From Anderseniella sp. (GTDB lineage: Bacteria > Pseudomonadota > Alphaproteobacteria > Rhizobiales > Aestuariivirgaceae), in contig JANQOK010000023.1 of assembly GCA_028289645.1 (NCBI GenBank), forward strand, positions 124,001-188,000: a stretch of 64,000 nucleotides of DNA, given 5' to 3'. Below are positions 1 to 64,000 of the stretch, one piece after another (positions within the stretch are counted from its first letter, which is position 1; each line of letters starts with the position of its first letter). Under the pieces are notes generated by a model. It did not search any database. It was not told where the DNA came from and was given only the letters and a program-made list of their open reading frames with translations. The position numbers and the translations under genes are program-made.

Positions 1-107
1 AACGGGCCTTGCATGGGCCTTTCCAACCTTATATAGAAACCAACGCGTCCAGCACGCGACCGACCTGCCGACGCCCCATTGCGGGGGTGAATACCAAGGC
101 AGCATTC

Positions 108-182
<75 letters not shown>

Positions 183-371
183 TTTCTCGATCTTTGTAAT
201 GTTGCGGGTAGCCGGGTAAACGAAGCTGGCAGCTGTCTGAATTGATGCCAAAACGAACCTATTTGAGCCGGACAGGCTCCGACTCACAGCCGCCAACGAA
301 ACATCACAGGGTTTTGGCTTTATCCGAACCAGAGCTATATGAACCTCTGTGTTACGCATTTTTCGAAAGGC

Positions 372-1427
372 ATGTTGATGGCTCTTTTGGTTCTCTTTGT
401 CGTTTTGGCTATTGGTGTGTCTTTTCTGTGCTCAGTTCTGGAAGCTGTGCTTCTATCCATAACGCCTTCATTTGTGGAAGCTGCTGAGAAAGATCGGCCG
501 CAACTTGCTCGAAGGCTGAGGAGCCTGCGCACTGATATCGAACGGCCGTTGGCAGCGATCCTGTCGCTCAACACCATCGCACACACTGTCGGAGCAACGG
601 GTGCCGGGGCGCAGGCAGCAGTGGTGTTTGATGATTTCGGTGTCGGCGTATTTTCAGCACTGCTTACGCTGGGCATTCTCGTGCTCTCGGAAATCATTCC
701 AAAAACCCTGGGCGCAACATATTGGCGTGGATTGGCGCCCTTTATGGCACGTGTCTTGCCTTTCCTAATCGCCGTGCAACTTCCGTTGGTTTGGATGAGC
801 CAGGCTCTCACTCGATTGTTGAAATCCGGCAAGGTGGAAGCCGAGATTTCTCGTGAAGAGATCACCGCTTTGACCAACGTAGGTCGGCGTGAAGGCGTGA
901 TCGAAGAGGATGAAACCCGCATAGTCACGAATCTGTTTCAATTGCCTCAGATCAAGGCGAGCGAGGTGATGACGCCGAGGACGGTGATTGAACATGTGTC
1001 GGCTGATGCAACGGTCGCTTCTACAGTAGGGGGACGCGATACTTTTGCTCACTCGCGCCTTTTGGTCACCGGTGAATCGCTAGATGAGGTCAACGGCTTT
1101 GTTTTGACACGTGATCTGTTGGTCGCTGCCTTGAATGGAGAAACGGAGAGTGAGGTGGCCAATTATGTGCGTGACCTGCCGCGTGTCTCAGAGTCGATGG
1201 ACCTCGATGCGCTTTTTGACCTGCTTCTGGGTCGTGACTCACATATTGCACTGGTTGAGGATGACTATGGTGGGACCGCAGGTCTGGTGACTATGGAGGA
1301 CGTCATCGAAACCTTGCTTGGAAGCGAAATCGTTGATGAACATGATGAGGTGGCTGATCTCAGAAAGGTGGCACGATCTCGGGCATTGAAACGGCGAAAT
1401 CAAAGACAAGAAGCGGCAAAGGATTAG
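372..1427 (+). CDS. CNNM/DUF21 and CBS-domain membrane protein (CorC/HlyC-like)
   Basis: A 351-residue protein. The N-terminal half has hydrophobic helices typical of the CNNM (DUF21) transmembrane domain, including the stretch ending in SEIIPKTLG, a hallmark of this family. A CBS-pair region follows, with the motif EVMTPRTVIE and later DDYGGTAGLVTMEDVIETLLG. The usual C-terminal CorC_HlyC transporter-associated domain is absent, and the protein ends in a short basic tail. Family members are linked to Mg2+/Co2+ handling, but the substrate here is unknown. ATG 372 is preferred because GAAAGG lies just upstream; an in-frame ATG exists at 339 without such a site. It stands alone after the tRNA. 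Confidence 0.85.
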   Translation: MLMALLVLFVVLAIGVSFLCSVLEAVLLSITPSFVEAAEKDRPQLARRLRSLRTDIERPLAAILSLNTIAHTVGATGAGAQAAVVFDDFGVGVFSALLTLGILVLSEIIPKTLGATYWRGLAPFMARVLPFLIAVQLPLVWMSQALTRLLKSGKVEAEISREEITALTNVGRREGVIEEDETRIVTNLFQLPQIKASEVMTPRTVIEHVSADATVASTVGGRDTFAHSRLLVTGESLDEVNGFVLTRDLLVAALNGETESEVANYVRDLPRVSESMDLDALFDLLLGRDSHIALVEDDYGGTAGLVTMEDVIETLLGSEIVDEHDEVADLRKVARSRALKRRNQRQEAAKD

Positions 1428-1547
1428 GCGGGGCAATTCAAAAGAATGGAGGGCGAAGTCGGCACCTCTGATTGCAAGGCCAGTGGCAGATTTGTCCCAA
1501 TGGCTGCCGATGCCGCTCAGGTGCCATTTTCAAGCACACCTGCACCC

Positions 1548-2030
1548 TCAAAACACTTTCTTCATCTCGATGATGTCAATTGGCGGCAGCCCCTCGTCCC
1601 TGTCAGGCAGGACCGTGCGGGCAATCTGTCGAAACCCCCATTTTTCGTAGAAGGGCGCGGCGTTCAGCAGCGCCAGAATCTTGACGGCGCCAGTGCGGGC
1701 AGGGAGTGCGTCGTCCAGGGCAAGTTCCATCAGTTTGGAACCAATTCCTTTACCGGCGTGATCGGCGTCAATGAACAGCCGCTTGATTTCTCCGGGAGAC
1801 GCCTGAGCCATGCCGATGGGAACTCCTGCGTGTTCGGCAATCCAGATCAGTCGATCTGCGCAGTCACGCTGATACTAGTCAATGTCAGCACCAGCCATCC
1901 AGGTGTCGATCACCTCTTGCGAATATGGTTCCGGAGCAAGGTGGCGAACCGATCCGGCAATCAGGTGAAATACTGCTTCAGCGTCCTCAGCGGTCGAACG
2001 GCGGTAGATGACATCCAATGAGTTGTTCAT
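1548..2030 (-). pseudogene. GNAT N-acetyltransferase interrupted by an in-frame amber codon
   Basis: Read from ATG 2030, the frame gives 51 residues, then TAG (1877-1875), then continues in the same frame to the stop at 1548, for about 160 codons in all. Both halves fit one GNAT protein: the N-terminus carries the typical substrate helices, and after the stop come DRLIWIAEHAGVPIG, RLFIDADHAGKGIGSKLM (acetyl-CoA binding motif A) and APFYEKWGF. A restart at the Met at 1811 would make only 87 residues starting inside the fold and would probably not be functional. The cause is a single nonsense mutation, a sequencing error, or amber readthrough; the first seems most likely. Confidence 0.8.
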
Positions 2031-2134
2031 GCGGGTCGCTGCTCCCGAGATTCCATCTCACACTCAAAGTTCCTGATCGGATATGCGCCTTGAGCACTAC
2101 ACAGGCTGCAACCGGACTCAATTTCCGGATCGGC

Positions 2135-2671
2135 TCATTTCGCACTGACCAGGTTCAAGGCCGGCGCAGCTATTGTCGTGCAAGTGGCAATTATGCCGAC
2201 TATGCCAAGCAGAGTGATCGATGCAAATGAACCTGAATACAAGCTCGCAATTGAAAACACCGAGTTCAAGACCACACTGGCGATTGCAACAAACATCAGG
2301 GCCGATACCGCACCATTCCTGGGACTGATCAGCAGCATCAGGCAAGCGTGCCCGATCGCCATTCCGGCTATCACCAGCGCCAGCCTGTTCTGGATGACTT
2401 CAAATCCATCGAAATTTATCCAGGTTGTGTAAATGGCGTGAAGCAGTCCTATAGCGCAGAACAACAGCCCGGCCTTTCCCAAATTCTCAGCCCTTTTGCC
2501 GAGTTGGGCAACGCAGGTCAGGCCGACCAGGCTGTAGATTGAGGCGGCTGCGGTCGTGACCAGAATTCGGGCGGTGGTTTCGTCAAAATCACCAGAGGAG
2601 ATCGCGGCTATTCCGACCATGGCGGTGGCCGCCAAACAGGCAAGAAACAACAGAATAAGAGATCTTTTCAT
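2135..2671 (-). CDS. Hypothetical multi-pass membrane protein
   Basis: A 178-residue, very hydrophobic protein with about five predicted membrane helices, the first beginning at residue 4 (LILLFLACLAATAMVGIAA). Charged residues are confined to short loops such as GKRAENLGK. I recognise no family or catalytic motif. It is transcribed away from the ATP-grasp gene at 2869 and lies upstream, on the same strand, of the broken GNAT gene. AAAGGG precedes the ATG. Function unknown. Confidence 0.65.
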   Translation of the reverse strand: MKRSLILLFLACLAATAMVGIAAISSGDFDETTARILVTTAAASIYSLVGLTCVAQLGKRAENLGKAGLLFCAIGLLHAIYTTWINFDGFEVIQNRLALVIAGMAIGHACLMLLISPRNGAVSALMFVAIASVVLNSVFSIASLYSGSFASITLLGIVGIIATCTTIAAPALNLVSAK

Positions 2672-2868
2672 CGCACCGGCCCTTTGCTGTTGAGCGACAG
2701 AGAATATGGACCAAAAATGTTATCATTTGCTTAGAAGCCTTGAATCTGCTCCGTTTGCCTTTGAACGCCAGCTCTGTCCGGCTGGCTGAAAGATGACGGG
2801 CTGCATGGCGTCTGCCCAAAGCTGTCTTACAGCGTAGTTTTGAAGTGTGCTGATACCGGACTTTCCAG

Positions 2869-3834
2869 GTGCGCAACCCGTTGAAGATCAAGAACCGCCT
2901 GATTGTCAGCATCGCCAACATATGGGTGTATGCCTGGTTTGCCCGTGTCGTGATGCGTCACATCCGGACCTGCGGGGAAATCCCGAATCCGGCAAATCCC
3001 AAGACCGTCAACGACAAATTCCTGTGGCGAAAGGTGTTTGATCGAAACCCGGATTTTGTCGGCCTGAGCGACAAGCTTGAGTGCAAGCAGATTGCGAAGG
3101 ACAAATGCAAAGACATTGTGCTGCCGAAGGTTCTGTGGGTCGGCAGAGATGCAGCCGATATACCTGTGCAGCACCTGCAAGGCGATGTCATGGTCAAGGC
3201 CACGCACGGGTCTGGTTTCTGTTTCCCGGTCTTTGGCGGCAAATATGATCGCGAGGCATTGTTGGCCGAGACGGAGGTGTGGCTGAACACACGATACGGG
3301 CGCACGCACTGGGAGTGGGGCTATTTCGGCCTCAAGCCGCAGCTCTACGTTGAGGAATTGATCCTCGACGAGTACGGCGGTTATGGCACGACCGAAGCAA
3401 AGGTGTACGTGTATTGCGGCAAAATCGAACTGATTACCATGATCTATGACAGGCATTTGGGCTCGGCTGCCGCGGTTCTGCACGGTGACTGGACGCCGAG
3501 CACGATTGCCAATCAGATTGGCGCGAAGAGCGCGGACCGGCCACTGCCGTCGAACCGGCAAGCCATCGAGAAGGTGGCACTGCAGCTATGCGATGGCCTG
3601 GATCACATGAGATGCGATCTGTATCTGGTCGGCAGCAGGATATTCTTCGGGGAGTACACGGTCTACAATCAGGGCGGTTACCTGATGCTTGATGACGATG
3701 CCAAGCTGAGAGACACACAAGGTGCATCGTGGGACATCCGGCAATCGTGGTTTCTCAGCAATCCGCAATCCGGCCTTGAGGCGATTTATGCCAGGGCCCT
3801 GCTTGATCTTCTGGACAGCACTGAGACCGCATGA
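2869..3834 (+). CDS. ATP-grasp, TupA-like protein (copy 1)
   Basis: A 321-residue protein of the TupA-like ATP-grasp family, whose founder is implicated in teichuronopeptide synthesis; relatives are often found among surface polysaccharide genes. Visible hallmarks are NDKFLWRKVFDRNP near the N-terminus, the nucleotide-binding segment DVMVKATHGSGF, YVEELI, and the C-terminal MRCDLYLVG with FGEYTVYNQGG. Carboxylate-amine ligation is the general ATP-grasp reaction; the substrate is unknown. The start is GTG 2869, immediately after an in-frame TGA, with only a weak ribosome site. A paralogue of identical length lies on the opposite strand at 4524-5489, and the two converge around a small membrane protein. 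Confidence 0.8.
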   Translation: MRNPLKIKNRLIVSIANIWVYAWFARVVMRHIRTCGEIPNPANPKTVNDKFLWRKVFDRNPDFVGLSDKLECKQIAKDKCKDIVLPKVLWVGRDAADIPVQHLQGDVMVKATHGSGFCFPVFGGKYDREALLAETEVWLNTRYGRTHWEWGYFGLKPQLYVEELILDEYGGYGTTEAKVYVYCGKIELITMIYDRHLGSAAAVLHGDWTPSTIANQIGAKSADRPLPSNRQAIEKVALQLCDGLDHMRCDLYLVGSRIFFGEYTVYNQGGYLMLDDDAKLRDTQGASWDIRQSWFLSNPQSGLEAIYARALLDLLDSTETA

Positions 3835-3967
3835 CAACAAGCCGCCACAACCATGTTGCGGACGAGCGCCGGCTCTTTCGAACGCTGCAGCACAATTGAA
3901 CTATGGAATTCAGCTGTAAACAGGCCTTATTGTCGGACCAGTGCAGACCTGAGTGAGGCATCGAACC

Positions 3968-4480
3968 ATGGTGGCAGCTTCTGACAAAATCGAGGTGGTC
4001 AGGGAAGCGCTGGCGGAGGCCCAGCAAACCGTCAGGGCCTATGACACCAAGGCGCAGATCGTAGGAGTGGGCTACATCTTTGCGCTGGGCATTGTTTTCC
4101 GGCTGGGCGGGCATCTGCCCAAGTTGCAACGCAGTGACGAACTGCTGGTCATTGCAGGATGGTCCGTCGTCATCTTCCCGATCCTGCTGTTTGGCTTTGT
4201 GCTGTATCCGACGCGCAAGTCAGTTTCCCTAGCAGCGTCGGACGGCAACGTGGCTCGTGGACTGCTGTATTTCACGCCTGGCACGCACGTCTCGGTGGAC
4301 GCCTACATCGAGGCATTGGGTGCCGCTGACGGCCTCAGGGAGAGGGTCAAAGAGCTGTTCTTCGTGAGCGAGCTTCGTGAACTGAAGCGCAAGCGGTTTC
4401 TTCGGGCACTATTTTCTGCCGGTGTCGCGTTTGTGTTCCTGTTCTTGTGGCAGTTCTGGCGTGGCTGGTCAGGTCAATAG
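3968..4480 (+). CDS. Pycsar-effector-like (PycTM/DUF5706-type) membrane protein
   Basis: About 170 residues. An N-terminal amphipathic segment ends in YDTKAQIVG, followed by one membrane helix, a short linker, and a second helix (VIAGWSVVIFPILLFGFVLYP). A soluble region then contains GLLYFTPGTHVSVDAYIEAL, and a basic stretch (RELKRKRF) leads into a last helix. This order, together with the D-x-KA and YF...Y motifs, resembles PycTM effectors of cyclic-pyrimidine signalling defence. No cyclase of that system is adjacent. ATG 3968 has GAGG upstream; GTG 3953 is an in-frame alternative. It lies between two ATP-grasp paralogues and converges with the second. The family call rests on motif recall only. 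Confidence 0.55.
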   Translation: MVAASDKIEVVREALAEAQQTVRAYDTKAQIVGVGYIFALGIVFRLGGHLPKLQRSDELLVIAGWSVVIFPILLFGFVLYPTRKSVSLAASDGNVARGLLYFTPGTHVSVDAYIEALGAADGLRERVKELFFVSELRELKRKRFLRALFSAGVAFVFLFLWQFWRGWSGQ

Positions 4481-4523
4481 CTGAGGATGCCAAATTGAGG
4501 TAACTTGGACCGCCTGCAGCCCG

Positions 4524-5489
4524 TCACGTGCTGGCGTATTTCTGATCCATTTCGTTCAGCAGGACCCGCAACGCACTGGCATAGTGTTTACGCCAACCGG
4601 TTTGCGGCGTCTGCATGAACCATGAATTGCGCAGGTCCCAGATGCGCGTGTATTGCGCATTCAGGCCAGCATCATCGATCCAGGCGAAGCCGCCAAGCGC
4701 GTACAGCGTCAGTTCGGAAAAGTAGATATCACCGCCGACCAGGTAAAAGTCGCACCGGACAAAGTCGAAGTGGTGCGACAAGGTCAGCGCAGCCTGCCTG
4801 AGCCTGTGCCACTCTGCCGGTGCATGAACGGCGCCTGACAACTCGCCGGAGTCAAAGCTACCGGCACGAGGCTTTCCGTCGTCATCCAGCACACCTTCAA
4901 GCCTTATGCCGTCTGATCCGGTCTGGCGCACAAATGCAAACGCCATTTTGCCGGCGCCGCAATAGAACTTGTACTCATCGACCATCTGTCGTCCGGGTTC
5001 GGTTAACATCTCTTCCACGAACAGGGCCGGTTCAACACCGTAGTATCCCCATTCGGCATGCGTGCGTCCGAAGCTCCTGTTCATCCAGCCGTTGGCTTGG
5101 CGGTTGAGACTGCCGCGGTCGTAGTCGCCATCCCTGATGAAAACATTCCAGCCCGAGCCGTGGTTTGCCTTGACAACGACATTACCAGCCAGGATTTCTT
5201 CGGGCATGTCATCGGCGCGTGAACCCGACCATAAGGTGCGTGGTACCTTGATGTCCGGGCAATGGGTGGAGACAAACTGCTTTGCCAGAAGTTTGTCACT
5301 GATGTCCGTGAACAGGGGATTGCGGTCAAAAATCTTGCGCCAGGCATATTTGTCGTTGCGCCACAGCGGCAGGGCCGGATCAGGCCAACGGCCAATCCTG
5401 CGCCGGAACGCCAGCGTTTGGCGAGGATAGGTCAAGCCGCACCACCAGCGAACCCCAGCAACGATTACGTGTGCCAGCCGAACATTCAT
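4524..5489 (-). CDS. ATP-grasp, TupA-like protein (copy 2)
   Basis: A 321-residue paralogue of the protein at 2869-3834. It shares WRKIFDRNP, the NVVVKANHGSGW nucleotide-binding segment, FGRTHAEWGYYG, LFVEEML, FVRCDFYLVGG and FSELTLYALGG. The frame is open much further upstream, but that region overlaps a well-supported gene on the other strand, so ATG 5489 is taken as the start; this gives exactly the same length as copy 1. Family knowledge suggests an ATP-dependent ligase acting in surface polymer modification. The substrate is unknown. Two diverged copies point to related but different substrates, or to an old inverted duplication. Confidence 0.8.
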   Translation of the reverse strand: MNVRLAHVIVAGVRWWCGLTYPRQTLAFRRRIGRWPDPALPLWRNDKYAWRKIFDRNPLFTDISDKLLAKQFVSTHCPDIKVPRTLWSGSRADDMPEEILAGNVVVKANHGSGWNVFIRDGDYDRGSLNRQANGWMNRSFGRTHAEWGYYGVEPALFVEEMLTEPGRQMVDEYKFYCGAGKMAFAFVRQTGSDGIRLEGVLDDDGKPRAGSFDSGELSGAVHAPAEWHRLRQAALTLSHHFDFVRCDFYLVGGDIYFSELTLYALGGFAWIDDAGLNAQYTRIWDLRNSWFMQTPQTGWRKHYASALRVLLNEMDQKYAST

Positions 5490-5684
5490 TGGAAAACAGA
5501 ATCTATTCTTCAATAGGTAAACATCGCGCAACCAGCGTATACATTGGAGGTTGCATGCCACAGCAAAAATGCCGGTAAAGTTGCGGATCCGCCCGGTTTT
5601 CCATACAGATACCGATTGCCAAGCGTTTGCAGCATGGTCAACAGTTTCAGGCAACGGATTGCCGGGGTGGAAAAGAGGTTTGCG

Positions 5685-6449
5685 ATGATTGTGCGCACGC
5701 TTGACGAGCTTGAGGCGCTGGGGCGGATCAAGTACCCGGCTGACCGGTCGTTTCGCTCGGCGCGTTTTCTCACCGCTGCCGACGGCATGGGGTTTTCCTA
5801 CAACGAGAACCAGGTGGCCGGGGGCACGAACCTCGTGGTATGGCTGAAACACCACTGGGAAGCGAACTACATTGTTTCCGGCAAGGGAGAGGTCACGGAC
5901 CTGACCAGCGGCGAAAGCTGGCTGCTGGAAGCAGGCGTCCTGTACGTGGTAGGGCCCAATGACCGGCATCGCCTGCACCTGACCGAAGACGACTGCCATA
6001 TCAGCATTTTCCATCCGCCGCTTACCGGCGAGGAACGCTTCGATGAGGACGGTTGCTACGAAGCCAGTGGTGCAATTGAAAAAACCGACCGGCGGATGTT
6101 CGTCAAGAACATTGACGGAATGCGCTGCGCCGGGGCCGAGCAGGTCACTGCGGATGGTCGGGTGCGAACGGTCGAGATGCTGGGCGATGACGACGGAATC
6201 GGTTTTGGGGTCACCGACCTGCGCCTTCTCGCGGGTGCTGAAACCATACTGGGTGACAGAAGCCGCCGACAGGCGAACCATGTCCTGTCCGGCAGCGGCG
6301 AGGTGACCGACATTGCTGGTGGCGATACCCGGATACTCGGGCCCGGCATGGCGTTCTTTGCAGGCGTGGGAGATGAACTCCGCGTTCAGGCGCGCACGGA
6401 CATGCACTTTTTGAGCGTGTTATCACAGCTGCCTGCAGGTGCCGGTTAG
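5685..6449 (+). CDS. Tandem-cupin protein with an ectoine synthase (EctC)-like N-terminal half
   Basis: A 254-residue protein. Residues 1-130 follow EctC (L-ectoine synthase, which cyclises N-gamma-acetyl-diaminobutyrate) closely: MIVRTLDEL, LKHHWEANYIVSGKGEV, LYVVGPNDRHRL and FHPPLTGEE. The three metal ligands known for EctC appear as E59, Y87 and H95. Residues 131-254 are a second cupin with the same outline (NHVLSGSGEVTDI) but lacking those ligands. EctC is normally about 130 residues, so this is a duplication or fusion. No ectA, ectB or ask gene is nearby. AGAGG lies 7 bases before ATG 5685. It may act on a different, ectoine-like substrate. Confidence 0.75.
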   Translation: MIVRTLDELEALGRIKYPADRSFRSARFLTAADGMGFSYNENQVAGGTNLVVWLKHHWEANYIVSGKGEVTDLTSGESWLLEAGVLYVVGPNDRHRLHLTEDDCHISIFHPPLTGEERFDEDGCYEASGAIEKTDRRMFVKNIDGMRCAGAEQVTADGRVRTVEMLGDDDGIGFGVTDLRLLAGAETILGDRSRRQANHVLSGSGEVTDIAGGDTRILGPGMAFFAGVGDELRVQARTDMHFLSVLSQLPAGAG

Positions 6450-6600
6450 CACAGAAACCGGAAAATCTGCCGGTCAGGCGCGGTGAATAGCTCCCAAAAG
6501 ATACAAATGCAATTATTCCGGTTAGGAATGCTGCAGGACTTGGTCTGCACAATGAGTAAACCACATGATGTTTTGGGTAGTTGTGTGCAAGGAAAGCGGT

Positions 6601-7992
6601 ATGACAGAAAAATCTGATGTCACGGAAGCCTTTGGCAAGTCCGGATGCGGGATCCCGGACTCCGGCCCGGCCCTGGAGGCGATGGCCAAAATCACCTCTG
6701 CCGCATTGAATGTGCCGTGTGTTTTCGTGTCGGTTGCCGTCGGCGACAATTCCGTCCAGGCGGCTGCCGGCTTCAGCGAGGCTGAAACCAAAACATGCCG
6801 GCGGCTGGTTTTGCCTGAGCTTGTCCGTGCCGGTATCGTTCAGGCCGGCGATGTGAAAACGGCGAAACGCAAGGGCGTTCAGAACATTGCCTCCGCCTTG
6901 AAGTCTGTGCGCGCACTGCTGATGGCGCCTGTTGCCGATGAACACGGTGAAACCATAGGGGTGATCGCTGCTTTTGACACGAAACCGCGGCGTTTTTCCG
7001 GTTCAGACCGTAGTGCATTGGCCGACAGCGCGGTCACTGTGCGCGGGTTGGCTGACCTGCAGCGCGCCGCGGTACTTCACCAGGCGGCCGAGGCAGAGTT
7101 GAAGGATGCCATGGAAGCCCTGCCGGATGGTTTCGTCCTTTATGACAACAATGACCGGCTGGTGCACTGCAACCAGCGGTACCGGGAGATTTACAAGGAA
7201 AGCGGCGATCTGCGGGTGCCGGGTGTCAAGTTCAGCGATCTGATCCGCGCCGGGGTCGAGCGGGGTCAGTATGCAGATGCTGTGGGCAATGAAGAAGAGT
7301 GGATTGCCCAGAGAATTCACGATCACCGCAACCCTGGAAAGCCGCTCGAGCAGCAGTTGCCGGGTGACCGCTGGCTCAGAATCCAGGAGCGCCGGACCAC
7401 TACTGGCGGCCTTGTGGGTTTCAGAATTGACATCACCGAGCTGAAGCGTCAGGAGCGTGAATTAAGCCGCCTGGCCTGGACGGACTCGTTGACAGGGGTA
7501 CTCAACCGACATCGTTTCCTTGAACTTGCCGAAACCCAGTTGGCGCATGCGCAGCGTCATTTCCGCGACGTGTCGTTGCTGATGCTGGACCTGGACAATT
7601 TCAAATCCATCAATGACTGCCACGGACATGCTGCCGGTGACCATGTGCTGCGCTCCATATGCAAGTGCTGGCAGAGCCAGCTGCGCGGGCATGATCTGAT
7701 CGGGCGGCTGGGGGGCGAGGAGTTCTGCGTGCTCCTGCCGGATACAAAAGGTGGCGATGCGCTTGTTGTTGCGGAGAGGCTGCGCAAAACCACAGAACAG
7801 CAGACACTCGATTACGAGGGCAAGCCCATCAGAGTTTCTGTCAGTGTCGGAACGGCCATGTACGAGACCATCGCCGATACCATAACCTCGGTGATCAAGC
7901 GGGCTGACCAATGCCTGTACACGGCAAAGAGCGCCGGCCGCAACCGGGTCGAAGCAAACATCGGCGGTAACAGGAAAAAGACGACTGCCTGA
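6601..7992 (+). CDS. Diguanylate cyclase (GAF-PAS-GGDEF)
   Basis: A 463-residue protein that should make cyclic di-GMP from two GTP. Residues 20-165 resemble a GAF domain, residues 170-285 a PAS domain (MEALPDGFVLYDNNDRLVHCNQRY), and residues 295-455 the GGDEF domain. The active-site loop is GGEEF at 371-375, an active variant, and the product-inhibition I-site R362-G-H-D365 lies five residues before it. No membrane segment is seen, so it is probably cytosolic. ATG 6601 is chosen because AAGGAAAG lies six bases upstream. The next gene is a second cyclic-di-GMP enzyme on the same strand. Confidence 0.9.
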   Translation: MTEKSDVTEAFGKSGCGIPDSGPALEAMAKITSAALNVPCVFVSVAVGDNSVQAAAGFSEAETKTCRRLVLPELVRAGIVQAGDVKTAKRKGVQNIASALKSVRALLMAPVADEHGETIGVIAAFDTKPRRFSGSDRSALADSAVTVRGLADLQRAAVLHQAAEAELKDAMEALPDGFVLYDNNDRLVHCNQRYREIYKESGDLRVPGVKFSDLIRAGVERGQYADAVGNEEEWIAQRIHDHRNPGKPLEQQLPGDRWLRIQERRTTTGGLVGFRIDITELKRQERELSRLAWTDSLTGVLNRHRFLELAETQLAHAQRHFRDVSLLMLDLDNFKSINDCHGHAAGDHVLRSICKCWQSQLRGHDLIGRLGGEEFCVLLPDTKGGDALVVAERLRKTTEQQTLDYEGKPIRVSVSVGTAMYETIADTITSVIKRADQCLYTAKSAGRNRVEANIGGNRKKTTA

Positions 7993-8103
7993 CACTCCGC
8001 GGCGGTGTCGACAGATCGACAAGCGGCGGTTTCGGGGACAGGGTTTATTTTTGGTGTATGCCAGGTTTCCCGGGATTTTGTTTTCACTTTATCTTAATCG
8101 CAG

Positions 8104-10416
8104 TTGATCATTGTGGCTACAGGGGCAGTGGCTCCAGCAATTAACCGGGATGTACTGCAGATGGCGACGCTTACGGCTTCAAGAAATCTGGATCACAAGG
8201 TGGTCGACAGCCTTCAGGTTGTCGAACCTGGCGCCGATCCTGCACTTGCCGATCTGTGCCGGCTGGTTGCCAGAACAATGCGGGTGTCGGGGTGCGTTGT
8301 TGCTATTGTTGATGAGACTGCCGCATGGGGAAAAGCATCATATGGCTACGAGATGATGCGGGTTTCCCGGCGCGAATCGCTTTCCAACCTGATTGTCGAT
8401 GCCGGCAAGCCGATGCTGGTCGAAGATGCGACCACGAGGCCGCATCTTAACAACTATTCCCAGATCGCCAGTGGCGCAGTTGTCGGATTTGCCGGAGCGC
8501 CGCTTAAGTTGAGGCCGGGGCACATAGTTGGTGCCCTGCTGCTGGTCAATGATGCGCCGCTGTCTGGCGACAGCACCAGTATGGAAGCACTGGCGGATTT
8601 TGCCGATCTGGCGGTCAGCCTGTTGTTGAAGGAGCGTGCCAACAGGCAGCGGCGGCAAGTGCTGGCGGACCGGAAAAAGCAGGCGGAAAAGCTTGAGGAA
8701 CAGGCCCTCATCCTGCACCGGCAGGCCAGGCTGTTTGATCAGATTTCGCGCATAACTAATATCGGTACCTGGCAGTACACGCCGAAGACTGCGGAGATCG
8801 TATGGTCAGACGCGACGAGGAAAATTCACGGCGTTGAACCCGGTTACCAGCCCCAGCTTGAAACCGCGATCGAGTTTTACTCGCCGTCATGGCGCGAAAC
8901 AGTTTCGACGAGCCTCAGCAACACGATCAAGACAGAGGAACCGTTTGATTTTCACGCCGAGATAGTCCGTGCCGACGGGGTCAAACGCTGGGTGCGCTCG
9001 CTGGGCGAGATCGCCAAGGACAGCGAGGGCAACAAGCAGGTGTTCGGGACACTTGAAGATGTCACTGAGCAGTACACGCTGAAGAACAAGCTGATTGCGA
9101 TGGCCTATACCGATGACCTGACCAATCTGAAAAACCGGCGCAGCTTCTATGAAGCGCTGGAAAACTACAACTCGACACTGGATCCGGAAACGGACCGGTA
9201 CGCGGTGGTGGCAATTGACGTAGACGAGTTCAAGAACGTCAATGACAGGCTGGGTCACACGTCCGGGGATGCCCTGCTGATAGAAATCGGCCAGCGGCTC
9301 GCCTGCAAGGTTGGCACCAGCGGTGACGTTTACCGGCTGGCCGGTGATGAATTCAGCGCCATTGTGCCGGTCGACCGTGACCCCGAGACAATTCTGTCCG
9401 ACATCAATGACGTGTTTTCGACGGCATTTGAAATCAACGGCACCGAACTGTCGGCCTCCGGCAGCGTCGGGGCGGCACTGTATCCAGATCATTCACACAG
9501 CCTGACCACTCTTTATGACTACGCAGACGCTGCCCTGTTGCAGGCGAAAAGCAAGGATACATGCACCATGCAGGTGTTCTCGCCGGAACTGCGGCAACAG
9601 CGGCTCGATGCGCAGATGCTTCTCGAGGAGGTCGGCCGCGCGATCAAGCGTGATGAGTTCACCGGATTCCTGCAACCGATCGTCAGCTCGACAGATCGCA
9701 GGCTGGTCGGATTCGAAGCGCTCGCGAGATGGAAAAAAGCCGATGACGTGATTTTGCCGCCAGCCATGTTCTGGCCGGCACTGGAAGATCCTGTGCTGTC
9801 GGTCGAGATCGGAGATGCGATTGTTCAGGAGTCAATTTCGACGCTTGCGGACTGGTCGCGCCAGGGCATTCCGGTGGATTACATTTCCGTCAACGTATCG
9901 ACGTCGCAGCTGTCCCGGCCGCAATTCGGCAACTTTGTCCAGGATCTGCTGGTCAAGGGTGATGTTCCGCCCGAAGCCCTGACGATAGAAATCACCGAGA
10001 ACGTGCTGCTGTCCGGGCGCAATCCTCAGATCCGGAAAACCCTTGGCGAACTGGACGAAATGGGTGTGTCACTGTCACTGGATGACTTTGGCACCGGTTT
10101 TGCCAGCCTGTCGCATCTGAGAACCGAAAACTATGACGTGCTCAAGGTTGACCGTGAGTTTGTCATGGGGCTGCCTGACGACCGGCCCTCTTTCGGGATC
10201 GTCAAAGCGCTGACCGAGTTTTCCAACAGCCTGGAGAAAAAGGTCATTGCAGAAGGGGTCGAGACACCGGAGCAGGCAGACCTGCTTGCCGGGCTCGGAT
10301 GCGATTGTCTGCAGGGCTATTATTTCAGCAAGCCGGTTCCGATCGATGAAGCAACCCGGCTGCTTGTTGCACCGCCGTGGCTGAATGATGGCGGGACGGC
10401 CAGCCTGATCGCCTGA
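8104..10416 (+). CDS. GAF-PAS-GGDEF-EAL cyclic-di-GMP protein
   Basis: About 770 residues, cytosolic. The N-terminal GAF domain is followed by a coiled linker (KKQAEKLEEQALILHRQ), a PAS domain with PAC segment (IGTWQYTPKTAEIVWS), a GGDEF domain and an EAL domain. The GGDEF loop is AGDEF (413-417), one residue off consensus, and no I-site RxxD precedes it. The EAL domain looks complete: E538-A-L, then SLDDFGTGFASL, KVDREFV, AEGVETPEQ and QGYYFSKP. It is therefore likely to be a phosphodiesterase, with uncertain cyclase activity. The start is unclear: TTG 8104, GTG 8128 (AGGGG upstream) and ATG 8161 are all in frame. Confidence 0.88.
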   Translation: MIIVATGAVAPAINRDVLQMATLTASRNLDHKVVDSLQVVEPGADPALADLCRLVARTMRVSGCVVAIVDETAAWGKASYGYEMMRVSRRESLSNLIVDAGKPMLVEDATTRPHLNNYSQIASGAVVGFAGAPLKLRPGHIVGALLLVNDAPLSGDSTSMEALADFADLAVSLLLKERANRQRRQVLADRKKQAEKLEEQALILHRQARLFDQISRITNIGTWQYTPKTAEIVWSDATRKIHGVEPGYQPQLETAIEFYSPSWRETVSTSLSNTIKTEEPFDFHAEIVRADGVKRWVRSLGEIAKDSEGNKQVFGTLEDVTEQYTLKNKLIAMAYTDDLTNLKNRRSFYEALENYNSTLDPETDRYAVVAIDVDEFKNVNDRLGHTSGDALLIEIGQRLACKVGTSGDVYRLAGDEFSAIVPVDRDPETILSDINDVFSTAFEINGTELSASGSVGAALYPDHSHSLTTLYDYADAALLQAKSKDTCTMQVFSPELRQQRLDAQMLLEEVGRAIKRDEFTGFLQPIVSSTDRRLVGFEALARWKKADDVILPPAMFWPALEDPVLSVEIGDAIVQESISTLADWSRQGIPVDYISVNVSTSQLSRPQFGNFVQDLLVKGDVPPEALTIEITENVLLSGRNPQIRKTLGELDEMGVSLSLDDFGTGFASLSHLRTENYDVLKVDREFVMGLPDDRPSFGIVKALTEFSNSLEKKVIAEGVETPEQADLLAGLGCDCLQGYYFSKPVPIDEATRLLVAPPWLNDGGTASLIA

Positions 10417-10464
10417 TTGGTGCTTCCACAAACAAGAAAATGCCCGCTTATCCGGTGTGCGGTA

Positions 10465-11078
10465 ATGCTTGGCCTGGTCAACATCACCGCCATCGAAGAG
10501 CTTGACGCGGCGCTGACATCGCTCAATCCGGAGCGGTATCTGGTGCAGTTGCAGAACCTGGTTTCCGGCGGCCATGGCTTCGGCAATAACCTGATGAGCT
10601 GCGCGACCGATGCCGAGCAGCACGGCGCGCTGCGCGAAGCCGGTGAGTTCTATGTCAAGCCGCTGGTCGATGTTGACCTTACTTTCCTGCATAGTTCTCA
10701 ATCTCGGAGACTGGCGTTGGCGCGGTCAATGTTGTTGCCGGCGATCACACGCAGTTTCCGGTCACGGCAACACCGGCCGTCGAGTTTGGAGGCGAAATTG
10801 ATCTTGCCTACGGTGGGCTGATCCGGTCGTGGACGCGGGTCGGCGCAATCATCCGCAGCGACAATGATGTCTCGGTGCCGTTCAGTCTTGCCGGCGCGCC
10901 TGCCAGGGTGAGCGGATTTGTTCTCAACGATCAGTTTGACCAGGTGAGCGCAACCGTCGGGGTTGGCTTCGACATCCTCACCGTACAAGGTGTCAGTATT
11001 GGCCTCGGGTACGAAGGTCAATATGGTGAGATCGTTGAACAGCATTCCGGCAACCTCAAGGTCGGCATCGACTTCTAG
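10465..11078 (+). pseudogene. Autotransporter beta-barrel remnant (truncated, frameshifted)
   Basis: The first frame reads ITAIEELDAALTSLNPERY and later EAGEFYVKPLVDVDLTFL, typical of the linker and barrel start of autotransporters. Near 10695-10705 the frame breaks. The barrel continues in another frame with ETGVGAVNVVAGDHTQF, VEFGGEIDLAYGGL, LGYEGQYGE and the terminal GIDF ending in Phe. One missing base explains the break. The passenger domain is absent, because the preceding gene ends only about 50 bases upstream, and the linker also seems shortened. This is a decaying C-terminal relic of a surface protein. Confidence 0.72.
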
Positions 11079-11097
11079 AAGGAACAGGGCCTCGAGC

Positions 11098-11637
11098 ATG
11101 AACATGCGTAGTTGGGTACAGACCGTGGCAGCGGGGGCAATGCTGATCGTCGGAGCCAATACCGGCCAGGCGCAACAGGCGCAGAAGGCGCCGGCATCAA
11201 CTGTCAAGACGGGCTCAGTCATAACCGGTTGGAACGTAAGTTGCGCGACGCCGAAATCGGCGGGCAAACTGGTTTGTGAAGTCAATAACTCTGTGCTGGT
11301 AAAGCCAAGCAACTCGCGATTTTTGGCGGTTGCCATCCGGCCCAGCGGCGCAGCGGACAATAGAGTTCTGGTTGCTTCGCTGCCGCATGGTGTGTTGTTC
11401 ACAGCCGGTGTCAGCCTGAAGATAGATGGTCGCGATGCCGGTAAGCTTGAAATGCTGACAAGTGATCAGAGCGGGGCCTACGCCCGCACGCCGATGTCAG
11501 CGCAGCTTGCTGCAGCGATGAAAGCCGGAAAGACGCTCACCGTCGTGTTCGACGGCACCAATGCGAAGCGCTTCACTGTAGGACTGCCGCTGACAGGATT
11601 CACCGCTGCGTTCAACAAGATGTCCGGTGGTGGCTGA
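11098..11637 (+). CDS. Invasion-associated locus B (IalB) family periplasmic protein
   Basis: A 179-residue protein with a signal peptide (about residues 1-25, ending GQAQQ). The mature part has the IalB layout: GWNVSCATPKSAGKLVCEV with a cysteine pair, a middle VSLKIDGRDAGKLEM, and a C-terminal LTVVFDGTNAKRFTVGLPLTGFTAAF. IalB was named from Bartonella, where it promotes erythrocyte entry, but homologues are widespread in free-living alphaproteobacteria, and the role here is unknown. ATG 11098 has a weak AGGGCC upstream. It sits between the autotransporter relic and an outer-membrane barrel gene, so the area is rich in envelope genes. Confidence 0.8.
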   Translation: MNMRSWVQTVAAGAMLIVGANTGQAQQAQKAPASTVKTGSVITGWNVSCATPKSAGKLVCEVNNSVLVKPSNSRFLAVAIRPSGAADNRVLVASLPHGVLFTAGVSLKIDGRDAGKLEMLTSDQSGAYARTPMSAQLAAAMKAGKTLTVVFDGTNAKRFTVGLPLTGFTAAFNKMSGGG

Positions 11638-11909
11638 CCGGTTCCGTATCAGTTCCCAACATGTGTCTCGCGCCAAGTCGACTCTCGTCCAGCGGCGGGT
11701 TTGAACAGACCCGGCCGTGTGTCCGTCGTTCACCCGGCTGGCGCGGGTCAGCCGTTTGCTGTTGTGGTGAAGTTCGTTGCGCCGGCTTGAACTGGCCAAT
11801 CAGGAACAAGCGATAGCAAATTTTGCCGCCGGCGCTGAACCGCAAGGTGCGGCTTCCCGTTTCATAGACAATGCCATTGATGCTTTGAATCCAAGGGGAG
11901 TCTGAACTC

Positions 11910-12614
11910 ATGAAGACGAAAATTATTAGCGCAGTTGCCGGCGTGTTTCTTTTGGCGAGCGGTTCCGCGCAAGCCGCTGACCTTTACACTCCGGAGTCGG
12001 TTCCGGTAGCGCAGTCCGGCTGGTACTTTAGTGGTTTTGGTGGTGCGAACTGGGTTGATTCAACCGACTTTGACATCACCGCGCCGGTTGCTGCCAACGT
12101 GGTCAATTCCTACGATACGGGTTTTCTCGCCGGAGGCGCAATCGGGTATGACTGGGGTTCGCTGTCCGGGCCGATAGGCATGCGGCTGGAAGGCGAGTTC
12201 AGCTACCGTGGCAATGATGTCGATTCCCACAATGTCGGAGGCGGCGGCGCTAATGCTCTGGGAGCGGCATTGGGTGAGACCAATGTCATCGCCGGGATGG
12301 CAAATGTGCTGTTCGACCTGGATACCGGCAGTCCGTTTGAATTTTATGCCGGTGGCGGCCTGGGCGTCGCCAATGTCGATTTTGACAGCCACGGCGTGGA
12401 CGTTGTCGGTATCGTCATGAATGACGACGACACGGTTTTCGCATGGCAGCTGATCGCCGGTGTGGGGTTTGAGATCATGCCCGACATGATGCTTGATGTG
12501 CAGTATCGGCATTTCCGCGCCGATGATGTTTCGCTGACGGCGGTCTCCGGCGCATCTTCTTCCACCGACTATGTGTCGAACGCGGTCGTGGCCGGTATTC
12601 GCTGGTCGTTCTGA
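11910..12614 (+). CDS. Outer-membrane beta-barrel protein (Omp25/OmpA-like porin family)
   Basis: A 234-residue protein with a clear signal peptide cleaved after SAQA, followed by ADLYTP, typical of rhizobial Omp25/RopB-like proteins. The body alternates polar and hydrophobic residues in beta-strand fashion, with barrel signatures such as GWYFSGFGGANW, GPIGMRLEGEFSY and DVQYRHF. It ends GIRWSF, the C-terminal aromatic signal for outer-membrane insertion. AAGGGGAG precedes ATG 11910. It is probably a small structural barrel rather than a true trimeric porin. A strong hairpin terminator follows. Confidence 0.88.
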   Translation: MKTKIISAVAGVFLLASGSAQAADLYTPESVPVAQSGWYFSGFGGANWVDSTDFDITAPVAANVVNSYDTGFLAGGAIGYDWGSLSGPIGMRLEGEFSYRGNDVDSHNVGGGGANALGAALGETNVIAGMANVLFDLDTGSPFEFYAGGGLGVANVDFDSHGVDVVGIVMNDDDTVFAWQLIAGVGFEIMPDMMLDVQYRHFRADDVSLTAVSGASSSTDYVSNAVVAGIRWSF

Positions 12615-12640
12615 GCGGCCAATGAACTCTTCATTGTTGG

Positions 12641-12672
12641 TGGCGCAGGCGTAATGCCTGCGCCATTTCCTT
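12641..12672 (+). terminator. Rho-independent terminator after the outer-membrane protein gene
   Basis: A perfect 10-base-pair stem, TGGCGCAGGC and GCCTGCGCCA, encloses the five-base loop GTAAT and is followed by TTTCCTTT. It lies 27 bases after the barrel gene stop and 17 bases before the end of the convergent regulator gene. It can therefore serve the barrel gene, and possibly both. Confidence 0.85.
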
Positions 12673-12688
12673 TAGGGTCGGTAACGAC

Positions 12689-14101
12689 CTAGCTTTCAAA
12701 ATGAGTTGCGCCTCGGCGGTTCTCATCCAGAGGCAGATTCGAGTAGAACGGGTCATGAGCCCTGTGCTCGCACTGCTGGCGCGGGCACAGTCGGCAGTTG
12801 ACGCCGATCTCCGTCACCAGTCGCGTCGCCTTGGGATCGATGGTGATGCCGTAGATGGTGTCCTGCGAATACTCGATTGAACACCCTAAGGATACAGCCA
12901 GGCGCTTGTCTTCGGTTGAATAGCGTGTGGTCGGGCGGTCAACGGTCCGGTTGACAGTCAGGTAGCGGCTGTTGTCCGGCATCTCGACGATCTGGGTCAT
13001 GATGCGGCCCGGGACACGAAAACAGTAATGGATGTCCAGACGCGGGCAGGCGCCGCCATAGCGCGCCAACTGGATCGGCGTGACGTTGAAGCGCTTTGAA
13101 ATATTTCCGGCCCGGTCAACCCTGAGGAAGAAGAACGGAATGCCCTTCTGCCCGGGTTTCTGCAACGTGGTCAGGCGGTGGCAGACCTGTTCATAGGACA
13201 CTGAGAACAGCGCCGACAGCCGGTCAATGTCGTATTTGGCCTGCACCGCTTCCTTGAAGAAATCGCCATAGGGCATCATCAGTGCCGCGGCGAAATAGTT
13301 GGCCAGTTCCACCCGGCAGCGCGACGCCATGCGTTCGCTGGAGCGCAACTTGTCCGACAGCTGTTGATCGAGAATGTCGGGAAACTCGATCAGTGCGATC
13401 ATGTGCGCCAGCTGAAACACCCGGTTGTTGTAATCCAGCCCGTCGGACAGCTGTATCTGCTTCTTCTTGCGGTTGTAGTAGCGCAGTGAGATGCCGAGCT
13501 GTTCGGCGCGAACTTGCCTGACCTCGATGTTCAGCCGGTCCTGGAGATGGGATTTGAGCGCGCCGTACATCTCCTGGCGATCCGGCATGCTCTGGGCCCA
13601 GAACTCATCGGCACGCTGCTCCAGCGCAGGGAAATGATTGTTGTTGCGGCGAAAGAAGTCATGCACGCCCTGCTCGATGGAGAAAGACGCGTCCATGCTG
13701 TCCGAAATGGCTTCGTTCTGTTCTGCCAGCCGTTCGCCGAAGGTGCGGTAAGCATTGAAGATGTTTAACATGCCGCGCACCAGGTTCGGCGAGCCCTCAA
13801 GGGCGCTGCGCAGTTCTTCCACGTCAGGCGGCTTGTCTCCGAAGGCAGGGTCCCTGGTCACTTCGCGCAATTCACCGAGCAGCATGGCTGCATCGGAATT
13901 GGTCAGGTCACGCCAGTTGATGCCGAAATTGTCGGCCAGGCTGATCAGGAATTTGAGCGAGGCGCTACGCTGGTTGCGCTCCACCAGATTTACGTAGCTG
14001 GGGCTGACGCCCAGTGCCTTGGCCAGGTCAGCCTGAGTCAGGCCGTCACCCTGGCGCAACTCGCGCAGCTTGGGGCCGATGAATATCTTCTGTCCAGCCA
14101 T
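12689..14101 (-). CDS. ScfR/RamB-type XRE regulator (short-chain acyl-CoA regulator family)
   Basis: A 470-residue protein. Residues 8-65 are an XRE helix-turn-helix (LTQADLAKALGVSPSYVNLVERNQR). The middle is an ImmA/IrrE-like domain without the HExxH zinc motif (QLAHMIA stands there) but with ANYFAAALMMPYGDF. The C-terminus is DUF2083 with the cysteine cluster CRLCPRQQCEH. Members of this family (RamB, PrpC regulators, PccR) sense acyl-CoAs and control acetate, propionate and glyoxylate metabolism. Its neighbours are malate thiokinase and malyl-CoA lyase genes. TTTGTAATTTGC upstream (14138-14149) resembles the family's TTTGCAAA-type operators, suggesting self-regulation. Confidence 0.85.
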   Translation of the reverse strand: MAGQKIFIGPKLRELRQGDGLTQADLAKALGVSPSYVNLVERNQRSASLKFLISLADNFGINWRDLTNSDAAMLLGELREVTRDPAFGDKPPDVEELRSALEGSPNLVRGMLNIFNAYRTFGERLAEQNEAISDSMDASFSIEQGVHDFFRRNNNHFPALEQRADEFWAQSMPDRQEMYGALKSHLQDRLNIEVRQVRAEQLGISLRYYNRKKKQIQLSDGLDYNNRVFQLAHMIALIEFPDILDQQLSDKLRSSERMASRCRVELANYFAAALMMPYGDFFKEAVQAKYDIDRLSALFSVSYEQVCHRLTTLQKPGQKGIPFFFLRVDRAGNISKRFNVTPIQLARYGGACPRLDIHYCFRVPGRIMTQIVEMPDNSRYLTVNRTVDRPTTRYSTEDKRLAVSLGCSIEYSQDTIYGITIDPKATRLVTEIGVNCRLCPRQQCEHRAHDPFYSNLPLDENRRGATHFES

Positions 14102-14137
14102 GTGCCGATGGAGCCTGCAAATGAGCCACTAGTCAAG

Positions 14138-14149
14138 TTTGTAATTTGC
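14138..14149. promoter_or_regulatory. Candidate ScfR-type operator upstream of its gene
   Basis: TTTGTAATTTGC lies about 40 bases before the regulator start. It contains two near copies of the TTTGYAA core described for ScfR/PccR regulators. The same TTTGTAA core occurs twice between mtkA and mcl (17505-17520). This is a motif match by eye only. Confidence 0.35.
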
Positions 14150-14180
14150 CACGTTGACTTGTTGACCGGTGGGCCAATGG

Positions 14181-14867
14181 TCACATCGCCAGGTGTGGAA
14201 AATGTGCCGGGGTGTCCGCGGCGCGCGGCAGGGACACGTTTTTACAGCCCAAGAGACGGTCACACAGGTGAGTTTTCGGCGGTGTCACGTCGAGGCCGGC
14301 ACCGGCTATCGTGTCGTACCAAAGCGCGTCGGCCAGTGCCTCTTCGTCGACCAGTGCACTGTCGGCAGTGTTGATCAGGTAGGCATCCGGTTTCATCGCG
14401 TTCAGGCGCAGGGCGTCGATGAGATGACGGTTCTGCGCATCGGCAGGGCAGTGCAGGGACACAAAGTCAGACTTGCCCAGCAGGTGATCAATGTCGTCAA
14501 CCTGGCTGGCGCTGACCTCATTGAGTACGTCGGTCGACACGGTTGAGTGGTCGTGAACCACAATCTTCATGCCGAAGCCGAAGTGCGCGCGGCGGGCAGT
14601 CTGCCGTCCCATCCGCCCAAATCCAATAATGCCCAGTGTCTTGCCGGACAGCGGTTTGCCGGTCATCAGCATAAGCTTCAAGGCTGTCTCGGCCTTGATG
14701 TCGCTCGCTCCGCCCGTCGTGCCGGAGCAGTGTTTCCCGGCTGTCCTGAATGCAGGTTTGCGTGCTGCAGGCGCAGATGAACCGGGAGTGTCCGTTAGTG
14801 CTGGAAACATGGCAGCGCTACCTTTCAAGGTCGGGTTGAATGCGATTTCTCTGGCAGTCATCGTCAT
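14181..14867 (-). pseudogene. D-2-hydroxyacid dehydrogenase remnant (hydroxypyruvate/glyoxylate reductase-like)
   Basis: The open frame (228 residues from ATG 14867) contains a good NAD-binding half: GKTLGIIGFGRMGRQTARRA, DFVSLHCPADAQNRHLIDA and MKPDAYLINTADSALVDE. The N-terminal catalytic half is replaced by unrelated low-complexity residues, the catalytic Arg (normally NTARG) is Asp-Ser, and the segment after AGLDV, which should hold the catalytic Glu and His, is scrambled. It directly follows mtkB on the same strand. In serine-cycle operons this place is often taken by hydroxypyruvate reductase (hprA), so it is probably a decayed hprA-type gene. Confidence 0.65.
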
Positions 14868-14871
14868 GTCT

Positions 14872-15762
14872 TCACGCGGCCTTGCTGTACACGCTGTGCA
14901 CCGTGCTGCCGATCTCGGATGGATTGGGCACAATCGATACGCCGACTTCGCGCAGCAGCTCGACCTTCTCCGGCGCGCTTTCCCCGAAGGCCGAAATGAT
15001 TGCACCGGCATGACCCATGCGCTTGCCCTTGGGCGCGGTGAGGCCGGCAACATAGGCAATGACCGGTTTAGTCATGTGATCGCGAATGAATTCGGCCGCT
15101 TGCGCTTCCTGCGGTCCGCCGATTTCGCCTATCAGCACAACCGCGGAGGTGGCGTCGTCGCGTTCGAACAGTTCCAGGATATCCCTGAACGACGAGCCGT
15201 TGATCGGGTCTCCGCCGATGCCGACACTGGTCGACACACCAATGCCAAGCTCTTTCATCTGCGAAGCGGCTTCATAGCCAAGCGTACCGGAGCGGCCGAC
15301 AATGCCGATCGAGCCGGGCAGATAGATGTGGCCGGGCATGATGCCGGCCAGCGCCTGGCCCGGGGTGATGATGCCGGCGCAGTTCGGGCCGAGCAGCCGC
15401 ATGCGCCTGTCTTCGCGGTAGCGGCGCATAAAGCGTTTCACACGCATCATGTCCTGGGCGGGAATGCCGTCGGTGATCGATACGCACAGGTCGATGCCGG
15501 CATCGGCGGCTTCCATGATCGAGTCGGCGGCAAACGGCGGCGGCACCACCACCAGGCTTGCGGTCGCGCCGGTAGCGGCCACAGCTTCCTTGACGGTGTT
15601 GAACACGGGCTTGCCCATGGCCGTCTCGCCGCCGCGGCCGGGCACGACCCCGCCGACAACATTGGTGCCGTATTCGATCATTTCCCGGGTGTGGAACTGC
15701 CCGATGCGCCCAGTGATGCCCTGGACGATCAATGGCGTGGTCTTGTTGATCAGAATGCTCAT
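14872..15762 (-). CDS. mtkB: Malate--CoA ligase subunit alpha (malate thiokinase small subunit)
   Basis: A 296-residue protein of the succinyl-CoA synthetase alpha family. It forms malyl-CoA from malate, CoA and ATP together with MtkA. The CoA-binding N-terminus ([15 protein letters not shown]), [22 protein letters not shown] and the phospho-histidine loop [13 protein letters not shown] (H251) are present. The wording matches MtkB of Methylobacterium ([29 protein letters not shown]) more than SucD, and the nearby mcl supports this. The start overlaps the mtkA stop by four bases (ATGA), so the two are translationally coupled. Confidence 0.88.
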
Positions 15763-16955
15763 GATGCTGCCGCAAGCTCCTGGGAGGGAAGGCCGGCCTT
15801 GCAGATTTCCACCGACTTTTCAGCGGCTTCGGCCAAGGTGGTGGCCGTGGTTATCGGCAGGCCGCTGTTTTTGAGGATCTGCATGCCCTTGTTCACATTG
15901 GTGCCTGCCAGGCGGACAATCACCGGCAGTTCCATGGATGTCGACTGAATGGCCTGCACGACACCTTCCGCAACCCAGTCGCAACGATTGATGCCGGCAA
16001 AAATGTTGACCAGAATGGCGCTGACCTTTTCGTCGGAGCGCACCAGGTTGAAGGCTTTTGCGACCCGCTCCGGAGATGCACCGCCGCCGATGTCGAGGAA
16101 GTTGGCAGGCTCGCCGCCAGCCAGCTTGATCATGTCCATGGTCGCCATCGCCAAGCCGGCGCCGTTGACAATGCAGCCGATATTGCCGTCAAGACCGACA
16201 TAGCTCAGGCCCTGATCGGCAGCCTTGGTCTCGCGCATGTCTTCCTGGCTCTTGTCGCGCAGTTCCATGATCTGCGGGCGGCGGAACAGAGCGTTGTCGT
16301 CAAATTCCATCTTGGCATCGAGCGCGATAACCGAGTTATCCGAAGTCACGACCAGCGGATTGATCTCAACCATGGTGGCGTCGAGATTGCGGAAGGCCCG
16401 GTAGCAGCCCTTGATCGTGTTGACCGCGCCCTGGACATGGCTGGCACCCAGTCCGAGCCGGAAGACGATTTCGCGGGCCTGGAACTCGGAAAGGCCAACG
16501 GCGGGATCAACCACGCTGCGGATAATCGTTTCCGGTTGTTGCTGGGCGATCTCCTCGATTTCCATGCCGCCGGAGGACGAAGCCACGACCATGATGCGCT
16601 CGCTGGAGCGGTCGAGCACGAATCCGAGATAGAGCTCGCGCTCGATCTCGACGCCGTTTTCCACATACACCCTATAGACCATGTTTCCGGCCGGCCCGGA
16701 CTGGTGCGTGATCAGCTTCTTGCCGAACATCCCGTCTGCAGCGTCAAACACCTCATGTTCGTTACTGCATACTTTCACGCCGCCTGCCTTGCCGCGCCCA
16801 CCGGCATGCACCTGGGCCTTGACCACCCACTTGTCGCCGCCGATCTCATGAGCCCGGTAGGCTGCCTGCTCGGGGCTGTAAGCCAGCCCGCCGGAGGGCA
16901 CCTTCACGCCGAAGTCGCGCAGGACGTCCTTTGCCTGGTACTCATGAATATCCAT
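15759..16955 (-). CDS. mtkA: Malate--CoA ligase subunit beta (malate thiokinase large subunit)
   Basis: A 398-residue protein with an ATP-grasp domain ([27 protein letters not shown]) and a C-terminal CoA-ligase domain ([40 protein letters not shown]). Several stretches agree with Methylobacterium MtkA, such as [15 protein letters not shown] and [13 protein letters not shown]. With MtkB it makes malyl-CoA for cleavage by Mcl in the serine cycle. ATG 16955 begins the conserved MDIHEYQ; the frame is open further upstream, but that region belongs to the next gene. AAAGAG precedes the start. Confidence 0.88.
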
Positions 16956-16968
16956 GGTTCGGGCTCTT

Positions 16969-17391
16969 TCAGGCTGCTTCTGAGTGCTGGAAAGCCGCTG
17001 TGGCGGTGCGTGAAAGCTGATGATGCGGGGCCGCAGCCGCATCGCCTGTTGCGTGGCGGGCAATTTGTGCTTGCGGCATGTCGATGTCGCGGCAGAAGGC
17101 GTTCACCGCCTCAGGCTGGTCGGTGAGGATCATTACCGCGTCGCGGCTCGCGGTCAGCTGGTGCATCAGGTCGTGTTTGCGCCGATCATCGGTTTCATGC
17201 ATGTCGATTGGCAACTGCCGGTAGTCCACCTGCAGGTTCCGCAACCGCAGCAGCACTTCTTCCTCGACCGGCCGGGCGTCGGCGCCGGCGAACCTGAGGT
17301 CGATGACTGCATTGCACGGCACGTCGCCGGCACGCTGCATGTCTTTCAGTTCAAGGTCATTGGTGATGGTGATGCCGGTGTGTGCTTGCAT
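16969..17391 (-). CDS. DUF442-like (beta-lactamase-hydrolase/rhodanese-phosphatase type) small protein
   Basis: A 140-residue protein. The pattern [28 protein letters not shown] and [16 protein letters not shown] resembles DUF442 domains, which have a dual-specificity phosphatase fold and often occur beside sulfur-handling enzymes. The usual active-site Cys-x5-Arg is not seen: the equivalent place reads [11 protein letters not shown], so catalysis is doubtful. GGGAGC lies seven bases before ATG 17391. It is the first gene of a probable operon with mtkA (13-base gap) and mtkB, and its role in malyl-CoA metabolism is unknown. Confidence 0.55.
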
Positions 17392-17496
17392 GGTCGTTGC
17401 TCCCTGGAGTGCGAAATTGGCTTGGCTGACACTTATGCGAGCCGGTGCGTTCAAGGGAAGCGAATTCGCGTCAATATGTGTGGTGAGTAATTTTTT

Positions 17497-17543
17497 AATT
17501 TACTTTTGTAATATTTGTAAATAACTTCATTTTGTTCTTGACA
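17497..17543. promoter_or_regulatory. Divergent control region between the mtk operon and mcl
   Basis: The region between the two divergent units is strikingly AT-rich compared with its surroundings. It holds two direct copies of TTTGTAA (17505-17511 and 17514-17520) and a candidate -35 box TTGACA (17538-17543) pointing towards mcl, though no good -10 follows at the usual spacing. The TTTGTAA core also occurs upstream of the ScfR-type regulator gene, suggesting common control. Confidence 0.45.
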
Positions 17544-17599
17544 ATTGCGCCCGGGACTCCTTTTGCTGACCGAAATCCCAGACATCAGGAGCACTCACC

Positions 17600-18583
17600 A
17601 TGAGCTTTCACAGCGTTACGCAGGCCCCGGCCCGATTGAACCGCAGCGAACTGGCCGTACCGGGAAGTCAGCCGCAAATGTTTGAAAAGGCGGCGCAATC
17701 TGACGTTGATGTGATTTTCCTCGACCTCGAGGACGCGGTGGCGCCGGACGACAAGGTGCAGGCGCGCAAAAACATCATCGAGGCCCTGAACGACATTGAC
17801 TGGAACACCAAGACGATGTCGGTCCGGATCAACGGCCTGGACACCCATTACATGTATCGCGACGTGGTGGACATTCTCGAGCAGGGTGGAGAGCGCCTCG
17901 ACCTGATCATGATCCCGAAGGTTGGAACGGCAGCCGACGTCTATGCACTGGACATGCTGGTGACCCAGATCGAGACGGCGCGGGGCTCGCAAAAGCGGAT
18001 CGGCTTTGAGCACATTATTGAAACCGCACTGGGCATGCAGAACGTCAACGAAATCGCCGCGGCAAGCCCGCGCAACGAGTCGCTGCACTTTGGCGTGGCC
18101 GACTATGCCGCCTCGACCCGGGCCCGCACCACGATCATCGGTGGCGTCAACAAGGACTATTCGGTGCTGACGGATGCGCAACCGGACAGTGATGGGGGGC
18201 GCGAACGCCACTGGGGAGACATGTGGCATCACGCCCTGTCCAAGCTGGTAATAGCCGCACGTGCCAATGGTCTGCGCCCGGTTGATGGACCGTTCGGGGA
18301 CTTTTCCGACGCTGACGGGTACGTCGCCGCGGCAAAGCGCGCTGCCGCGCTCGGCTATGAAGGCAAGTGGGCCATCCATCCCTCGCAGATCGAGCTGGCC
18401 AACCAGGTGATGAGTCCCGGCAGCGAGGAAGTCGACCGCGCCCGGCGCATTCTGGAAGCCATGAAGCAGGCGGCCGAACAGGGCAAGGGCGCGGTTTCGC
18501 TGGACGGAAGGCTGATCGATTATGCCTCGATCCGGCAGGCGGAAGTGCTGGTGGAAAAGGCCAACCAGATCGCCGCCGGTTGA
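17600..18583 (+). CDS. mcl: L-malyl-CoA / beta-methylmalyl-CoA lyase
   Basis: A 327-residue protein of the HpcH/HpaI (CitE-like) family. It splits malyl-CoA into acetyl-CoA and glyoxylate, closing the serine cycle, and may act in the ethylmalonyl-CoA pathway. Visible marks are RSELAVPGSQPQM, DVIFLDLEDAVAPDDK (metal site), RINGLDTHYMYRDVVDI, LIMIPKVG, IGFEHIIETALGM, FGVADYAASTRAR and GKWAIHPSQI. The length and text match Methylobacterium and Rhodobacter Mcl1 closely. CAGGAGC lies before ATG 17600. It is divergent from mtkAB, whose product it uses. Confidence 0.93.
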   Translation: MSFHSVTQAPARLNRSELAVPGSQPQMFEKAAQSDVDVIFLDLEDAVAPDDKVQARKNIIEALNDIDWNTKTMSVRINGLDTHYMYRDVVDILEQGGERLDLIMIPKVGTAADVYALDMLVTQIETARGSQKRIGFEHIIETALGMQNVNEIAAASPRNESLHFGVADYAASTRARTTIIGGVNKDYSVLTDAQPDSDGGRERHWGDMWHHALSKLVIAARANGLRPVDGPFGDFSDADGYVAAAKRAAALGYEGKWAIHPSQIELANQVMSPGSEEVDRARRILEAMKQAAEQGKGAVSLDGRLIDYASIRQAEVLVEKANQIAAG

Positions 18584-18586
18584 CAG

Positions 18587-19822
18587 CTATTCGTCGTCCA
18601 CTTCCAGTTCGAACACCGATTGTGATGTCTTCGGCAGCGGCGTGAACGGGCTGCGCTGCAGTCGGTCGTGAGCCGGACCGAATGCCAGCCGGTAGACGAT
18701 GACGACGGCAAACAGCGCCAGGGCCGCCGAGATAAACACGAACAGCCCGCTTTCATCCGAGTACTCGATCAGCTGAGCTGCGATGGTCGGACCGATCGCG
18801 GCGCCGATCGAGTAGATGAGCAGCAGGCCGCTGCTTGTCTGTACCAGCTTGCTGGTGGGGACGTTGTCGTTGGCATGGGCCAGGCACAGGGCATACAGCG
18901 GCACCATCAGGGCGCCGTGCACGGTGGCCAGAGCCAGGATGGCCCAGAGCTCCGTCAGATGCCAGAAAGCGATCAGGAACCCTGTTGCCACGGTTGCCAG
19001 CGCGACCGGCAGTATGACCAGCCGCCGGTCGTAGTGATCCGACAATTTGCCCAATGGCCATTGCGACAGCGTGCCGCCGAGAACAAAGGCGGCCATCAGC
19101 AGGGTGATGTCGAACACACTCATATCGCGCAACTGGCCGAATGTCGGTCCCAGCGTCCAGAATGCGCCCTCGACCGCGCCCACCAGCAGGCACCCGATGG
19201 TGCCGACCGGCGAAATCGACAGCAGGCCCTTCAACTCCAGCCTTGCTGTGGGGATTGGTGTTGGCTCACTGGTGGGTGTCAGGGCTATCGGCACCACGGC
19301 CAGGCAGAGCAGGAACGTGACCAGCGCAAACAGGGTCTGACCGGCAGTGCTGGCGACGTTGACCAGCAGCTGGCCGGCCATAGTGGTCACGTTGGCAACA
19401 ATAATGTAGATCGACAAAATCCGGCCACGGGTGGTGTTGTCCGACTGGTCGTTGAGCCAGCTCTCGATCACCATGTAGGCAATGGCCAGCGCCACGCCGG
19501 AGAAAAACCGCAGCGCCAGCCACAGGAACACATTTGGCCACAGCGGGTAGAGCAGGGAGACCGCGGCTGCGATTGCCACCACGCCAGAGAATGTGCGGAT
19601 GTGACCGACGGTTTTCACCATTGCCGGGCCGAATACGCAGCCGAAAATGAAGCCAGTGGCGTAGATCGTGCCGAGATATCCGACCAGGGCGGGTGAGAAC
19701 TGTTCGATGCCGGCGCGCAGCGGCAGCAGGGTCTGGAACAGGGCAACGGCGGTCAGCAACAGCCCGGCGCCTATGAGCAGTGTTGCAATGGTGCGCGGGG
19801 AGTTCTTTTCGACTGCGCTCAT
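18587..19822 (-). CDS. MFS transporter (YcaD-like)
   Basis: A 411-residue inner-membrane protein with 12 predicted helices in two halves. It has the MFS loop signatures GFIFGCVFGPAMVKTVGHIR after helix 2 and WPLGKLSDHYDRRLVI in the second half. The pattern YMVIESWLNDQSDNTTRGRILSIY is typical of the YcaD subgroup, whose substrates are mostly unknown. The C-terminal tail is charged (VFELEVDDE). It converges with mcl, with only three bases between the stops, and is divergent from the dipeptide transport operon. The substrate cannot be deduced. Confidence 0.85.
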   Translation of the reverse strand: MSAVEKNSPRTIATLLIGAGLLLTAVALFQTLLPLRAGIEQFSPALVGYLGTIYATGFIFGCVFGPAMVKTVGHIRTFSGVVAIAAAVSLLYPLWPNVFLWLALRFFSGVALAIAYMVIESWLNDQSDNTTRGRILSIYIIVANVTTMAGQLLVNVASTAGQTLFALVTFLLCLAVVPIALTPTSEPTPIPTARLELKGLLSISPVGTIGCLLVGAVEGAFWTLGPTFGQLRDMSVFDITLLMAAFVLGGTLSQWPLGKLSDHYDRRLVILPVALATVATGFLIAFWHLTELWAILALATVHGALMVPLYALCLAHANDNVPTSKLVQTSSGLLLIYSIGAAIGPTIAAQLIEYSDESGLFVFISAALALFAVVIVYRLAFGPAHDRLQRSPFTPLPKTSQSVFELEVDDE

Positions 19823-20069
19823 GAAACCCGACCCCGCAAGATTGCCCGGTTACAGCTTTATTTCCAGAGGTTGGCTCGTCAAGTGCGATTGTAAACACCT
19901 TCGGGACTGGCGCCCGGTGTCTGATATTGGCCATTTACCACCGGGATCCGGTCTCACAATAAGTAATTAGCTGTTTTCTACTGTAGGCACCGGTGCTGAA
20001 AGATGCTTTCATGCACAATCCGCCGTAATCGGATGATTTGTCAGTCTGTAAAACAGGGAGAAGACACCA

Positions 20070-21668
20070 ATGACAAAAACCAAATTACTTATGGTAACTC
20101 TACTGGGCGCCACCATGCTGGCCTCGGGAGCGGCTCATTCGAAAACACTGGTCTATTGCTCTGAAGGCTCGCCCGAAGGTTTCGACCCGGCACCGTTTAC
20201 TGCAGGCACCACCTTCGATGCTTCGTCGAAGCCGTTGTATAATCGGCTGGTTGAGTTCAAGCGTGGGACGTCGGAAGTGATTCCCGGCCTGGCTGAAAGC
20301 TGGGAGGTTTCCAGCGACGGGCTCGAATACACCTTCAAGCTGCGCCAGGGCGTCAAGTTCCAGACCACCGACTTCTTCACCCCGACCCGGGATTTCAACG
20401 CAGATGACGTGGTGTTCTCGTTCGAGCGCCAGTTGAAGAAGGACCATCCCTGGAACCAGTACACCGCCGGTATCGCCTGGGAGTATTTTGACGGCATGTC
20501 GATGCCCGACCTGCTCAAGTCGGTGGAGAAGGTGGACGACCTGACGGTCAAGTTCGTGCTGAACCGGCCCGAAGCGCCGATGATCGCCAACCTGGCGATG
20601 GACTTCGCCTCCATCCTGTCGGCAGAGTATGCCGCCAAGCTGGAAGCCGACGGCAAGAAGGAATTGCTCAACCAGCAGCCTGTCGGCACCGGCCCATTCA
20701 AGTTTGTTGCCTACCAGAAGGACGCGGTCATCCGCTATGCGGCGCATGAAGGATACTGGGCCGGCAAGCAGCCGATCGATGACCTGGTGTTTGCCATCAC
20801 CACCGACGCTTCGGTTCGGCAGCAGAAGCTGAAGGCCGGTGAGTGCCATGTGGCGCCATATCCGAACCCGGCCGACCTGGCCGATCTCAAGGCCGATCCG
20901 AACCTGCAGGTTATGGAGCAGGAAGGCCTCAATGTCGGCTATCTGGCCTACAACTCGCAGGTTGCACCGTTCGATAAGGCCGAGGTGCGCAAGGCGCTGA
21001 ACATGGCGATCAACAAGAAGTCGATCCTGGATGCGGTGTTCCAGGGGGCCGGCAAGGAAGCCAAGAACCCGATTCCGCCAACCATGTGGTCTTACAACAC
21101 ATCGGTGCAGGACGACCCTTACGATCCGGACGCGGCGAAAAAGATGCTGGAAGCAGCAGGCGTCAAGGACTTGAAGATGAAGATCTGGGCCATGCCGGTT
21201 CAGCGTCCCTACAACCCCAACGCGCGGCGCATGGCTGAACTGATCCAGGCCGACTTCTCCAAGATCGGCGTGGGCGTGGAGATCGTGTCCTATGAATGGG
21301 GTGAGTACCTCAAGCTGTCGAAGGCAAAGGACCGTGATGGCGCCGTGCTGCTGGGTTGGACCGGCGACAATGGCGATCCGGACAACTTCCTGGCGGTGCT
21401 GCTCGGATGTGACGCTGTCGGCGGCTCGAACCGCGCACAATGGTGCAACAAGGACTTCGAAGCCCTGGTTCAGAAAGCCAAGACCGTGTCGGACAAAGCG
21501 GAACGCACCAAGCTTTATGAAGACGCACAGGTGGTGTTCAAGCGTGAGGCACCGTGGGCGACCATCGCCCATTCGGTGGTGTTCATGCCAATGTCGAAAA
21601 AGGTCTCCGGCTATGTGATGGACCCGCTGGGCGGTCACTGGTTTGACGGCGTCGATATCGCGGAATAA
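20070..21668 (+). CDS. dppA: Dipeptide-type ABC transporter substrate-binding protein
   Basis: A 532-residue periplasmic protein with a signal peptide ending near GAAHS. It has SBP_bac_5 family marks: LVYCSEGSPEGFDP, YNRLVEFKRGTSEVIPGLAESWEVS, DVVFSFER, PVGTGPFKFVAYQ, RKALNMAINKKSIL and GWTGDNGDPDNFL. The wording is close to DppA, which binds dipeptides and, in enterics, haem; the true ligand here is not provable. GGGAGAAG precedes ATG 20070. It is first in an operon with dppB, dppC, a small membrane protein, dppD and dppF. A hairpin in the gap before dppB probably keeps its mRNA more abundant than the rest. Confidence 0.9.
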   Translation: MTKTKLLMVTLLGATMLASGAAHSKTLVYCSEGSPEGFDPAPFTAGTTFDASSKPLYNRLVEFKRGTSEVIPGLAESWEVSSDGLEYTFKLRQGVKFQTTDFFTPTRDFNADDVVFSFERQLKKDHPWNQYTAGIAWEYFDGMSMPDLLKSVEKVDDLTVKFVLNRPEAPMIANLAMDFASILSAEYAAKLEADGKKELLNQQPVGTGPFKFVAYQKDAVIRYAAHEGYWAGKQPIDDLVFAITTDASVRQQKLKAGECHVAPYPNPADLADLKADPNLQVMEQEGLNVGYLAYNSQVAPFDKAEVRKALNMAINKKSILDAVFQGAGKEAKNPIPPTMWSYNTSVQDDPYDPDAAKKMLEAAGVKDLKMKIWAMPVQRPYNPNARRMAELIQADFSKIGVGVEIVSYEWGEYLKLSKAKDRDGAVLLGWTGDNGDPDNFLAVLLGCDAVGGSNRAQWCNKDFEALVQKAKTVSDKAERTKLYEDAQVVFKREAPWATIAHSVVFMPMSKKVSGYVMDPLGGHWFDGVDIAE

Positions 21669-21693
21669 GCCTGATCTTGTAACAGCAATAGTG

Positions 21694-21727
21694 CCCGCCG
21701 TGCCCTGGCGTTTCAGGTCACGGCGGG
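21694..21727 (+). promoter_or_regulatory. Intergenic mRNA hairpin between dppA and dppB
   Basis: CCCGCCGTG (21694-21702) pairs with CACGGCGGG (21719-21727), and CCTG/CAGG can extend the stem inwards. No T-run follows. Such hairpins after binding-protein genes commonly stabilise the upstream mRNA or attenuate read-through, giving more binding protein than permease. Confidence 0.6.
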
Positions 21728-21740
21728 AGGTGGGGCTTTC

Positions 21741-22751
21741 ATGTTTCAGTTTCTTCTCCGGCGCATCGGCCTGATCATTCCGACATTCATCGGGGTAACC
21801 ATCGCCGCGTTTGCGTTTATCAGGGTGCTGCCCGGTGACCCGGTGCTGCTGATGGCGGGCGAGCGCGGGGTGACGCCAGAACGCCATGCCGCCTTGATGA
21901 AACAGTTCGGTTTCGACAGGCCGATCTGGGAACAGTATTTCGACTACTTCTTTTCAGCCCTGCAGGGCGATCTGGGCAATTCGCTGGTGACCAAGAAACC
22001 GGTGTGGGACGAATTCTTCACCCTGTTTCCGGCCACCCTGGAACTGTCGATCTGCGCCATCATATTTGCCGTCTTCATCGGTGTTCCGGCTGGCATTTAT
22101 GCCGCCACACGGCGCGGATCATGGCCGGACCAGGCCATTATGGGAACGGCGCTGGTCGGCTATTCAATGCCGATTTTCTGGTGGGGGCTGCTGCTGATTA
22201 TACTGTTTTCCGGCACGTTGGGCTGGACACCGGTGTCGGGCCGCATCTCGTTGCTTTATTTCTTCAAGCCGGTGACCGGCTTCATGCTGATCGACAGCCT
22301 GCTGTCCGGTCAGAAGGGGGCGTTTTCTTCCGCTGTGTCGCATCTCATCCTGCCGACCATTGTGCTGGGCACGATTCCGCTGGCGGTTGTCGCGCGCCAG
22401 ACCAGGTCGGCGATGCTGGAGGTGCTCAGCGAGGACTATGTGCGCACCGCGCGGGCCAAGGGCATGTCACCGGCGCGTGTGGTCGGCGTTCACGCGCTGC
22501 GCAATGCGATGATACCGGTTATCACCACCATCGGCCTGCAGGTGGGCGTGTTGCTGGCCGGTGCCATCCTGACCGAGACGATCTTCTCGTGGCCGGGCAT
22601 CGGCAAGTGGATGGTGGACAGTATTTTCCGACGCGACTATCCGTCGGTTCAGGGCGGTCTTCTGATGATCGCGGTCATCGTGATGATGGTCAATCTGATC
22701 GTCGACCTGCTGTACGGGTTGGTCAATCCGCGTATCCGGCACGTGAGGTGA
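21741..22751 (+). CDS. dppB: Dipeptide-type ABC transporter permease
   Basis: A 336-residue inner-membrane protein with six predicted helices and the large periplasmic loop typical of DppB/OppB. It begins FLLRRIGLIIPTFIGVTIAAFAFIRVLPGDPV. The cytoplasmic EAA loop reads LSEDYVRTARAKGMSPARVVGVHALRNAMIPV, the docking site for the ATPases. It ends with a conserved helix and NPRIRHVR. It pairs with DppC seven bases downstream to form the channel. GGGAGGTGGGG precedes the ATG. Confidence 0.92.
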   Translation: MFQFLLRRIGLIIPTFIGVTIAAFAFIRVLPGDPVLLMAGERGVTPERHAALMKQFGFDRPIWEQYFDYFFSALQGDLGNSLVTKKPVWDEFFTLFPATLELSICAIIFAVFIGVPAGIYAATRRGSWPDQAIMGTALVGYSMPIFWWGLLLIILFSGTLGWTPVSGRISLLYFFKPVTGFMLIDSLLSGQKGAFSSAVSHLILPTIVLGTIPLAVVARQTRSAMLEVLSEDYVRTARAKGMSPARVVGVHALRNAMIPVITTIGLQVGVLLAGAILTETIFSWPGIGKWMVDSIFRRDYPSVQGGLLMIAVIVMMVNLIVDLLYGLVNPRIRHVR

Positions 22752-22758
22752 CAGGATC

Positions 22759-23670
22759 ATGAGTGACCACGTCATGGAAACTTCGACCGATTCCCGCGCC
22801 ACCGGCATGCGCGCGGTGCTGAAGGAGTTCTGGCACTATTTCAGTGAGAACCGCGGCGCGGTTGTCGGCATGTGGTTTTTTGTCGGCGTGTGCCTGGTGG
22901 CGCTGCTGGCCGACCTGATCGCGCCGCATGGTGCCACCACGCAGTTCCGCGACGCGTTGCTGACTCCGCCGGTCTGGCAGGAAGGTGGCGACTGGCGGTT
23001 CCTGCTGGGCACCGATGCGGTTGGCCGCGACATGCTGTCGAGGCTGATACACGGCAGCCGCTACTCGCTGTTCGTCGGCTGCATCGTCGTGGTCGGCGCC
23101 ATGGCGGTCGGCGTGACCATCGGGCTGATCGCCGGTTTCGTTGGCGGTACGGCCGACACGCTTATCATGCGCCTGATGGATATCATCCTGTCGTTCCCGA
23201 GCCTGCTTCTGGCGCTGGTGCTGGTTGCCATACTCGGTCCCAGCCTGACCAATGCAATGGTGGCCATCGCCATTGTGCAGCAACCGCATTACGTGCGCCT
23301 GACGCGTGCTGCCGTACTGGGCGAGAAAAACAAGGATTATGTGATTGCGGCAAAGGTTGCCGGTGTCAGGCCATTGCGGTTGATGTTCCACACCATCCTG
23401 CCGAACTGCATGGCGCCACTGATCGTTCAGGCAGCACTGTCGTTTTCCACCGCTATCCTGGATGCAGCGGCCCTGGGCTTTCTCGGCATGGGGGCACAGC
23501 CGCCGACGCCGGAATGGGGCACCATGCTGGCCGAGGCGCGCGAGTTTATCCTGCGCGCCTGGTGGGTGGTGACACTTCCCGGGCTGGCCATCCTGCTTAC
23601 GGTGCTGGCCATCAACCTGATGGGTGACGGCTTGCGCGACGCGCTTGATCCCAAGCTGAAGCGGAGCTGA
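22759..23670 (+). CDS. dppC: Dipeptide-type ABC transporter permease
   Basis: A 303-residue permease partner of DppB. It has an N-terminal cytoplasmic helix (ALKEFWHYFSENRGA-like), then six predicted membrane spans. Family marks are FLLGTDAVGRDMLSRLIHGSRYSL, the EAA loop LGEKNKDYVIAAKVAGVRPLRLMFHTILPN, and LGFLGMGAQPPTPEWGTMLAEARE. Seven bases separate it from dppB. Its stop is followed after one base by the start of the next small membrane protein. Confidence 0.92.
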   Translation: MSDHVMETSTDSRATGMRAVLKEFWHYFSENRGAVVGMWFFVGVCLVALLADLIAPHGATTQFRDALLTPPVWQEGGDWRFLLGTDAVGRDMLSRLIHGSRYSLFVGCIVVVGAMAVGVTIGLIAGFVGGTADTLIMRLMDIILSFPSLLLALVLVAILGPSLTNAMVAIAIVQQPHYVRLTRAAVLGEKNKDYVIAAKVAGVRPLRLMFHTILPNCMAPLIVQAALSFSTAILDAAALGFLGMGAQPPTPEWGTMLAEAREFILRAWWVVTLPGLAILLTVLAINLMGDGLRDALDPKLKRS

Positions 23671-23671
23671 G

Positions 23672-24220
23672 ATGGTGTACGGGTCGACAATTGTAGGACC
23701 GGCATTGATCGCCGCCGTCATTGCGGCGCTGGTGACCATGATAGGCTGGTATGTGGCCTATCAGCGTGACCGCCGGCTGGAGAACGGGCGGCGTGCGGAA
23801 CGCATCCGGGACTGCAAAATCGCCCTGCGCGCCGAGATCAGCTGCCATGTGCCGCGCTGGATTCTGCAGGACGAGAGCGGGCATGTTGAGGAGATGGCGC
23901 GCCAGATCAGGGCAGGTGCGGGTGACACACCGGCATTCACGCCGTTCGTGCCGAAGGAAACGGCAAACCCGGCGTTCGAGGCGATTGTCGGTGAGATACA
24001 GATCCTGCCTGGCGATGTTATTGAACCGGTGATCCGGTATTACCAGCAGGTCGATGTGATTGCCCAGCTTGCCGAAGACATGCGTGGTGAGCGCTATGCC
24101 GCACTGGAGGCCGAGCGCAAAGTTGATGTTTATCGGGATTTTATCGAATTGCGCAGCGAAGCAGGCCGGCTGGCCATCGATGCGATAGATGCATTGGAGC
24201 AGTCAAGTGACGACAAATAG
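23672..24220 (+). CDS. Hypothetical single-span membrane protein inside the dpp operon
   Basis: A 182-residue protein with one N-terminal membrane helix (GPALIAAVIAALVTMIGWYVAY) followed by a soluble, charge-rich part rich in helix formers (RRAERIRDCKIALRAEI). No family is recognised. The start lies one base after the dppC stop, so translation is coupled, and a 141-base gap follows before dppD. This position is unusual because dpp operons normally run dppABCDF without an insertion. It could be an accessory of the transporter or a recent insertion; codon use looks like that of its neighbours. Confidence 0.65.
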   Translation: MVYGSTIVGPALIAAVIAALVTMIGWYVAYQRDRRLENGRRAERIRDCKIALRAEISCHVPRWILQDESGHVEEMARQIRAGAGDTPAFTPFVPKETANPAFEAIVGEIQILPGDVIEPVIRYYQQVDVIAQLAEDMRGERYAALEAERKVDVYRDFIELRSEAGRLAIDAIDALEQSSDDK

Positions 24221-24361
24221 CGCCAGCAACGGCTCAATAACCCGGTTTTGGACCGGTCGGACCGTTTATGGGCCGCATTGGCGGCATGGGAAGCGGTTTC
24301 GTGCTCATGATTTTGTCTCCACTGATGGAGATAATACTACAAAGGTGAAAATTCAACAACA

Positions 24362-25360
24362 ATGGCTCTCTTAGAGATTGAAAACCTGACGGTAGAATTT
24401 GCCACGGCAGGCGGGGCTTTCCGCGCCGTTGACCGGTTGTCGATCAGCCTCGATGCGGGCGATGTGCTGGCCATTGTGGGTGAGTCCGGGTCAGGCAAGT
24501 CGGTTGCCATGCTGGCCATGATGGGCCTGTTGCCGTGGACTGCAACGGTGACCGCGGACCGGTTGAAGTTCGACGGCAGGGACCTGTTGTCGCTGACTGC
24601 CCGCCAGCGCCGCCAGGTCGTCGGCAAGGATATCGCCATGATCTTCCAGGAGCCCATGTCGAGCCTCAACCCATGTTTCACCGTGGGCTTCCAACTGGGC
24701 GAGGCGCTCAGGGTTCACCTGGGCATGTCGCGGGCCGAATGCAAGGCACGCAGCATCGAATTGCTCGACCTGGTCGGAATTCCGGCGCCGGAAAAACGCC
24801 TGGGCGCGTTTCCCCATCAACTGTCGGGCGGCATGAGCCAGCGGGTGATGATTGCCATGGCGATCTCGTGCAACCCGAAACTGCTGGTCGCCGACGAACC
24901 GACGACCGCGCTTGACGTGACCATCCAGGCGCAAATTCTCGATCTGCTGCTGAACCTGCAGCGCGAGACCGACATGGCGCTGGTGCTCATCACCCATGAC
25001 ATGGGAGTGGTTGCCGAGACGGCGCAGCGGGTCTCCGTGCAATATGCCGGGCAGAAGGTCGAGGAGCAGCCGGTGGTCGAGCTGTTTTCCGAACCGCACC
25101 ATCCCTATACGGCCGCCTTGCTGGCGGCGTTGCCGGAGCGGGCAACGTCAAGGACACTGCCGTCCATCCCCGGCGTTGTGCCGGGCCAGTTCGACCGGCC
25201 GGACGGGTGCCTGTTTTCACCGCGGTGCGCGCATGCCACCGAGCAGTGCCGCACGCAGTCCCCGAGCCGTGCACCTGCCGGTCTTGGCCTGGCATTCTGC
25301 CACTATCCGCTGATCAAGGGCGTGCCGCAAAACCACCCCGGAAAGGCAGCGTCGGCATGA
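24362..25360 (+). CDS. dppD: Dipeptide-type ABC transporter ATP-binding protein
   Basis: A 332-residue ATPase. Walker A is GESGSGKS (near residue 40), the Q-loop is in [11 protein letters not shown], the signature is LSGGMSQR, Walker B is [12 protein letters not shown], and the switch is LITHDMG. The C-terminal oligopeptide extension with the Fe-S-type cysteine cluster ([14 protein letters not shown]) is present. The ATG 24362 has no close ribosome site, only AAGGTG further up. Its stop overlaps the start of dppF (ATGA). The gene follows a 141-base gap that may contain a weak internal promoter. Confidence 0.92.
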
Positions 25361-26343
25361 GTGATGAAGAAGTCGTCCTGCGCGCCAGCGACCTAAAGAA
25401 GCACTACATGCTTCCCGGCAGCCTGTACGCCAAACCGGCGACGGTGAAGGCGCTGGACGGTGTCAGTTTTGACCTGAGCCGGAAAAAAACCCTGGCGGTG
25501 GTGGGGGAATCCGGATGCGGCAAGTCCACGCTGGCGCGCCTGGTGACCATGATCGAGGAGCCTACGGCGGGGTCGCTGCAGATCGCCGGCGAGGAGCTGG
25601 CCGACGCTGACAAGACTGTGCGCCGAAACCTAAGGCCCAAAGTGCAGATGGTGTTCCAGAACCCGTACGGATCTCTCAATCCGCGTCAGAAAATCGGCTC
25701 GGCGCTGGAAGAACCGCTGATGATGAACACGCCGCTTGCCAAGGCGGAAAGGGCCGACAAGGCAAGGTCGATGATGCAGGCAGTTGGTTTGCGTCCGGAA
25801 CACTATGACCGTTATCCGCACATGTTTTCCGGTGGCCAGCGCCAGCGCGTCGCCATTGCGCGCGCCCTGATGCTGGATCCGGACATACTGGTACTGGACG
25901 AGCCGGTGTCAGCTCTCGATGTCTCGATCCAGGCGCAGGTGCTGAACCTGCTCGGTGAGCTGCAGGACAAGCTGCAACTGGCCTATTTGTTCATCTCTCA
26001 CGATTTGTCGGTGGTCAAACATATCGCCGACGAGGTCATGGTGATGTACCTGGGCAAACCGGTCGAGCATGCCGCCAGGAACGTCCTGTTTGAGGGTCCA
26101 AAACACCCGTATACAAAGGCGCTGCTGTCGGCCACGCCGGTGCCGGATCCGGGCCGGCAGAAAGAGCGCGTGCTGCTCAAGGGCGAGTTGCCGTCACCTA
26201 TCGATCCGCCCACGGGGTGTGCCTTCCATCCGCGCTGTCCGGTGGCGTTTGGCCGGTGCGCGGCCGAGACGCCGCATCTGCAGCCCGCACGTTCCTCACA
26301 GGTGGCGTGCCATCTGATGGATGAAGAAAAACAGCCGGTGTAG
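25357..26343 (+). CDS. dppF: Dipeptide-type ABC transporter ATP-binding protein
   Basis: A 328-residue ATPase partner of DppD. It begins [17 protein letters not shown]. Walker A is GESGCGKS, the Q-loop is in VFQNPYGSLNPRQ, the signature is FSGGQRQR, Walker B is ILVLDEPVSALD and the switch is FISHDLS. The C-terminal cysteine cluster (CAFHPRCPVAFGRC) is typical of OppF/DppF. The start overlaps the dppD stop by four bases, which fixes it. The operon ends here, seven bases before the end of the convergent glpK. Confidence 0.93.
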   Translation: MSDEEVVLRASDLKKHYMLPGSLYAKPATVKALDGVSFDLSRKKTLAVVGESGCGKSTLARLVTMIEEPTAGSLQIAGEELADADKTVRRNLRPKVQMVFQNPYGSLNPRQKIGSALEEPLMMNTPLAKAERADKARSMMQAVGLRPEHYDRYPHMFSGGQRQRVAIARALMLDPDILVLDEPVSALDVSIQAQVLNLLGELQDKLQLAYLFISHDLSVVKHIADEVMVMYLGKPVEHAARNVLFEGPKHPYTKALLSATPVPDPGRQKERVLLKGELPSPIDPPTGCAFHPRCPVAFGRCAAETPHLQPARSSQVACHLMDEEKQPV

Positions 26344-26350
26344 ATCCGGA

Positions 26351-27841
26351 TCAGCTCAACGTTCGCCTGACCGCATCTGTCCAGCCGGCGATCTTTCGCT
26401 GCCGGACCGCCGGTTTCATCTTCGGCTTGAAGCGCTGATCCAGTGCCCATGATTTGGCGAAACCTGACGCATTGGGCCACAGGCCCACCCGCGATGCCGC
26501 CAACCAGGCGGCGCCCAGGGCCGTCGTCTCCAGGATCTGCGGGCGGTCGACCGGCGCATTGAGCATGTCGGCCAGGCGCTGCATGGTCCAGTCCGATGCC
26601 ACCATGCCGCCATCGACACGCAGCACCGTCTTGCGGGCGCTGTTGGACTTCCAGTCCTTCTGCATGGCCGACAAAAGATCGTGGGTCTGATAGCACACCG
26701 CCTCAAGCGCTGCCTGGGCCAGTTCGTTGGGGCCTGAGGCGCGGGTCAGGCCGAAGATCGCCCCGCGGGCCTCGGCATCCCAGTGCGGTGCGCCGAGGCC
26801 GGTGAAGGCCGGCACCAGATAGACATCCTGTTCCGGGTCGGCCTGTGCCGCCATGTCGCCGCTGTCGCTGGCGGATTTCAGGAAACCCATCTCATCGCGC
26901 AGCCACTGCACCGTGGCGCCGGCCATGAAGATCGAGCCTTCCAGCGCATAGGTGGTCTTGCCGCCGAGCCGGTAGGCGATGGTGGTCAGCAGGCGGTTTT
27001 TCGAGCGCACCATGTCTGCACCGGTGTTGAGCAGGGCAAAGCATCCGGTGCCGTAGGTAGATTTCAGCATGCCGGGCTTGAAACAGGCATTGCCGATGGT
27101 GGCCGCCTGCTGGTCGCCGGCGACGCCCATTATGGGGATGGCCGCGCCCAGGATCGACGGATCCGTTACGCCAAAATCTGCCGAACAGTCGAGCACGTCC
27201 GGCAGCACGCTTGCGGGAACACCAAGCAGCTTGAGCAGGGCCTTGTCCCACTTGTTGGTCCTGATATTGAACATCAGCGTGCGCGAGGCGTTGGTGGCGT
27301 CTGTAACATGGGAGGCGCCGCTGGTCAGCCGCCAGATCAGGAAACTGTCAATGGTGCCGAAGGCGATGCGGCCAGCGTCCGCCTTCTTGCGCAGGCCTTT
27401 CACATTGTCGAGCAGCCAGGATACCTTGGTGCCGGAAAAGTACGGATCGAGCAGCAGCCCGGTCTTGGTGCTGAAGTTTTTTTCATGTCCGGCTTTTTTC
27501 AATTTGGCGCAGACTTCAGATGTGCGCCGGTCCTGCCAGACGATGGCCCGGTGCACGCATTTGCCGGTTTCACGATCCCACATGACGGTGGTTTCGCGCT
27601 GGTTGGTGATGCCGATCGATGCGATCTCCGACGGATTGATGCCGGCCGCGCGGATCGCGTCCCTGCAGGTTGCCACGACGGTCGACCAGATATCCTCAGG
27701 ATCGTGTTCCACCCAACCGGATTTCGGAAAATGCTGGGCAAATTCCTGCTGGCCTACGGCGACGATTGCCTGGTCCTTGTCGAAAAGGATGGCGCGTGAG
27801 GATGTTGTGCCCTGATCAATGGCTAGAACGTAACTGCCCAT
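26351..27841 (-). CDS. glpK: Glycerol kinase
   Basis: A 496-residue FGGY-family kinase that phosphorylates glycerol to sn-glycerol-3-phosphate with ATP. Visible marks are [15 protein letters not shown] at the N-terminus, [25 protein letters not shown], the phosphate loop [33 protein letters not shown] and the C-terminal [10 protein letters not shown]. Length is normal for the family. It is the last gene of the glpR-glpD-glpK unit, 24 bases after glpD, and shares the divergent control region with the glycerol ABC transporter. Confidence 0.95.
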
Positions 27842-27865
27842 GGTGTGCCCCGTCTTTGCAGCCGC

Positions 27866-29428
27866 TCAGTGCAGCGCGGCCTCGTTTGTCATCGTGTGCA
27901 TGGTTTTTGCAGCACGATCCATGAAGTCCTGCAAGGCTTCAATCTGTTTGCCGTCATAGGCAATGCCCAGCTTGGTGCGCCTGAACAGTATGTCCTGAGC
28001 GGTTCGCGCCCATTCGTGGCGCATCAGATAGATGACCTCTGCTTCATAGAGGCCGCCACCGAATGCTCTGCCGAGATCGGCTGGTTCCCTGGCATCGCCC
28101 AGCACCTTCTCAGCCCGGGTGCCATACAGGCGCACCAATCGGGCAATCAGGTCCCGGTCCAGATTGGGGCGGGCATTGGCACAATCGTTGACCAGCGCAT
28201 CAAAGCCATCCACTGGAAAGTCGCCGCCGGGAAGCACAGCATGTGCGGTCCAGGCAGGCTGGCGGGTGCCGAGCGCTGTTTCGATGTCTTTCAGAATTTC
28301 CTCGGCCAGCACCCGGAAGGTGGTGATCTTGCCGCCGAAAATGTTGAGCAGCAGCGCGCCGCCGCTGTCTCCGTCCGAACGAACAACATAGTCGCGGGTC
28401 GCTTCCTGCGCCTTGCTGGCCCCGTCATCATACAATGGGCGGACACCGGAATAGGTCCACACGACATCTGATGTGGTGACCGGTTCGGCAAAATACTCGC
28501 TGGCTGTCGCGCACAGGTACTCGATTTCCTGCGCCGATATCTCCGGTTTGTCCATGTCGTCGCCGTGTTCCGCATCTGTGGTGCCGATCAGGGTGTAATT
28601 GCCCTCGTAGGGAATGGCGAAAATGATGCGATTGTCGTCGTTCTGGAAAATGTAGGCCTTGTCGTGGTCGAACTTTCTCGAAATGACAACATGACTGCCG
28701 CGCACCAGCCGGACGTTGCGGGCGTCGTTGTGGCCGAACACCTGCTGCAATACCTGGTCAACCCATGGGCCTGCCGCGTTGACGATGATACCGGCAGTTA
28801 CGGTTTGCCTGTGGCCTGACAGGGTGTCCTCGATTTCAACCTGCCACTGGCCGTTGGCACGCTGGGCACGGGCAACCCTGGTGCGGGGCCGCATGCTGGC
28901 GCCGCGCTCTGCGGCATCAAGGGCGTTCAACACCACCAGCCGGGAATCCTCGACCCAGCAGTCGGAATACTCGAAGGCCTTTCTGAAAACGGGTTTGAGC
29001 GGCTTGCCCACTTCATCGCGGTTCAGGTTCACGCTGGATGTCGGCGGCAGAAGCTTGCGCCCGCCGATATGGTCGTAAAGGAACAGTCCGAGCCGCAACA
29101 GCCAGGCCGGGCGCAGGCCGGCATGGTGCGGCAGCACAAACCGCATCGGCCAAATGATGTGCGGGGCCATGTTCCACAGCACCTCGCGCTCCATCAACGC
29201 CTTGCGCACGAGCAGGAACTCGTAGTGTTCCAGATAGCGCAGACCGCCGTGCACCAGCTTGGTGGAAGCCGACGAAGTGCCGCCGCCAAAATCGCCTGCC
29301 TCGCACAGGCATACGGAATAGCCGCGGCCGACCGCATCGCGGGCAATGCCGCAGCCATTGATGCCGCCGCCGATAATCAGCACGTCATAGTGCGGTGTCA
29401 GGCGTGTTTGCTGCGGCTGCCGGTTCAT
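27866..29428 (-). CDS. glpD: Aerobic glycerol-3-phosphate dehydrogenase
   Basis: A 520-residue FAD enzyme of the inner membrane face that oxidises glycerol-3-phosphate to dihydroxyacetone phosphate and reduces quinone. The FAD-binding site is VLIIGGGINGCGIARDAVGRGY. Further marks are SSASTKLVHGGLRYLE, GARPLYDDG-like GVRPLYDD, IFGGKITTFR and the C-terminal accessory domain with MRHEWARTAQDILFRRTKLG. The start overlaps the glpR stop (ATGA), so the two genes are translated together. Confidence 0.95.
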   Translation of the reverse strand: MNRQPQQTRLTPHYDVLIIGGGINGCGIARDAVGRGYSVCLCEAGDFGGGTSSASTKLVHGGLRYLEHYEFLLVRKALMEREVLWNMAPHIIWPMRFVLPHHAGLRPAWLLRLGLFLYDHIGGRKLLPPTSSVNLNRDEVGKPLKPVFRKAFEYSDCWVEDSRLVVLNALDAAERGASMRPRTRVARAQRANGQWQVEIEDTLSGHRQTVTAGIIVNAAGPWVDQVLQQVFGHNDARNVRLVRGSHVVISRKFDHDKAYIFQNDDNRIIFAIPYEGNYTLIGTTDAEHGDDMDKPEISAQEIEYLCATASEYFAEPVTTSDVVWTYSGVRPLYDDGASKAQEATRDYVVRSDGDSGGALLLNIFGGKITTFRVLAEEILKDIETALGTRQPAWTAHAVLPGGDFPVDGFDALVNDCANARPNLDRDLIARLVRLYGTRAEKVLGDAREPADLGRAFGGGLYEAEVIYLMRHEWARTAQDILFRRTKLGIAYDGKQIEALQDFMDRAAKTMHTMTNEAALH

Positions 29429-30219
29429 TCAGCCGCCTTTCCGCTCGTTATGTCCGGCTCTGCAACCTCCAGACGGATCTTGGCGGTATCACAAATCTTC
29501 TGGATGGAGCGCGGCGGCTGTTCGTCGGTGACGAAGATGTCGATATCCTCCAGCTTGCCGATCTGCACCGGGGCGCGGCGTTCGAACTTGCTGGTGTCGG
29601 CGGCAAGGATGCTGGTGCGGGCCTGGCCCAGAATGGCCTGTGACACACGCACCTCGCGATAGTCAAAGTCGAGCAGGGAGCCTTCTTCATCAATGGCGGA
29701 TGTGCCGATGACCGCAAAGTCGACTTTGAACTGGCGGATGAGATCGATCGCGGCGGCGCCGACAATGCCGCCGTCGCTCTTGCGCACCATGCCGCCGGAG
29801 ACCACCACTTCGACGCCCGGCGCGTCGGACAGTATGTAGGCGACATTGAGATTGTTGGTGATCACCATCAACCCCTGGTGGCGGCGCAGGGCGAAAGCCA
29901 CCTGTTCGGTTGTGGTGCCGATGTTGAGGATCAGCGACGAATTGTCCGGTATCAGTGCGGCAATGGCACCCGCAATGCGAGCCTTGCCATCGGCCGCAAT
30001 CTCCCGGCGGGCCTGGTAGGCCATGTTGACCGTGTTGGACGGAAACACGGCGCCGCCGTGCACCCGATTGAGCTTTTCGATATCGCACAGGTCATTGAGA
30101 TCCTTGCGAATTGTCTGTGGGGTGACGTCAAAATGATGCGCAAGCGTCTCCACGTCGACACGGCCCTCGCGGCGTGCGATCTCGAGAATGTCCATCTGTC
30201 TGGGCGGCAAAGCCGTCAC
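29425..30219 (-). CDS. glpR: Glycerol-3-phosphate regulon repressor, DeoR family
   Basis: A 264-residue repressor. The N-terminal DeoR-type helix-turn-helix reads RQMDILEIARREGRVDVETLAHHFDVTPQTIRKDL, followed by NRVHGGAV. The C-terminal sugar-phosphate sensor domain carries LNIGTTTEQVA, VVVSGGMVRKSDGGIVG and IGTSAIDEEGSLLDFDYREV. It should release DNA when glycerol-3-phosphate is bound. It is first in the glpRDK operon and lies head to head with glpV; the direct repeats at 30291-30308 are its likely target. Confidence 0.93.
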   Translation of the reverse strand: MTALPPRQMDILEIARREGRVDVETLAHHFDVTPQTIRKDLNDLCDIEKLNRVHGGAVFPSNTVNMAYQARREIAADGKARIAGAIAALIPDNSSLILNIGTTTEQVAFALRRHQGLMVITNNLNVAYILSDAPGVEVVVSGGMVRKSDGGIVGAAAIDLIRQFKVDFAVIGTSAIDEEGSLLDFDYREVRVSQAILGQARTSILAADTSKFERRAPVQIGKLEDIDIFVTDEQPPRSIQKICDTAKIRLEVAEPDITSGKAAE

Positions 30220-30256
30220 GACGCATCCCTTCGGTTGTTTTCATAATAGTTGCGAT

Positions 30257-30308
30257 TTTTTTCGAATAAATCAATTAGAAAACCATTGACTTTCGTTTTT
30301 ATTCGTTA
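30257..30308. promoter_or_regulatory. GlpR-type operators in the glpR/glpV intergenic region
   Basis: TTCGTT occurs twice with a ten-base period (30292-30297 and 30302-30307), and TTTTTCGAATAAA lies at 30257-30269, close to the glpR side. DeoR-family repressors bind such TTCG repeats. A candidate -35 box TTGACT at 30286-30291 overlaps the repeat, which fits repression of glpV by occlusion. Confidence 0.6.
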
Positions 30309-30374
30309 TGTCCTAATGGTGTGACGCACCGCTGTCAGGAATGAGTGCGCACGCAATCAGTTGGAGGAGACATC

Positions 30375-32111
<1,737 letters not shown>

Positions 32112-32138
32112 GGAAGCGCATTTTCTCCCGTGCGTGAT

Positions 32139-32170
32139 GAGTGGTCCGGTATTCAGACACCGGGCCGCTC
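32139..32170 (+). promoter_or_regulatory. Hairpin with later T-run between glpV and glpS
   Basis: GAGTGGTCCGGT (32139-32150) pairs with ACCGGGCCGCTC (32159-32170) over 12 positions with two G-T pairs. A run of six T follows 14 bases later. The distance is too long for a classic terminator, so partial termination or protection of the glpV transcript is more likely. Confidence 0.55.
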
Positions 32171-32233
32171 CCCACACCAAACAATTTTTTCTTAAACCTT
32201 GAGTCCGAACACTAAGCGGCGGCAGGATGCGCT

Positions 32234-33313
32234 ATGGCGCTTGAACTGAAAAACGTGGGAAAAAAGGTTGGGGCGGATGTACATATCCACCCGACCGATC
32301 TGACGTTCGAGCCGGGCAGCTTCAACATTCTGCTGGGCACCACGCTGGCCGGCAAGACGACCCTGATGCAGATGATGGCCGGTCTGGAAAAACCTACATC
32401 CGGCGAAGTCTGGTTCGACGGCAGGAATGTAACCGGCACGGCGGTCCAGAAACGCAACGTGTCGATGGTCTACCAGCAGTTCATCAACTATCCCAACATG
32501 TCGGTGTTCGACAACATCGCTTCACCCTTGCGCGTTGCCAAGCTGCCGGTGGAGGAGATCAAGACCCGGGTCGGCGCCATGGCCGAGCTGATGCGGATTT
32601 CAGCCATGCTCGACCGCCGGCCGTCCGAACTGTCGGGTGGCCAGCAGCAGCGCACTGCCATGGCGCGCGCGCTGGTCAAGGACAGTGATCTGATATTGCT
32701 GGATGAACCACTCGCCAACCTGGATTTCAAACTGCGCGAGGAAATGCGCGACGAACTGCCCAGGATGTTTGCCGAGCGCAATTGCGTTGTGGTCTATGCG
32801 ACTACCGAACCGACCGAAGCGCTGCTGTTGGGCGGCCACACCGCGGCCATGCATGAAGGCCGGGTGGTGGACTTCGGGCCGACAGGTCAGATCTACCGGA
32901 ATCCGTCCGGCCTGACGTCGGCGAAGGTGTTTTCAGAACCGCCGATCAACCTGGCCCGCGCCTCGGTGAAAGCCGGCTGGGTGCTGCTCGACGAGGGCGT
33001 GTCCTGGAAGGCCGACAAGGGCCTGGCAGAGGGCGACTACACCATCGGAATCCGCCCGCATCACGTGTTACCGGTGCGCCAGTCGTCCAAGTCGGTGGTG
33101 ATCGAGGGCAAGGTGAAGGTGGCTGAACTGACCGGCTCTGAAAGCATCATTCATTTTCACGCCCATGATCATCCGTGGGTGTCTCTGTCACATGGCGTGC
33201 ATCCATTTGAGAGCGGGCGTTTTGCCCGGTTTTATGCCGACATGTCGAAGTGCTTCTATTTCGACGGTGACGGCAGGCTGGTCGATGCGGCCGGTGCCGG
33301 AAAGGCGGCGTGA
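32234..33313 (+). CDS. glpS: Glycerol ABC transporter ATP-binding protein GlpS
   Basis: A 359-residue ATPase of the MalK type with a C-terminal TOBE-like domain (GIRPHHVLPV). Walker A is GTTLAGKTT, the Q-loop is MVYQQFINYP, the signature LSGGQQQR is intact and Walker B is LILLDEPLANLD. The switch histidine is missing: VVYATTEPTEAL has Thr where His is expected. Its partner GlpT shows the opposite pattern, so the pair probably has one competent ATP site. The gene is followed directly by glpT, starting one base after its stop. Confidence 0.92.
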   Translation: MALELKNVGKKVGADVHIHPTDLTFEPGSFNILLGTTLAGKTTLMQMMAGLEKPTSGEVWFDGRNVTGTAVQKRNVSMVYQQFINYPNMSVFDNIASPLRVAKLPVEEIKTRVGAMAELMRISAMLDRRPSELSGGQQQRTAMARALVKDSDLILLDEPLANLDFKLREEMRDELPRMFAERNCVVVYATTEPTEALLLGGHTAAMHEGRVVDFGPTGQIYRNPSGLTSAKVFSEPPINLARASVKAGWVLLDEGVSWKADKGLAEGDYTIGIRPHHVLPVRQSSKSVVIEGKVKVAELTGSESIIHFHAHDHPWVSLSHGVHPFESGRFARFYADMSKCFYFDGDGRLVDAAGAGKAA

Positions 33314-33314
33314 C

Positions 33315-34387
<1,073 letters not shown>

Positions 34388-34391
<4 letters not shown>

Positions 34392-35251
34392 ACAAGACCG
34401 TCAACCAGAAGGCCTGGTTCTTCGTCGCGCCGGTGCTGATCCTGGTGGCGTTTAACGCCATCGTGCCGCTGATGACTGTGGTCAATTACTCGGTCCAGGA
34501 AACCTTCGGCGACAACGTGTTCTTCTGGGCCGGCCTGCGCTGGTTCGAGGAAATCCTGCGTTCGCCACGGTTTCACGATGCGCTCGGCCGGCAGTTGTTC
34601 TTCACCTTCACCATCCTGGCGATCGAGGTGCCTCTGGGGGTCATCATCGCGCTTGCCATGCCGCGAAAGGGCCCGTGGGTGTCGGTCTGCCTGGTGCTGA
34701 TGGCGATGCCGCTGCTGATCCCGTGGAACGTGGTCGGCGCCATGTGGAACATTTTCGGCCTGCCGGAGCTCGGGCTTCTGGGCAAGACGCTGAACACGCT
34801 CGGTTTCGACTACAACTATACCCGCCAGCCCGGCGATGCCTGGTTCACCCTGATCCTGATGGATGTGTGGCACTGGACCTCGCTGGTGGTGCTCCTGGCC
34901 TATGCAGGGCTGGTGTCAATCCCGGACGCCTATTACCAGGCGGCGCGCATTGACGGGGCGAGTTCGTGGGCGATCTTCCGCTATATCCAACTGCCGAAAA
35001 TGAAGCGGGTGCTGACCATCGCGGTTCTGTTGCGCTTCATGGACTCGTTCAACATCTATACCGAGCCGTCCGTCCTGACCGGCGGCGGACCGGGCAACTC
35101 GACCACCTTGTTGTCCATCGACCTGGTGAAGATCGCGCTTGGGCAGTTTGACCTCGGGCCGGCGGCTGCCATGTCCTTGATCTACTTCCTGGTGATCCTG
35201 CTGTTCAGCTGGATCTTCTACACCGTCATGACCAGAGGGGAGGAGCAGTGA
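34388..35251 (+). CDS. glpP: Glycerol ABC transporter permease GlpP
   Basis: A 287-residue inner-membrane permease with six predicted helices, MalF-like. It begins NQKAWFFVAPVLILVAFNAIVPLMTVVNYS and has the EAA loop SIPDAYYQAARIDGASSWAIFRYIQLPKMKRV. FNIYTEPSVLTGGGPGNSTT is also typical. It pairs with GlpQ to form the channel. The start overlaps the glpT stop and its own stop overlaps the glpQ start, both by four bases (ATGA or similar), so the genes are tightly coupled. Confidence 0.93.
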
Positions 35252-36051
35252 TGGCCAGAGCCAAGTGGCTGATCCCGACGATCTACATCATTTTCCTGAT
35301 GCTGCCGATCTACTGGCTGGTGTCGATGTCGTTCAAGACTACCAATGAGATTCTCGGCTCGTTCACCCTGTGGCCACAGAACTTCACCCTGGAGAACTAT
35401 CGCACCATCTTCACCGATCCGACCTGGTACTCCGGCTACATCAACTCGATCATCTACGTGACCATCAACACGGTGCTGTCGGTGACGGTGGCGCTGCCGG
35501 CGGCCTATGCGTTCTCCCGTTACCGGTTCCTCGGCGACAAGCACCTGTTCTTCTGGCTGCTCACCAACCGCATGGCGCCGGCGGCGGTGTTCGCGTTGCC
35601 GTTCTTCCAGCTGTATTCGGCGATTGGCATCTTCGACACCCACCTGGCGGTGGCGCTGGCCCACACCCTGTTCAATATTCCGCTGGCGGTGTGGATCCTG
35701 GAAGGCTTCATGTCGGGCGTGCCCAAGCAGCTTGACGAGACGGCCTATGTGGACGGGTATTCGTTCCCGGCGTTTTTCGTGAAGATCTTCGTGCCGACCA
35801 TTGCCGCCGGGGTCGGGGTGGCGGCGTTCTTCTGCTTCATGTTCTCGTGGGTCGAGCTGCTGCTGGCCAAGACGCTGACAGCGGTCGCGGCCAAGCCGAT
35901 TGCGGCCACCATGACCAAGACCGCCTCGTCATCGGGCTATGAACTCGGGCTATTGGCCGCCGCGGGGACGCTGACCATCATCCCCGGCGCCATCGTGATC
36001 TGGTTCGTGCGCAACTACATCGCCAAGGGCTTTGCCCTGGGCCGGGTCTAG
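35248..36051 (+). CDS. glpQ: Glycerol ABC transporter permease GlpQ
   Basis: A 267-residue MalG-like permease. It begins KWLIPTIYIIFLMLPIYWLVSMSFKTTNEI, carries FTLENYRTIF and the EAA loop PKQLDETAYVDGYSFPAFFVKIFVPTIAAG, and ends FVRNYIAKGFALGRV, the usual permease C-terminus. Six membrane helices are predicted. GAGGAG lies just before ATG 35248. The name follows the rhizobial operon and is not the phosphodiesterase GlpQ of enterics. Confidence 0.93.
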   Translation: MMARAKWLIPTIYIIFLMLPIYWLVSMSFKTTNEILGSFTLWPQNFTLENYRTIFTDPTWYSGYINSIIYVTINTVLSVTVALPAAYAFSRYRFLGDKHLFFWLLTNRMAPAAVFALPFFQLYSAIGIFDTHLAVALAHTLFNIPLAVWILEGFMSGVPKQLDETAYVDGYSFPAFFVKIFVPTIAAGVGVAAFFCFMFSWVELLLAKTLTAVAAKPIAATMTKTASSSGYELGLLAAAGTLTIIPGAIVIWFVRNYIAKGFALGRV

Positions 36052-36069
36052 CAAAAGGAAACTGAAGCC

Positions 36070-36396
36070 ATGGAAGAGGTTGTCATGTTCTCCGCCAAAT
36101 GGTGGACCCTGCCGCTGGGCCGCAGCTGGATGGCCTGGACGCCGGCCACGGCGAGCTTCTTCCTGTTCATCGTGGCGGCGATATCGACCATGGGCGTGTG
36201 GGAGTATTACCGCCCGGGAGGTGCGCCGCGCCGCGGCGTGTTCGCCATCGATACGACGCGCGGCGACCGGTTGTTCATCTCGCTGCTCGGCTCAGCCTTC
36301 ATCTTCATCGCCTGGCTGTTCTTCGTCGGCTCGCCGCTGTGGTGGCCAATGGCGATTGCGCTGGCCTGGTTCGTGTTCGTTTTCCGTTACGTGTGA
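36070..36396 (+). CDS. glpU: Small DUF2160 membrane protein GlpU
   Basis: A 108-residue protein with three predicted membrane helices: WTPATASFFLFIVAAISTMGVW, RLFISLLGSAFIFIAWLFFVG and WWPMAIALAWFVFVF. It has the DUF2160 context and wording (SWMAWTPATASFF, RPGGAPRRGVFAI DTTRGDRLF). In rhizobial glycerol operons the same protein follows the permeases and is called GlpU; its role is not established. Eighteen bases separate it from glpQ, and it is the last gene of the uptake operon. Confidence 0.85.
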   Translation: MEEVVMFSAKWWTLPLGRSWMAWTPATASFFLFIVAAISTMGVWEYYRPGGAPRRGVFAIDTTRGDRLFISLLGSAFIFIAWLFFVGSPLWWPMAIALAWFVFVFRYV

Positions 36397-36512
36397 GGGC
36401 GGGGGTTAACTCCGCTCACGCAGGCAACCTGCGGCTGCTGATTCTTGCTGGTCGAACAGCTTGTCCGCCTTCGGCGGGCCGTTTTCAGACACTGAACAAA
36501 TCTTTGTATAGG

Positions 36513-36598
36513 TGTCATCCCAGCGAAGGCTGGGATCCAATAGTACGTGGGCGTTAGGCACTCGCGGAGAGATGGATTCCAGCCTTCGCTGGAATGAC
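36513..36598. repeat. Inverted pair of palindromic REP-like elements
   Basis: ATCCCAGCGAAGGCTGGGAT (36518-36535 and flanks) is itself a hairpin with loop GAAG. Forty bases on, a second hairpin of the same family (ATTCCAGC..GCTGGAAT) lies in opposite orientation, so the whole 86 bases can also fold end to end (GTCATCCCAGC with GCTGGAATGAC). Elements with this GTCATYCCAGCGAAGGCTGG wording are repeated many times in diverse proteobacterial genomes. It lies between two converging genes. Confidence 0.8.
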
Positions 36599-36645
36599 GG
36601 TTGAGACAGAAGTCTGATCTCCTGGGACGACGTTCCCCGCCACCA

Positions 36646-37596
36646 TTACCTCAGCGCCCGGTTGAGATCAGCCTCGCGCAGGCGGCTTTCGGTGCGTTCT
36701 CGCCAGGCGACGTAGCAGCCGGAGCCGGCGATCATGGCCATGCCGGTGAATGACAGAAGATCCGGCACATCGCCCCACATCACCACGCCCCAGAACGTTG
36801 CAAAGATCAGGTAGGAGTAGTCGAACGGCGCCAGCCAGCTGGACTCGGCGCTCTGATAGGCCTTGGCCAGGCCGATATTGGAGGCCAGATTTAGCATGGA
36901 GCACACCAGGATGAGGCCGGCGATTTCCAGGCTCAGGGGGTTCCAGCCGACGAACAGGTACGGCCAGCTCTCAGCCAGTGCTACCGGCTGCACGGTTTCC
37001 AGCACGGCTATACCCAGGATGCCAACCGTGACAAAGGCCACCGAGACGCCCAGGGCCAGGGTCGCCGGGCTTTCCTCCCGGCACAGCTTGCGGGTGGTGA
37101 GCACCGTGGCGGCGTAGAACAGGCCGGCGATGACCGGCACCAGCGACACCCACTGGAACGATGCGGACGCCGGTTTGAGGATCAGCAGTGTTCCGCAGAA
37201 CCCGGCGATGACCGCAATGACACGGCGCGGGCCGACCTGCTCGCCCAGGATCAGCGCCGAGAGCACCGCCACGAACAGGGGAAACACATACAGGCCCGCC
37301 GCCACCTCCGACAGGCTGAGAAACGGTATGGCACCGAAGAAGCTCAGCATCGCCCCGATCAGGAACAGGCTGCGCAGTGCCACAGCCCAGAACCGTTTCG
37401 GCCAAGCAGACCCGTTGCCCCAGATGAAACGGGCCAGTACAAACAGCATGGTCAGGTTGCAGATCGCGCGCAGGGTCTGGAACTGCCACAGGGACACGTC
37501 GGCGCTGGCCAGCTTGACCAGCGAGTCCTGCAGGCTGAGCATGCACAGCGAGCCGACCATCAAGGTTGCCGCCAGTGCCGGGCGATCTCCAGTCAT
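36646..37596 (-). CDS. DMT-superfamily transporter (EamA domains)
   Basis: A 316-residue inner-membrane protein with ten predicted helices and two EamA repeats. Marks are SLQDSLVKLASADVSLWQFQTLRAI in the first helices and FLSLSEVAAGLYVFPLFVAVLSALILGEQVGPRR at the repeat end; the second repeat contains GWNPLSLEIAGLILVCSMLNLASNIGLAKAYQSAESSWLAPFDYSYLIFA-type wording. Substrates of this family (metabolites, amino acids) cannot be read from sequence. It runs opposite to the 8-oxoguanine deaminase gene, with which it shares an intergenic region of about 170 bases. Confidence 0.85.
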   Translation of the reverse strand: MTGDRPALAATLMVGSLCMLSLQDSLVKLASADVSLWQFQTLRAICNLTMLFVLARFIWGNGSAWPKRFWAVALRSLFLIGAMLSFFGAIPFLSLSEVAAGLYVFPLFVAVLSALILGEQVGPRRVIAVIAGFCGTLLILKPASASFQWVSLVPVIAGLFYAATVLTTRKLCREESPATLALGVSVAFVTVGILGIAVLETVQPVALAESWPYLFVGWNPLSLEIAGLILVCSMLNLASNIGLAKAYQSAESSWLAPFDYSYLIFATFWGVVMWGDVPDLLSFTGMAMIAGSGCYVAWRERTESRLREADLNRALR

Positions 37597-37769
37597 GTGA
37601 CCCCGTCTCCCATGCGACGTTGCGCAATCGTGTAACTAGATCAGCACCGGGCCGCCGTGATCAAGCCTCAAGCAGTGCAGGCCGCGCAATACTTCCATGT
37701 GCGCCGTGCAGGTGGCCGGGCACGCGGTGCCGGATTTCCGCTTGTGCGATGACCTTCGGTCAAGGCACC

Positions 37770-39125
37770 ATGGGCGCCATGACGAAGATCAGGATCACCG
37801 ACGCCGACAAGGTCGTCACCATGGATGCGGACCGCCGCGAAATCACCGCGGCGGATATAGTGATCGAAGACGGCGTGATCGCCTCCGTCGGGTCGGCAGT
37901 TGACGGGCGCGAGTACGACGACACCATAGACGCGCGCGGCTGCGTGGTGACGCCGGGGCTGGTCAACACCCATCATCACCTGTTCCAGACCCTGACCCGG
38001 GCCGTGCCGGCCGGCGAGGATGCGCTGTTGTTCGACTGGCTGCGCGCACTTTACCCGGTGTGGGCGCGCATGCAGCCGGAGGACATGTTTGTCTCCGCGC
38101 AACTGGGGCTGGCTGAACTTGCCCTGTCCGGCTGCACGATGAGTTCCGACCATCTCTACATCTTTCCCAACGGTGTCCGGCTGGAAGACACCATTGATGC
38201 GGCAGGCACGATCGGGATGCGGTTTCACCCGACGCGCGGCGCGATGAGTGTGGGCGAAAGCGACGGCGGACTGCCGCCGGACTCGCTGGTCGAGAAAGAG
38301 CCCGACATTGTGGAAGACTTCATCCGCGTGGTGGATGCCCATCATGATGCGTCAGACGGCGCCATGGTGCGGGTTGGATTGGCGCCGTGCTCGCCGTTTT
38401 CGGTCAGCACCGACCTGATGAAAGAGGCAGCCGCTCTTGCCGGCGACAAGCAGGTCATGCTGCACACGCACCTGGCGGAAAACGACGAGGACATTGCCTA
38501 TTCTCTGGAGAATTTCGGCTGCCGGCCGGGGCAGTATGCCAGGGACCTGGGCTGGACCGGCGAGCATGTCTGGCATGCCCACTGTGTCAAGCTGGATGCA
38601 CAGGAGATAGGCCTGTTTGCCCGCACTAAAACCGGCGTGGCCCATTGCCCGTGCTCCAACTGCCGACTCGGATCGGGCATCGCGCCGGTGCGCGAGATGC
38701 GCGATGCCGGCGTGCGCGTGGCGCTCGGGGTCGACGGCTCGGCCAGCAATGATTCAGGGCACCTGCTGACCGAGGCGCGCCAGGCCATGCTGCTGCAGCG
38801 GGTCAAACACGGGGCCGACGCCTTTGCCGCGCGCGAAGCGCTGGAGATCGCCACCCTGGGCGGTGCCACGGTGCTCGGCCGGGGCAACGAACTGGGCTCC
38901 ATTGAGCCGGGCAAGCGCGCTGATATCGCCATCTGGGATGTATCGGGGCTGGAGGCGGCCGGCGCCTGGGACCCTGTGGCGGCGCTTTTGCTCTGCGGCC
39001 CGCTGCAGGTGCGCGACCTGCTGGTAGAGGGCCGGCGGGTGGTCAGCGACGGTGAATTGACCGGCGTTGATGCACGTCAAGTGGCGCAGCAGGCGCGGAC
39101 TCGTGTTGAGAGGTTGATGTCATAA
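37770..39125 (+). CDS. 8-oxoguanine deaminase (amidohydrolase family)
   Basis: About 451 residues. It converts 8-oxoguanine to urate plus ammonia in relatives such as Pseudomonas Pa0142. Metal-site motifs are THHHLFQTLTRAVPA, LHTHLAENDED, WHAHCVKLD and the catalytic GVDGSASNDSGHL. SGCTMSSDHLYIFPNG, LAPCSPFSVSTDLM and AHCPCSNCRLGSGIAPVREM follow the same enzyme closely. Related atrazine/cytosine-type deaminases are the alternative. AAGG lies before ATG 37770; ATG 37779 and 37749 are in frame. Its product urate could feed the purine catabolic genes at 57-64 kb. Confidence 0.82.
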   Translation: MGAMTKIRITDADKVVTMDADRREITAADIVIEDGVIASVGSAVDGREYDDTIDARGCVVTPGLVNTHHHLFQTLTRAVPAGEDALLFDWLRALYPVWARMQPEDMFVSAQLGLAELALSGCTMSSDHLYIFPNGVRLEDTIDAAGTIGMRFHPTRGAMSVGESDGGLPPDSLVEKEPDIVEDFIRVVDAHHDASDGAMVRVGLAPCSPFSVSTDLMKEAAALAGDKQVMLHTHLAENDEDIAYSLENFGCRPGQYARDLGWTGEHVWHAHCVKLDAQEIGLFARTKTGVAHCPCSNCRLGSGIAPVREMRDAGVRVALGVDGSASNDSGHLLTEARQAMLLQRVKHGADAFAAREALEIATLGGATVLGRGNELGSIEPGKRADIAIWDVSGLEAAGAWDPVAALLLCGPLQVRDLLVEGRRVVSDGELTGVDARQVAQQARTRVERLMS

Positions 39126-39140
39126 GGCCCCGCGGCGCGG

Positions 39141-39317
39141 TCAGGTGAGAACAGGCCGTTCGGCGTAGATATCACCTATGGGTGAGTTCGGCGTTTCGAG
39201 CAGCAGGCCCAGGCCGTGTTCAGGTATGTCGATTGCCGGTTGCTGTTTATCCGCCAAAGCCGCAGGCGCTGCAAAGGCAGCGAGTGTAACAATCAAACTG
39301 AATGCAATCCGTCTCAT
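39141..39317 (-). CDS. Small secreted protein (58 residues)
   Basis: A short frame read from ATG 39317 gives 58 residues. The first 22 form a textbook signal peptide (MRRIAFSLIV, then hydrophobic, ending in APAALA before DKQQP). The mature peptide is about 36 residues, with IPEHGLGLLLETPNSPIGDIYAE-like wording and no cysteine. No family is recognised. It lies between the 8-oxoguanine deaminase gene and the next + strand gene, on the opposite strand. Codon use with GC-rich third positions supports coding. Confidence 0.55.
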   Translation of the reverse strand: MRRIAFSLIVTLAAFAAPAALADKQQPAIDIPEHGLGLLLETPNSPIGDIYAERPVLT

Positions 39318-39498
39318 CTCATCAAGGGTTCCGATAGTTGCGTTGGTTCATATGTGACCGCACCGGGAGATAGTGTCCAATCGAACCGCAAGACCGTGGC
39401 GATAGGAAAACTCTATCGGCCATCACCGCAACTGCAATTGGCATGTCTGGCGCGGAACCCTCATCTCGTTGACACAACAAACAACGGAGAGAGAAGAC

Positions 39499-39954
39499 AT
39501 GGCATTTGAGGGCATATGGACTGCGGAAGTTTTTGGCCCGCATGGCTGGGACAAGCATGGTGTGCTGCTGCTTCAGGGCGGCCGCCTTGCCGGCGGTGAC
39601 AATCAGCAGTGCACCATGGGCACGTACGAAGTGCGAGGCGACGGCATCGAGGCTGAACTGATGGTGGATTACTATGACGAACCCCGGACGATTTTCGGCG
39701 AGAGCGCGAAGAAATACACAACCAGGTTGACCGGCACGCTGAACGACGGTGTCATCAAGGGCCTGGTTGTCCGGCATGACAGGCCGGAGTTCGAGCTGCA
39801 GATTCGCCTGACCAAACGCATGGAGCTGCCGAATCATGACCAGGTCCTGACGGCCAGTGCTCATGACAAAATCGATCTCACCGACGATTACGTGCTGCCA
39901 GCCTCACGTCAGGACGGTGCACGCAGAACCGGATATGCAAATGACAACCTGTGA
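39499..39954 (+). CDS. GrlR-like beta-barrel small protein
   Basis: A 151-residue cytosolic protein. The first half has the short-strand pattern seen in GrlR-fold proteins: WTAEVFGPHGWDKHGVLLLQGGRLAGGDNQQCTMGTYEV, then LTGTLNDGVIKGLVV. GrlR itself is a type III secretion regulator, but most relatives are uncharacterised. GGAGAGAGAAG precedes ATG 39499. Its last 20 bases overlap the start of the zeta-subunit-like gene, so the two are probably co-transcribed. The function is not deducible. Confidence 0.6.
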   Translation: MAFEGIWTAEVFGPHGWDKHGVLLLQGGRLAGGDNQQCTMGTYEVRGDGIEAELMVDYYDEPRTIFGESAKKYTTRLTGTLNDGVIKGLVVRHDRPEFELQIRLTKRMELPNHDQVLTASAHDKIDLTDDYVLPASRQDGARRTGYANDNL

Positions 39955-40231
39955 CCTTGAAATGGCCACGCGCGGCCAGGTGAACGCGCGCCGCAACTAC
40001 CTGATGGGACTGTGGGCTGGCCGCAAGCTCGGCATCGGCGACAGTGACCTGCCGGGCTATGTGCACGAGGTCATGCAGTCAGATTTCCAGGAACCGGGGC
40101 CCGGCGACGTGGTGCGCAAGGTAAGCCGCGACCTGGCATCCATCGACAAGCGAATCTCAGAGGAAGAAGTTCTGCGGCAGTTGAAGTTGATGGAGAAGAG
40201 CGTTCGCTCGGAGCTGCTGGCGACCGATTGA
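39935..40231 (+). CDS. ATP synthase zeta-subunit (DUF1476) paralogue with shortened N-terminus
   Basis: A 98-residue protein. ARRNYLMGLWAGRKLGI, YVHEVMQSDFQEPGPGDVVRKVSRDL and the helical C-terminus match DUF1476, the alphaproteobacterial F1-ATPase inhibitor zeta. In normal zeta about 25-28 residues precede ARRN and include the inhibitory N-terminal segment; here only about 17 do, and the acidic/basic helix is not recognisable. It could be a second-copy regulator that cannot block ATP hydrolysis. ATG 39935 or 39941 are the possible starts. It overlaps the GrlR-like gene; no ATP synthase genes are nearby. Confidence 0.7.
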   Translation: MQMTTCDLEMATRGQVNARRNYLMGLWAGRKLGIGDSDLPGYVHEVMQSDFQEPGPGDVVRKVSRDLASIDKRISEEEVLRQLKLMEKSVRSELLATD

Positions 40232-40257
40232 GCCTCCGGTGGAGGGCCGGAGTTGAT

Positions 40258-40282
40258 CGGCAGCACGACCAACGTGCTGCCG
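40258..40282. terminator. Hairpin between converging genes
   Basis: CGGCAGCACG and CGTGCTGCCG form a perfect ten-base-pair stem around ACCAA. It lies 27 bases after the zeta-like gene and 21 bases before the end of the opposite gene. No T-run follows on either strand, so it may be a bidirectional transcript end formed with Rho rather than an intrinsic terminator. Confidence 0.5.
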
Positions 40283-40302
40283 CCTACCGGTCTGGTCTAG
40301 TG

Positions 40303-40809
40303 TCACGGCTTGCCGGCAACGCACTGTGACAGTTGCGCATAGCGGGCCAGTTGTTCCGCGGCAATTGCCTTTTTGGTGGCGCCCATGCACCAGTTCTTGT
40401 GCACGGCATACTTGAGCAGCCAGCGCCTGCCGCTATAGCCGCATTTCTTCACCAGATTGGTGTTCTGCTGCTGTATGGCGGCCTGCGCATACTTGTTGCA
40501 CTGCCCTGCCGTTGGCTTGCCGCCTGTGGCATTGCAACTATTGAGCGACGTCTTGCGGGCGCGGTCTTCCTTGGTCAGCATGGCCATGGTGACGCCCTGG
40601 GTGCTGCACCAGGCGTGATGTTTCTTGAAATTGGTGCTCCAGCGCCCGCCCTTGAAGCCGCAACCCTGCTTCTTGGCAGCGAATGCGTCGGACACTGCGA
40701 ACGAGGCATAGTTGTCGCAATTGTGCTGCGGGCCTGCGTGCGCCGCGCCGGCGCCCAGAAGCAGCAGCGTGGCAGCGGTGAAAATGGTGACATGGTTAGA
40801 TTTGGTCAT
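40303..40809 (-). CDS. Secreted protein with two cysteine-rich YA/WC repeats
   Basis: A 168-residue protein with a signal peptide ending in GAAHA. The mature part has two copies of one repeat: C-x2-YA-x7-...GCGFKGGRWSTNFKKHHAWC and C-x2-YAQAAIQQQ...KKCGYSGRRWLLKYAVHKNWC. Each repeat carries three cysteines in a constant pattern. Similar repeats occur in periplasmic or surface proteins of alphaproteobacteria, but their role is not known. Lysine-rich segments make it strongly basic. It stands alone, converging with the zeta-like gene. Confidence 0.7.
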   Translation of the reverse strand: MTKSNHVTIFTAATLLLLGAGAAHAGPQHNCDNYASFAVSDAFAAKKQGCGFKGGRWSTNFKKHHAWCSTQGVTMAMLTKEDRARKTSLNSCNATGGKPTAGQCNKYAQAAIQQQNTNLVKKCGYSGRRWLLKYAVHKNWCMGATKKAIAAEQLARYAQLSQCVAGKP

Positions 40810-41033
40810 GGCGTTTCCTGTTGTTCTTTGTTTGCCTGTTGACCCTTAGTAAACAATATCCTGTCCGAACCTGACCTTAACGGGCCGTTCATGTGCCGTT
40901 CAAGTGGCGCTGCACCCCGCCCCGACAATCGATAACAAAACCATCAATATGGCGTGAGTGGCATTACTTTGGCCCAACTAAAGCGCTATCAGCCTGTAAC
41001 GGACAGTTTCGAAATCGATTAGGAGAACATCTC

Positions 41034-41489
41034 ATGCGACATCTTAAAGCCCTGGTGGCTGTGCTGGCTTTGGTCCTGGCCCAGTTCGCCCTTACCCCCG
41101 CGTGGGCCGACAAGGCGCCCGTCTACCAGAGCGGCTCGGGCACGGCCATCGACGGCACCGACCCGATCAGCTATTTCACTGAAGGCCGCCCGGTTGCCGG
41201 CGACGCGAGCATCACCCATGAGTGGAACGGTGCCACGTGGCGCTTCACCAGCACCGAGAACCGCGACCGCTTTGCCGCGGCACCGGAAAAGTACGCACCC
41301 CAGTATGGCGGTTATTGCGCCTGGGCCGTGTCGCAGGGCTACACCGCCTCGACGGTGCCTGAGGCGTGGTCGATCGTCGACGGCAAGCTGTACCTGAACT
41401 ACTCCAAGTCGGTGCAGAAGAACTGGGAGAAAGACGTTCCCGGCCACATCACCTCGGCCGATGGCAACTGGCCCAAGGTGCTGAAGTAA
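41034..41489 (+). CDS. Periplasmic YHS-domain protein
   Basis: A 151-residue protein with a signal peptide (about 25 residues, ending TPAWA). The mature part is a YHS-type domain: AIDGTDPISYFTEGRPVAG, THEWNGATWRFTSTENRDRFAAAPEKYAPQYGGYCAWAVSQGY, then LYLNYSKSVQKNWEKD. In this periplasmic group the YHS cysteine remains (GGYC). The domain is suspected to bind metal. AGGAGA lies eight bases before ATG 41034. It is a single gene, with an imperfect inverted repeat (TGCGCCTGCA, TGCAGGCGCA) downstream. Confidence 0.85.
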   Translation: MRHLKALVAVLALVLAQFALTPAWADKAPVYQSGSGTAIDGTDPISYFTEGRPVAGDASITHEWNGATWRFTSTENRDRFAAAPEKYAPQYGGYCAWAVSQGYTASTVPEAWSIVDGKLYLNYSKSVQKNWEKDVPGHITSADGNWPKVLK

Positions 41490-41592
41490 ACTCACACCAC
41501 TGCGCCTGCAGCCGGTCAAACCCGCGCCAGCCCGTTGCTGCCGGGTGGCCTGGTGCAGGCGCATGATCTGCTGCTGGAACCACACCGAGGGG

Positions 41593-42219
41593 TCAAGTCT
41601 CCCTGATCCCGCTTTCCAGACCGCTTATCAACACGTCCAGACCAAATTCGAACTCGCTGTCAGCATCAACAGTCCCGATTTCCTCGATGAGGCTGGACAG
41701 GGTGGGATAGGGGCCCGATCGCAGGCTTTCGGCCAGTTCCGCCTGATCGGCCGGATCCAGCCAGCCTGAAATTTCGTCGACTGCGAAGGCTTCCGCGTAA
41801 ATCAACAGAACCCTGACAGCCCGGACAGCGCGCTTCCGGGAAAATCCTGCCTGCAGCAATGTTGAGTGAAATGCCTCATGCAGCCGATGTTCCGCCGGCA
41901 GCCATTGGTCATAGGTCTCATAAATGCAGAAAGTGCCCGGATGTTTCTTTGCCATCCGCCGCAGGCCGTGGCACAGGTTCCGGATATCCGCCCGCCAGTC
42001 GCCGCTTGGTTCCGGCACCTCGCAATTCTCCATCATCGACTGCATCACGGCATGCAGCAGATCGGATTTGTTGGCGAAGTGATAGTAAATCGCCATGGGG
42101 TCGACTTCGAGCTGCGCGGCGAGCTTGCGCATGCTGAAACCTTCTGTTCCGGCGCTGTCGAGCAATGACAGGGCAAGTTGAACAATGCGTTCCCGGGACA
42201 ATTTCCCACGTGTCTTCAT
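41593..42219 (-). CDS. TetR-family transcriptional regulator
   Basis: A 208-residue regulator. The N-terminal helix-turn-helix is LSRERIVQLALSLLDSAGTEGFSMRKLAAQLEVDPMAIYYHFANKSDLL. The C-terminal ligand domain has the TetR_C outline (GLRRMAKKHPGTFCIYETYDQW). It is divergent from a flavin amine oxidase gene, and two palindromes in the 75-base gap are the likely binding sites, so it probably represses both genes. The inducer may be the oxidase substrate, an amine, but this is inference. Confidence 0.88.
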   Translation of the reverse strand: MKTRGKLSRERIVQLALSLLDSAGTEGFSMRKLAAQLEVDPMAIYYHFANKSDLLHAVMQSMMENCEVPEPSGDWRADIRNLCHGLRRMAKKHPGTFCIYETYDQWLPAEHRLHEAFHSTLLQAGFSRKRAVRAVRVLLIYAEAFAVDEISGWLDPADQAELAESLRSGPYPTLSSLIEEIGTVDADSEFEFGLDVLISGLESGIRET

Positions 42220-42246
42220 TCGGATCGCTCCAGGGCGTTGACTAAT

Positions 42247-42286
42247 TCTACGGTGTAGAGTATCTTTAACTCTATGCTGTAGAGTT
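42247..42286. promoter_or_regulatory. Two TetR-type operators between the regulator and oxidase genes
   Basis: TCTACGGTGTAGA (42247-42259) is a palindrome around GGT. AACTCTA-TGCTG-TAGAGTT (42268-42286) has perfect seven-base arms with a five-base spacer. Both share CTA and TAGAG half-sites, and they sit 21 bases apart centre to centre, two helical turns, allowing paired dimers to bind on one face. Confidence 0.65.
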
Positions 42287-42294
42287 GATTGTAG

Positions 42295-43671
42295 GTGAAA
42301 CCCGTTTTGACGTCACGCCCGATAAGCTCCCGAAAGTCCCGAGGCATCGATCGTCGAACCTTGATGGCGACGCTTGGCGCCGGCACCCTGTTCCCCCAGG
42401 CAGCGATCGGTCGGACCGCCTCTGCGGGCAATCCTGATGTTGTGGTGGTTGGAGCCGGTGCCGCAGGGATCAGTGCTGCCAGGGAGCTGCGAAAGCGGGG
42501 GCTGAGCGTCACCGTCATCGAAGCTGATAACAGGACAGGCGGCCGGGTTTTCACCGATACGAGCGTATTCGGAGTGCCATACGACACGGGCGCCCATTGG
42601 CTGCATTATCGCGAGGCCAACCCATTTGTGGACTACGGACTGGAAAACGGATTTGACATGTACCGGGCGCCGGACGACGAGCGTTTCCATGTCGGTGACA
42701 GAGCGGCGACAACAGAAGAACTGCAAGCCTTTCAGGCCGCAAAGGCCGCCGCGGTTCAGGCCATTTCAGAAGCCGGCCGCCAAAACCGCGACGTGTCGCC
42801 AGCCGACGTCGTGCCGGATCTCGGTGACTGGAGCCTGACGGTGAATCTGCATGAAGGCGCATACGAAATGGCAAAGGATTTTGACCGTTTCTCCTGCGCC
42901 GACTGGTACACCGGCGAGGATGGCACCGACTGGTACTGCCGCGAGGGATTTGGGGCCTTGTTTGCCCACAGCGCGCGCGATGTCGCGGTGGAGCTGAACA
43001 CAAGGGCGGAAACTATCCGCTGGGGCGGGCAGGGTGTGGAAATCGACACAAACCGCGGCTCCCTGCGGGCCCGGGCCGTGCTGATCACGGTCTCCATGGG
43101 CGTGTTGGCGAGCAACGAAATCAGGTTTGATCCGCCATTGCCGGACAAGAAGCAGGAAGCGGTGAATGTGCTCACCATGGGGCACTATCACCACATCGCT
43201 CTTCACCTGAAAGACAATTTCTTCGGGGTCGGGGAAGACGGCTATTTCGGATACAGGATAACCGAAGACAGTGACAGTGCGCCTGCTGGCTTTGTGGCTC
43301 TCGTCAACGCCGGCGGGCATGGGATCACCTATTGTGACATCGGCGGCGAGTTTGCGCGGGAGATGTCGGCCGGTGGGGTTTCCGACATGCATGATTTCGT
43401 CATTTCGGACCTGAAGAAGGCTTTCGGCTCCAGCGTGGAAAAGGCTGTCATCAAGAGTCACACCTTCGACTGGACCAGACACCGTCTGACACAAGGGGCC
43501 TATGCGTCCGCCGAACCGGGCGGCGCCTGGTCACGGGCGGAACTGCGCCGACCGGAGGCGGACCGTCTGTGGTTTGCCGGCGAGGCCACAAGCATTGACG
43601 ACTGGGCCACCGTGGCAGGCGCGCACAAGTCCGGACTGGCCGCGGCGGCCCAGATTGTTGAGACGATTTAG
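42295..43671 (+). CDS. Tat-exported flavin monoamine oxidase family protein
   Basis: A 458-residue FAD enzyme. The N-terminus carries a twin-arginine signal (SRGIDRRTLMATLGAGTLF). The FAD site is DVVVVGAGAAGISAARELRKRGLSVTVIEA, then GGRVFTD and DTGAHWLHY. The C-terminal FAD motif is LWFAGEATSIDDWATVAGAHKSGLAAA. It probably oxidises an amine or amino acid in the periplasm, producing H2O2. GTG 42295 is the first start in frame; a TTG/ATG around 42361-42364 would lack the Tat signal. It is under the control of the divergent TetR gene. Confidence 0.85.
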   Translation: MKPVLTSRPISSRKSRGIDRRTLMATLGAGTLFPQAAIGRTASAGNPDVVVVGAGAAGISAARELRKRGLSVTVIEADNRTGGRVFTDTSVFGVPYDTGAHWLHYREANPFVDYGLENGFDMYRAPDDERFHVGDRAATTEELQAFQAAKAAAVQAISEAGRQNRDVSPADVVPDLGDWSLTVNLHEGAYEMAKDFDRFSCADWYTGEDGTDWYCREGFGALFAHSARDVAVELNTRAETIRWGGQGVEIDTNRGSLRARAVLITVSMGVLASNEIRFDPPLPDKKQEAVNVLTMGHYHHIALHLKDNFFGVGEDGYFGYRITEDSDSAPAGFVALVNAGGHGITYCDIGGEFAREMSAGGVSDMHDFVISDLKKAFGSSVEKAVIKSHTFDWTRHRLTQGAYASAEPGGAWSRAELRRPEADRLWFAGEATSIDDWATVAGAHKSGLAAAAQIVETI

Positions 43672-43763
43672 GGTCGCGATGCCAGGCGCCAGGCACCAAC
43701 TGAACCTCGCGGTGCGGTCCCAAACAAGTTCAGCAACCCACAACCCAGATAGGAGAAGCAGCG

Positions 43764-44060
43764 ATGCGCATAGTGTTACACCTGGTCTTGGCCCTGTTCC
43801 TGATGCTGCCGCTGCCAGACCTTTCAGCGCTGGCCGGCGAGGCTACCAACAACAAGTGGAACAATCTTGCCTGGGCTGAGATGAAACCGGATGAGAAGGC
43901 AAACTGGGGCGTTCTGGGCTGGAGTGAAGAAGCTTGGGACAGCGGCAATTCGAGCCAAGCGCCGGTATCGGAAAGCCAATCCTGGTCGGAACTGACAAAG
44001 GAGCAGCAAAACGCCGCACTGCAACTGGGCTACAGCGAACAGTGCTGGAATGACCAATGA
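43764..44060 (+). CDS. Small secreted protein with two W-rich repeats
   Basis: A 98-residue protein. Residues 1-24 are a signal peptide. The rest holds two copies of a helix-like repeat: WAEMKPDEKANWGVLGWSEEAWD and WSELTKEQQNAALQLGYSEQCWN, with the pattern W-x2-L/M-x3-(E)-x5-LG-W/Y-SE-x2-W. Similar W..L...E..A...LGY....W repeats are seen scattered in secreted bacterial and algal proteins of unknown role. GGAG lies before the ATG. One cysteine remains near the end. Confidence 0.65.
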   Translation: MRIVLHLVLALFLMLPLPDLSALAGEATNNKWNNLAWAEMKPDEKANWGVLGWSEEAWDSGNSSQAPVSESQSWSELTKEQQNAALQLGYSEQCWNDQ

Positions 44061-44104
44061 GTGTTGTTCAAGAATTCAGGTTTTCAGAACAAGAGGACAG
44101 TTGA

Positions 44105-44338
44105 CCGGGTGCAGCCAGCCACCGGGCGGAAGAGATCTACATCATGCTGGCCGGCGCGGCAGACTGGAAGCGCGGTGACGCGCCCTACAGGCGCCACCTG
44201 CCAGGCGAGCGGTCCTATCATCCGTCCATGATGCCGCATGCGTCGCGCACCCGGGACCTTGCATTCCTCTCGGTCTATGCCTGGCATGGCGACATTTCCA
44301 CCAGCGACTATGTGTACGAGGGCATTCCGGCGGATTAG
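44105..44338 (+). pseudogene. Cupin fragment resembling the C-terminus of DMSP lyase DddL
   Basis: The frame is closed by TGA at 44102-44104 and has no proper start before ATG 44144. It reads SHRAEEIYIMLAGAADW, then HPSMMPHASRTRDLAFLSVYAWHGD. In DddL-type dimethylsulfoniopropionate lyases the same order is found (H-x-A-x-E-x-Y, LAG-A-W, HPS, HAMRT, LLA-Y-W-G). About 75 of some 230 residues remain, so the N-terminal part is lost. A different metal cupin of the same superfamily is possible. It is likely not functional. Confidence 0.55.
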
Positions 44339-44383
44339 GCGATGGCCGGCTGCACAAGGCCTGACGATGCTGCAGCGGACCTG

Positions 44384-44875
44384 TCAGAGCCGGGCAACCA
44401 TTTCGTGCCAGCTCATGCCGCCGTGACTGGATTCCGACAGCTTCACGTACCGGTAGCCGAGATTTTCATACAGCTTCACGTGCTGGTCCCGGCACATGAG
44501 GTGGATGGCCTGCTTGTTCATGGCCCGCATCCGGCCTGAGAACTCCTGCATCAGTTTCCTGGCATAGCCCTTGCCCTGGTGTCGCGGGTCGACCACCACG
44601 GACAGGATGACCACGTTGGGTGCGGCCGGGTCATGACCGGCAAGCTCCTTGAAGGCCTCGTCCGACATGTCCACGTCGAAGGCGCAGCCAGAGTTGATGA
44701 AACCAGCGATCTCCCCATCTGCGTCCAGGATCAGGAAGCCTTGCGGGTAGTCGGCGATGCGCGTTGTGATCTTGGCAAGCGTTGCCGCCTCGTCGCCTTC
44801 ATATGACGCCACTTCTATGGCGTGACACCGTTCTGCGTCTTCAGGCGCCGCGGTGCGAAAACGTAAGTCTGTCAT
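44384..44875 (-). CDS. GNAT N-acetyltransferase
   Basis: A 163-residue protein with a complete GNAT fold. It begins LRFRTAAPEDAERCHAIEVASYEGDEAAT, with the middle strand FLILDADGEIAGFINSG. The acetyl-CoA motif is VVILSVVVDPRHQGKGYARKLM, followed by IHLMCRDQHVKLYENLGY. The overall layout resembles arylalkylamine acetyltransferases. The substrate is unknown. It lies downstream of the cyclase/hydrolase gene on the same strand with a gap of 11 bases, so the two may be co-transcribed. Confidence 0.85.
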   Translation of the reverse strand: MTDLRFRTAAPEDAERCHAIEVASYEGDEAATLAKITTRIADYPQGFLILDADGEIAGFINSGCAFDVDMSDEAFKELAGHDPAAPNVVILSVVVDPRHQGKGYARKLMQEFSGRMRAMNKQAIHLMCRDQHVKLYENLGYRYVKLSESSHGGMSWHEMVARL

Positions 44876-44886
44876 GGGTCCTGACC

Positions 44887-46335
44887 CTAGCTTTTGAGAA
44901 ACTGTCCCACCTCGTCTAGAAACCGCTGCAGACCAGGATCGGTGCCCAGCAGCAGGTGATTGCGGCCTTCCAGCGGGATAAAACGCGCATTGGGTATGCC
45001 GGCCGCCAGCCGCCGTCCTTCCTCGAACGGTGCGCGGGCATCCTCGCGCACATGCAGCACAAGGGTCGGCGCCTCGATCTGTGCCAGTTCGGAGGTTATG
45101 TCGATATTGTCGATGGCCAGCTGAATACGGGCGGCGTTTTCCGGCGGCGTGGCCTTGCGCTGCAGGTTGGTGAAACTGGCGAGCTGGTCGGCATTGGCGT
45201 CGGGCATGAAGAATGCGCCGAACATGCGCACATATGCATCCAGTTCCTTGCCCCAGCCTTCGCGGATCATGGTGATGAACGCGTCGCTCTCCGCGATCTG
45301 GCCTTCGGAACCGCGCATGCGGCGGCCACGGGCATAGCCGCCGCCCAGCACCAGATGCGTGACCCTGTCCGGGTTGCGGGCTGCGTACGCCGCGGCGATC
45401 GCCGCACCCTGCGACTGACCGATAAGCGCCATACGCTCAAGGCCCAGGTCTTCGATCACCGTGGTCAGATCCATGACCGAGGCCTCAAGCGAGAAATCGT
45501 CCACCTCCCGGTCCGACAGGCCGCTGCCCCGGGCGTCATAGCGGATCATCCGGTAGTCGGGGGTGAGCATGTCGGCCAGTCCGCGGCGGACCGGGATCTG
45601 GAAGTCGAGTTCCAGGTGGGTCAGCCAGTTGGAGACGATGACCACCGGCGGGCCCTCACCCATGGTGGCGTAGGCAAGCTGCACGCCGTCGGGGGCGGTG
45701 CAGAACCGTATCTCCTGGTCAATCAACGGACCGGTGCGCGGCGCGTCGCCCGGCCGGCCGGCATCGCGGATCTGGAACACATCCACGGGATCGGGGATGT
45801 TCTTGACCTCGCACGGCCCGAGGCTGACAAGCTCGAAAGACTGGCTGGCCTTCAGGTGCTCGCGGACATTGCCCGAAATGCACACCGTGCCCGGCTCCGC
45901 AAGACTCTCCATGCGGGCCGCGATGTTGACGCCGTTGCCGAACAGGTCGGATCCGTCGACCATGACATCGCCCAGGCTGATGCCGATGCGGACCCTGATC
46001 GGTTCTCCGTCTGCCTGCGGCGTTTGCCGTTCCGCCAGCAGGCGTTGAATTTCCACAGCGCTGTGCACGGCCTCGTTGACACTGGCAAATTCCACCAGGG
46101 CGCCGTCGCCCATGGTCTTGAATATGCGGCCGCCATGGCGCTTGACGGCGGGCCTGAAGATGTCGGACATGATTTGCCTGACGCGGGAATGCGTGCCGAC
46201 CTCATCGCGAGACATCAGCTGCGAATAGCCGGCTACATCCGCTGCCAGAATGGCGACCAGTTTCCTTGAGAGTTTGTCTGCAGCCACTTTCCCATCCCAA
46301 CCCGACGAACGTTCGCGAACCATATGTGTGGACAT
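44887..46335 (-). CDS. Class III adenylate cyclase fused to an alpha/beta hydrolase
   Basis: A 482-residue protein. Residues 24-190 form a class III cyclase domain: metal Asp D33 (LAADVAGYS), substrate Lys K73 and metal Asp D77 (FKTMGDG), and the transition-state residues N137 and R141 (GVNIAARMES), all present. Residues 205-480 are an alpha/beta hydrolase with nucleophile S308 (GQSQGA), then LHVREDARAPF and a late His (EGRNHLLL). This makes cAMP production and hydrolysis of an unknown ester or lactone in one chain likely. Such fusions occur in Hyphomicrobiales. It is probably cytosolic. Confidence 0.88.
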   Translation of the reverse strand: MSTHMVRERSSGWDGKVAADKLSRKLVAILAADVAGYSQLMSRDEVGTHSRVRQIMSDIFRPAVKRHGGRIFKTMGDGALVEFASVNEAVHSAVEIQRLLAERQTPQADGEPIRVRIGISLGDVMVDGSDLFGNGVNIAARMESLAEPGTVCISGNVREHLKASQSFELVSLGPCEVKNIPDPVDVFQIRDAGRPGDAPRTGPLIDQEIRFCTAPDGVQLAYATMGEGPPVVIVSNWLTHLELDFQIPVRRGLADMLTPDYRMIRYDARGSGLSDREVDDFSLEASVMDLTTVIEDLGLERMALIGQSQGAAIAAAYAARNPDRVTHLVLGGGYARGRRMRGSEGQIAESDAFITMIREGWGKELDAYVRMFGAFFMPDANADQLASFTNLQRKATPPENAARIQLAIDNIDITSELAQIEAPTLVLHVREDARAPFEEGRRLAAGIPNARFIPLEGRNHLLLGTDPGLQRFLDEVGQFLKS

Positions 46336-46443
46336 AACCTGTGTCCACAGGCGGCAGGATACCGGATGGCTCGGTATCTCGGTTGTGACGGCCTCCCGAA
46401 AGCGGCTGCTGGTGACAACCGCGGCGCTTTCAGCCGCTGACGG

Positions 46444-46627
46444 TCACGGCGGCGACCAGTTGAAGTGGCGTTGCGCACTTGCGAAGAAGGCGGAGGGTGC
46501 CGGCTTGTCCGGCTCGGACTCCGGCATCTTGTCCACCGGGAAAGCGCCGACCGAGACGAACGCGCTGGTCAGGCCGACCGGGGTGATTGGCCCACCGCCC
46601 GCCAGCGTCGAGCCGATGCGCGCGCAT
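46444..46627 (-). pseudogene. Possible small gene with a shifted start
   Basis: A good -10 box (TATAAT, 46655-46650) and GGAGGGA lie before ATG 46627. The frame that looks coding, however (STLAGGGPITPVGLTSAFVS, then VDKMPESEPDKPAPSAFF and FNWSPP to the stop at 46444), is one base out of step with this ATG. Removing a CGCG duplication after the first codon would restore an about 59-residue protein. Either a recent four-base insertion killed a small gene, or the coding look is chance. Confidence 0.35.
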
Positions 46628-46821
46628 GACGTTCCCTCCAGAGTGCGGGATTATAGCAGGTGCGGTGTTTGGGGTGAAACTTGGCTTGCGATGATTGAAA
46701 CAAGCCGGACATCGTTGGCACAAGTGCCGGCATGTCACCTCGGTTTCGCCGTTTGTCTTGCCCGTCCCGAAGGTCGGGCAAGACGTTTTGAGTTAGGCAG
46801 GCTGGGCTGCTCAAACGCAGC

Positions 46822-48162
46822 TCATTCCGCTGCAGCCAGGCCGTTGTGAGATGCGCCCGCGCGTTTCAGGAAGCTCTTGTTGATCGGACTGTGCGGCTTC
46901 ACCGCCAGCCGCTCAGCCGCCAGTGCCTCGGCGGCTCCACTGTTGCCTGAACGCACCGCGGCTTCCGTCAATGTCCAGTCGATGATGTCACGCTGCGCGT
47001 GGCTTCCGCCGAAGGAGTTCGCGACGTACCGCGCCGGGTGAAGCATGTCGACCGCCTGGTCGTAGCGTCCTTGCCAGAAGGCGCGGAAGCCCTCGATCAG
47101 CGGCATGCCAGTGATTTGCGCCCAGCCGGCGGTTTCGCCGCCGTGCTCGCCGGCAGACCGGTACTGTTGCAGGATCCGGTCGACTTCGCTTTCACGTCCT
47201 GCGCCCAGATACGCCATCGCTGCATGCCAGTCGTTGAACGGATAGAGCCGTCCGTCCGCATGAGCGTCCCAGGACCGGGCCACCTCGGCCCACCGGTCTC
47301 CGACATCGTGTCCTTCCATGTGCAGCCGCCACAGCAGGGCCGAGGCGTCCACCAGATCGAGCGCAACCTGGCTGTCGTCGCCGCGGACCCGCTCATCGTA
47401 CAGCTGGATGACGGCGTCGGGCTTGCCGACATCGAGATGGTAGAGCGCGTTGTGCCACCAGTTGTGAACCTTGAAGAAGTTGTCATCGCCCGACCAGTGC
47501 GGCTCTCGCGATACCATCCACTCGATGCCATCCTCGGCGCGGCCCTGCATCTCCAGAACATGCGCGACCGCGTGATGGGCCCAGCAATCGAGCGGTTCAC
47601 GGTCGGTCGCCTCGCGCCCGACTGCCTCGGCCCGGGCATAATCCCCAGCCTCCTCGAGACCGAAGGCATACATGCCCAGGACGATCGAATAGCCCGGCTG
47701 GTCTTGCGACCATTTCGGCAGCACCCGTGCCAGCCGGTCGCGCAGGTTGCGCGCGTTGGCGCGATAGAAGTCCATCAGGTGACCGGCCTGCAGCGCGACG
47801 ATGTCGTGCGGGAACTCGATATTGTGGCGGTCGAGCCGCACCGCTGCCTTGGTCCAGTTGTTGCTGACAAGGGCCTCCAGCGCCGCCACATGGGATTTCT
47901 CGTTTTCAGTTTTGGCAAGAGGTTTCGCCGTTTCCAGGACGGACCTGGCTTCGGCGGTTGCTTCGGGCTCCGTCGCCAGGCCGAAGAGATAGGCCTTGAG
48001 GATGTGCGCCATTGCGAACTCGGGAGCCGCCTCGATCGCCTGATCGGCCAGCGCCACAGGGTCACCCCGGTAGATGTTGAACGCCCGCACTGCCGCGTCG
48101 AAATGCTCGACGGCGGCGTCGTTTGCCCCTGATGCGCCCGCTGATTGCATAGTGTCTTTCAT
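46822..48162 (-). CDS. TTC38-family tetratricopeptide repeat protein
   Basis: A 446-residue cytosolic all-helical protein. It follows the TTC38 family from end to end: FNIYRGDPVALADQAIEAAPEFAMAHILKAYL, RLDRHNIEFPHDIVALQAGHLMDFY, GYSIVLGMYAFGLEEAGDYARAEAVGREA, CWAHHAVAHVLEMQGRAEDGIEWM and NWWHNALYHLDVG. The conserved His-rich segments (HHAVAHV, HNWWHNALYHLD) suggest more than simple scaffolding, but no activity is established. Three or more TPR-like repeats can be discerned. It stands alone on its strand. Confidence 0.82.
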   Translation of the reverse strand: MKDTMQSAGASGANDAAVEHFDAAVRAFNIYRGDPVALADQAIEAAPEFAMAHILKAYLFGLATEPEATAEARSVLETAKPLAKTENEKSHVAALEALVSNNWTKAAVRLDRHNIEFPHDIVALQAGHLMDFYRANARNLRDRLARVLPKWSQDQPGYSIVLGMYAFGLEEAGDYARAEAVGREATDREPLDCWAHHAVAHVLEMQGRAEDGIEWMVSREPHWSGDDNFFKVHNWWHNALYHLDVGKPDAVIQLYDERVRGDDSQVALDLVDASALLWRLHMEGHDVGDRWAEVARSWDAHADGRLYPFNDWHAAMAYLGAGRESEVDRILQQYRSAGEHGGETAGWAQITGMPLIEGFRAFWQGRYDQAVDMLHPARYVANSFGGSHAQRDIIDWTLTEAAVRSGNSGAAEALAAERLAVKPHSPINKSFLKRAGASHNGLAAAE

Positions 48163-48409
48163 GTTTCACTCCGTGAACGATTGTCTGAATTGCAAAGCCC
48201 GTCGGCGTCGGCAGGCGGCGTTGCGGCGCACCTGCAGAGCCGGGGCTCGATGATGTGCACGGACATAAAGGGGTTTGACGGCACTGAAAAGTGTACTAGT
48301 TGTTCGGTATGCGAATTTTCGTTTCTTGTTAATTAAAACAACCCTTTAGACAGGTTCCGCCTGGGCATGACTACCGCCGCGACCTGAAATACCACCCGTG
48401 ACTGCACCG

Positions 48410-48432
48410 CAGGTACAGTACCTGTGGTACAG
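48410..48432. promoter_or_regulatory. TetR-type operator upstream of the regulator gene
   Basis: CAGGTAC-A-GTACCTG (48410-48424) is a perfect 15-base palindrome. GGTACAG recurs at 48412-48418 and 48426-48432, a 14-base period. It lies about 45 bases before the GTG start of the TetR gene, fitting autoregulation. Confidence 0.6.
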
Positions 48433-48466
48433 TTTTGCCGACCAAAGCCTGTGCCGAGGACGAAAA

Positions 48467-49081
48467 GTGACGAAGCCGACCCCGCAGACGAGAGAACAGA
48501 TACTGGCGGCTGCAGAGGCGGCCGTCCTGACAAAAGGGTTTTCCGCAACCTCGATCGACGAACTGATCGCCGAGGTCGGAATCTCGAAGAGCGGCTTCTT
48601 CTATCACTTCCGTGACAAGACGAACCTGGCGCGTGCTTTGCTTGAGCGCTATGTCGAGCAGGACGATGTGGTTTTTGACCGGGTCTTCGCCGAGGCGGAC
48701 GAACTGAGCGAGGATCCGCTGCACAGCTTCCTGATTGCGCTCAAACTGCTGGCCAAAGTGTTCGAGGATCTGCCTAACGGCCATCCCGGCTGCATCGTGG
48801 CATCGGTGTGCTACCACCAACAGCTGTTCGACCAGGAAGTGCGCAGCATCAACGCCAAGGCTGTCCTGTCGTGGCGGGCGCGGTTTCGCGGTCGCATCGA
48901 AAAAATCGCCGAACGCTACGAACCGCGGGTCAACGTCGACCTTGATGACCTGGCTGACATGTTTTCTGCGATCGGAGATGGCGGCATCATACTGTCCAAG
49001 GTGGTCGGGGACAAATCCCTGCTGCCCAAGCAATTGCTGCTGTATCGGGACTTCATCCGTCTGATCTTCGACCCCGCCTGA
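48467..49081 (+). CDS. TetR/AcrR-family transcriptional regulator
   Basis: A 204-residue regulator. The helix-turn-helix is TREQILAAAEAAVLTKGFSATSIDELIAEVGISKSGFFYHFRDKTNLA. The ligand domain has VFEDLPNGHPGCIVASVCYHQQLF, seen in a subgroup related to stress and fatty-acid responses. GTG 48467 is chosen because AGGA lies six bases upstream; the frame is open to 48398, but that part overlaps the operator. No target gene is adjacent in an obvious way; the TTC38-like gene is divergent, about 300 bases away. Confidence 0.85.
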   Translation: MTKPTPQTREQILAAAEAAVLTKGFSATSIDELIAEVGISKSGFFYHFRDKTNLARALLERYVEQDDVVFDRVFAEADELSEDPLHSFLIALKLLAKVFEDLPNGHPGCIVASVCYHQQLFDQEVRSINAKAVLSWRARFRGRIEKIAERYEPRVNVDLDDLADMFSAIGDGGIILSKVVGDKSLLPKQLLLYRDFIRLIFDPA

Positions 49082-49234
49082 GCCGTGCAGGCGTGCCTGA
49101 CCCTGCAAGTTTCCGCAACGTTATTCTCTTTTGGTCTGGGTACGTATATACTGCGATCCGGGAGGTATCCTCCCGGGTTGGGGCGGCGGCCGGTTGCGAT
49201 TCTGGATGGATCGGGCCGCAAGGGGAGACGCCTC

Positions 49235-49588
49235 ATGAGATCAGCCTTCGCCATCACGTTCATGTTGATATGCCATCTGTCGGTGAGCACCAGCGCGCTC
49301 GCCCAGTCCGTCGTCCGCGACTATCGCTATGTCACCAAGGTCAATGTCGGACAGGACGACCATCTGTACATCACCGTCGCGGGCAATTTTTCGCCCGATC
49401 ACGGCTGCACCAACCATTCCTATGTGCGCAGCAGTTTTCCGCTCTCCGACGATCGCACGAAGGCCTGGCTGCAGCTGGCCACCGCATCGTTCCTGTCGCA
49501 ATCCAAGGTTCATGTGTGGACGCGAGGCTGCAATGGCGGGGCCAATGTCGACTATCCGATCATGATCGGCCTTCAGATATTCCAGTAG
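49235..49588 (+). CDS. Small secreted protein, weakly like AB5-toxin B subunits
   Basis: A 117-residue protein with a signal peptide ending in ALAQ. The mature part of about 94 residues has two cysteines (CTNHSY, RGCNGG) and a strand-helix-strand layout: YRYVTKVNVGQDDHLYITV, SDDRTKAWLQLATASFLSQSKVHVW, then MIGLQIFQ. The VGQD...helix...VHV order recalls SubB/PltB-type B subunits, but the similarity is weak and no A subunit is adjacent. AAGGGGAGA precedes ATG 49235. A serine protease gene converges 12 bases downstream. Confidence 0.6.
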   Translation: MRSAFAITFMLICHLSVSTSALAQSVVRDYRYVTKVNVGQDDHLYITVAGNFSPDHGCTNHSYVRSSFPLSDDRTKAWLQLATASFLSQSKVHVWTRGCNGGANVDYPIMIGLQIFQ

Positions 49589-49600
49589 CCGACCCGGGCC

Positions 49601-50452
49601 TCAAGGGGCAGCGATCACCGTGCTGATCAGGCTGGGAGGCAGCAGCGGGCCGAACGATCCGCTTATGGTTGAGTCGAACCAGGCGCCGAACGACGCCGCG
49701 TGCGGGCCACGGGCCTCATAGTCGCGCCACGCATACCTGCCGGCGCGCGCCGCAACGCCGATGATCACATAGTCATCCCACTGGCCCGGGGTCGGGTGGT
49801 TGGGGATCATGATCGCGGCACCTGAATCGCCATCGCGGATCTTCATGTCGCCGTCGATGCGGATGACTTCGTCATTGATGCCGTCAATCCGAAACCGGCC
49901 GAACTGCAGCACCCCGAAAGTGGCGTTGGAACTGCCGCAGGTCAGGCCGTAGCCATAGACATTCACCCGGGAGCGGCGCACGCTGCTCATGGTGCCGCGG
50001 AACCGGTCGCGCCGGTACCAGGCCCACAGCCGGCCGTCGGCGCGCCGGGGAAACAGGCCGCCCTGCAACCGCACAAGCCCGACATCGAACTCCGGCTTGT
50101 CGTCATTGCTGCGCCATCTGGGATGCGGGAAGAACTCCTGCACCATGGCGGTCGGTGCATTTTCGTCCCTGAAATTGCCCAGCGTGACCGGGTCACCGGG
50201 TGACATCGCGCAATGGGCGGCAGTCAGCACCCAGGCCGGCGAGATCAGCATGCCGGAACACAGGATGGTCGCCCCGGCGCGCGTCTGGTACTCCAGCAGC
50301 ACCGCACCGGTGGTGGGGATAACGGAGACAGGCACCGAAATGCCGCCTTCCAGCGCGGCGATGGACGTGTCGGTCTGCTGCGCGCGGACCTGCGCCGCGC
50401 CCGCGAGCGCACCGAACAGAAAACAGCAAAGGATGATGGCGGTTCTGGACAT
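49601..50452 (-). CDS. Secreted trypsin-like serine protease (S1 family)
   Basis: A 283-residue protein with a signal peptide (about 25 residues, ending VRAQQ). The catalytic triad is visible: His in VLTAAHCAM, Asp in PEFDVGLVRL and Ser in RDGDSGAAIM. GGISVPVSVIPTTGAVLLEYQT at the mature start and ILCSGMLISPAWVLTAAHC resemble S1 entry strands. It is likely periplasmic or secreted. The ATG 50452 starts the signal peptide; an upstream in-frame Met at 50509 is not needed. It converges with the small secreted protein gene. Confidence 0.85.
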   Translation of the reverse strand: MSRTAIILCCFLFGALAGAAQVRAQQTDTSIAALEGGISVPVSVIPTTGAVLLEYQTRAGATILCSGMLISPAWVLTAAHCAMSPGDPVTLGNFRDENAPTAMVQEFFPHPRWRSNDDKPEFDVGLVRLQGGLFPRRADGRLWAWYRRDRFRGTMSSVRRSRVNVYGYGLTCGSSNATFGVLQFGRFRIDGINDEVIRIDGDMKIRDGDSGAAIMIPNHPTPGQWDDYVIIGVAARAGRYAWRDYEARGPHAASFGAWFDSTISGSFGPLLPPSLISTVIAAP

Positions 50453-50655
50453 TGAAAGAGGTTCCTTCCGTGATGTCGTTAGGTCAACCTTATGCCAACA
50501 AACCGGCAATTGTTGGGAGCAGGTCGGCCTTGAGGGCAGCGGATTCTTGACGCTGCGTTATCTTACGTGCGTTACTTGTGCTTCCCGGGGACGGCAGCAG
50601 GCCTGTCCATGCTGCCGCACTGCCGGGCCGTGTCAGCAATTGCCGGAGTGAGCCA

Positions 50656-51072
50656 ATGGCCGATGAGAACCCGAATGTCACCATCCTGCAGAGCGTCTAT
50701 GCCGAATGGCACCGGACCAAGGGCGATCCGTCGGCCATACTCGACATCCTGGCGGACGAGGTTCGCTGGGGCTCGGCGGCAGACGGCAAGCCCGGCATGG
50801 ATTTCGCCAGGAAGCGCGCCAGCAAAGACGAGGTCGCCGGGTACTTCCGCGACCTGGTGAACGAGTGGTCGATGGAGTTTTTCCACGTCAACGAGATGGT
50901 CGCACAGGGCGGCCGTGTCGTGGTCCTGTGCGAATGCGCCTGGACCAACAAGCGCACCGGTAACCACATAAAACTGCCGAAAGTGGATGTCTGGTATCTC
51001 GAAGACGGCAAGGCGAGCGAGTTCATGGAGTATTTCGACACCCACGCCGCCGTGGAAGCGGCGGCGGGGTAG
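50656..51072 (+). CDS. SnoaL-like (NTF2-fold) protein
   Basis: A 138-residue cytosolic protein with the NTF2/SnoaL alpha+beta layout: NVTILQSVYAEWHRTKGDPSAILDILADEVRWGSA, KDEVAGYFRDLVNEWSMEFFHVNEMVAQGGRVVVLCECAWTNKRTGN, then KVDVWYLEDGKASEFMEYFDTHAAVEA. Members include polyketide cyclases and isomerases, but the wide family gives no substrate. A weak GGAG precedes ATG 50656. It is the last GC-rich gene before the AT-rich island. Confidence 0.78.
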   Translation: MADENPNVTILQSVYAEWHRTKGDPSAILDILADEVRWGSAADGKPGMDFARKRASKDEVAGYFRDLVNEWSMEFFHVNEMVAQGGRVVVLCECAWTNKRTGNHIKLPKVDVWYLEDGKASEFMEYFDTHAAVEAAAG

Positions 51073-51664
51073 GGGATAGTTGTTGGAACGGCGCAGTGGC
51101 CGCCGAGATTTTGGTGCGATTGCTTTTCGGTCAGTCGGCAGGTCGAGCACAGGTGTTTATGAACGAGCACATCTTTTGCGTTGTATAGTTTGTGCCGTCA
51201 CTTTCGGCCCAATCCGGCCATTCGCCATCGCAAGTCCCGGCATCCGATTACGGACATTCGCCGCACCTGCGAAGTGTTGGTCAACCTGATGTCGGCAATT
51301 CGGACATTTTTACCAAATGTCGGTCGCCGCTGACGTCCGGTTTTACCCCCTAGAGAAGCCCTGCGTCAGAGCTCTTTTTTGTCTGTTCTTTTGCCGATTG
51401 TCGCAACTTGTTCATTGGGGACAACGGGCCATCATTGGTCATCTCCTGTTTGCAATTGACAGCAGAAGCGCCCCATTATTTTCACAAATATCGTCGTGTT
51501 CGCTTTGGTCGTGAGAAAGTAATCGCCTTACCGAAGTAGGAAAAACTACAAATTTCAGGTATGTTTCGAACAAAACTTTCTTCCACAATCAGCACCCTGT
51601 CCTTGCATGTTTGAAGATTTTTCATGACACTCGCGGACTTGATGTGAGCTGAGGAGTCGCGTCA
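51073..51664. other. Intergenic region at the left edge of the island
   Basis: No convincing gene is seen. Base composition moves from GC-rich to AT-rich within this stretch. The left part holds repeated pieces of CGGACATT/CGGCCATTCG wording (about 51200-51320) of the kind left by decayed repeats. No attachment site or integrase remnant is recognised. Confidence 0.5.
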
Positions 51665-52318
51665 ATGCATGAAGATGGTCATAGGGTAGTATACTATTCG
51701 GATAAAGTAACAGCTGCGATAGTGGCAGCAGTCGTCAGCGGCATTGTGAGTTTGTATATATACTTTGGTCAGATAGAAAATGAAAACGCCGTTCTTATGT
51801 TGCAAAAATCAGAATTAGCAATAAATGAAAAACTGGCAGAAATTAAAGAAATAGAAAATCAAAACGCAATTAAAACGTCAAATTTAGAAAACAATTTATT
51901 GAAATTAGAATTGCAAAAAGAACACTCTAGAAATATCTGGATTGAAATACGAAAGCGAATTGATCGGATGATGCCTATTTCAACAACCGATGTGAGTAAT
52001 GAATTGGAAAAATTTGAATCATATATATTTGAGCTTGATAAACACATTGATGTGAATTTCGAAAATAGAAAGTTAGTAAATTTAATAGATCAACTTTATC
52101 CATATGCTAGAAATTTGGAAAAATGCCATAGTGAAGCAAGATATTATGCATTCAACATTACGAGCAGGGTGCTGGTTGGACCAAAAAATATTTGTCATCA
52201 AGGAAACATTAACGAGAGGACAAAGTGCTTAAGTCGTCATTTGGCGGGAGGAGAATACGACGGTGTGTCGCACGTTGGATTAAGTAAATCTGTTATTAAT
52301 TGCGCGCCGAAATTTTAG
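51665..52318 (+). CDS. Membrane-anchored coiled-coil protein of unknown function
   Basis: A 217-residue protein with one membrane helix near the N-terminus (AAIVAAVVSGIVSLYIYFG, about 17-35). A long coiled coil follows (residues 38-85, rich in Glu, Lys, Asn, Leu: EKLAEIKEIENQN), and then a soluble part with three cysteines. No family is recognised. The gene is strongly AT-rich. GAGGAG lies ahead of ATG 51665. Membrane-anchored coiled coils of this sort are common in defence islands, but this one cannot be assigned. Confidence 0.6.
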   Translation: MHEDGHRVVYYSDKVTAAIVAAVVSGIVSLYIYFGQIENENAVLMLQKSELAINEKLAEIKEIENQNAIKTSNLENNLLKLELQKEHSRNIWIEIRKRIDRMMPISTTDVSNELEKFESYIFELDKHIDVNFENRKLVNLIDQLYPYARNLEKCHSEARYYAFNITSRVLVGPKNICHQGNINERTKCLSRHLAGGEYDGVSHVGLSKSVINCAPKF

Positions 52319-52762
52319 ATGACTCGTACATCAGTGCGTATCAAATGCGCCAATGCAGCCATTAGCTACCTGCCAATTCCGTACGATCTCCGAAACTTGC
52401 CGTTCGGCCGATGTCGCCCCTAATAGCGCAAACCGGAAGTGCCGCGAAATCGGCTGGAGGTCCAAGAAGGGCTCAGAGCGTCCATATGTTGAAACGCAAC
52501 ACCCAAACGTGTCGATTGCTGAAAACGGCCCAGAGCTGACACTTATTGTATTCAAGATCGCTGCGACTCAGCATACTCTAATGCAGCCATTCAAAGAGAT
52601 GCTCGGCCTGCGTATAGCGGCCACCACTCTAGGCACAATGTTCTCAAACTTGTTAAACCCGATTGTCGCATCTGCTGAGTGACATATTTACCCATCAGCT
52701 TTTGGATCGCATATTAATATTGCGAGATCAAAAAGTGCCAGTTTACCGCAAAGTGATCATAT
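52319..52762. other. Intergenic region between island genes
   Basis: A GC-richer patch (about 52340-52640) with no believable gene. The one open frame across it has no protein-like character. It contains wording such as CGTTCGGCCGATGTCGCCCC, similar in style to the left-edge region, so it may be a decayed repeat. A TATTAATATTGCG stretch at about 52711-52725 may be a promoter for the NTPase gene. Confidence 0.4.
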
Positions 52763-55072
52763 ATGACCGAGCGTTATGATTTCGAAAATCTATCTCCGAT
52801 TGAGTTCGAGTCGCTCTGTACTGATCTATTGAGCACGGACACTGGCTTCCGTTTTGAACGATTTTCTGAAGGTCCAGATGGTGGGATCGATGGCAGACAC
52901 AGCTCCGCAAAAGGCAACATTATTCTTCAAGCGAAGCACTATAAAAATAGTAGTTGGGAGGATTTAAAATCTGCAGCAAGGCGAGAAAGCCAAAACGTTA
53001 ATGGGCTCAACCCAACCGAATACTATTTTCTAACGTCGCAGCGATTGAACCCCGCTCGCAAAAATACACTAATGGAATGTCTGGACCACAGCTCTGTTGA
53101 GGCCGCCAATATTTGGGGACGGGCCGAAATTAATGATCGGCTACGCGTCCATGGTAAAGTGGAAAAACGGCATATAAAACTCTGGCTTTCAAGTGCTGCT
53201 GTTCTTGAGCATGTGTTAAATAACAATATCGCTGTTTTCACGGAGGCAACCCAAGACGAGATTGAACGAATTCTCAAGGTGTTTGTAGTCAATCCTAGTC
53301 TCCAGAAGGCAGCAAAAGTTCTCGAAGATCGACACTGCCTGATTGTTTCCGGTCCTCCAGGCGTTGGGAAAACCACACTAGCCCAGGTTTTAGCAGCGGA
53401 ATATTGTGAGGAAGATTGGGAACTTGTCGCAGTCAGCACGATAAAGGATGCGCTTGATGCTTTTAGTTCTGATGGAATGCAAGTTTTTGTTTTTGATGAT
53501 TTTTTAGGAAAAATCAAACTCGATCCTCAGTCGTTGGCAAGAGATGAAGGGCGAATTGCACGTTTCATCGACATGGTGGCAAAGCGAGGAAACAAAAGGT
53601 TCATTCTCACCACTCGTTCTTATGTATTCCAAGCCGCTCGCCACATTTCTGAAGCTCTGGACGAGGAACATATCGATCTGTCAGAGCTGGTGCTTGATCT
53701 GGAGGCATATAACCGAGAAATAAAGGCGAGAATTTTGTATAACCACCTTTATCATTCCGAAATTGATGAAGACGCTATCAGCTCGCTTCTTTCCTCGGGA
53801 CATGTCCAGAAGATAGTCGATCATCCAAATTATATGCCACGGATCATCCAGTGGATGACAGATCATCTACGTGTCAAAGATATAGAGCCGTCGCAATATC
53901 CGAAACGCTTCGTTGAAACGCTAAATCATCCACACAAGATTTGGGAAAAGGCTTTCAGGAAGCATATCAGCCCTCAAGCTCGGTTGCTGCTTGTTTGCAT
54001 GTATTTTTCAGAAACCGAACGTTTCCCGAACCCGGGAATTAACTCTGAAAAACTTAAACCATTTTTTGACCAGGCCATTCATAAATCTGACCAACAGAGT
54101 TCAGATAATTTCAATGAGCGCCTATTTGAGGAAACTCTCAGAGAGGTGAAATCTTCCTTCATTGTCGTGGACGGCGGGCAGATAAACTTTATAAACCCCT
54201 CTGTATTGGACTTCCTATCTAAAGAAGTGGATAACTTGCGCGTCCTCGAATTGCTTTCATCAGCCGTGGTTAGAGTTGACGTCGCAAAATCTCTGTGGAG
54301 CGCTGCAAACAGGCGGTTCAAAGACCAGCCCACCACGCTTAAGAAAATCGCCAAGTCTATGCAGAAGGCTATTCAGTCAAACAACGTCACCGGACATATG
54401 CCGCTGCACGAACTTGCCGATTTGATTGGTGAATTGCTGCTTGTTGCGAACGAATCCAAATTTTTGATGTTTGTTCGGCAAGGCGGCTTGAAAAGTACTT
54501 TTTGGACAAATGAAGTAGAACTAATCTCATTGGTTGAGGATCTTGAAGAGGGGCGATTTCGAAAATTTCCGCATGCTTCCGCATATGCCAGATTCCTTCG
54601 CAGCCAATTATACAACTACGTGGCAAAGCGGGAGTACCTGCTTGAGCTTGATGAGATTGCGACCTTGGCTGAAAGATTGTCTGATAGCGTTTTAGAGTTT
54701 GCCGACGGATTTTTCGATTGTTTCAAAGAAGCTGCGCAAGAATCTATAGAAGCTCTCGATCCAAGCTATGAATCTCCTGATAGTCGGGAAAGCGCGTTAG
54801 GTGATTGGCTTGATAAAATTGAGACAATAGAAATGTATTTTCCGGAAGTGGTCGATAGTTGGAAAAAGCACGAAATTGAAGAGATATTGTATGGCTATGA
54901 ACAGCGTGCGGAACAGGAAATGGAACATTATCGTGATGAACGTCACCTCACTCGTTCTTCCGCTAGCAATAACAAAGCTGAAATGAATGAACGTTCTTCA
55001 ACGCGTGGATCGCAATCAATGTTTCCAGACAGAGATCTGGGTGCAATGTTCGCGTCTTTGAAGAAATCATAG
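52763..55072 (+). CDS. Mrr-like nuclease fused to an nSTAND3-type NTPase
   Basis: A 769-residue protein. Residues 10-65 are an Mrr/REase-like PD-(D/E)xK domain: helix with E16, D43 in GPDGGID and Q56-A-K58 in ILQAKHY. Residues 190-330 are a STAND-type NTPase: Walker A GPPGVGKTT (197-205), Walker B VFVFDDFLG (241-249) and sensor LTTRSYVF with R285. The FDDFLG wording points to nSTAND3. The remaining 430 residues are helical with no clear TPR or WD repeats and end in a charged, disordered tail. Such proteins act as phage sensors that cut DNA once triggered (Avs-like). Codon use is AT-rich. ATG 52763 has a weak ribosome site. Confidence 0.82.
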   Translation: MTERYDFENLSPIEFESLCTDLLSTDTGFRFERFSEGPDGGIDGRHSSAKGNIILQAKHYKNSSWEDLKSAARRESQNVNGLNPTEYYFLTSQRLNPARKNTLMECLDHSSVEAANIWGRAEINDRLRVHGKVEKRHIKLWLSSAAVLEHVLNNNIAVFTEATQDEIERILKVFVVNPSLQKAAKVLEDRHCLIVSGPPGVGKTTLAQVLAAEYCEEDWELVAVSTIKDALDAFSSDGMQVFVFDDFLGKIKLDPQSLARDEGRIARFIDMVAKRGNKRFILTTRSYVFQAARHISEALDEEHIDLSELVLDLEAYNREIKARILYNHLYHSEIDEDAISSLLSSGHVQKIVDHPNYMPRIIQWMTDHLRVKDIEPSQYPKRFVETLNHPHKIWEKAFRKHISPQARLLLVCMYFSETERFPNPGINSEKLKPFFDQAIHKSDQQSSDNFNERLFEETLREVKSSFIVVDGGQINFINPSVLDFLSKEVDNLRVLELLSSAVVRVDVAKSLWSAANRRFKDQPTTLKKIAKSMQKAIQSNNVTGHMPLHELADLIGELLLVANESKFLMFVRQGGLKSTFWTNEVELISLVEDLEEGRFRKFPHASAYARFLRSQLYNYVAKREYLLELDEIATLAERLSDSVLEFADGFFDCFKEAAQESIEALDPSYESPDSRESALGDWLDKIETIEMYFPEVVDSWKKHEIEEILYGYEQRAEQEMEHYRDERHLTRSSASNNKAEMNERSSTRGSQSMFPDRDLGAMFASLKKS

Positions 55073-55217
55073 CAAAGTCATCTGTACTTGCGCCTATCTT
55101 ACGCCGCACCCATGGTCCGCTAGCCAGCGCTTGACCAGAATCGCGATAAGATCACGATAGGCAATCTAATATAGTTGAGTAGTTCGATTATGTCGTCTAA
55201 ATTAATGAAAATTCATT

Positions 55218-55997
55218 ATGGGTAGAACTGAAATGATATTTGAAAGATCAATTCTGTCTCGAATAATGCCTTCCAGCGTTCCCAATTTTGCTGAACCGGA
55301 ATTTAGATACGCAAATGGGGTCGAGATGTGGGATAGAGAATACAGCTCTCTAGCAACAATACCCTCATCACATAGATCACAACCGTCACATGCTGTGAAA
55401 CTTTCACTTTCCTCGCTCCGATTGCGACAGGGGTCTGCAGTGGACCTTGGGTGCGGGAACGGACGGAATGCCAAGTTCCTTGCGAAACTTGGGTTTGAAG
55501 TAAGCGCACTTGATTTTTCAGAACGCGCTCTAGATTTGACACAACACCTGATAGCAAATGAAAACACAAGACTAGACATAACACCAATCCTTCATGACAT
55601 CCGGGATGGCTTGCCATTTCGAGATAGTGAGACAGATCTTGTTTTGGATGCTTATTGCTTGTGCCATTTTATAGATGAAATTGGATATAAAAAGGCTCTT
55701 GATGAGGTGTCGCGAATTTTACGGCCAGGTGGAATATATTTGAAAATACACTTGGATTCTTCAGACGATTACTATTTGCAGAGATCGATTGAAAAACGAT
55801 CATTTGGACACATCAGTTACGATCCGGCAAATCAATTCCTGAAACGGCACTACGGCGCGGAAAAACTTCATGACGAACTAAGAAGTAATTTTGATCTTAT
55901 GCGTGTTTGGAGGGTTAGATTTGACGATGTTGTTAGGGGAGCAAAGGTGAGCAGAAGCGTTTTTGCCATCGCTCTGACGCGAAAGCCGCATGAGTAA
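55218..55997 (+). CDS. Class I SAM-dependent methyltransferase
   Basis: A 259-residue methyltransferase. Motif I is AVDLGCGNGRNAKFLA (75-89), followed by FEVSALDFSERAL, a motif II-like DGLPFRDSETDLVLDAYCLCHFID, and SRILRPGGIYLKIH. It resembles small-molecule methyltransferases (TehB/UbiE-like), with no DNA methylase catalytic motif (no NPPY or PC). It is AT-rich like its neighbours. The last eight bases overlap the next membrane protein gene, so the two are surely co-transcribed; the NTPase gene ends 145 bases upstream. Confidence 0.85.
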   Translation: MGRTEMIFERSILSRIMPSSVPNFAEPEFRYANGVEMWDREYSSLATIPSSHRSQPSHAVKLSLSSLRLRQGSAVDLGCGNGRNAKFLAKLGFEVSALDFSERALDLTQHLIANENTRLDITPILHDIRDGLPFRDSETDLVLDAYCLCHFIDEIGYKKALDEVSRILRPGGIYLKIHLDSSDDYYLQRSIEKRSFGHISYDPANQFLKRHYGAEKLHDELRSNFDLMRVWRVRFDDVVRGAKVSRSVFAIALTRKPHE

Positions 55998-56676
55998 CGG
56001 TCGTAATTTCGACCCGTCTACCGGGCAGTTTATCGATCCGATGTTTGCTGTAATTATCGCTGCAGCCATATCCGAAACTGTTGTTCAGTGGGTTACAACC
56101 GGACCTGCGCCAAGCATTTTTGAGATCAGCGTGGTTTCAGTAGGCTATGTCAATCTGCTCTTGAGCTGGTTTGGGTATCACAAATCAGTTTTAAAAAAAC
56201 CGATTAGAGGAAGTTTGCGATTTATAATAACTGTGATTCTTCTTCCTTTGTATTTGTTGACAATTATTTTATTCGCAGGAGATTTTTTTGTTATTTCAGC
56301 AACTTATTTTCTTATATTTTTTCTTTGGACTATTTGGGAATATTTCAAAGGAATCGAGCATGGCGAACGTAAAGGTTTCTGGAATCTGCAGTTCAGGACA
56401 TTTAACATAATAATTTACTCAAGCACTATTTTACAGATGGGATTTTTTTATTTTTCTGGATTCATGGCAAATTATGTTTCTAAAGCTACGCTAGATTGGA
56501 GTTGTCTCGCTGCAGTTGCCTTCTCCATTGTTTTTTTGCGTGTTTCTAAGAGTGCGAAGCGGACGGATACTCCCGCGGGGCGCATACGTTCTGAGTTTGG
56601 GTCCTTGTTCTTTGGAAGCGCAAATACCGAACAAGCCAATCCGAGCGTCGAAAACAAAATCGGAACTGAGACATAA
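55990..56676 (+). CDS. Multi-span membrane protein of the island
   Basis: A 228-residue protein with about six predicted membrane helices (starting PMFAVIIAAAISETVVQWV) and a soluble C-terminal tail of about 40 residues. The region FLWTIWEYFKGIEHGERKGFW between helices is polar and holds aromatic and acidic residues. No family is recognised. It starts eight bases inside the methyltransferase gene, which fixes the start at 55990 and indicates linked function. Confidence 0.65.
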   Translation: MSNGRNFDPSTGQFIDPMFAVIIAAAISETVVQWVTTGPAPSIFEISVVSVGYVNLLLSWFGYHKSVLKKPIRGSLRFIITVILLPLYLLTIILFAGDFFVISATYFLIFFLWTIWEYFKGIEHGERKGFWNLQFRTFNIIIYSSTILQMGFFYFSGFMANYVSKATLDWSCLAAVAFSIVFLRVSKSAKRTDTPAGRIRSEFGSLFFGSANTEQANPSVENKIGTET

Positions 56677-57092
56677 TTTTCAAAAGCAAACCCGTCTTGG
56701 GAGTGCATTCTGGGAAAACATGCCGTTTCAGGCTGCAGGCTGATAACATCAGAGCAAAAACCTCTGACGAAAGTCTTGGTCTCTGGAGGTTGTGGCAATT
56801 GGACCATTCCACCGGCGTTTAAGAGTTTTGGAACCGGCAGCCTTATGGAACACGCCAATTGGAGCCGGCATATCTGGTAGCAAGTGAATTGGAGTTACCA
56901 TCTTTCCGACATAGAATTCTCCATGCCTGTGGCGGTATATTGGCTTTTGGGTTCCACAATGCTGTGAAAGCCTCCAGTGTTATGGTAGCAGCACTGGACG
57001 AAGTTCCGCTCGGTCGCAAGACTGTCAAAGTCTCGCATGCCAATTGTTTGCAGGATTTTGAGACAATTGGCCTTGGTTTCTGAATTCAGTCC
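56677..57092. other. Intergenic region at the right edge of the island
   Basis: Nothing assignable. Composition returns to GC-rich within it. A frame on the - strand (56843-57043, about 66 residues) begins TVLRPSGTSSSAATITLEAFTALW and could be a gene relic, but no family is recognised. No direct repeat with the left edge was found. Confidence 0.4.
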
Positions 57093-57590
57093 TTAAGGCT
57101 GAACGACCAGCCAAGCCTCTTTGAAAGTGTGCTCCTCCAGGTTCCCACCGTCCCCAATACGATCCACCACAGCAAACAGCGCATCGTCCACCAGCGGTGT
57201 CAGCACGCCGTGCCAGGTGTCGCGGTGGTAGTTCACGCCCTGGCCGGGTCTGGTGAGGAAGGCAAGGGGTGTGCCGGGCTTGCCGCTGTCGTCCGCTGCG
57301 ACGATTACCATGAACGGGTCGGCGGACATGGGCAGGAAAGCCTGGGAGCCCAGCGGATGGCGCTCCATCAGGTCGAGGGTGTAGGGCAGGGTGTGGGCTT
57401 TTGAGCGGAACAGGCTTATGCCTGCGCGCGCGCCTTCGCCTGTGAAATCCAAGTTGGCGAGGTCGTGGAAGCGGCCGCAGAGGCCGGCGTTGATGATATT
57501 GTCGGGCTCGCCCACGGCCTCCAGCACGTCGCCGAACGGGGCGAAGCTTTCAGCCGTCAGCGGTTGCAGGACGATGCGGCGGTCGCTCAT
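57093..57590 (-). CDS. allA: Ureidoglycolate lyase
   Basis: A 165-residue protein that splits ureidoglycolate into glyoxylate and urea. It begins RRIVLQPLTAESFAPFGDVLE and has ISLFRSKAHTLPYTLDLMERHPLGSQAFLPM, FLTRPGQGVNYHRDTWHGVLTPL, typical of AllA. ATG 57590 overlaps the AllE stop by four bases; the open frame extends further, but that part belongs to AllE. It is the last gene of the puuE/uraD-allE-allA operon. Confidence 0.92.
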   Translation of the reverse strand: MSDRRIVLQPLTAESFAPFGDVLEAVGEPDNIINAGLCGRFHDLANLDFTGEGARAGISLFRSKAHTLPYTLDLMERHPLGSQAFLPMSADPFMVIVAADDSGKPGTPLAFLTRPGQGVNYHRDTWHGVLTPLVDDALFAVVDRIGDGGNLEEHTFKEAWLVVQP

Positions 57591-58420
57591 GTGGCGTTGC
57601 CCGTCAGCGTCATATGGCGGTTGACGTCCTTGTAGAGCAGATAGCGGAACTTGCCCGGCCCGCCGGCATAGCAGGCCTGCGGGCAGAAGGCGCGCAGCCA
57701 CATGAAGTCGCCGGCCTCGACCTCGACCCAGTCCTCGTTGAGCCGGTACACCGCCTTGCCTTCCAGCACATAGAGCCCGTGCTCCATGACATGGGTCTCC
57801 AGGAACGGGATCACCGCGCCGGGCTCAAAGGTGACGATGTTGACGTGCATGTCGTGGCGCACATCATCCGGGTCGACGAAGCGGGTCGTGGCCCACTTGC
57901 CGTCGGTGTCGGGCATCGCCACGGGTTCAACGTCATGGTCACTGGTCACGAAGGCCTCGGGTACGTCGATGCCGTCGACTTTCTGGTAAGCCTTGCGGAT
58001 CCAGTGGAAGCGCACCGGGGCTTTCGATGTGTTGTGCACCTGCCAGTTGCTGCCGGGCGGGATGTAGGCATAGCCGCCTGAGGTGAGCGAGTGTGCGGCG
58101 CCGTCAACGGTCAGGGCGAGTTCGCCGTCGACCACGAACAGCACGGCCTGGGCGTTAGGCTCAGTTTCCGGCCGGTCGCTGCCGCCGCCGGGTGCGATTT
58201 CAGCGATATACTGCGAGAAGGTCTCGGCAAAGCCCGACAGGGGCCGCGCCAGCACCCAGAACCGTGCACCGGTCCAGTGCGGCAGGTTGCTGGTGACGAT
58301 GTCGCTCATCACGCCCTTGGGGATGACCGCGTAAGCCGTCTTGAACACGGCGCGGCCGGTGAGCAACTGGCTCTGCGGCGGCAGGCCGCCGGTGGGCGCA
58401 TAGTAGGTGGCATCGGTCAT
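57587..58420 (-). CDS. allE: (S)-ureidoglycine aminohydrolase
   Basis: A 277-residue bicupin that converts ureidoglycine to ureidoglycolate and ammonia. It begins with TYYAPTGGLPPQSQLLTGRAVFKTAYAVIPKGVM, the usual AllE opening. Metal-site wording in the second cupin is VNIVTFEPGAVIPFLETHVMEHGLYVLEGKAVYRLN, then WLRAFCPQACYAGG and YLLYKDVNRHM. The start overlaps the stop of the upstream gene and its stop overlaps the allA start, each as ATGA. Confidence 0.93.
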   Translation of the reverse strand: MTDATYYAPTGGLPPQSQLLTGRAVFKTAYAVIPKGVMSDIVTSNLPHWTGARFWVLARPLSGFAETFSQYIAEIAPGGGSDRPETEPNAQAVLFVVDGELALTVDGAAHSLTSGGYAYIPPGSNWQVHNTSKAPVRFHWIRKAYQKVDGIDVPEAFVTSDHDVEPVAMPDTDGKWATTRFVDPDDVRHDMHVNIVTFEPGAVIPFLETHVMEHGLYVLEGKAVYRLNEDWVEVEAGDFMWLRAFCPQACYAGGPGKFRYLLYKDVNRHMTLTGNAT

Positions 58421-59832
58421 GGCAGCATGTCCTTCAGACGTAACAGGGCGATCCGTTCAACCTGGCGGCAGGCCTCGGCGAACTCGGCATCGGGCTCGTG
58501 GCTGATGCGCTGCTCGAAGGCTTCGAGGATGCGGGCCTTGTCGAGGCCCTTGACGGCGATGATGAACGGGAAGCCGAAGCGCGCCAAGTAGCCGTTGTTG
58601 AGCTCGGTGAAGCGCTCGCGCTCGGCATCGGTCAACGCATCGAGCCCGGCACCGGCCTGCTCGCGGGTGGATTCCTTGGTGAGCCGCTTGGCGGCGGCGA
58701 GCTTGCCGGCCAGGTCCGGATGGGCCTTGAGGACGTCGAGCTGTTCGGTCTCACCGGCGAGGCGGAATTGTGTGCGCAGGGCGGCGTGCAGGCCGTCCGC
58801 GGTGGAGTTGGCCGGCCCGATGCCGGCATCGAAAGCGCGCTCGGCAATCCATGGCGAATGTTCGAACACGCCACCATAAGTATCGACGAATGCCTGCTTG
58901 TCCATGTGCCACGGCTCGACGGTGGCCTCCGGCGGCGGGTGGTGCTTGTGCCAGTGCTCGGCAATCTCGATGCGCCGGGCAAACCAAACCCTGTCGTGGG
59001 ACTGGGCATACTCGATGAAGCGCTTCAGCGCGGCGGCCCTGCCGGGCCGGCCGACGAGGCGGCAGTGCAGGCCGATGTTCATCAGCTTCGGCGCGCCTTC
59101 GAGGCCCTCGGCATACAGCATGTCGAAGCTGTCTTTCAGATAGGCGAAGAACTGGTCGCCGGCATTGAAACCCTGCGGCGTGGCAAAGCGCATGTCGTTG
59201 GCGTCGAGCGTGTAGGGGATGATGAGCTGGTTGCGCCCGGCGTGGCGGCGCCAGTAGGGCAGTTCGTCGGCATAGCTGTCGGATACATAGTCGAAACCAC
59301 CTGCCTCGGTGACTAGGTCGACGGTGTTGGTGGAGCAGCGCCCGGTGTACCAGCCGCGCGGGCGCTCTCCTGTGACGGCGGTGTGGAGCGCTATAGTCTG
59401 GTCGAGATGCGCCTGTTCGTCCTCGCGAGAGAAATCCTTGTAGTCGATCCATTTCAGCCCGTGGCTGGCGATCTCCCAACCGGCGTCCTGCATGGCCGCA
59501 ACCTGCTGCGGCGAGCGGGCCAGCGCCGTGGCGACGCCGTAGACGGTGACCGGTACGTCGAGCTGAGTGAACAGCCGGTGCAGCCGCCAGAACCCGGCCC
59601 GGGCCCCGTACTCATAGATGGATTCCATGTTCCAGTGGCGCTTGCCGGGCCAGGGCGTGCCGCCGACGATCTCCGACAGGAAGGCTTCCGACGTGGCATC
59701 GCCATGGGCGATGCAGTTCTCGCCGCCTTCCTCGTAGTTGAGCACGAACTGCACCGCGATGGCCGCGCCATCCGGCCAGTCTGCAACGGGCGGGGTGGCT
59801 CCATAGCCCAAAAGATCGCGGTCATAGGCCAT
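58417..59832 (-). CDS. Allantoinase PuuE fused to OHCU decarboxylase UraD
   Basis: A 471-residue fusion. Residues 1-300 are PuuE, a polysaccharide-deacetylase-fold allantoinase that hydrolyses allantoin without metal in relatives: YGATPPVADWPDGAAIAVQFVLNYEEGGE, ASHGLKWIDY, GWYTGRCSTNT, IPYTLDANDMRF. Residues 310-471 are UraD, which decarboxylates OHCU to (S)-allantoin: FVDTYGGVFEHSPWIAERAF, the catalytic KAHPDLAGKLA and GFPFIIAVKGLDK. The fusion joins two successive steps. It is first in the operon and divergent from uraH. Confidence 0.93.
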   Translation of the reverse strand: MAYDRDLLGYGATPPVADWPDGAAIAVQFVLNYEEGGENCIAHGDATSEAFLSEIVGGTPWPGKRHWNMESIYEYGARAGFWRLHRLFTQLDVPVTVYGVATALARSPQQVAAMQDAGWEIASHGLKWIDYKDFSREDEQAHLDQTIALHTAVTGERPRGWYTGRCSTNTVDLVTEAGGFDYVSDSYADELPYWRRHAGRNQLIIPYTLDANDMRFATPQGFNAGDQFFAYLKDSFDMLYAEGLEGAPKLMNIGLHCRLVGRPGRAAALKRFIEYAQSHDRVWFARRIEIAEHWHKHHPPPEATVEPWHMDKQAFVDTYGGVFEHSPWIAERAFDAGIGPANSTADGLHAALRTQFRLAGETEQLDVLKAHPDLAGKLAAAKRLTKESTREQAGAGLDALTDAERERFTELNNGYLARFGFPFIIAVKGLDKARILEAFEQRISHEPDAEFAEACRQVERIALLRLKDMLP

Positions 59833-59869
59833 TTTTCAACGCTCCGGGTCGCTTCGGCTTCACTTTGGA

Positions 59870-59882
59870 TTACAGTTGTATA
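59870..59882. promoter_or_regulatory. Candidate operator in the divergent purine catabolism region
   Basis: TTACAGTTGTAT contains the small palindrome TACA-GT-TGTA about 40 bases before the PuuE/UraD start. The whole intergenic region (59833-60023) is AT-rich with TATATTG near 59924. The sites could control both operons, but no regulator gene is in the window. Confidence 0.3.
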
Positions 59883-60023
59883 GAAAAGAAATGGCCCGTA
59901 TTTTCAACTTTTTCTTGAAAGAGATATATTGAACAACCCCTACCGCTGCGATGGCGATGGCTTGATAGTTGCCGGTCAAGCCCCGCCAAAGAAGGGCATC
60001 GGAAGGTGACAGGAGGAAACCGG

Positions 60024-60383
60024 ATGAATGCCGCCACAAGCGCCGGGCGTATTACCACCCACGTGCTGGACACCGCAGCGGGCAAGCCCGCGGCCGGGCT
60101 GAAGATCGATTTCTACCGTCTCGACGGTGACGCGCGCGAGTTGCTGACGTCGGTTGCCACCAATGATGACGGGCGCTGCGACGAGCCGCTGCTGGCTGGC
60201 GACGCCATGACGGCGGGCACCTTCGAGCTGGTGTTTCATGTCGGCGACTATCTTGGCCGGGGCGATGATGTGGCGTTCCTGGACGAGGTGCCGGTCCGCT
60301 TCGGCATTGCCGATCCTGCCGCCCACTATCACGTGCCGTTGCTGGTGTCGCCGTTTGGCTATTCCACCTATCGGGGAAGCTAG
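60024..60383 (+). CDS. uraH: 5-hydroxyisourate hydrolase
   Basis: A 119-residue transthyretin-related enzyme that hydrolyses 5-hydroxyisourate to OHCU. Active-site motifs are [14 protein letters not shown] (His), [10 protein letters not shown], and the C-terminal [18 protein letters not shown] with the YRGS tetrapeptide that defines HIUases. AGGAGGAAA lies right before ATG 60024; a GTG at 60006 in the same frame is less likely. The next gene begins directly after its stop, so they are co-transcribed with xdhAB. Confidence 0.95.
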
Positions 60384-61856
60384 ATGGCCAAGGTCCGAAA
60401 CAGCATCCGGTTCCTGCTCAACGACACGGTCGTCGACCTCGACCGTGTCGCGGCATCGGACACGCTGCTGGACTTCCTGCGCCTTGAGCAGCGCCTGTGC
60501 GGCAGCAAGGAGGGCTGCGCGGAAGGCGACTGTGGCGCCTGTACGGTGCTGGTCGGACGGCTGGCGGACGGCGAGCTGAGATACGAGACCGTCAATGCCT
60601 GTATCCGCTTTGTCGGCTCCCTCGATGGCTGTCACGTGGTGACAATCGAGCATTTGCGCGGAGCCGATGGCGGCCTGCACCCGGTGCAGCAGGCCATGGT
60701 GGATATGCATGGCAGCCAATGCGGGTTCTGCACGCCGGGCATCGTCATGTCGCTGTACGGCTTGTGGATGAGCAACGCCAAGCCGTCCAATGCAGACATA
60801 GAGACAGCGCTGCAGGGAAACCTGTGCCGCTGCACCGGGTATGAAGCGATCATCCGGGCTGCGCTGGCCGCGGCGTCTGCCGGCGGCCAGGCCCAGGATG
60901 TGCTGGTCAGCGAGCGCGACAAAGTCACGGCGACGCTCAAGGACCTGGCGGACGGTGCGCGGGTCGAGATGGGCGAGGGCGACAGCTGGTTCTTCGTGCC
61001 GGCTTCCGTGGATGACCTGGCCGACATCCGCGCGGAAAATCCTGACTCGACCATCGTTGCCGGGGCCACCGATGTGGGCCTGTGGGTCAACAAGGACATG
61101 CGCCGCATTGCACCGGCGATCTTCATCTCGCATCTCGACGAGCTGCACCGCATCCAGGAGACCGAAACCGGCCTGAGCATCGGCGCCAGCGTCACCTACA
61201 CGGAATTCCAGAACATGGTGGCGACGCACTTCCCGCAGATTGCCGGGTACTGGAACCGCATCGGCGGCGAGCAGGTGCGAAACATGGGCACCGTCGGTGG
61301 CAATGTCGCCAACGGCTCGCCGATCGGCGACACGCCGCCGGTGCTGATCGCGCTCGGCGCCAGTGTGACGCTGCGCAAGGGCAAAGAGCAGCGCACGGTC
61401 GCGGTCGAGGACTTCTTCATCGACTACGGCAAGCAGGACCGGCAGCCGGGCGACTTCGTCGAGGCGCTGCACATTCCGTTCCCCGCCGAGGATGCACTGT
61501 TCGCCGCCTACAAGGTGTCGAAGCGGCGCGATGAGGACATCTCCTCGGTGGCGGCTGCTTTTCACATCAAGGTTGCCGACGGCAAGGTCGCCGACGCGGT
61601 GATCGCCTATGGCGGCATGGCGGCGACGCCGAAGCGGGCATCAACGGTTGAGAGCCTGCTCACCGGCAAGCCCTGGTCGGCGCAGACGGTGGCCGACGCA
61701 CAGGCAGGCTTTGTGGACGATTTTACCCCGATCGGCGACTGGCGGGCCTCGGCTGAGTACCGGGCGCTGGTGGCGCGCAAGCTGCTGACCCGGTTCCTGC
61801 TGGAAACCACGCAAGGCGCCGATGACACCATGCTGCGGCGCGAGGCGGTGGCATGA
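60384..61856 (+). CDS. xdhA: Xanthine dehydrogenase small subunit (Fe-S/FAD)
   Basis: A 490-residue subunit. The plant-type 2Fe-2S cluster uses C39, C45, C50 and C53 (LCGSKEGCAEGDCGAC). The second cluster is in QCGFCTPGIVMSLY and NLCRCTGYEAI. The FAD domain has TIVAGATDVGLWVNK and GEQVRNMGTVGGNVANGSPIGDTPP. Xanthine is oxidised to urate with transfer of electrons to NAD+. The start follows the uraH stop with no gap, and the stop overlaps the xdhB start by four bases. Confidence 0.95.
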   Translation: MAKVRNSIRFLLNDTVVDLDRVAASDTLLDFLRLEQRLCGSKEGCAEGDCGACTVLVGRLADGELRYETVNACIRFVGSLDGCHVVTIEHLRGADGGLHPVQQAMVDMHGSQCGFCTPGIVMSLYGLWMSNAKPSNADIETALQGNLCRCTGYEAIIRAALAAASAGGQAQDVLVSERDKVTATLKDLADGARVEMGEGDSWFFVPASVDDLADIRAENPDSTIVAGATDVGLWVNKDMRRIAPAIFISHLDELHRIQETETGLSIGASVTYTEFQNMVATHFPQIAGYWNRIGGEQVRNMGTVGGNVANGSPIGDTPPVLIALGASVTLRKGKEQRTVAVEDFFIDYGKQDRQPGDFVEALHIPFPAEDALFAAYKVSKRRDEDISSVAAAFHIKVADGKVADAVIAYGGMAATPKRASTVESLLTGKPWSAQTVADAQAGFVDDFTPIGDWRASAEYRALVARKLLTRFLLETTQGADDTMLRREAVA

Positions 61857-64000
61857 CACAGCACGCCAAGATCGTCGGCGGGGTGCACGTGGAGCAGCGC
61901 CATGATTCCGCCCACAAACATGTCACCGGACAGGCCGACTACATTGACGACATGGCGGCACCCGAAGGCCTGCTGCATGCCTATCTCGGTCTGTCTTCCG
62001 TCGCCCATGGCGACATCAAGGCCATGGACCTCAGTGCAGTCAGCGCGGCGCCCGGCGTGGTCGGGGTGCTGACCGCGGACGACATTCCCGGTGACAATGA
62101 TGTCAGCCCTACGGGTAAGCATGACGATCCGGTGTTTGCGCAGACGGTCGAGTTTCACGGCCAGCCGATTTTCGCCGTTGTGGCGGAGACCAGGGCGGCA
62201 GCGCGCCATGCTGCCAGCCTGGCCAAAGTTGAATATGCGTCGAAACCGCATTTCACCGACGTGGCTGATGCCCGCGCCGCCGACTATCCGCTGGTGACCG
62301 AACCGCTGACACTGAAGCGCGGCGATGCCGACACAGCGTTGGCGGCAGCGCCGCGGCGCATTCAGGGCCATATGCGGGTTGGCGGCCAGGATCACTTCTA
62401 CCTGGAGGGCCACATTGCCCTGGCGATACCGGGCGAGGATGACGAGGTGACGGTGTTTTCCTCCACCCAGCATCCGAGCGAGGTGCAGCACATGGTGGCC
62501 CATGTGCTCGGCGTTCCCTCCAATGCGGTGACAGTGAATGTTCGGCGCATGGGCGGCGCGTTCGGCGGCAAGGAAACCCAGTCCAACCTGTTTGCGGCGG
62601 TGGCCGCCATGGCGGCGAAGAAGCATGGCCGCGCCGTCAAGATCCGGCCGGACCGGGATGACGACATGGTCGCCACCGGCAAGCGGCACGACTTCCTGGT
62701 GGAATATGATGTCGGCTTCGACGATACGGGCAAGATTTCCGGCGTCAGTGCGAATTTTGCGGCGCGCTGCGGCAACTCCGCCGACCTGTCGGGACCGGTG
62801 ACCGATCGCGCCCTGTTCCATGCCGACAACTGCTATTATTTCGACAATGTGCTGCTCACCTCACAGCCGTTGAAGACCAACACGGTGTCCAACACCGCGT
62901 TCCGCGGTTTCGGCGGCCCGCAGGGCATGGTCGGCGGCGAGCGCGTCATCGAGGAAATCGCCTATGCCCTGGGCAAGGACCCGCTCGACATCCGCAAAGC
63001 CAATTTCTACGGCGGCGACGGGCGCAATGTGACGCCATATCATCAGCAGGTCGACGACAACATCATCGCCCGGCTGGTGGAGGAACTGGAAGCCTCCAGC
63101 GACTACGGGGCGCGGCGTGAGGCGGTGCTGGCGTTCAACGCTAAGAAAGGCGTCCTGCGCAAGGGTATCGCCCTGACCCCGGTCAAGTTCGGCATCTCGT
63201 TCACCGCCACCTGGTACAACCAGGCCGGCGCGCTGGTGCATGTCTACACGGATGGCTCGGTGCACCTGAACCATGGCGGCACCGAAATGGGCCAGGGCCT
63301 GAACACCAAGGTGGCCCAGGTGCTGGCGGACGAGTTCCAGATCGATCTCGCCCATGTGAAGATCACCGCCACCCACACCGGCAAGGTGCCCAACACCTCG
63401 GCCACGGCGGCGTCTTCGGGCTCGGACCTCAACGGCATGGCGGCAGCCAATGCCGCGCAGCAGATCAAAGCCAGGCTGGTGGACTTTGCCTGCGAGACCC
63501 ATGGCGTCGAGCCGGACCAGGTGGCGTTCGAGCCGAACATGGTGCGGGTCGGCAACCAGCGCATGCCGTTTCCCGACTTCATCAAGTCGGCCTATATGGC
63601 GCGGGTTCAGCTGTCGGCGGCGGGCTTCTACAAGACGCCGGACATTCACTGGGACCGGGAGGCAGGCAAGGGCCGGCCGTTCTATTACTTCGCCTATGGC
63701 GCGGCGGTGTCGGAAGTGAGCATCGATACGCTGACCGGCGAATACCTCATCGACCGGGTCGATATCCTGCATGATGCCGGGCGCTCGCTCAACCCGGCCC
63801 TCGACATCGGCCAGATCGAGGGCGGGTTCGTGCAGGGCATGGGCTGGCTGACCACGGAAGAACTGTGGTGGGACGGCGACGGCCGCCTGCGCACCCACGC
63901 GCCGTCGACCTACAAGATTCCGCTGGCCTCGGACCGGCCGCGCATATTCAATGTGTCCTTGGCCGACTGGTCGGAAAACCGCGAAATGACCATCCGGCGG
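61853..64000 (+). CDS. xdhB: Xanthine dehydrogenase large subunit (molybdopterin), cut by the window end
   Basis: 716 codons are visible, and the frame is still open at the window end, so the C-terminal part of the usual 770-790 residues is missing. Molybdenum-site marks are RMGGAFGGKETQ, FRGFGGPQGM with the conserved Arg, and HLNHGGTEMGQGLNTKVAQVLADE. ATG 61853 overlaps the xdhA stop. The catalytic Glu region lies beyond the window. It is probably followed by xdhC, the cofactor insertion chaperone, outside the window. Confidence 0.94.
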   Translation, partial: MTQHAKIVGGVHVEQRHDSAHKHVTGQADYIDDMAAPEGLLHAYLGLSSVAHGDIKAMDLSAVSAAPGVVGVLTADDIPGDNDVSPTGKHDDPVFAQTVEFHGQPIFAVVAETRAAARHAASLAKVEYASKPHFTDVADARAADYPLVTEPLTLKRGDADTALAAAPRRIQGHMRVGGQDHFYLEGHIALAIPGEDDEVTVFSSTQHPSEVQHMVAHVLGVPSNAVTVNVRRMGGAFGGKETQSNLFAAVAAMAAKKHGRAVKIRPDRDDDMVATGKRHDFLVEYDVGFDDTGKISGVSANFAARCGNSADLSGPVTDRALFHADNCYYFDNVLLTSQPLKTNTVSNTAFRGFGGPQGMVGGERVIEEIAYALGKDPLDIRKANFYGGDGRNVTPYHQQVDDNIIARLVEELEASSDYGARREAVLAFNAKKGVLRKGIALTPVKFGISFTATWYNQAGALVHVYTDGSVHLNHGGTEMGQGLNTKVAQVLADEFQIDLAHVKITATHTGKVPNTSATAASSGSDLNGMAAANAAQQIKARLVDFACETHGVEPDQVAFEPNMVRVGNQRMPFPDFIKSAYMARVQLSAAGFYKTPDIHWDREAGKGRPFYYFAYGAAVSEVSIDTLTGEYLIDRVDILHDAGRSLNPALDIGQIEGGFVQGMGWLTTEELWWDGDGRLRTHAPSTYKIPLASDRPRIFNVSLADWSENREMTIRR

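Follow-up and report, generated by a model that had tools for sequence, protein, structure and literature searches.

Does the AT-rich island in this contig of Anderseniella sp. carry one new multi-gene defence system, or do its genes belong to separate systems? The window, i.e. the whole stretch of 64,000 nucleotides analysed here, had previously been read from its letters only. This sequence-only reading described a membrane-anchored coiled coil, an Avs-like NTPase with nuclease, a methyltransferase and an overlapping membrane protein, and allowed either a new multi-gene version of Avs or a separate system in the last two genes. Here we examined both possibilities. Our data favour two independent modules, a one-gene module with a candidate defence NTPase of the PDC-S73 family and a two-gene operon of a methyltransferase and a putative TMEM175-like channel, the latter likely an abortive-type defence effector. 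As a whole we give this interpretation an even chance. At all other loci read the two modules were apart from each other. Coordinates are collected in Table 1.

Table 1. Features of the island and its borders (positions in the window).
Feature	Position	Strand	Basis
SnoaL-like gene, left border of island	50578-51072		domain search
AT-rich island	51073..57092	.	GC profile, flanking domains, congener flanks
217-aa ORF, orphan, outside both modules	51665-52318	+	ORF call, hydrophobicity, relative searches
109-aa fifth ORF, probably non-coding	52353-52682		
Mrr nuclease-nSTAND3 NTPase, 769 aa	52763-55072	+	domain and PADLOC matches
Class I SAM-dependent methyltransferase, 259 aa, first gene of pair	55218-55997 (start possibly 55233)	+	domain, structure, motifs
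Six-helix membrane protein, predicted TMEM175-like, 228 aa, second gene of pair	55990-56676	+	predicted fold, motifs
Ureidoglycolate lyase gene, right border of island	57093-57701	-	domain search

Composition and site of the island

The GC content was 0.43-0.45 in every 1-kb bin between 51 and 57 kb and 0.58-0.67 in the flanking DNA (10 kb on the left side, 7 kb on the right). GC3 was 0.30-0.43 in the four island genes compared to 0.81 in the left flanking gene. This bore out the AT-rich island and the foreign composition of its four plus-strand genes. In a congener (G041) both flanks are present, 80% and 84% identical, and enclose a different 4.8 kb. Thus, the site carries differing DNA across members of the genus. 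The congener's segment (L041:7498-12246) contains ORFs which read from their sequence as transporter-, isochorismatase-, oxygenase- and LysR-like, and a 210-aa ORF of lower GC. An empty site was seen neither in G039, where the contig ends at this point, nor in G041, which is filled by other DNA. A search for terminal repeats at the island ends gave none that stood out, Rfam yielded zero matches in the island, and its promoter- and terminator-like sites were at chance level. The stretch 56677-57092 is single-copy in its own genome and was not found in plasmids.

Because the site takes in various genes, the island might be a chance pile-up of foreign DNA in which methyltransferase and membrane protein are a metabolic or housekeeping remnant. 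However, the proteins of the pair have about 32-58% identity among homologues and strictly invariant motifs, which is not expected of a remnant. We regard a pile-up as very unlikely.

The product of the first gene of the island has a single strong hydrophobic segment close to the N-terminus (residues 15-33). Relatives of this 217-aa ORF were absent from 72,556 plasmids, from IMG/VR (a search that sees close relatives only) and from 297 genomes of the order apart from its own. Library matches were weak, CutA at 0.002 (NCBIfam, far under cut-off) and phrog_4038 at 0.008. Its GC is very low (0.34). A fifth ORF of 109 aa lies among the four genes of the earlier reading. It is treated as probably non-coding because it had zero matches in Pfam, PADLOC, NCBIfam and PHROGs and because its GC3 of 0.56 is unlike that of either neighbour.

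The NTPase is a PDC-S73 protein

The Mrr-nSTAND3 assignment of the 769-aa protein held: Pfam matched Mrr_cat (1.4e-9) and nSTAND3 (1.2e-48), and the protein is of defence type. The motifs DGGID (residues 39-43) and LQAK (55-58), GPPGVGKT (at 197) and VFVFDDF (at 241) are present, which we take to be a QxK-type nuclease motif, a Walker A and a Walker B-like motif, respectively. When PADLOC was run as the sequence-only reading had proposed, residues 4-745 matched positions 3-740 of the 752 in the PDC-S73 model (E 7.4e-145). From this end-to-end match we conclude that the NTPase belongs to an already listed candidate family; no PADLOC model names the pair of methyltransferase and membrane protein. 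Novelty sits in this pair. A nuclease module is shared with PADLOC Aga_TIR-PNTD proteins, whose start is matched by the N-terminal 180 residues of the NTPase (window 52763-53312, E 4e-44).

The label 'Avs-like' stood in part. By its nSTAND3 domain the protein is a STAND NTPase as in Avs (AVAST), and the same domain (PF20720) is also reported for Avs5 (PMC12931631); the likeness goes no further than this domain. Thirteen PADLOC families matched the NTPase at E <=1, none of them named Avs, a negative that extends only to whichever Avs models the library contains.

The NTPase and the pair are unlinked at the other loci read

If the genes formed a single system they should travel together. A match to the NTPase was present in 55 plasmid records, of which seven were inspected. 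Among 385 genomes of the class, the window's own and one other had a match; the locus of the latter was also inspected. Using tblastn (E <=1e-3) over about 4-9 kb on each side, neither methyltransferase nor membrane protein was found at any of the eight loci. As annotated, the neighbours were plasmid replication genes, HipA, AbiEii and others. Within this sample the NTPase homologue is a stand-alone gene. In genome G598 the PDC-S73 gene is located between near-identical copies of a 181-aa ORF (L043:6245-6790 and 11188-11733) and looks as if it had been brought in by a duplication of about 4.9 kb.

Conversely, the pair was read as DNA at three other loci, in a betaproteobacterial MAG (L002), in Asticcacaulis (L003) and in Bowmanella (L004). 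The DNA covered extended 7-10 kb to either side of the pair; only upstream in L002 was it shorter, at 1.5 kb, owing to the contig end. Within these stretches the NTPase was at none of the three loci (0/3). The conserved linkage of the pair with an nSTAND NTPase thus failed in this sample in both directions, and a single four-gene system was rejected on these grounds. The one strand, the one island and the similar composition had spoken for a new multi-gene Avs version. Against it are, besides linkage, 145 bp between NTPase and methyltransferase and the lack of relatives of the first ORF in the plasmid, IMG/VR and order searches described above. We consider it extremely unlikely. The alternative in the earlier reading, i.e. 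that the pair is a separate system, agrees with the missing linkage and with the PADLOC result.

Gene order and spread of the pair

The stop of the methyltransferase gene and the start of the membrane protein gene overlap by 8 nt (55990..55997, plus strand, ATGAGTAA); an overlap had been noted earlier. The overlap suggests that translation of the two genes is coupled. The RNA fold of the 145-nt gap upstream of the pair was unremarkable (z -1.05). The gene order was identical at the three other loci, with an 8-nt overlap in Asticcacaulis and gaps of 9 nt (L002) and 19 nt (L004) by ORF calls. Order and close spacing are thus kept in alpha-, beta- and gammaproteobacterial loci. The pair is again AT-rich compared with the remaining locus (GC 0.385 versus 0.568 in L002, 0.388 versus 0.624 in L003 and 0.342 versus 0.464 in L004).

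Protein searches with the two genes gave 57 matches for the membrane protein and 67 for the methyltransferase, with Pseudomonas, Asticcacaulis, Bowmanella and others among the named ones. As judged indirectly by a longest contig of equal size, 21 of the 57 had a partner among the 36 top-ranked methyltransferase matches; after adding 13 further rows for the membrane protein the same indirect matching paired 23 of 70. For the Pseudomonas-named clusters carrying the membrane protein a contig-matched methyltransferase was not found. The pair is rare: three loci came from a pattern-limited scan of 84,980 species genomes, and among 397 genomes of the order it was present in its own genome only. It was present in 0/25 and 0/398 genomes of two genera, presumably Pseudomonadaceae as judged from OprF matches, a weak negative since the sample contained no known positive. 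Pair DNA had no match in E. coli genomes. L008 was the single close relative of the methyltransferase in IMG/VR; another ten, all distant, were taken as generic. L008 lies at a contig end and its DNA stops before the position of the membrane protein gene; the GC of this lone methyltransferase is 0.489 compared to 0.551 for the remainder of the contig. Shortly before it, at L008:7689-10726, are ORFs which read as UmuD/UmuC-like. Among the papers listed on two-gene methyltransferase systems, on TMEM175 structure, on TMEM175/DUF1211 with phage defence, on PDC-S73 and other PADLOC candidates and on nSTAND3/Mrr/AVAST, mostly from non-subscription journals, none dealt with the pair.

The methyltransferase

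The first protein of the pair matched Methyltransf_25 (3.8e-18, Pfam) and has an intact SAM motif, DLGCGNGRNA, at residue 76, as well as conserved stretches of its own, IPSSxR and GHISxDPxN. Its predicted structure (pLDDT 90.3) resembles small-molecule, TehB-type and tRNA methyltransferases alike. These mixed matches point to no single substrate. A relation to MADS was considered because the protein matched part of the PADLOC mad2 model at 4e-16. Four of four methyltransferases outside the pair family scored 6e-16 to 6e-22, so this is a generic methyltransferase signal and the candidate was dropped; one pair member (P0085) scored better, at 7e-26. Neither a cyclase of CBASS nor an mCpol of Panoptes, i.e. 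a nucleotide-synthesising enzyme, was matched by any of the five island ORFs.

A membrane protein next to a class I methyltransferase is also the layout of tehAB. Accordingly, the pair may be a detoxification module in which a metalloid or small toxin is methylated and then moved with the help of the membrane protein. TehB, heterocyclic-toxin and toxoflavin methyltransferases are indeed among the sequence or structure matches. Yet matches at the level of TehB are common among class I methyltransferases. Further, neither the membrane protein nor any of 33 homologues matched SLAC1, which we take to be the family of TehA, in Pfam, and for the membrane protein the best match by fold was to a family of channels. 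The pair also adjoins PDC-S73 here and Lamassu genes in Bowmanella. We therefore rate detoxification as unlikely.

The membrane protein as a putative channel

The multi-span character of the second protein was supported by six predicted helices. The predicted fold is that of TMEM175 (PF06736; CmTMEM175 5vre, MtTMEM175 6hd8). Both have F and D in helix 1, W and H in helix 2 and four more columns in common. In the island protein the key residues are FID (14-16), A20, V21 (the predicted gate), A24, W60 and H64. The helix 1 F and D are invariant in 33/33 homologues. In contrast to the RxxxFSD motif of TMEM175, serine is replaced by Ile (32) or Val (1), and the conserved arginine position is occupied by Ser (29) or Thr (4). 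By alignment register, the position of Thr38, which is in the K+-selectivity layer of MtTMEM175, is Ala in 32 of the 33 and Thr in one. None of the 33 members matched PF06736 at E <=1, and a comparison with viral structure models gave nothing at E <=0.001. A sister family (P0131-P0137) of more distant membrane relatives has the motifs [LI]DPLFAV and SW[FI]GYHxS; no locus was found for it.

Neighbourhoods of the pair

In the window the pair adjoins the PDC-S73 NTPase. In Bowmanella it ends about 225 bp before same-strand matches to LmuA (5e-23), LmuC (3e-18) and LmuB (6e-95), and a HipA protein is upstream. Together they make up a Lamassu-like operon in the order LmuA-LmuC-LmuB (Bowmanella denitrificans, L004:10889-14313), which follows the pair directly. 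In the betaproteobacterium an Abi_2 protein is 2.4 kb away on the opposite strand, behind an ORF that reads as helicase-like. In Asticcacaulis the neighbours, by ORF reading a small P-loop gene and gatA/gatB-like genes, do not support defence. Thus two settings clearly favour defence, one does so weakly and one does not; the number is small and the pattern suggestive.

Two overlapping or close genes, a predicted pore protein in second position, sporadic spread and AT-richness would suit defence and a toxin-antitoxin or addiction module equally well. Here, a channel-like toxin would be checked by the methyltransferase and infection would not be sensed. Addiction modules abound on plasmids, yet a channel homologue (P0006) matched none of the 72,556 plasmid records, and a methyltransferase homologue (P0060) had only partial matches with <60% identity. 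Relatives of the channel were likewise absent from phages (search with P0026) and from IMG/VR (profile search). We consider addiction quite unlikely; it is not an exclusive alternative because immune and addiction roles overlap. Addiction and detoxification are the leading alternatives to defence.

A tentative mechanism

How might the pair act in defence? Modelled on TMEM175, the membrane protein would assemble as a tetrameric channel whose pore is lined by helix 1, with Val21 as a hydrophobic gate. Since Ala24 replaces the selectivity threonine, the open channel is predicted to leak cations with little preference for K+. As effector, the channel would be under the control of the methyltransferase, which would set the gate by methylation of a small ligand or of the channel itself. 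Upon phage infection, possibly when S-adenosylmethionine or the methylated product is lost, the channel would open, the membrane would depolarise and phage production would stop. Alternatively, the methyltransferase may make an opening signal upon infection. We lean towards a gate kept shut until infection since the operon starts with the enzyme gene and overlap or close spacing couples the two genes. In its full form the proposal is of a new immune class, with a SAM-dependent methyltransferase as the guard of a non-selective TMEM175-type channel that would remain closed as long as S-adenosylmethionine and its methylated product are available; take-over of the methyl-donor pool by a phage would open it and collapse the membrane potential. 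This version is speculative and, at present, unlikely.

Pairs of an enzyme and a membrane effector recur in bacterial immunity, and the known ones are mainly driven by nucleotide signals. If true, coupling of a conserved methyltransferase to a channel like TMEM175 would bring methylation chemistry into this design. We know of no TMEM175-fold channel acting as an immune effector; this would be the first. The homologues also provide natural proteins of diverse sequence in which Ala stands where the selectivity threonine would be. With two genes in about 1.5 kb, protection, toxicity and conductance are directly testable. The TMEM175 family is known for its role in controlling the pH of lysosomes and has been associated with Parkinson disease (PMC7176437).

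Comparison with known systems

The NTPase is like PDC-S73 from end to end and differs from other loci of this family in gene neighbourhood alone. With Avs5 it shares the nSTAND3 domain; for Avs5, a Sir2 effector and a sensor of C-terminal repeats are reported (PMC12931631), whereas the island protein has an Mrr nuclease. TehA-TehB has the layout of the pair, and TehB is among the matches of the methyltransferase; the membrane protein of the pair has no TehA/SLAC1 match. Unlike TMEM175, the membrane protein has no Pfam match and is coupled to a methyltransferase. Panoptes (optSE) is likewise a two-gene operon of a small enzyme and a membrane effector, and loss of the enzyme product is proposed to release the effector (PMC12657218). 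There, the enzyme is the nucleotide-making mCpol and the membrane effector is another one, whereas the enzyme of the island pair is a methyltransferase.
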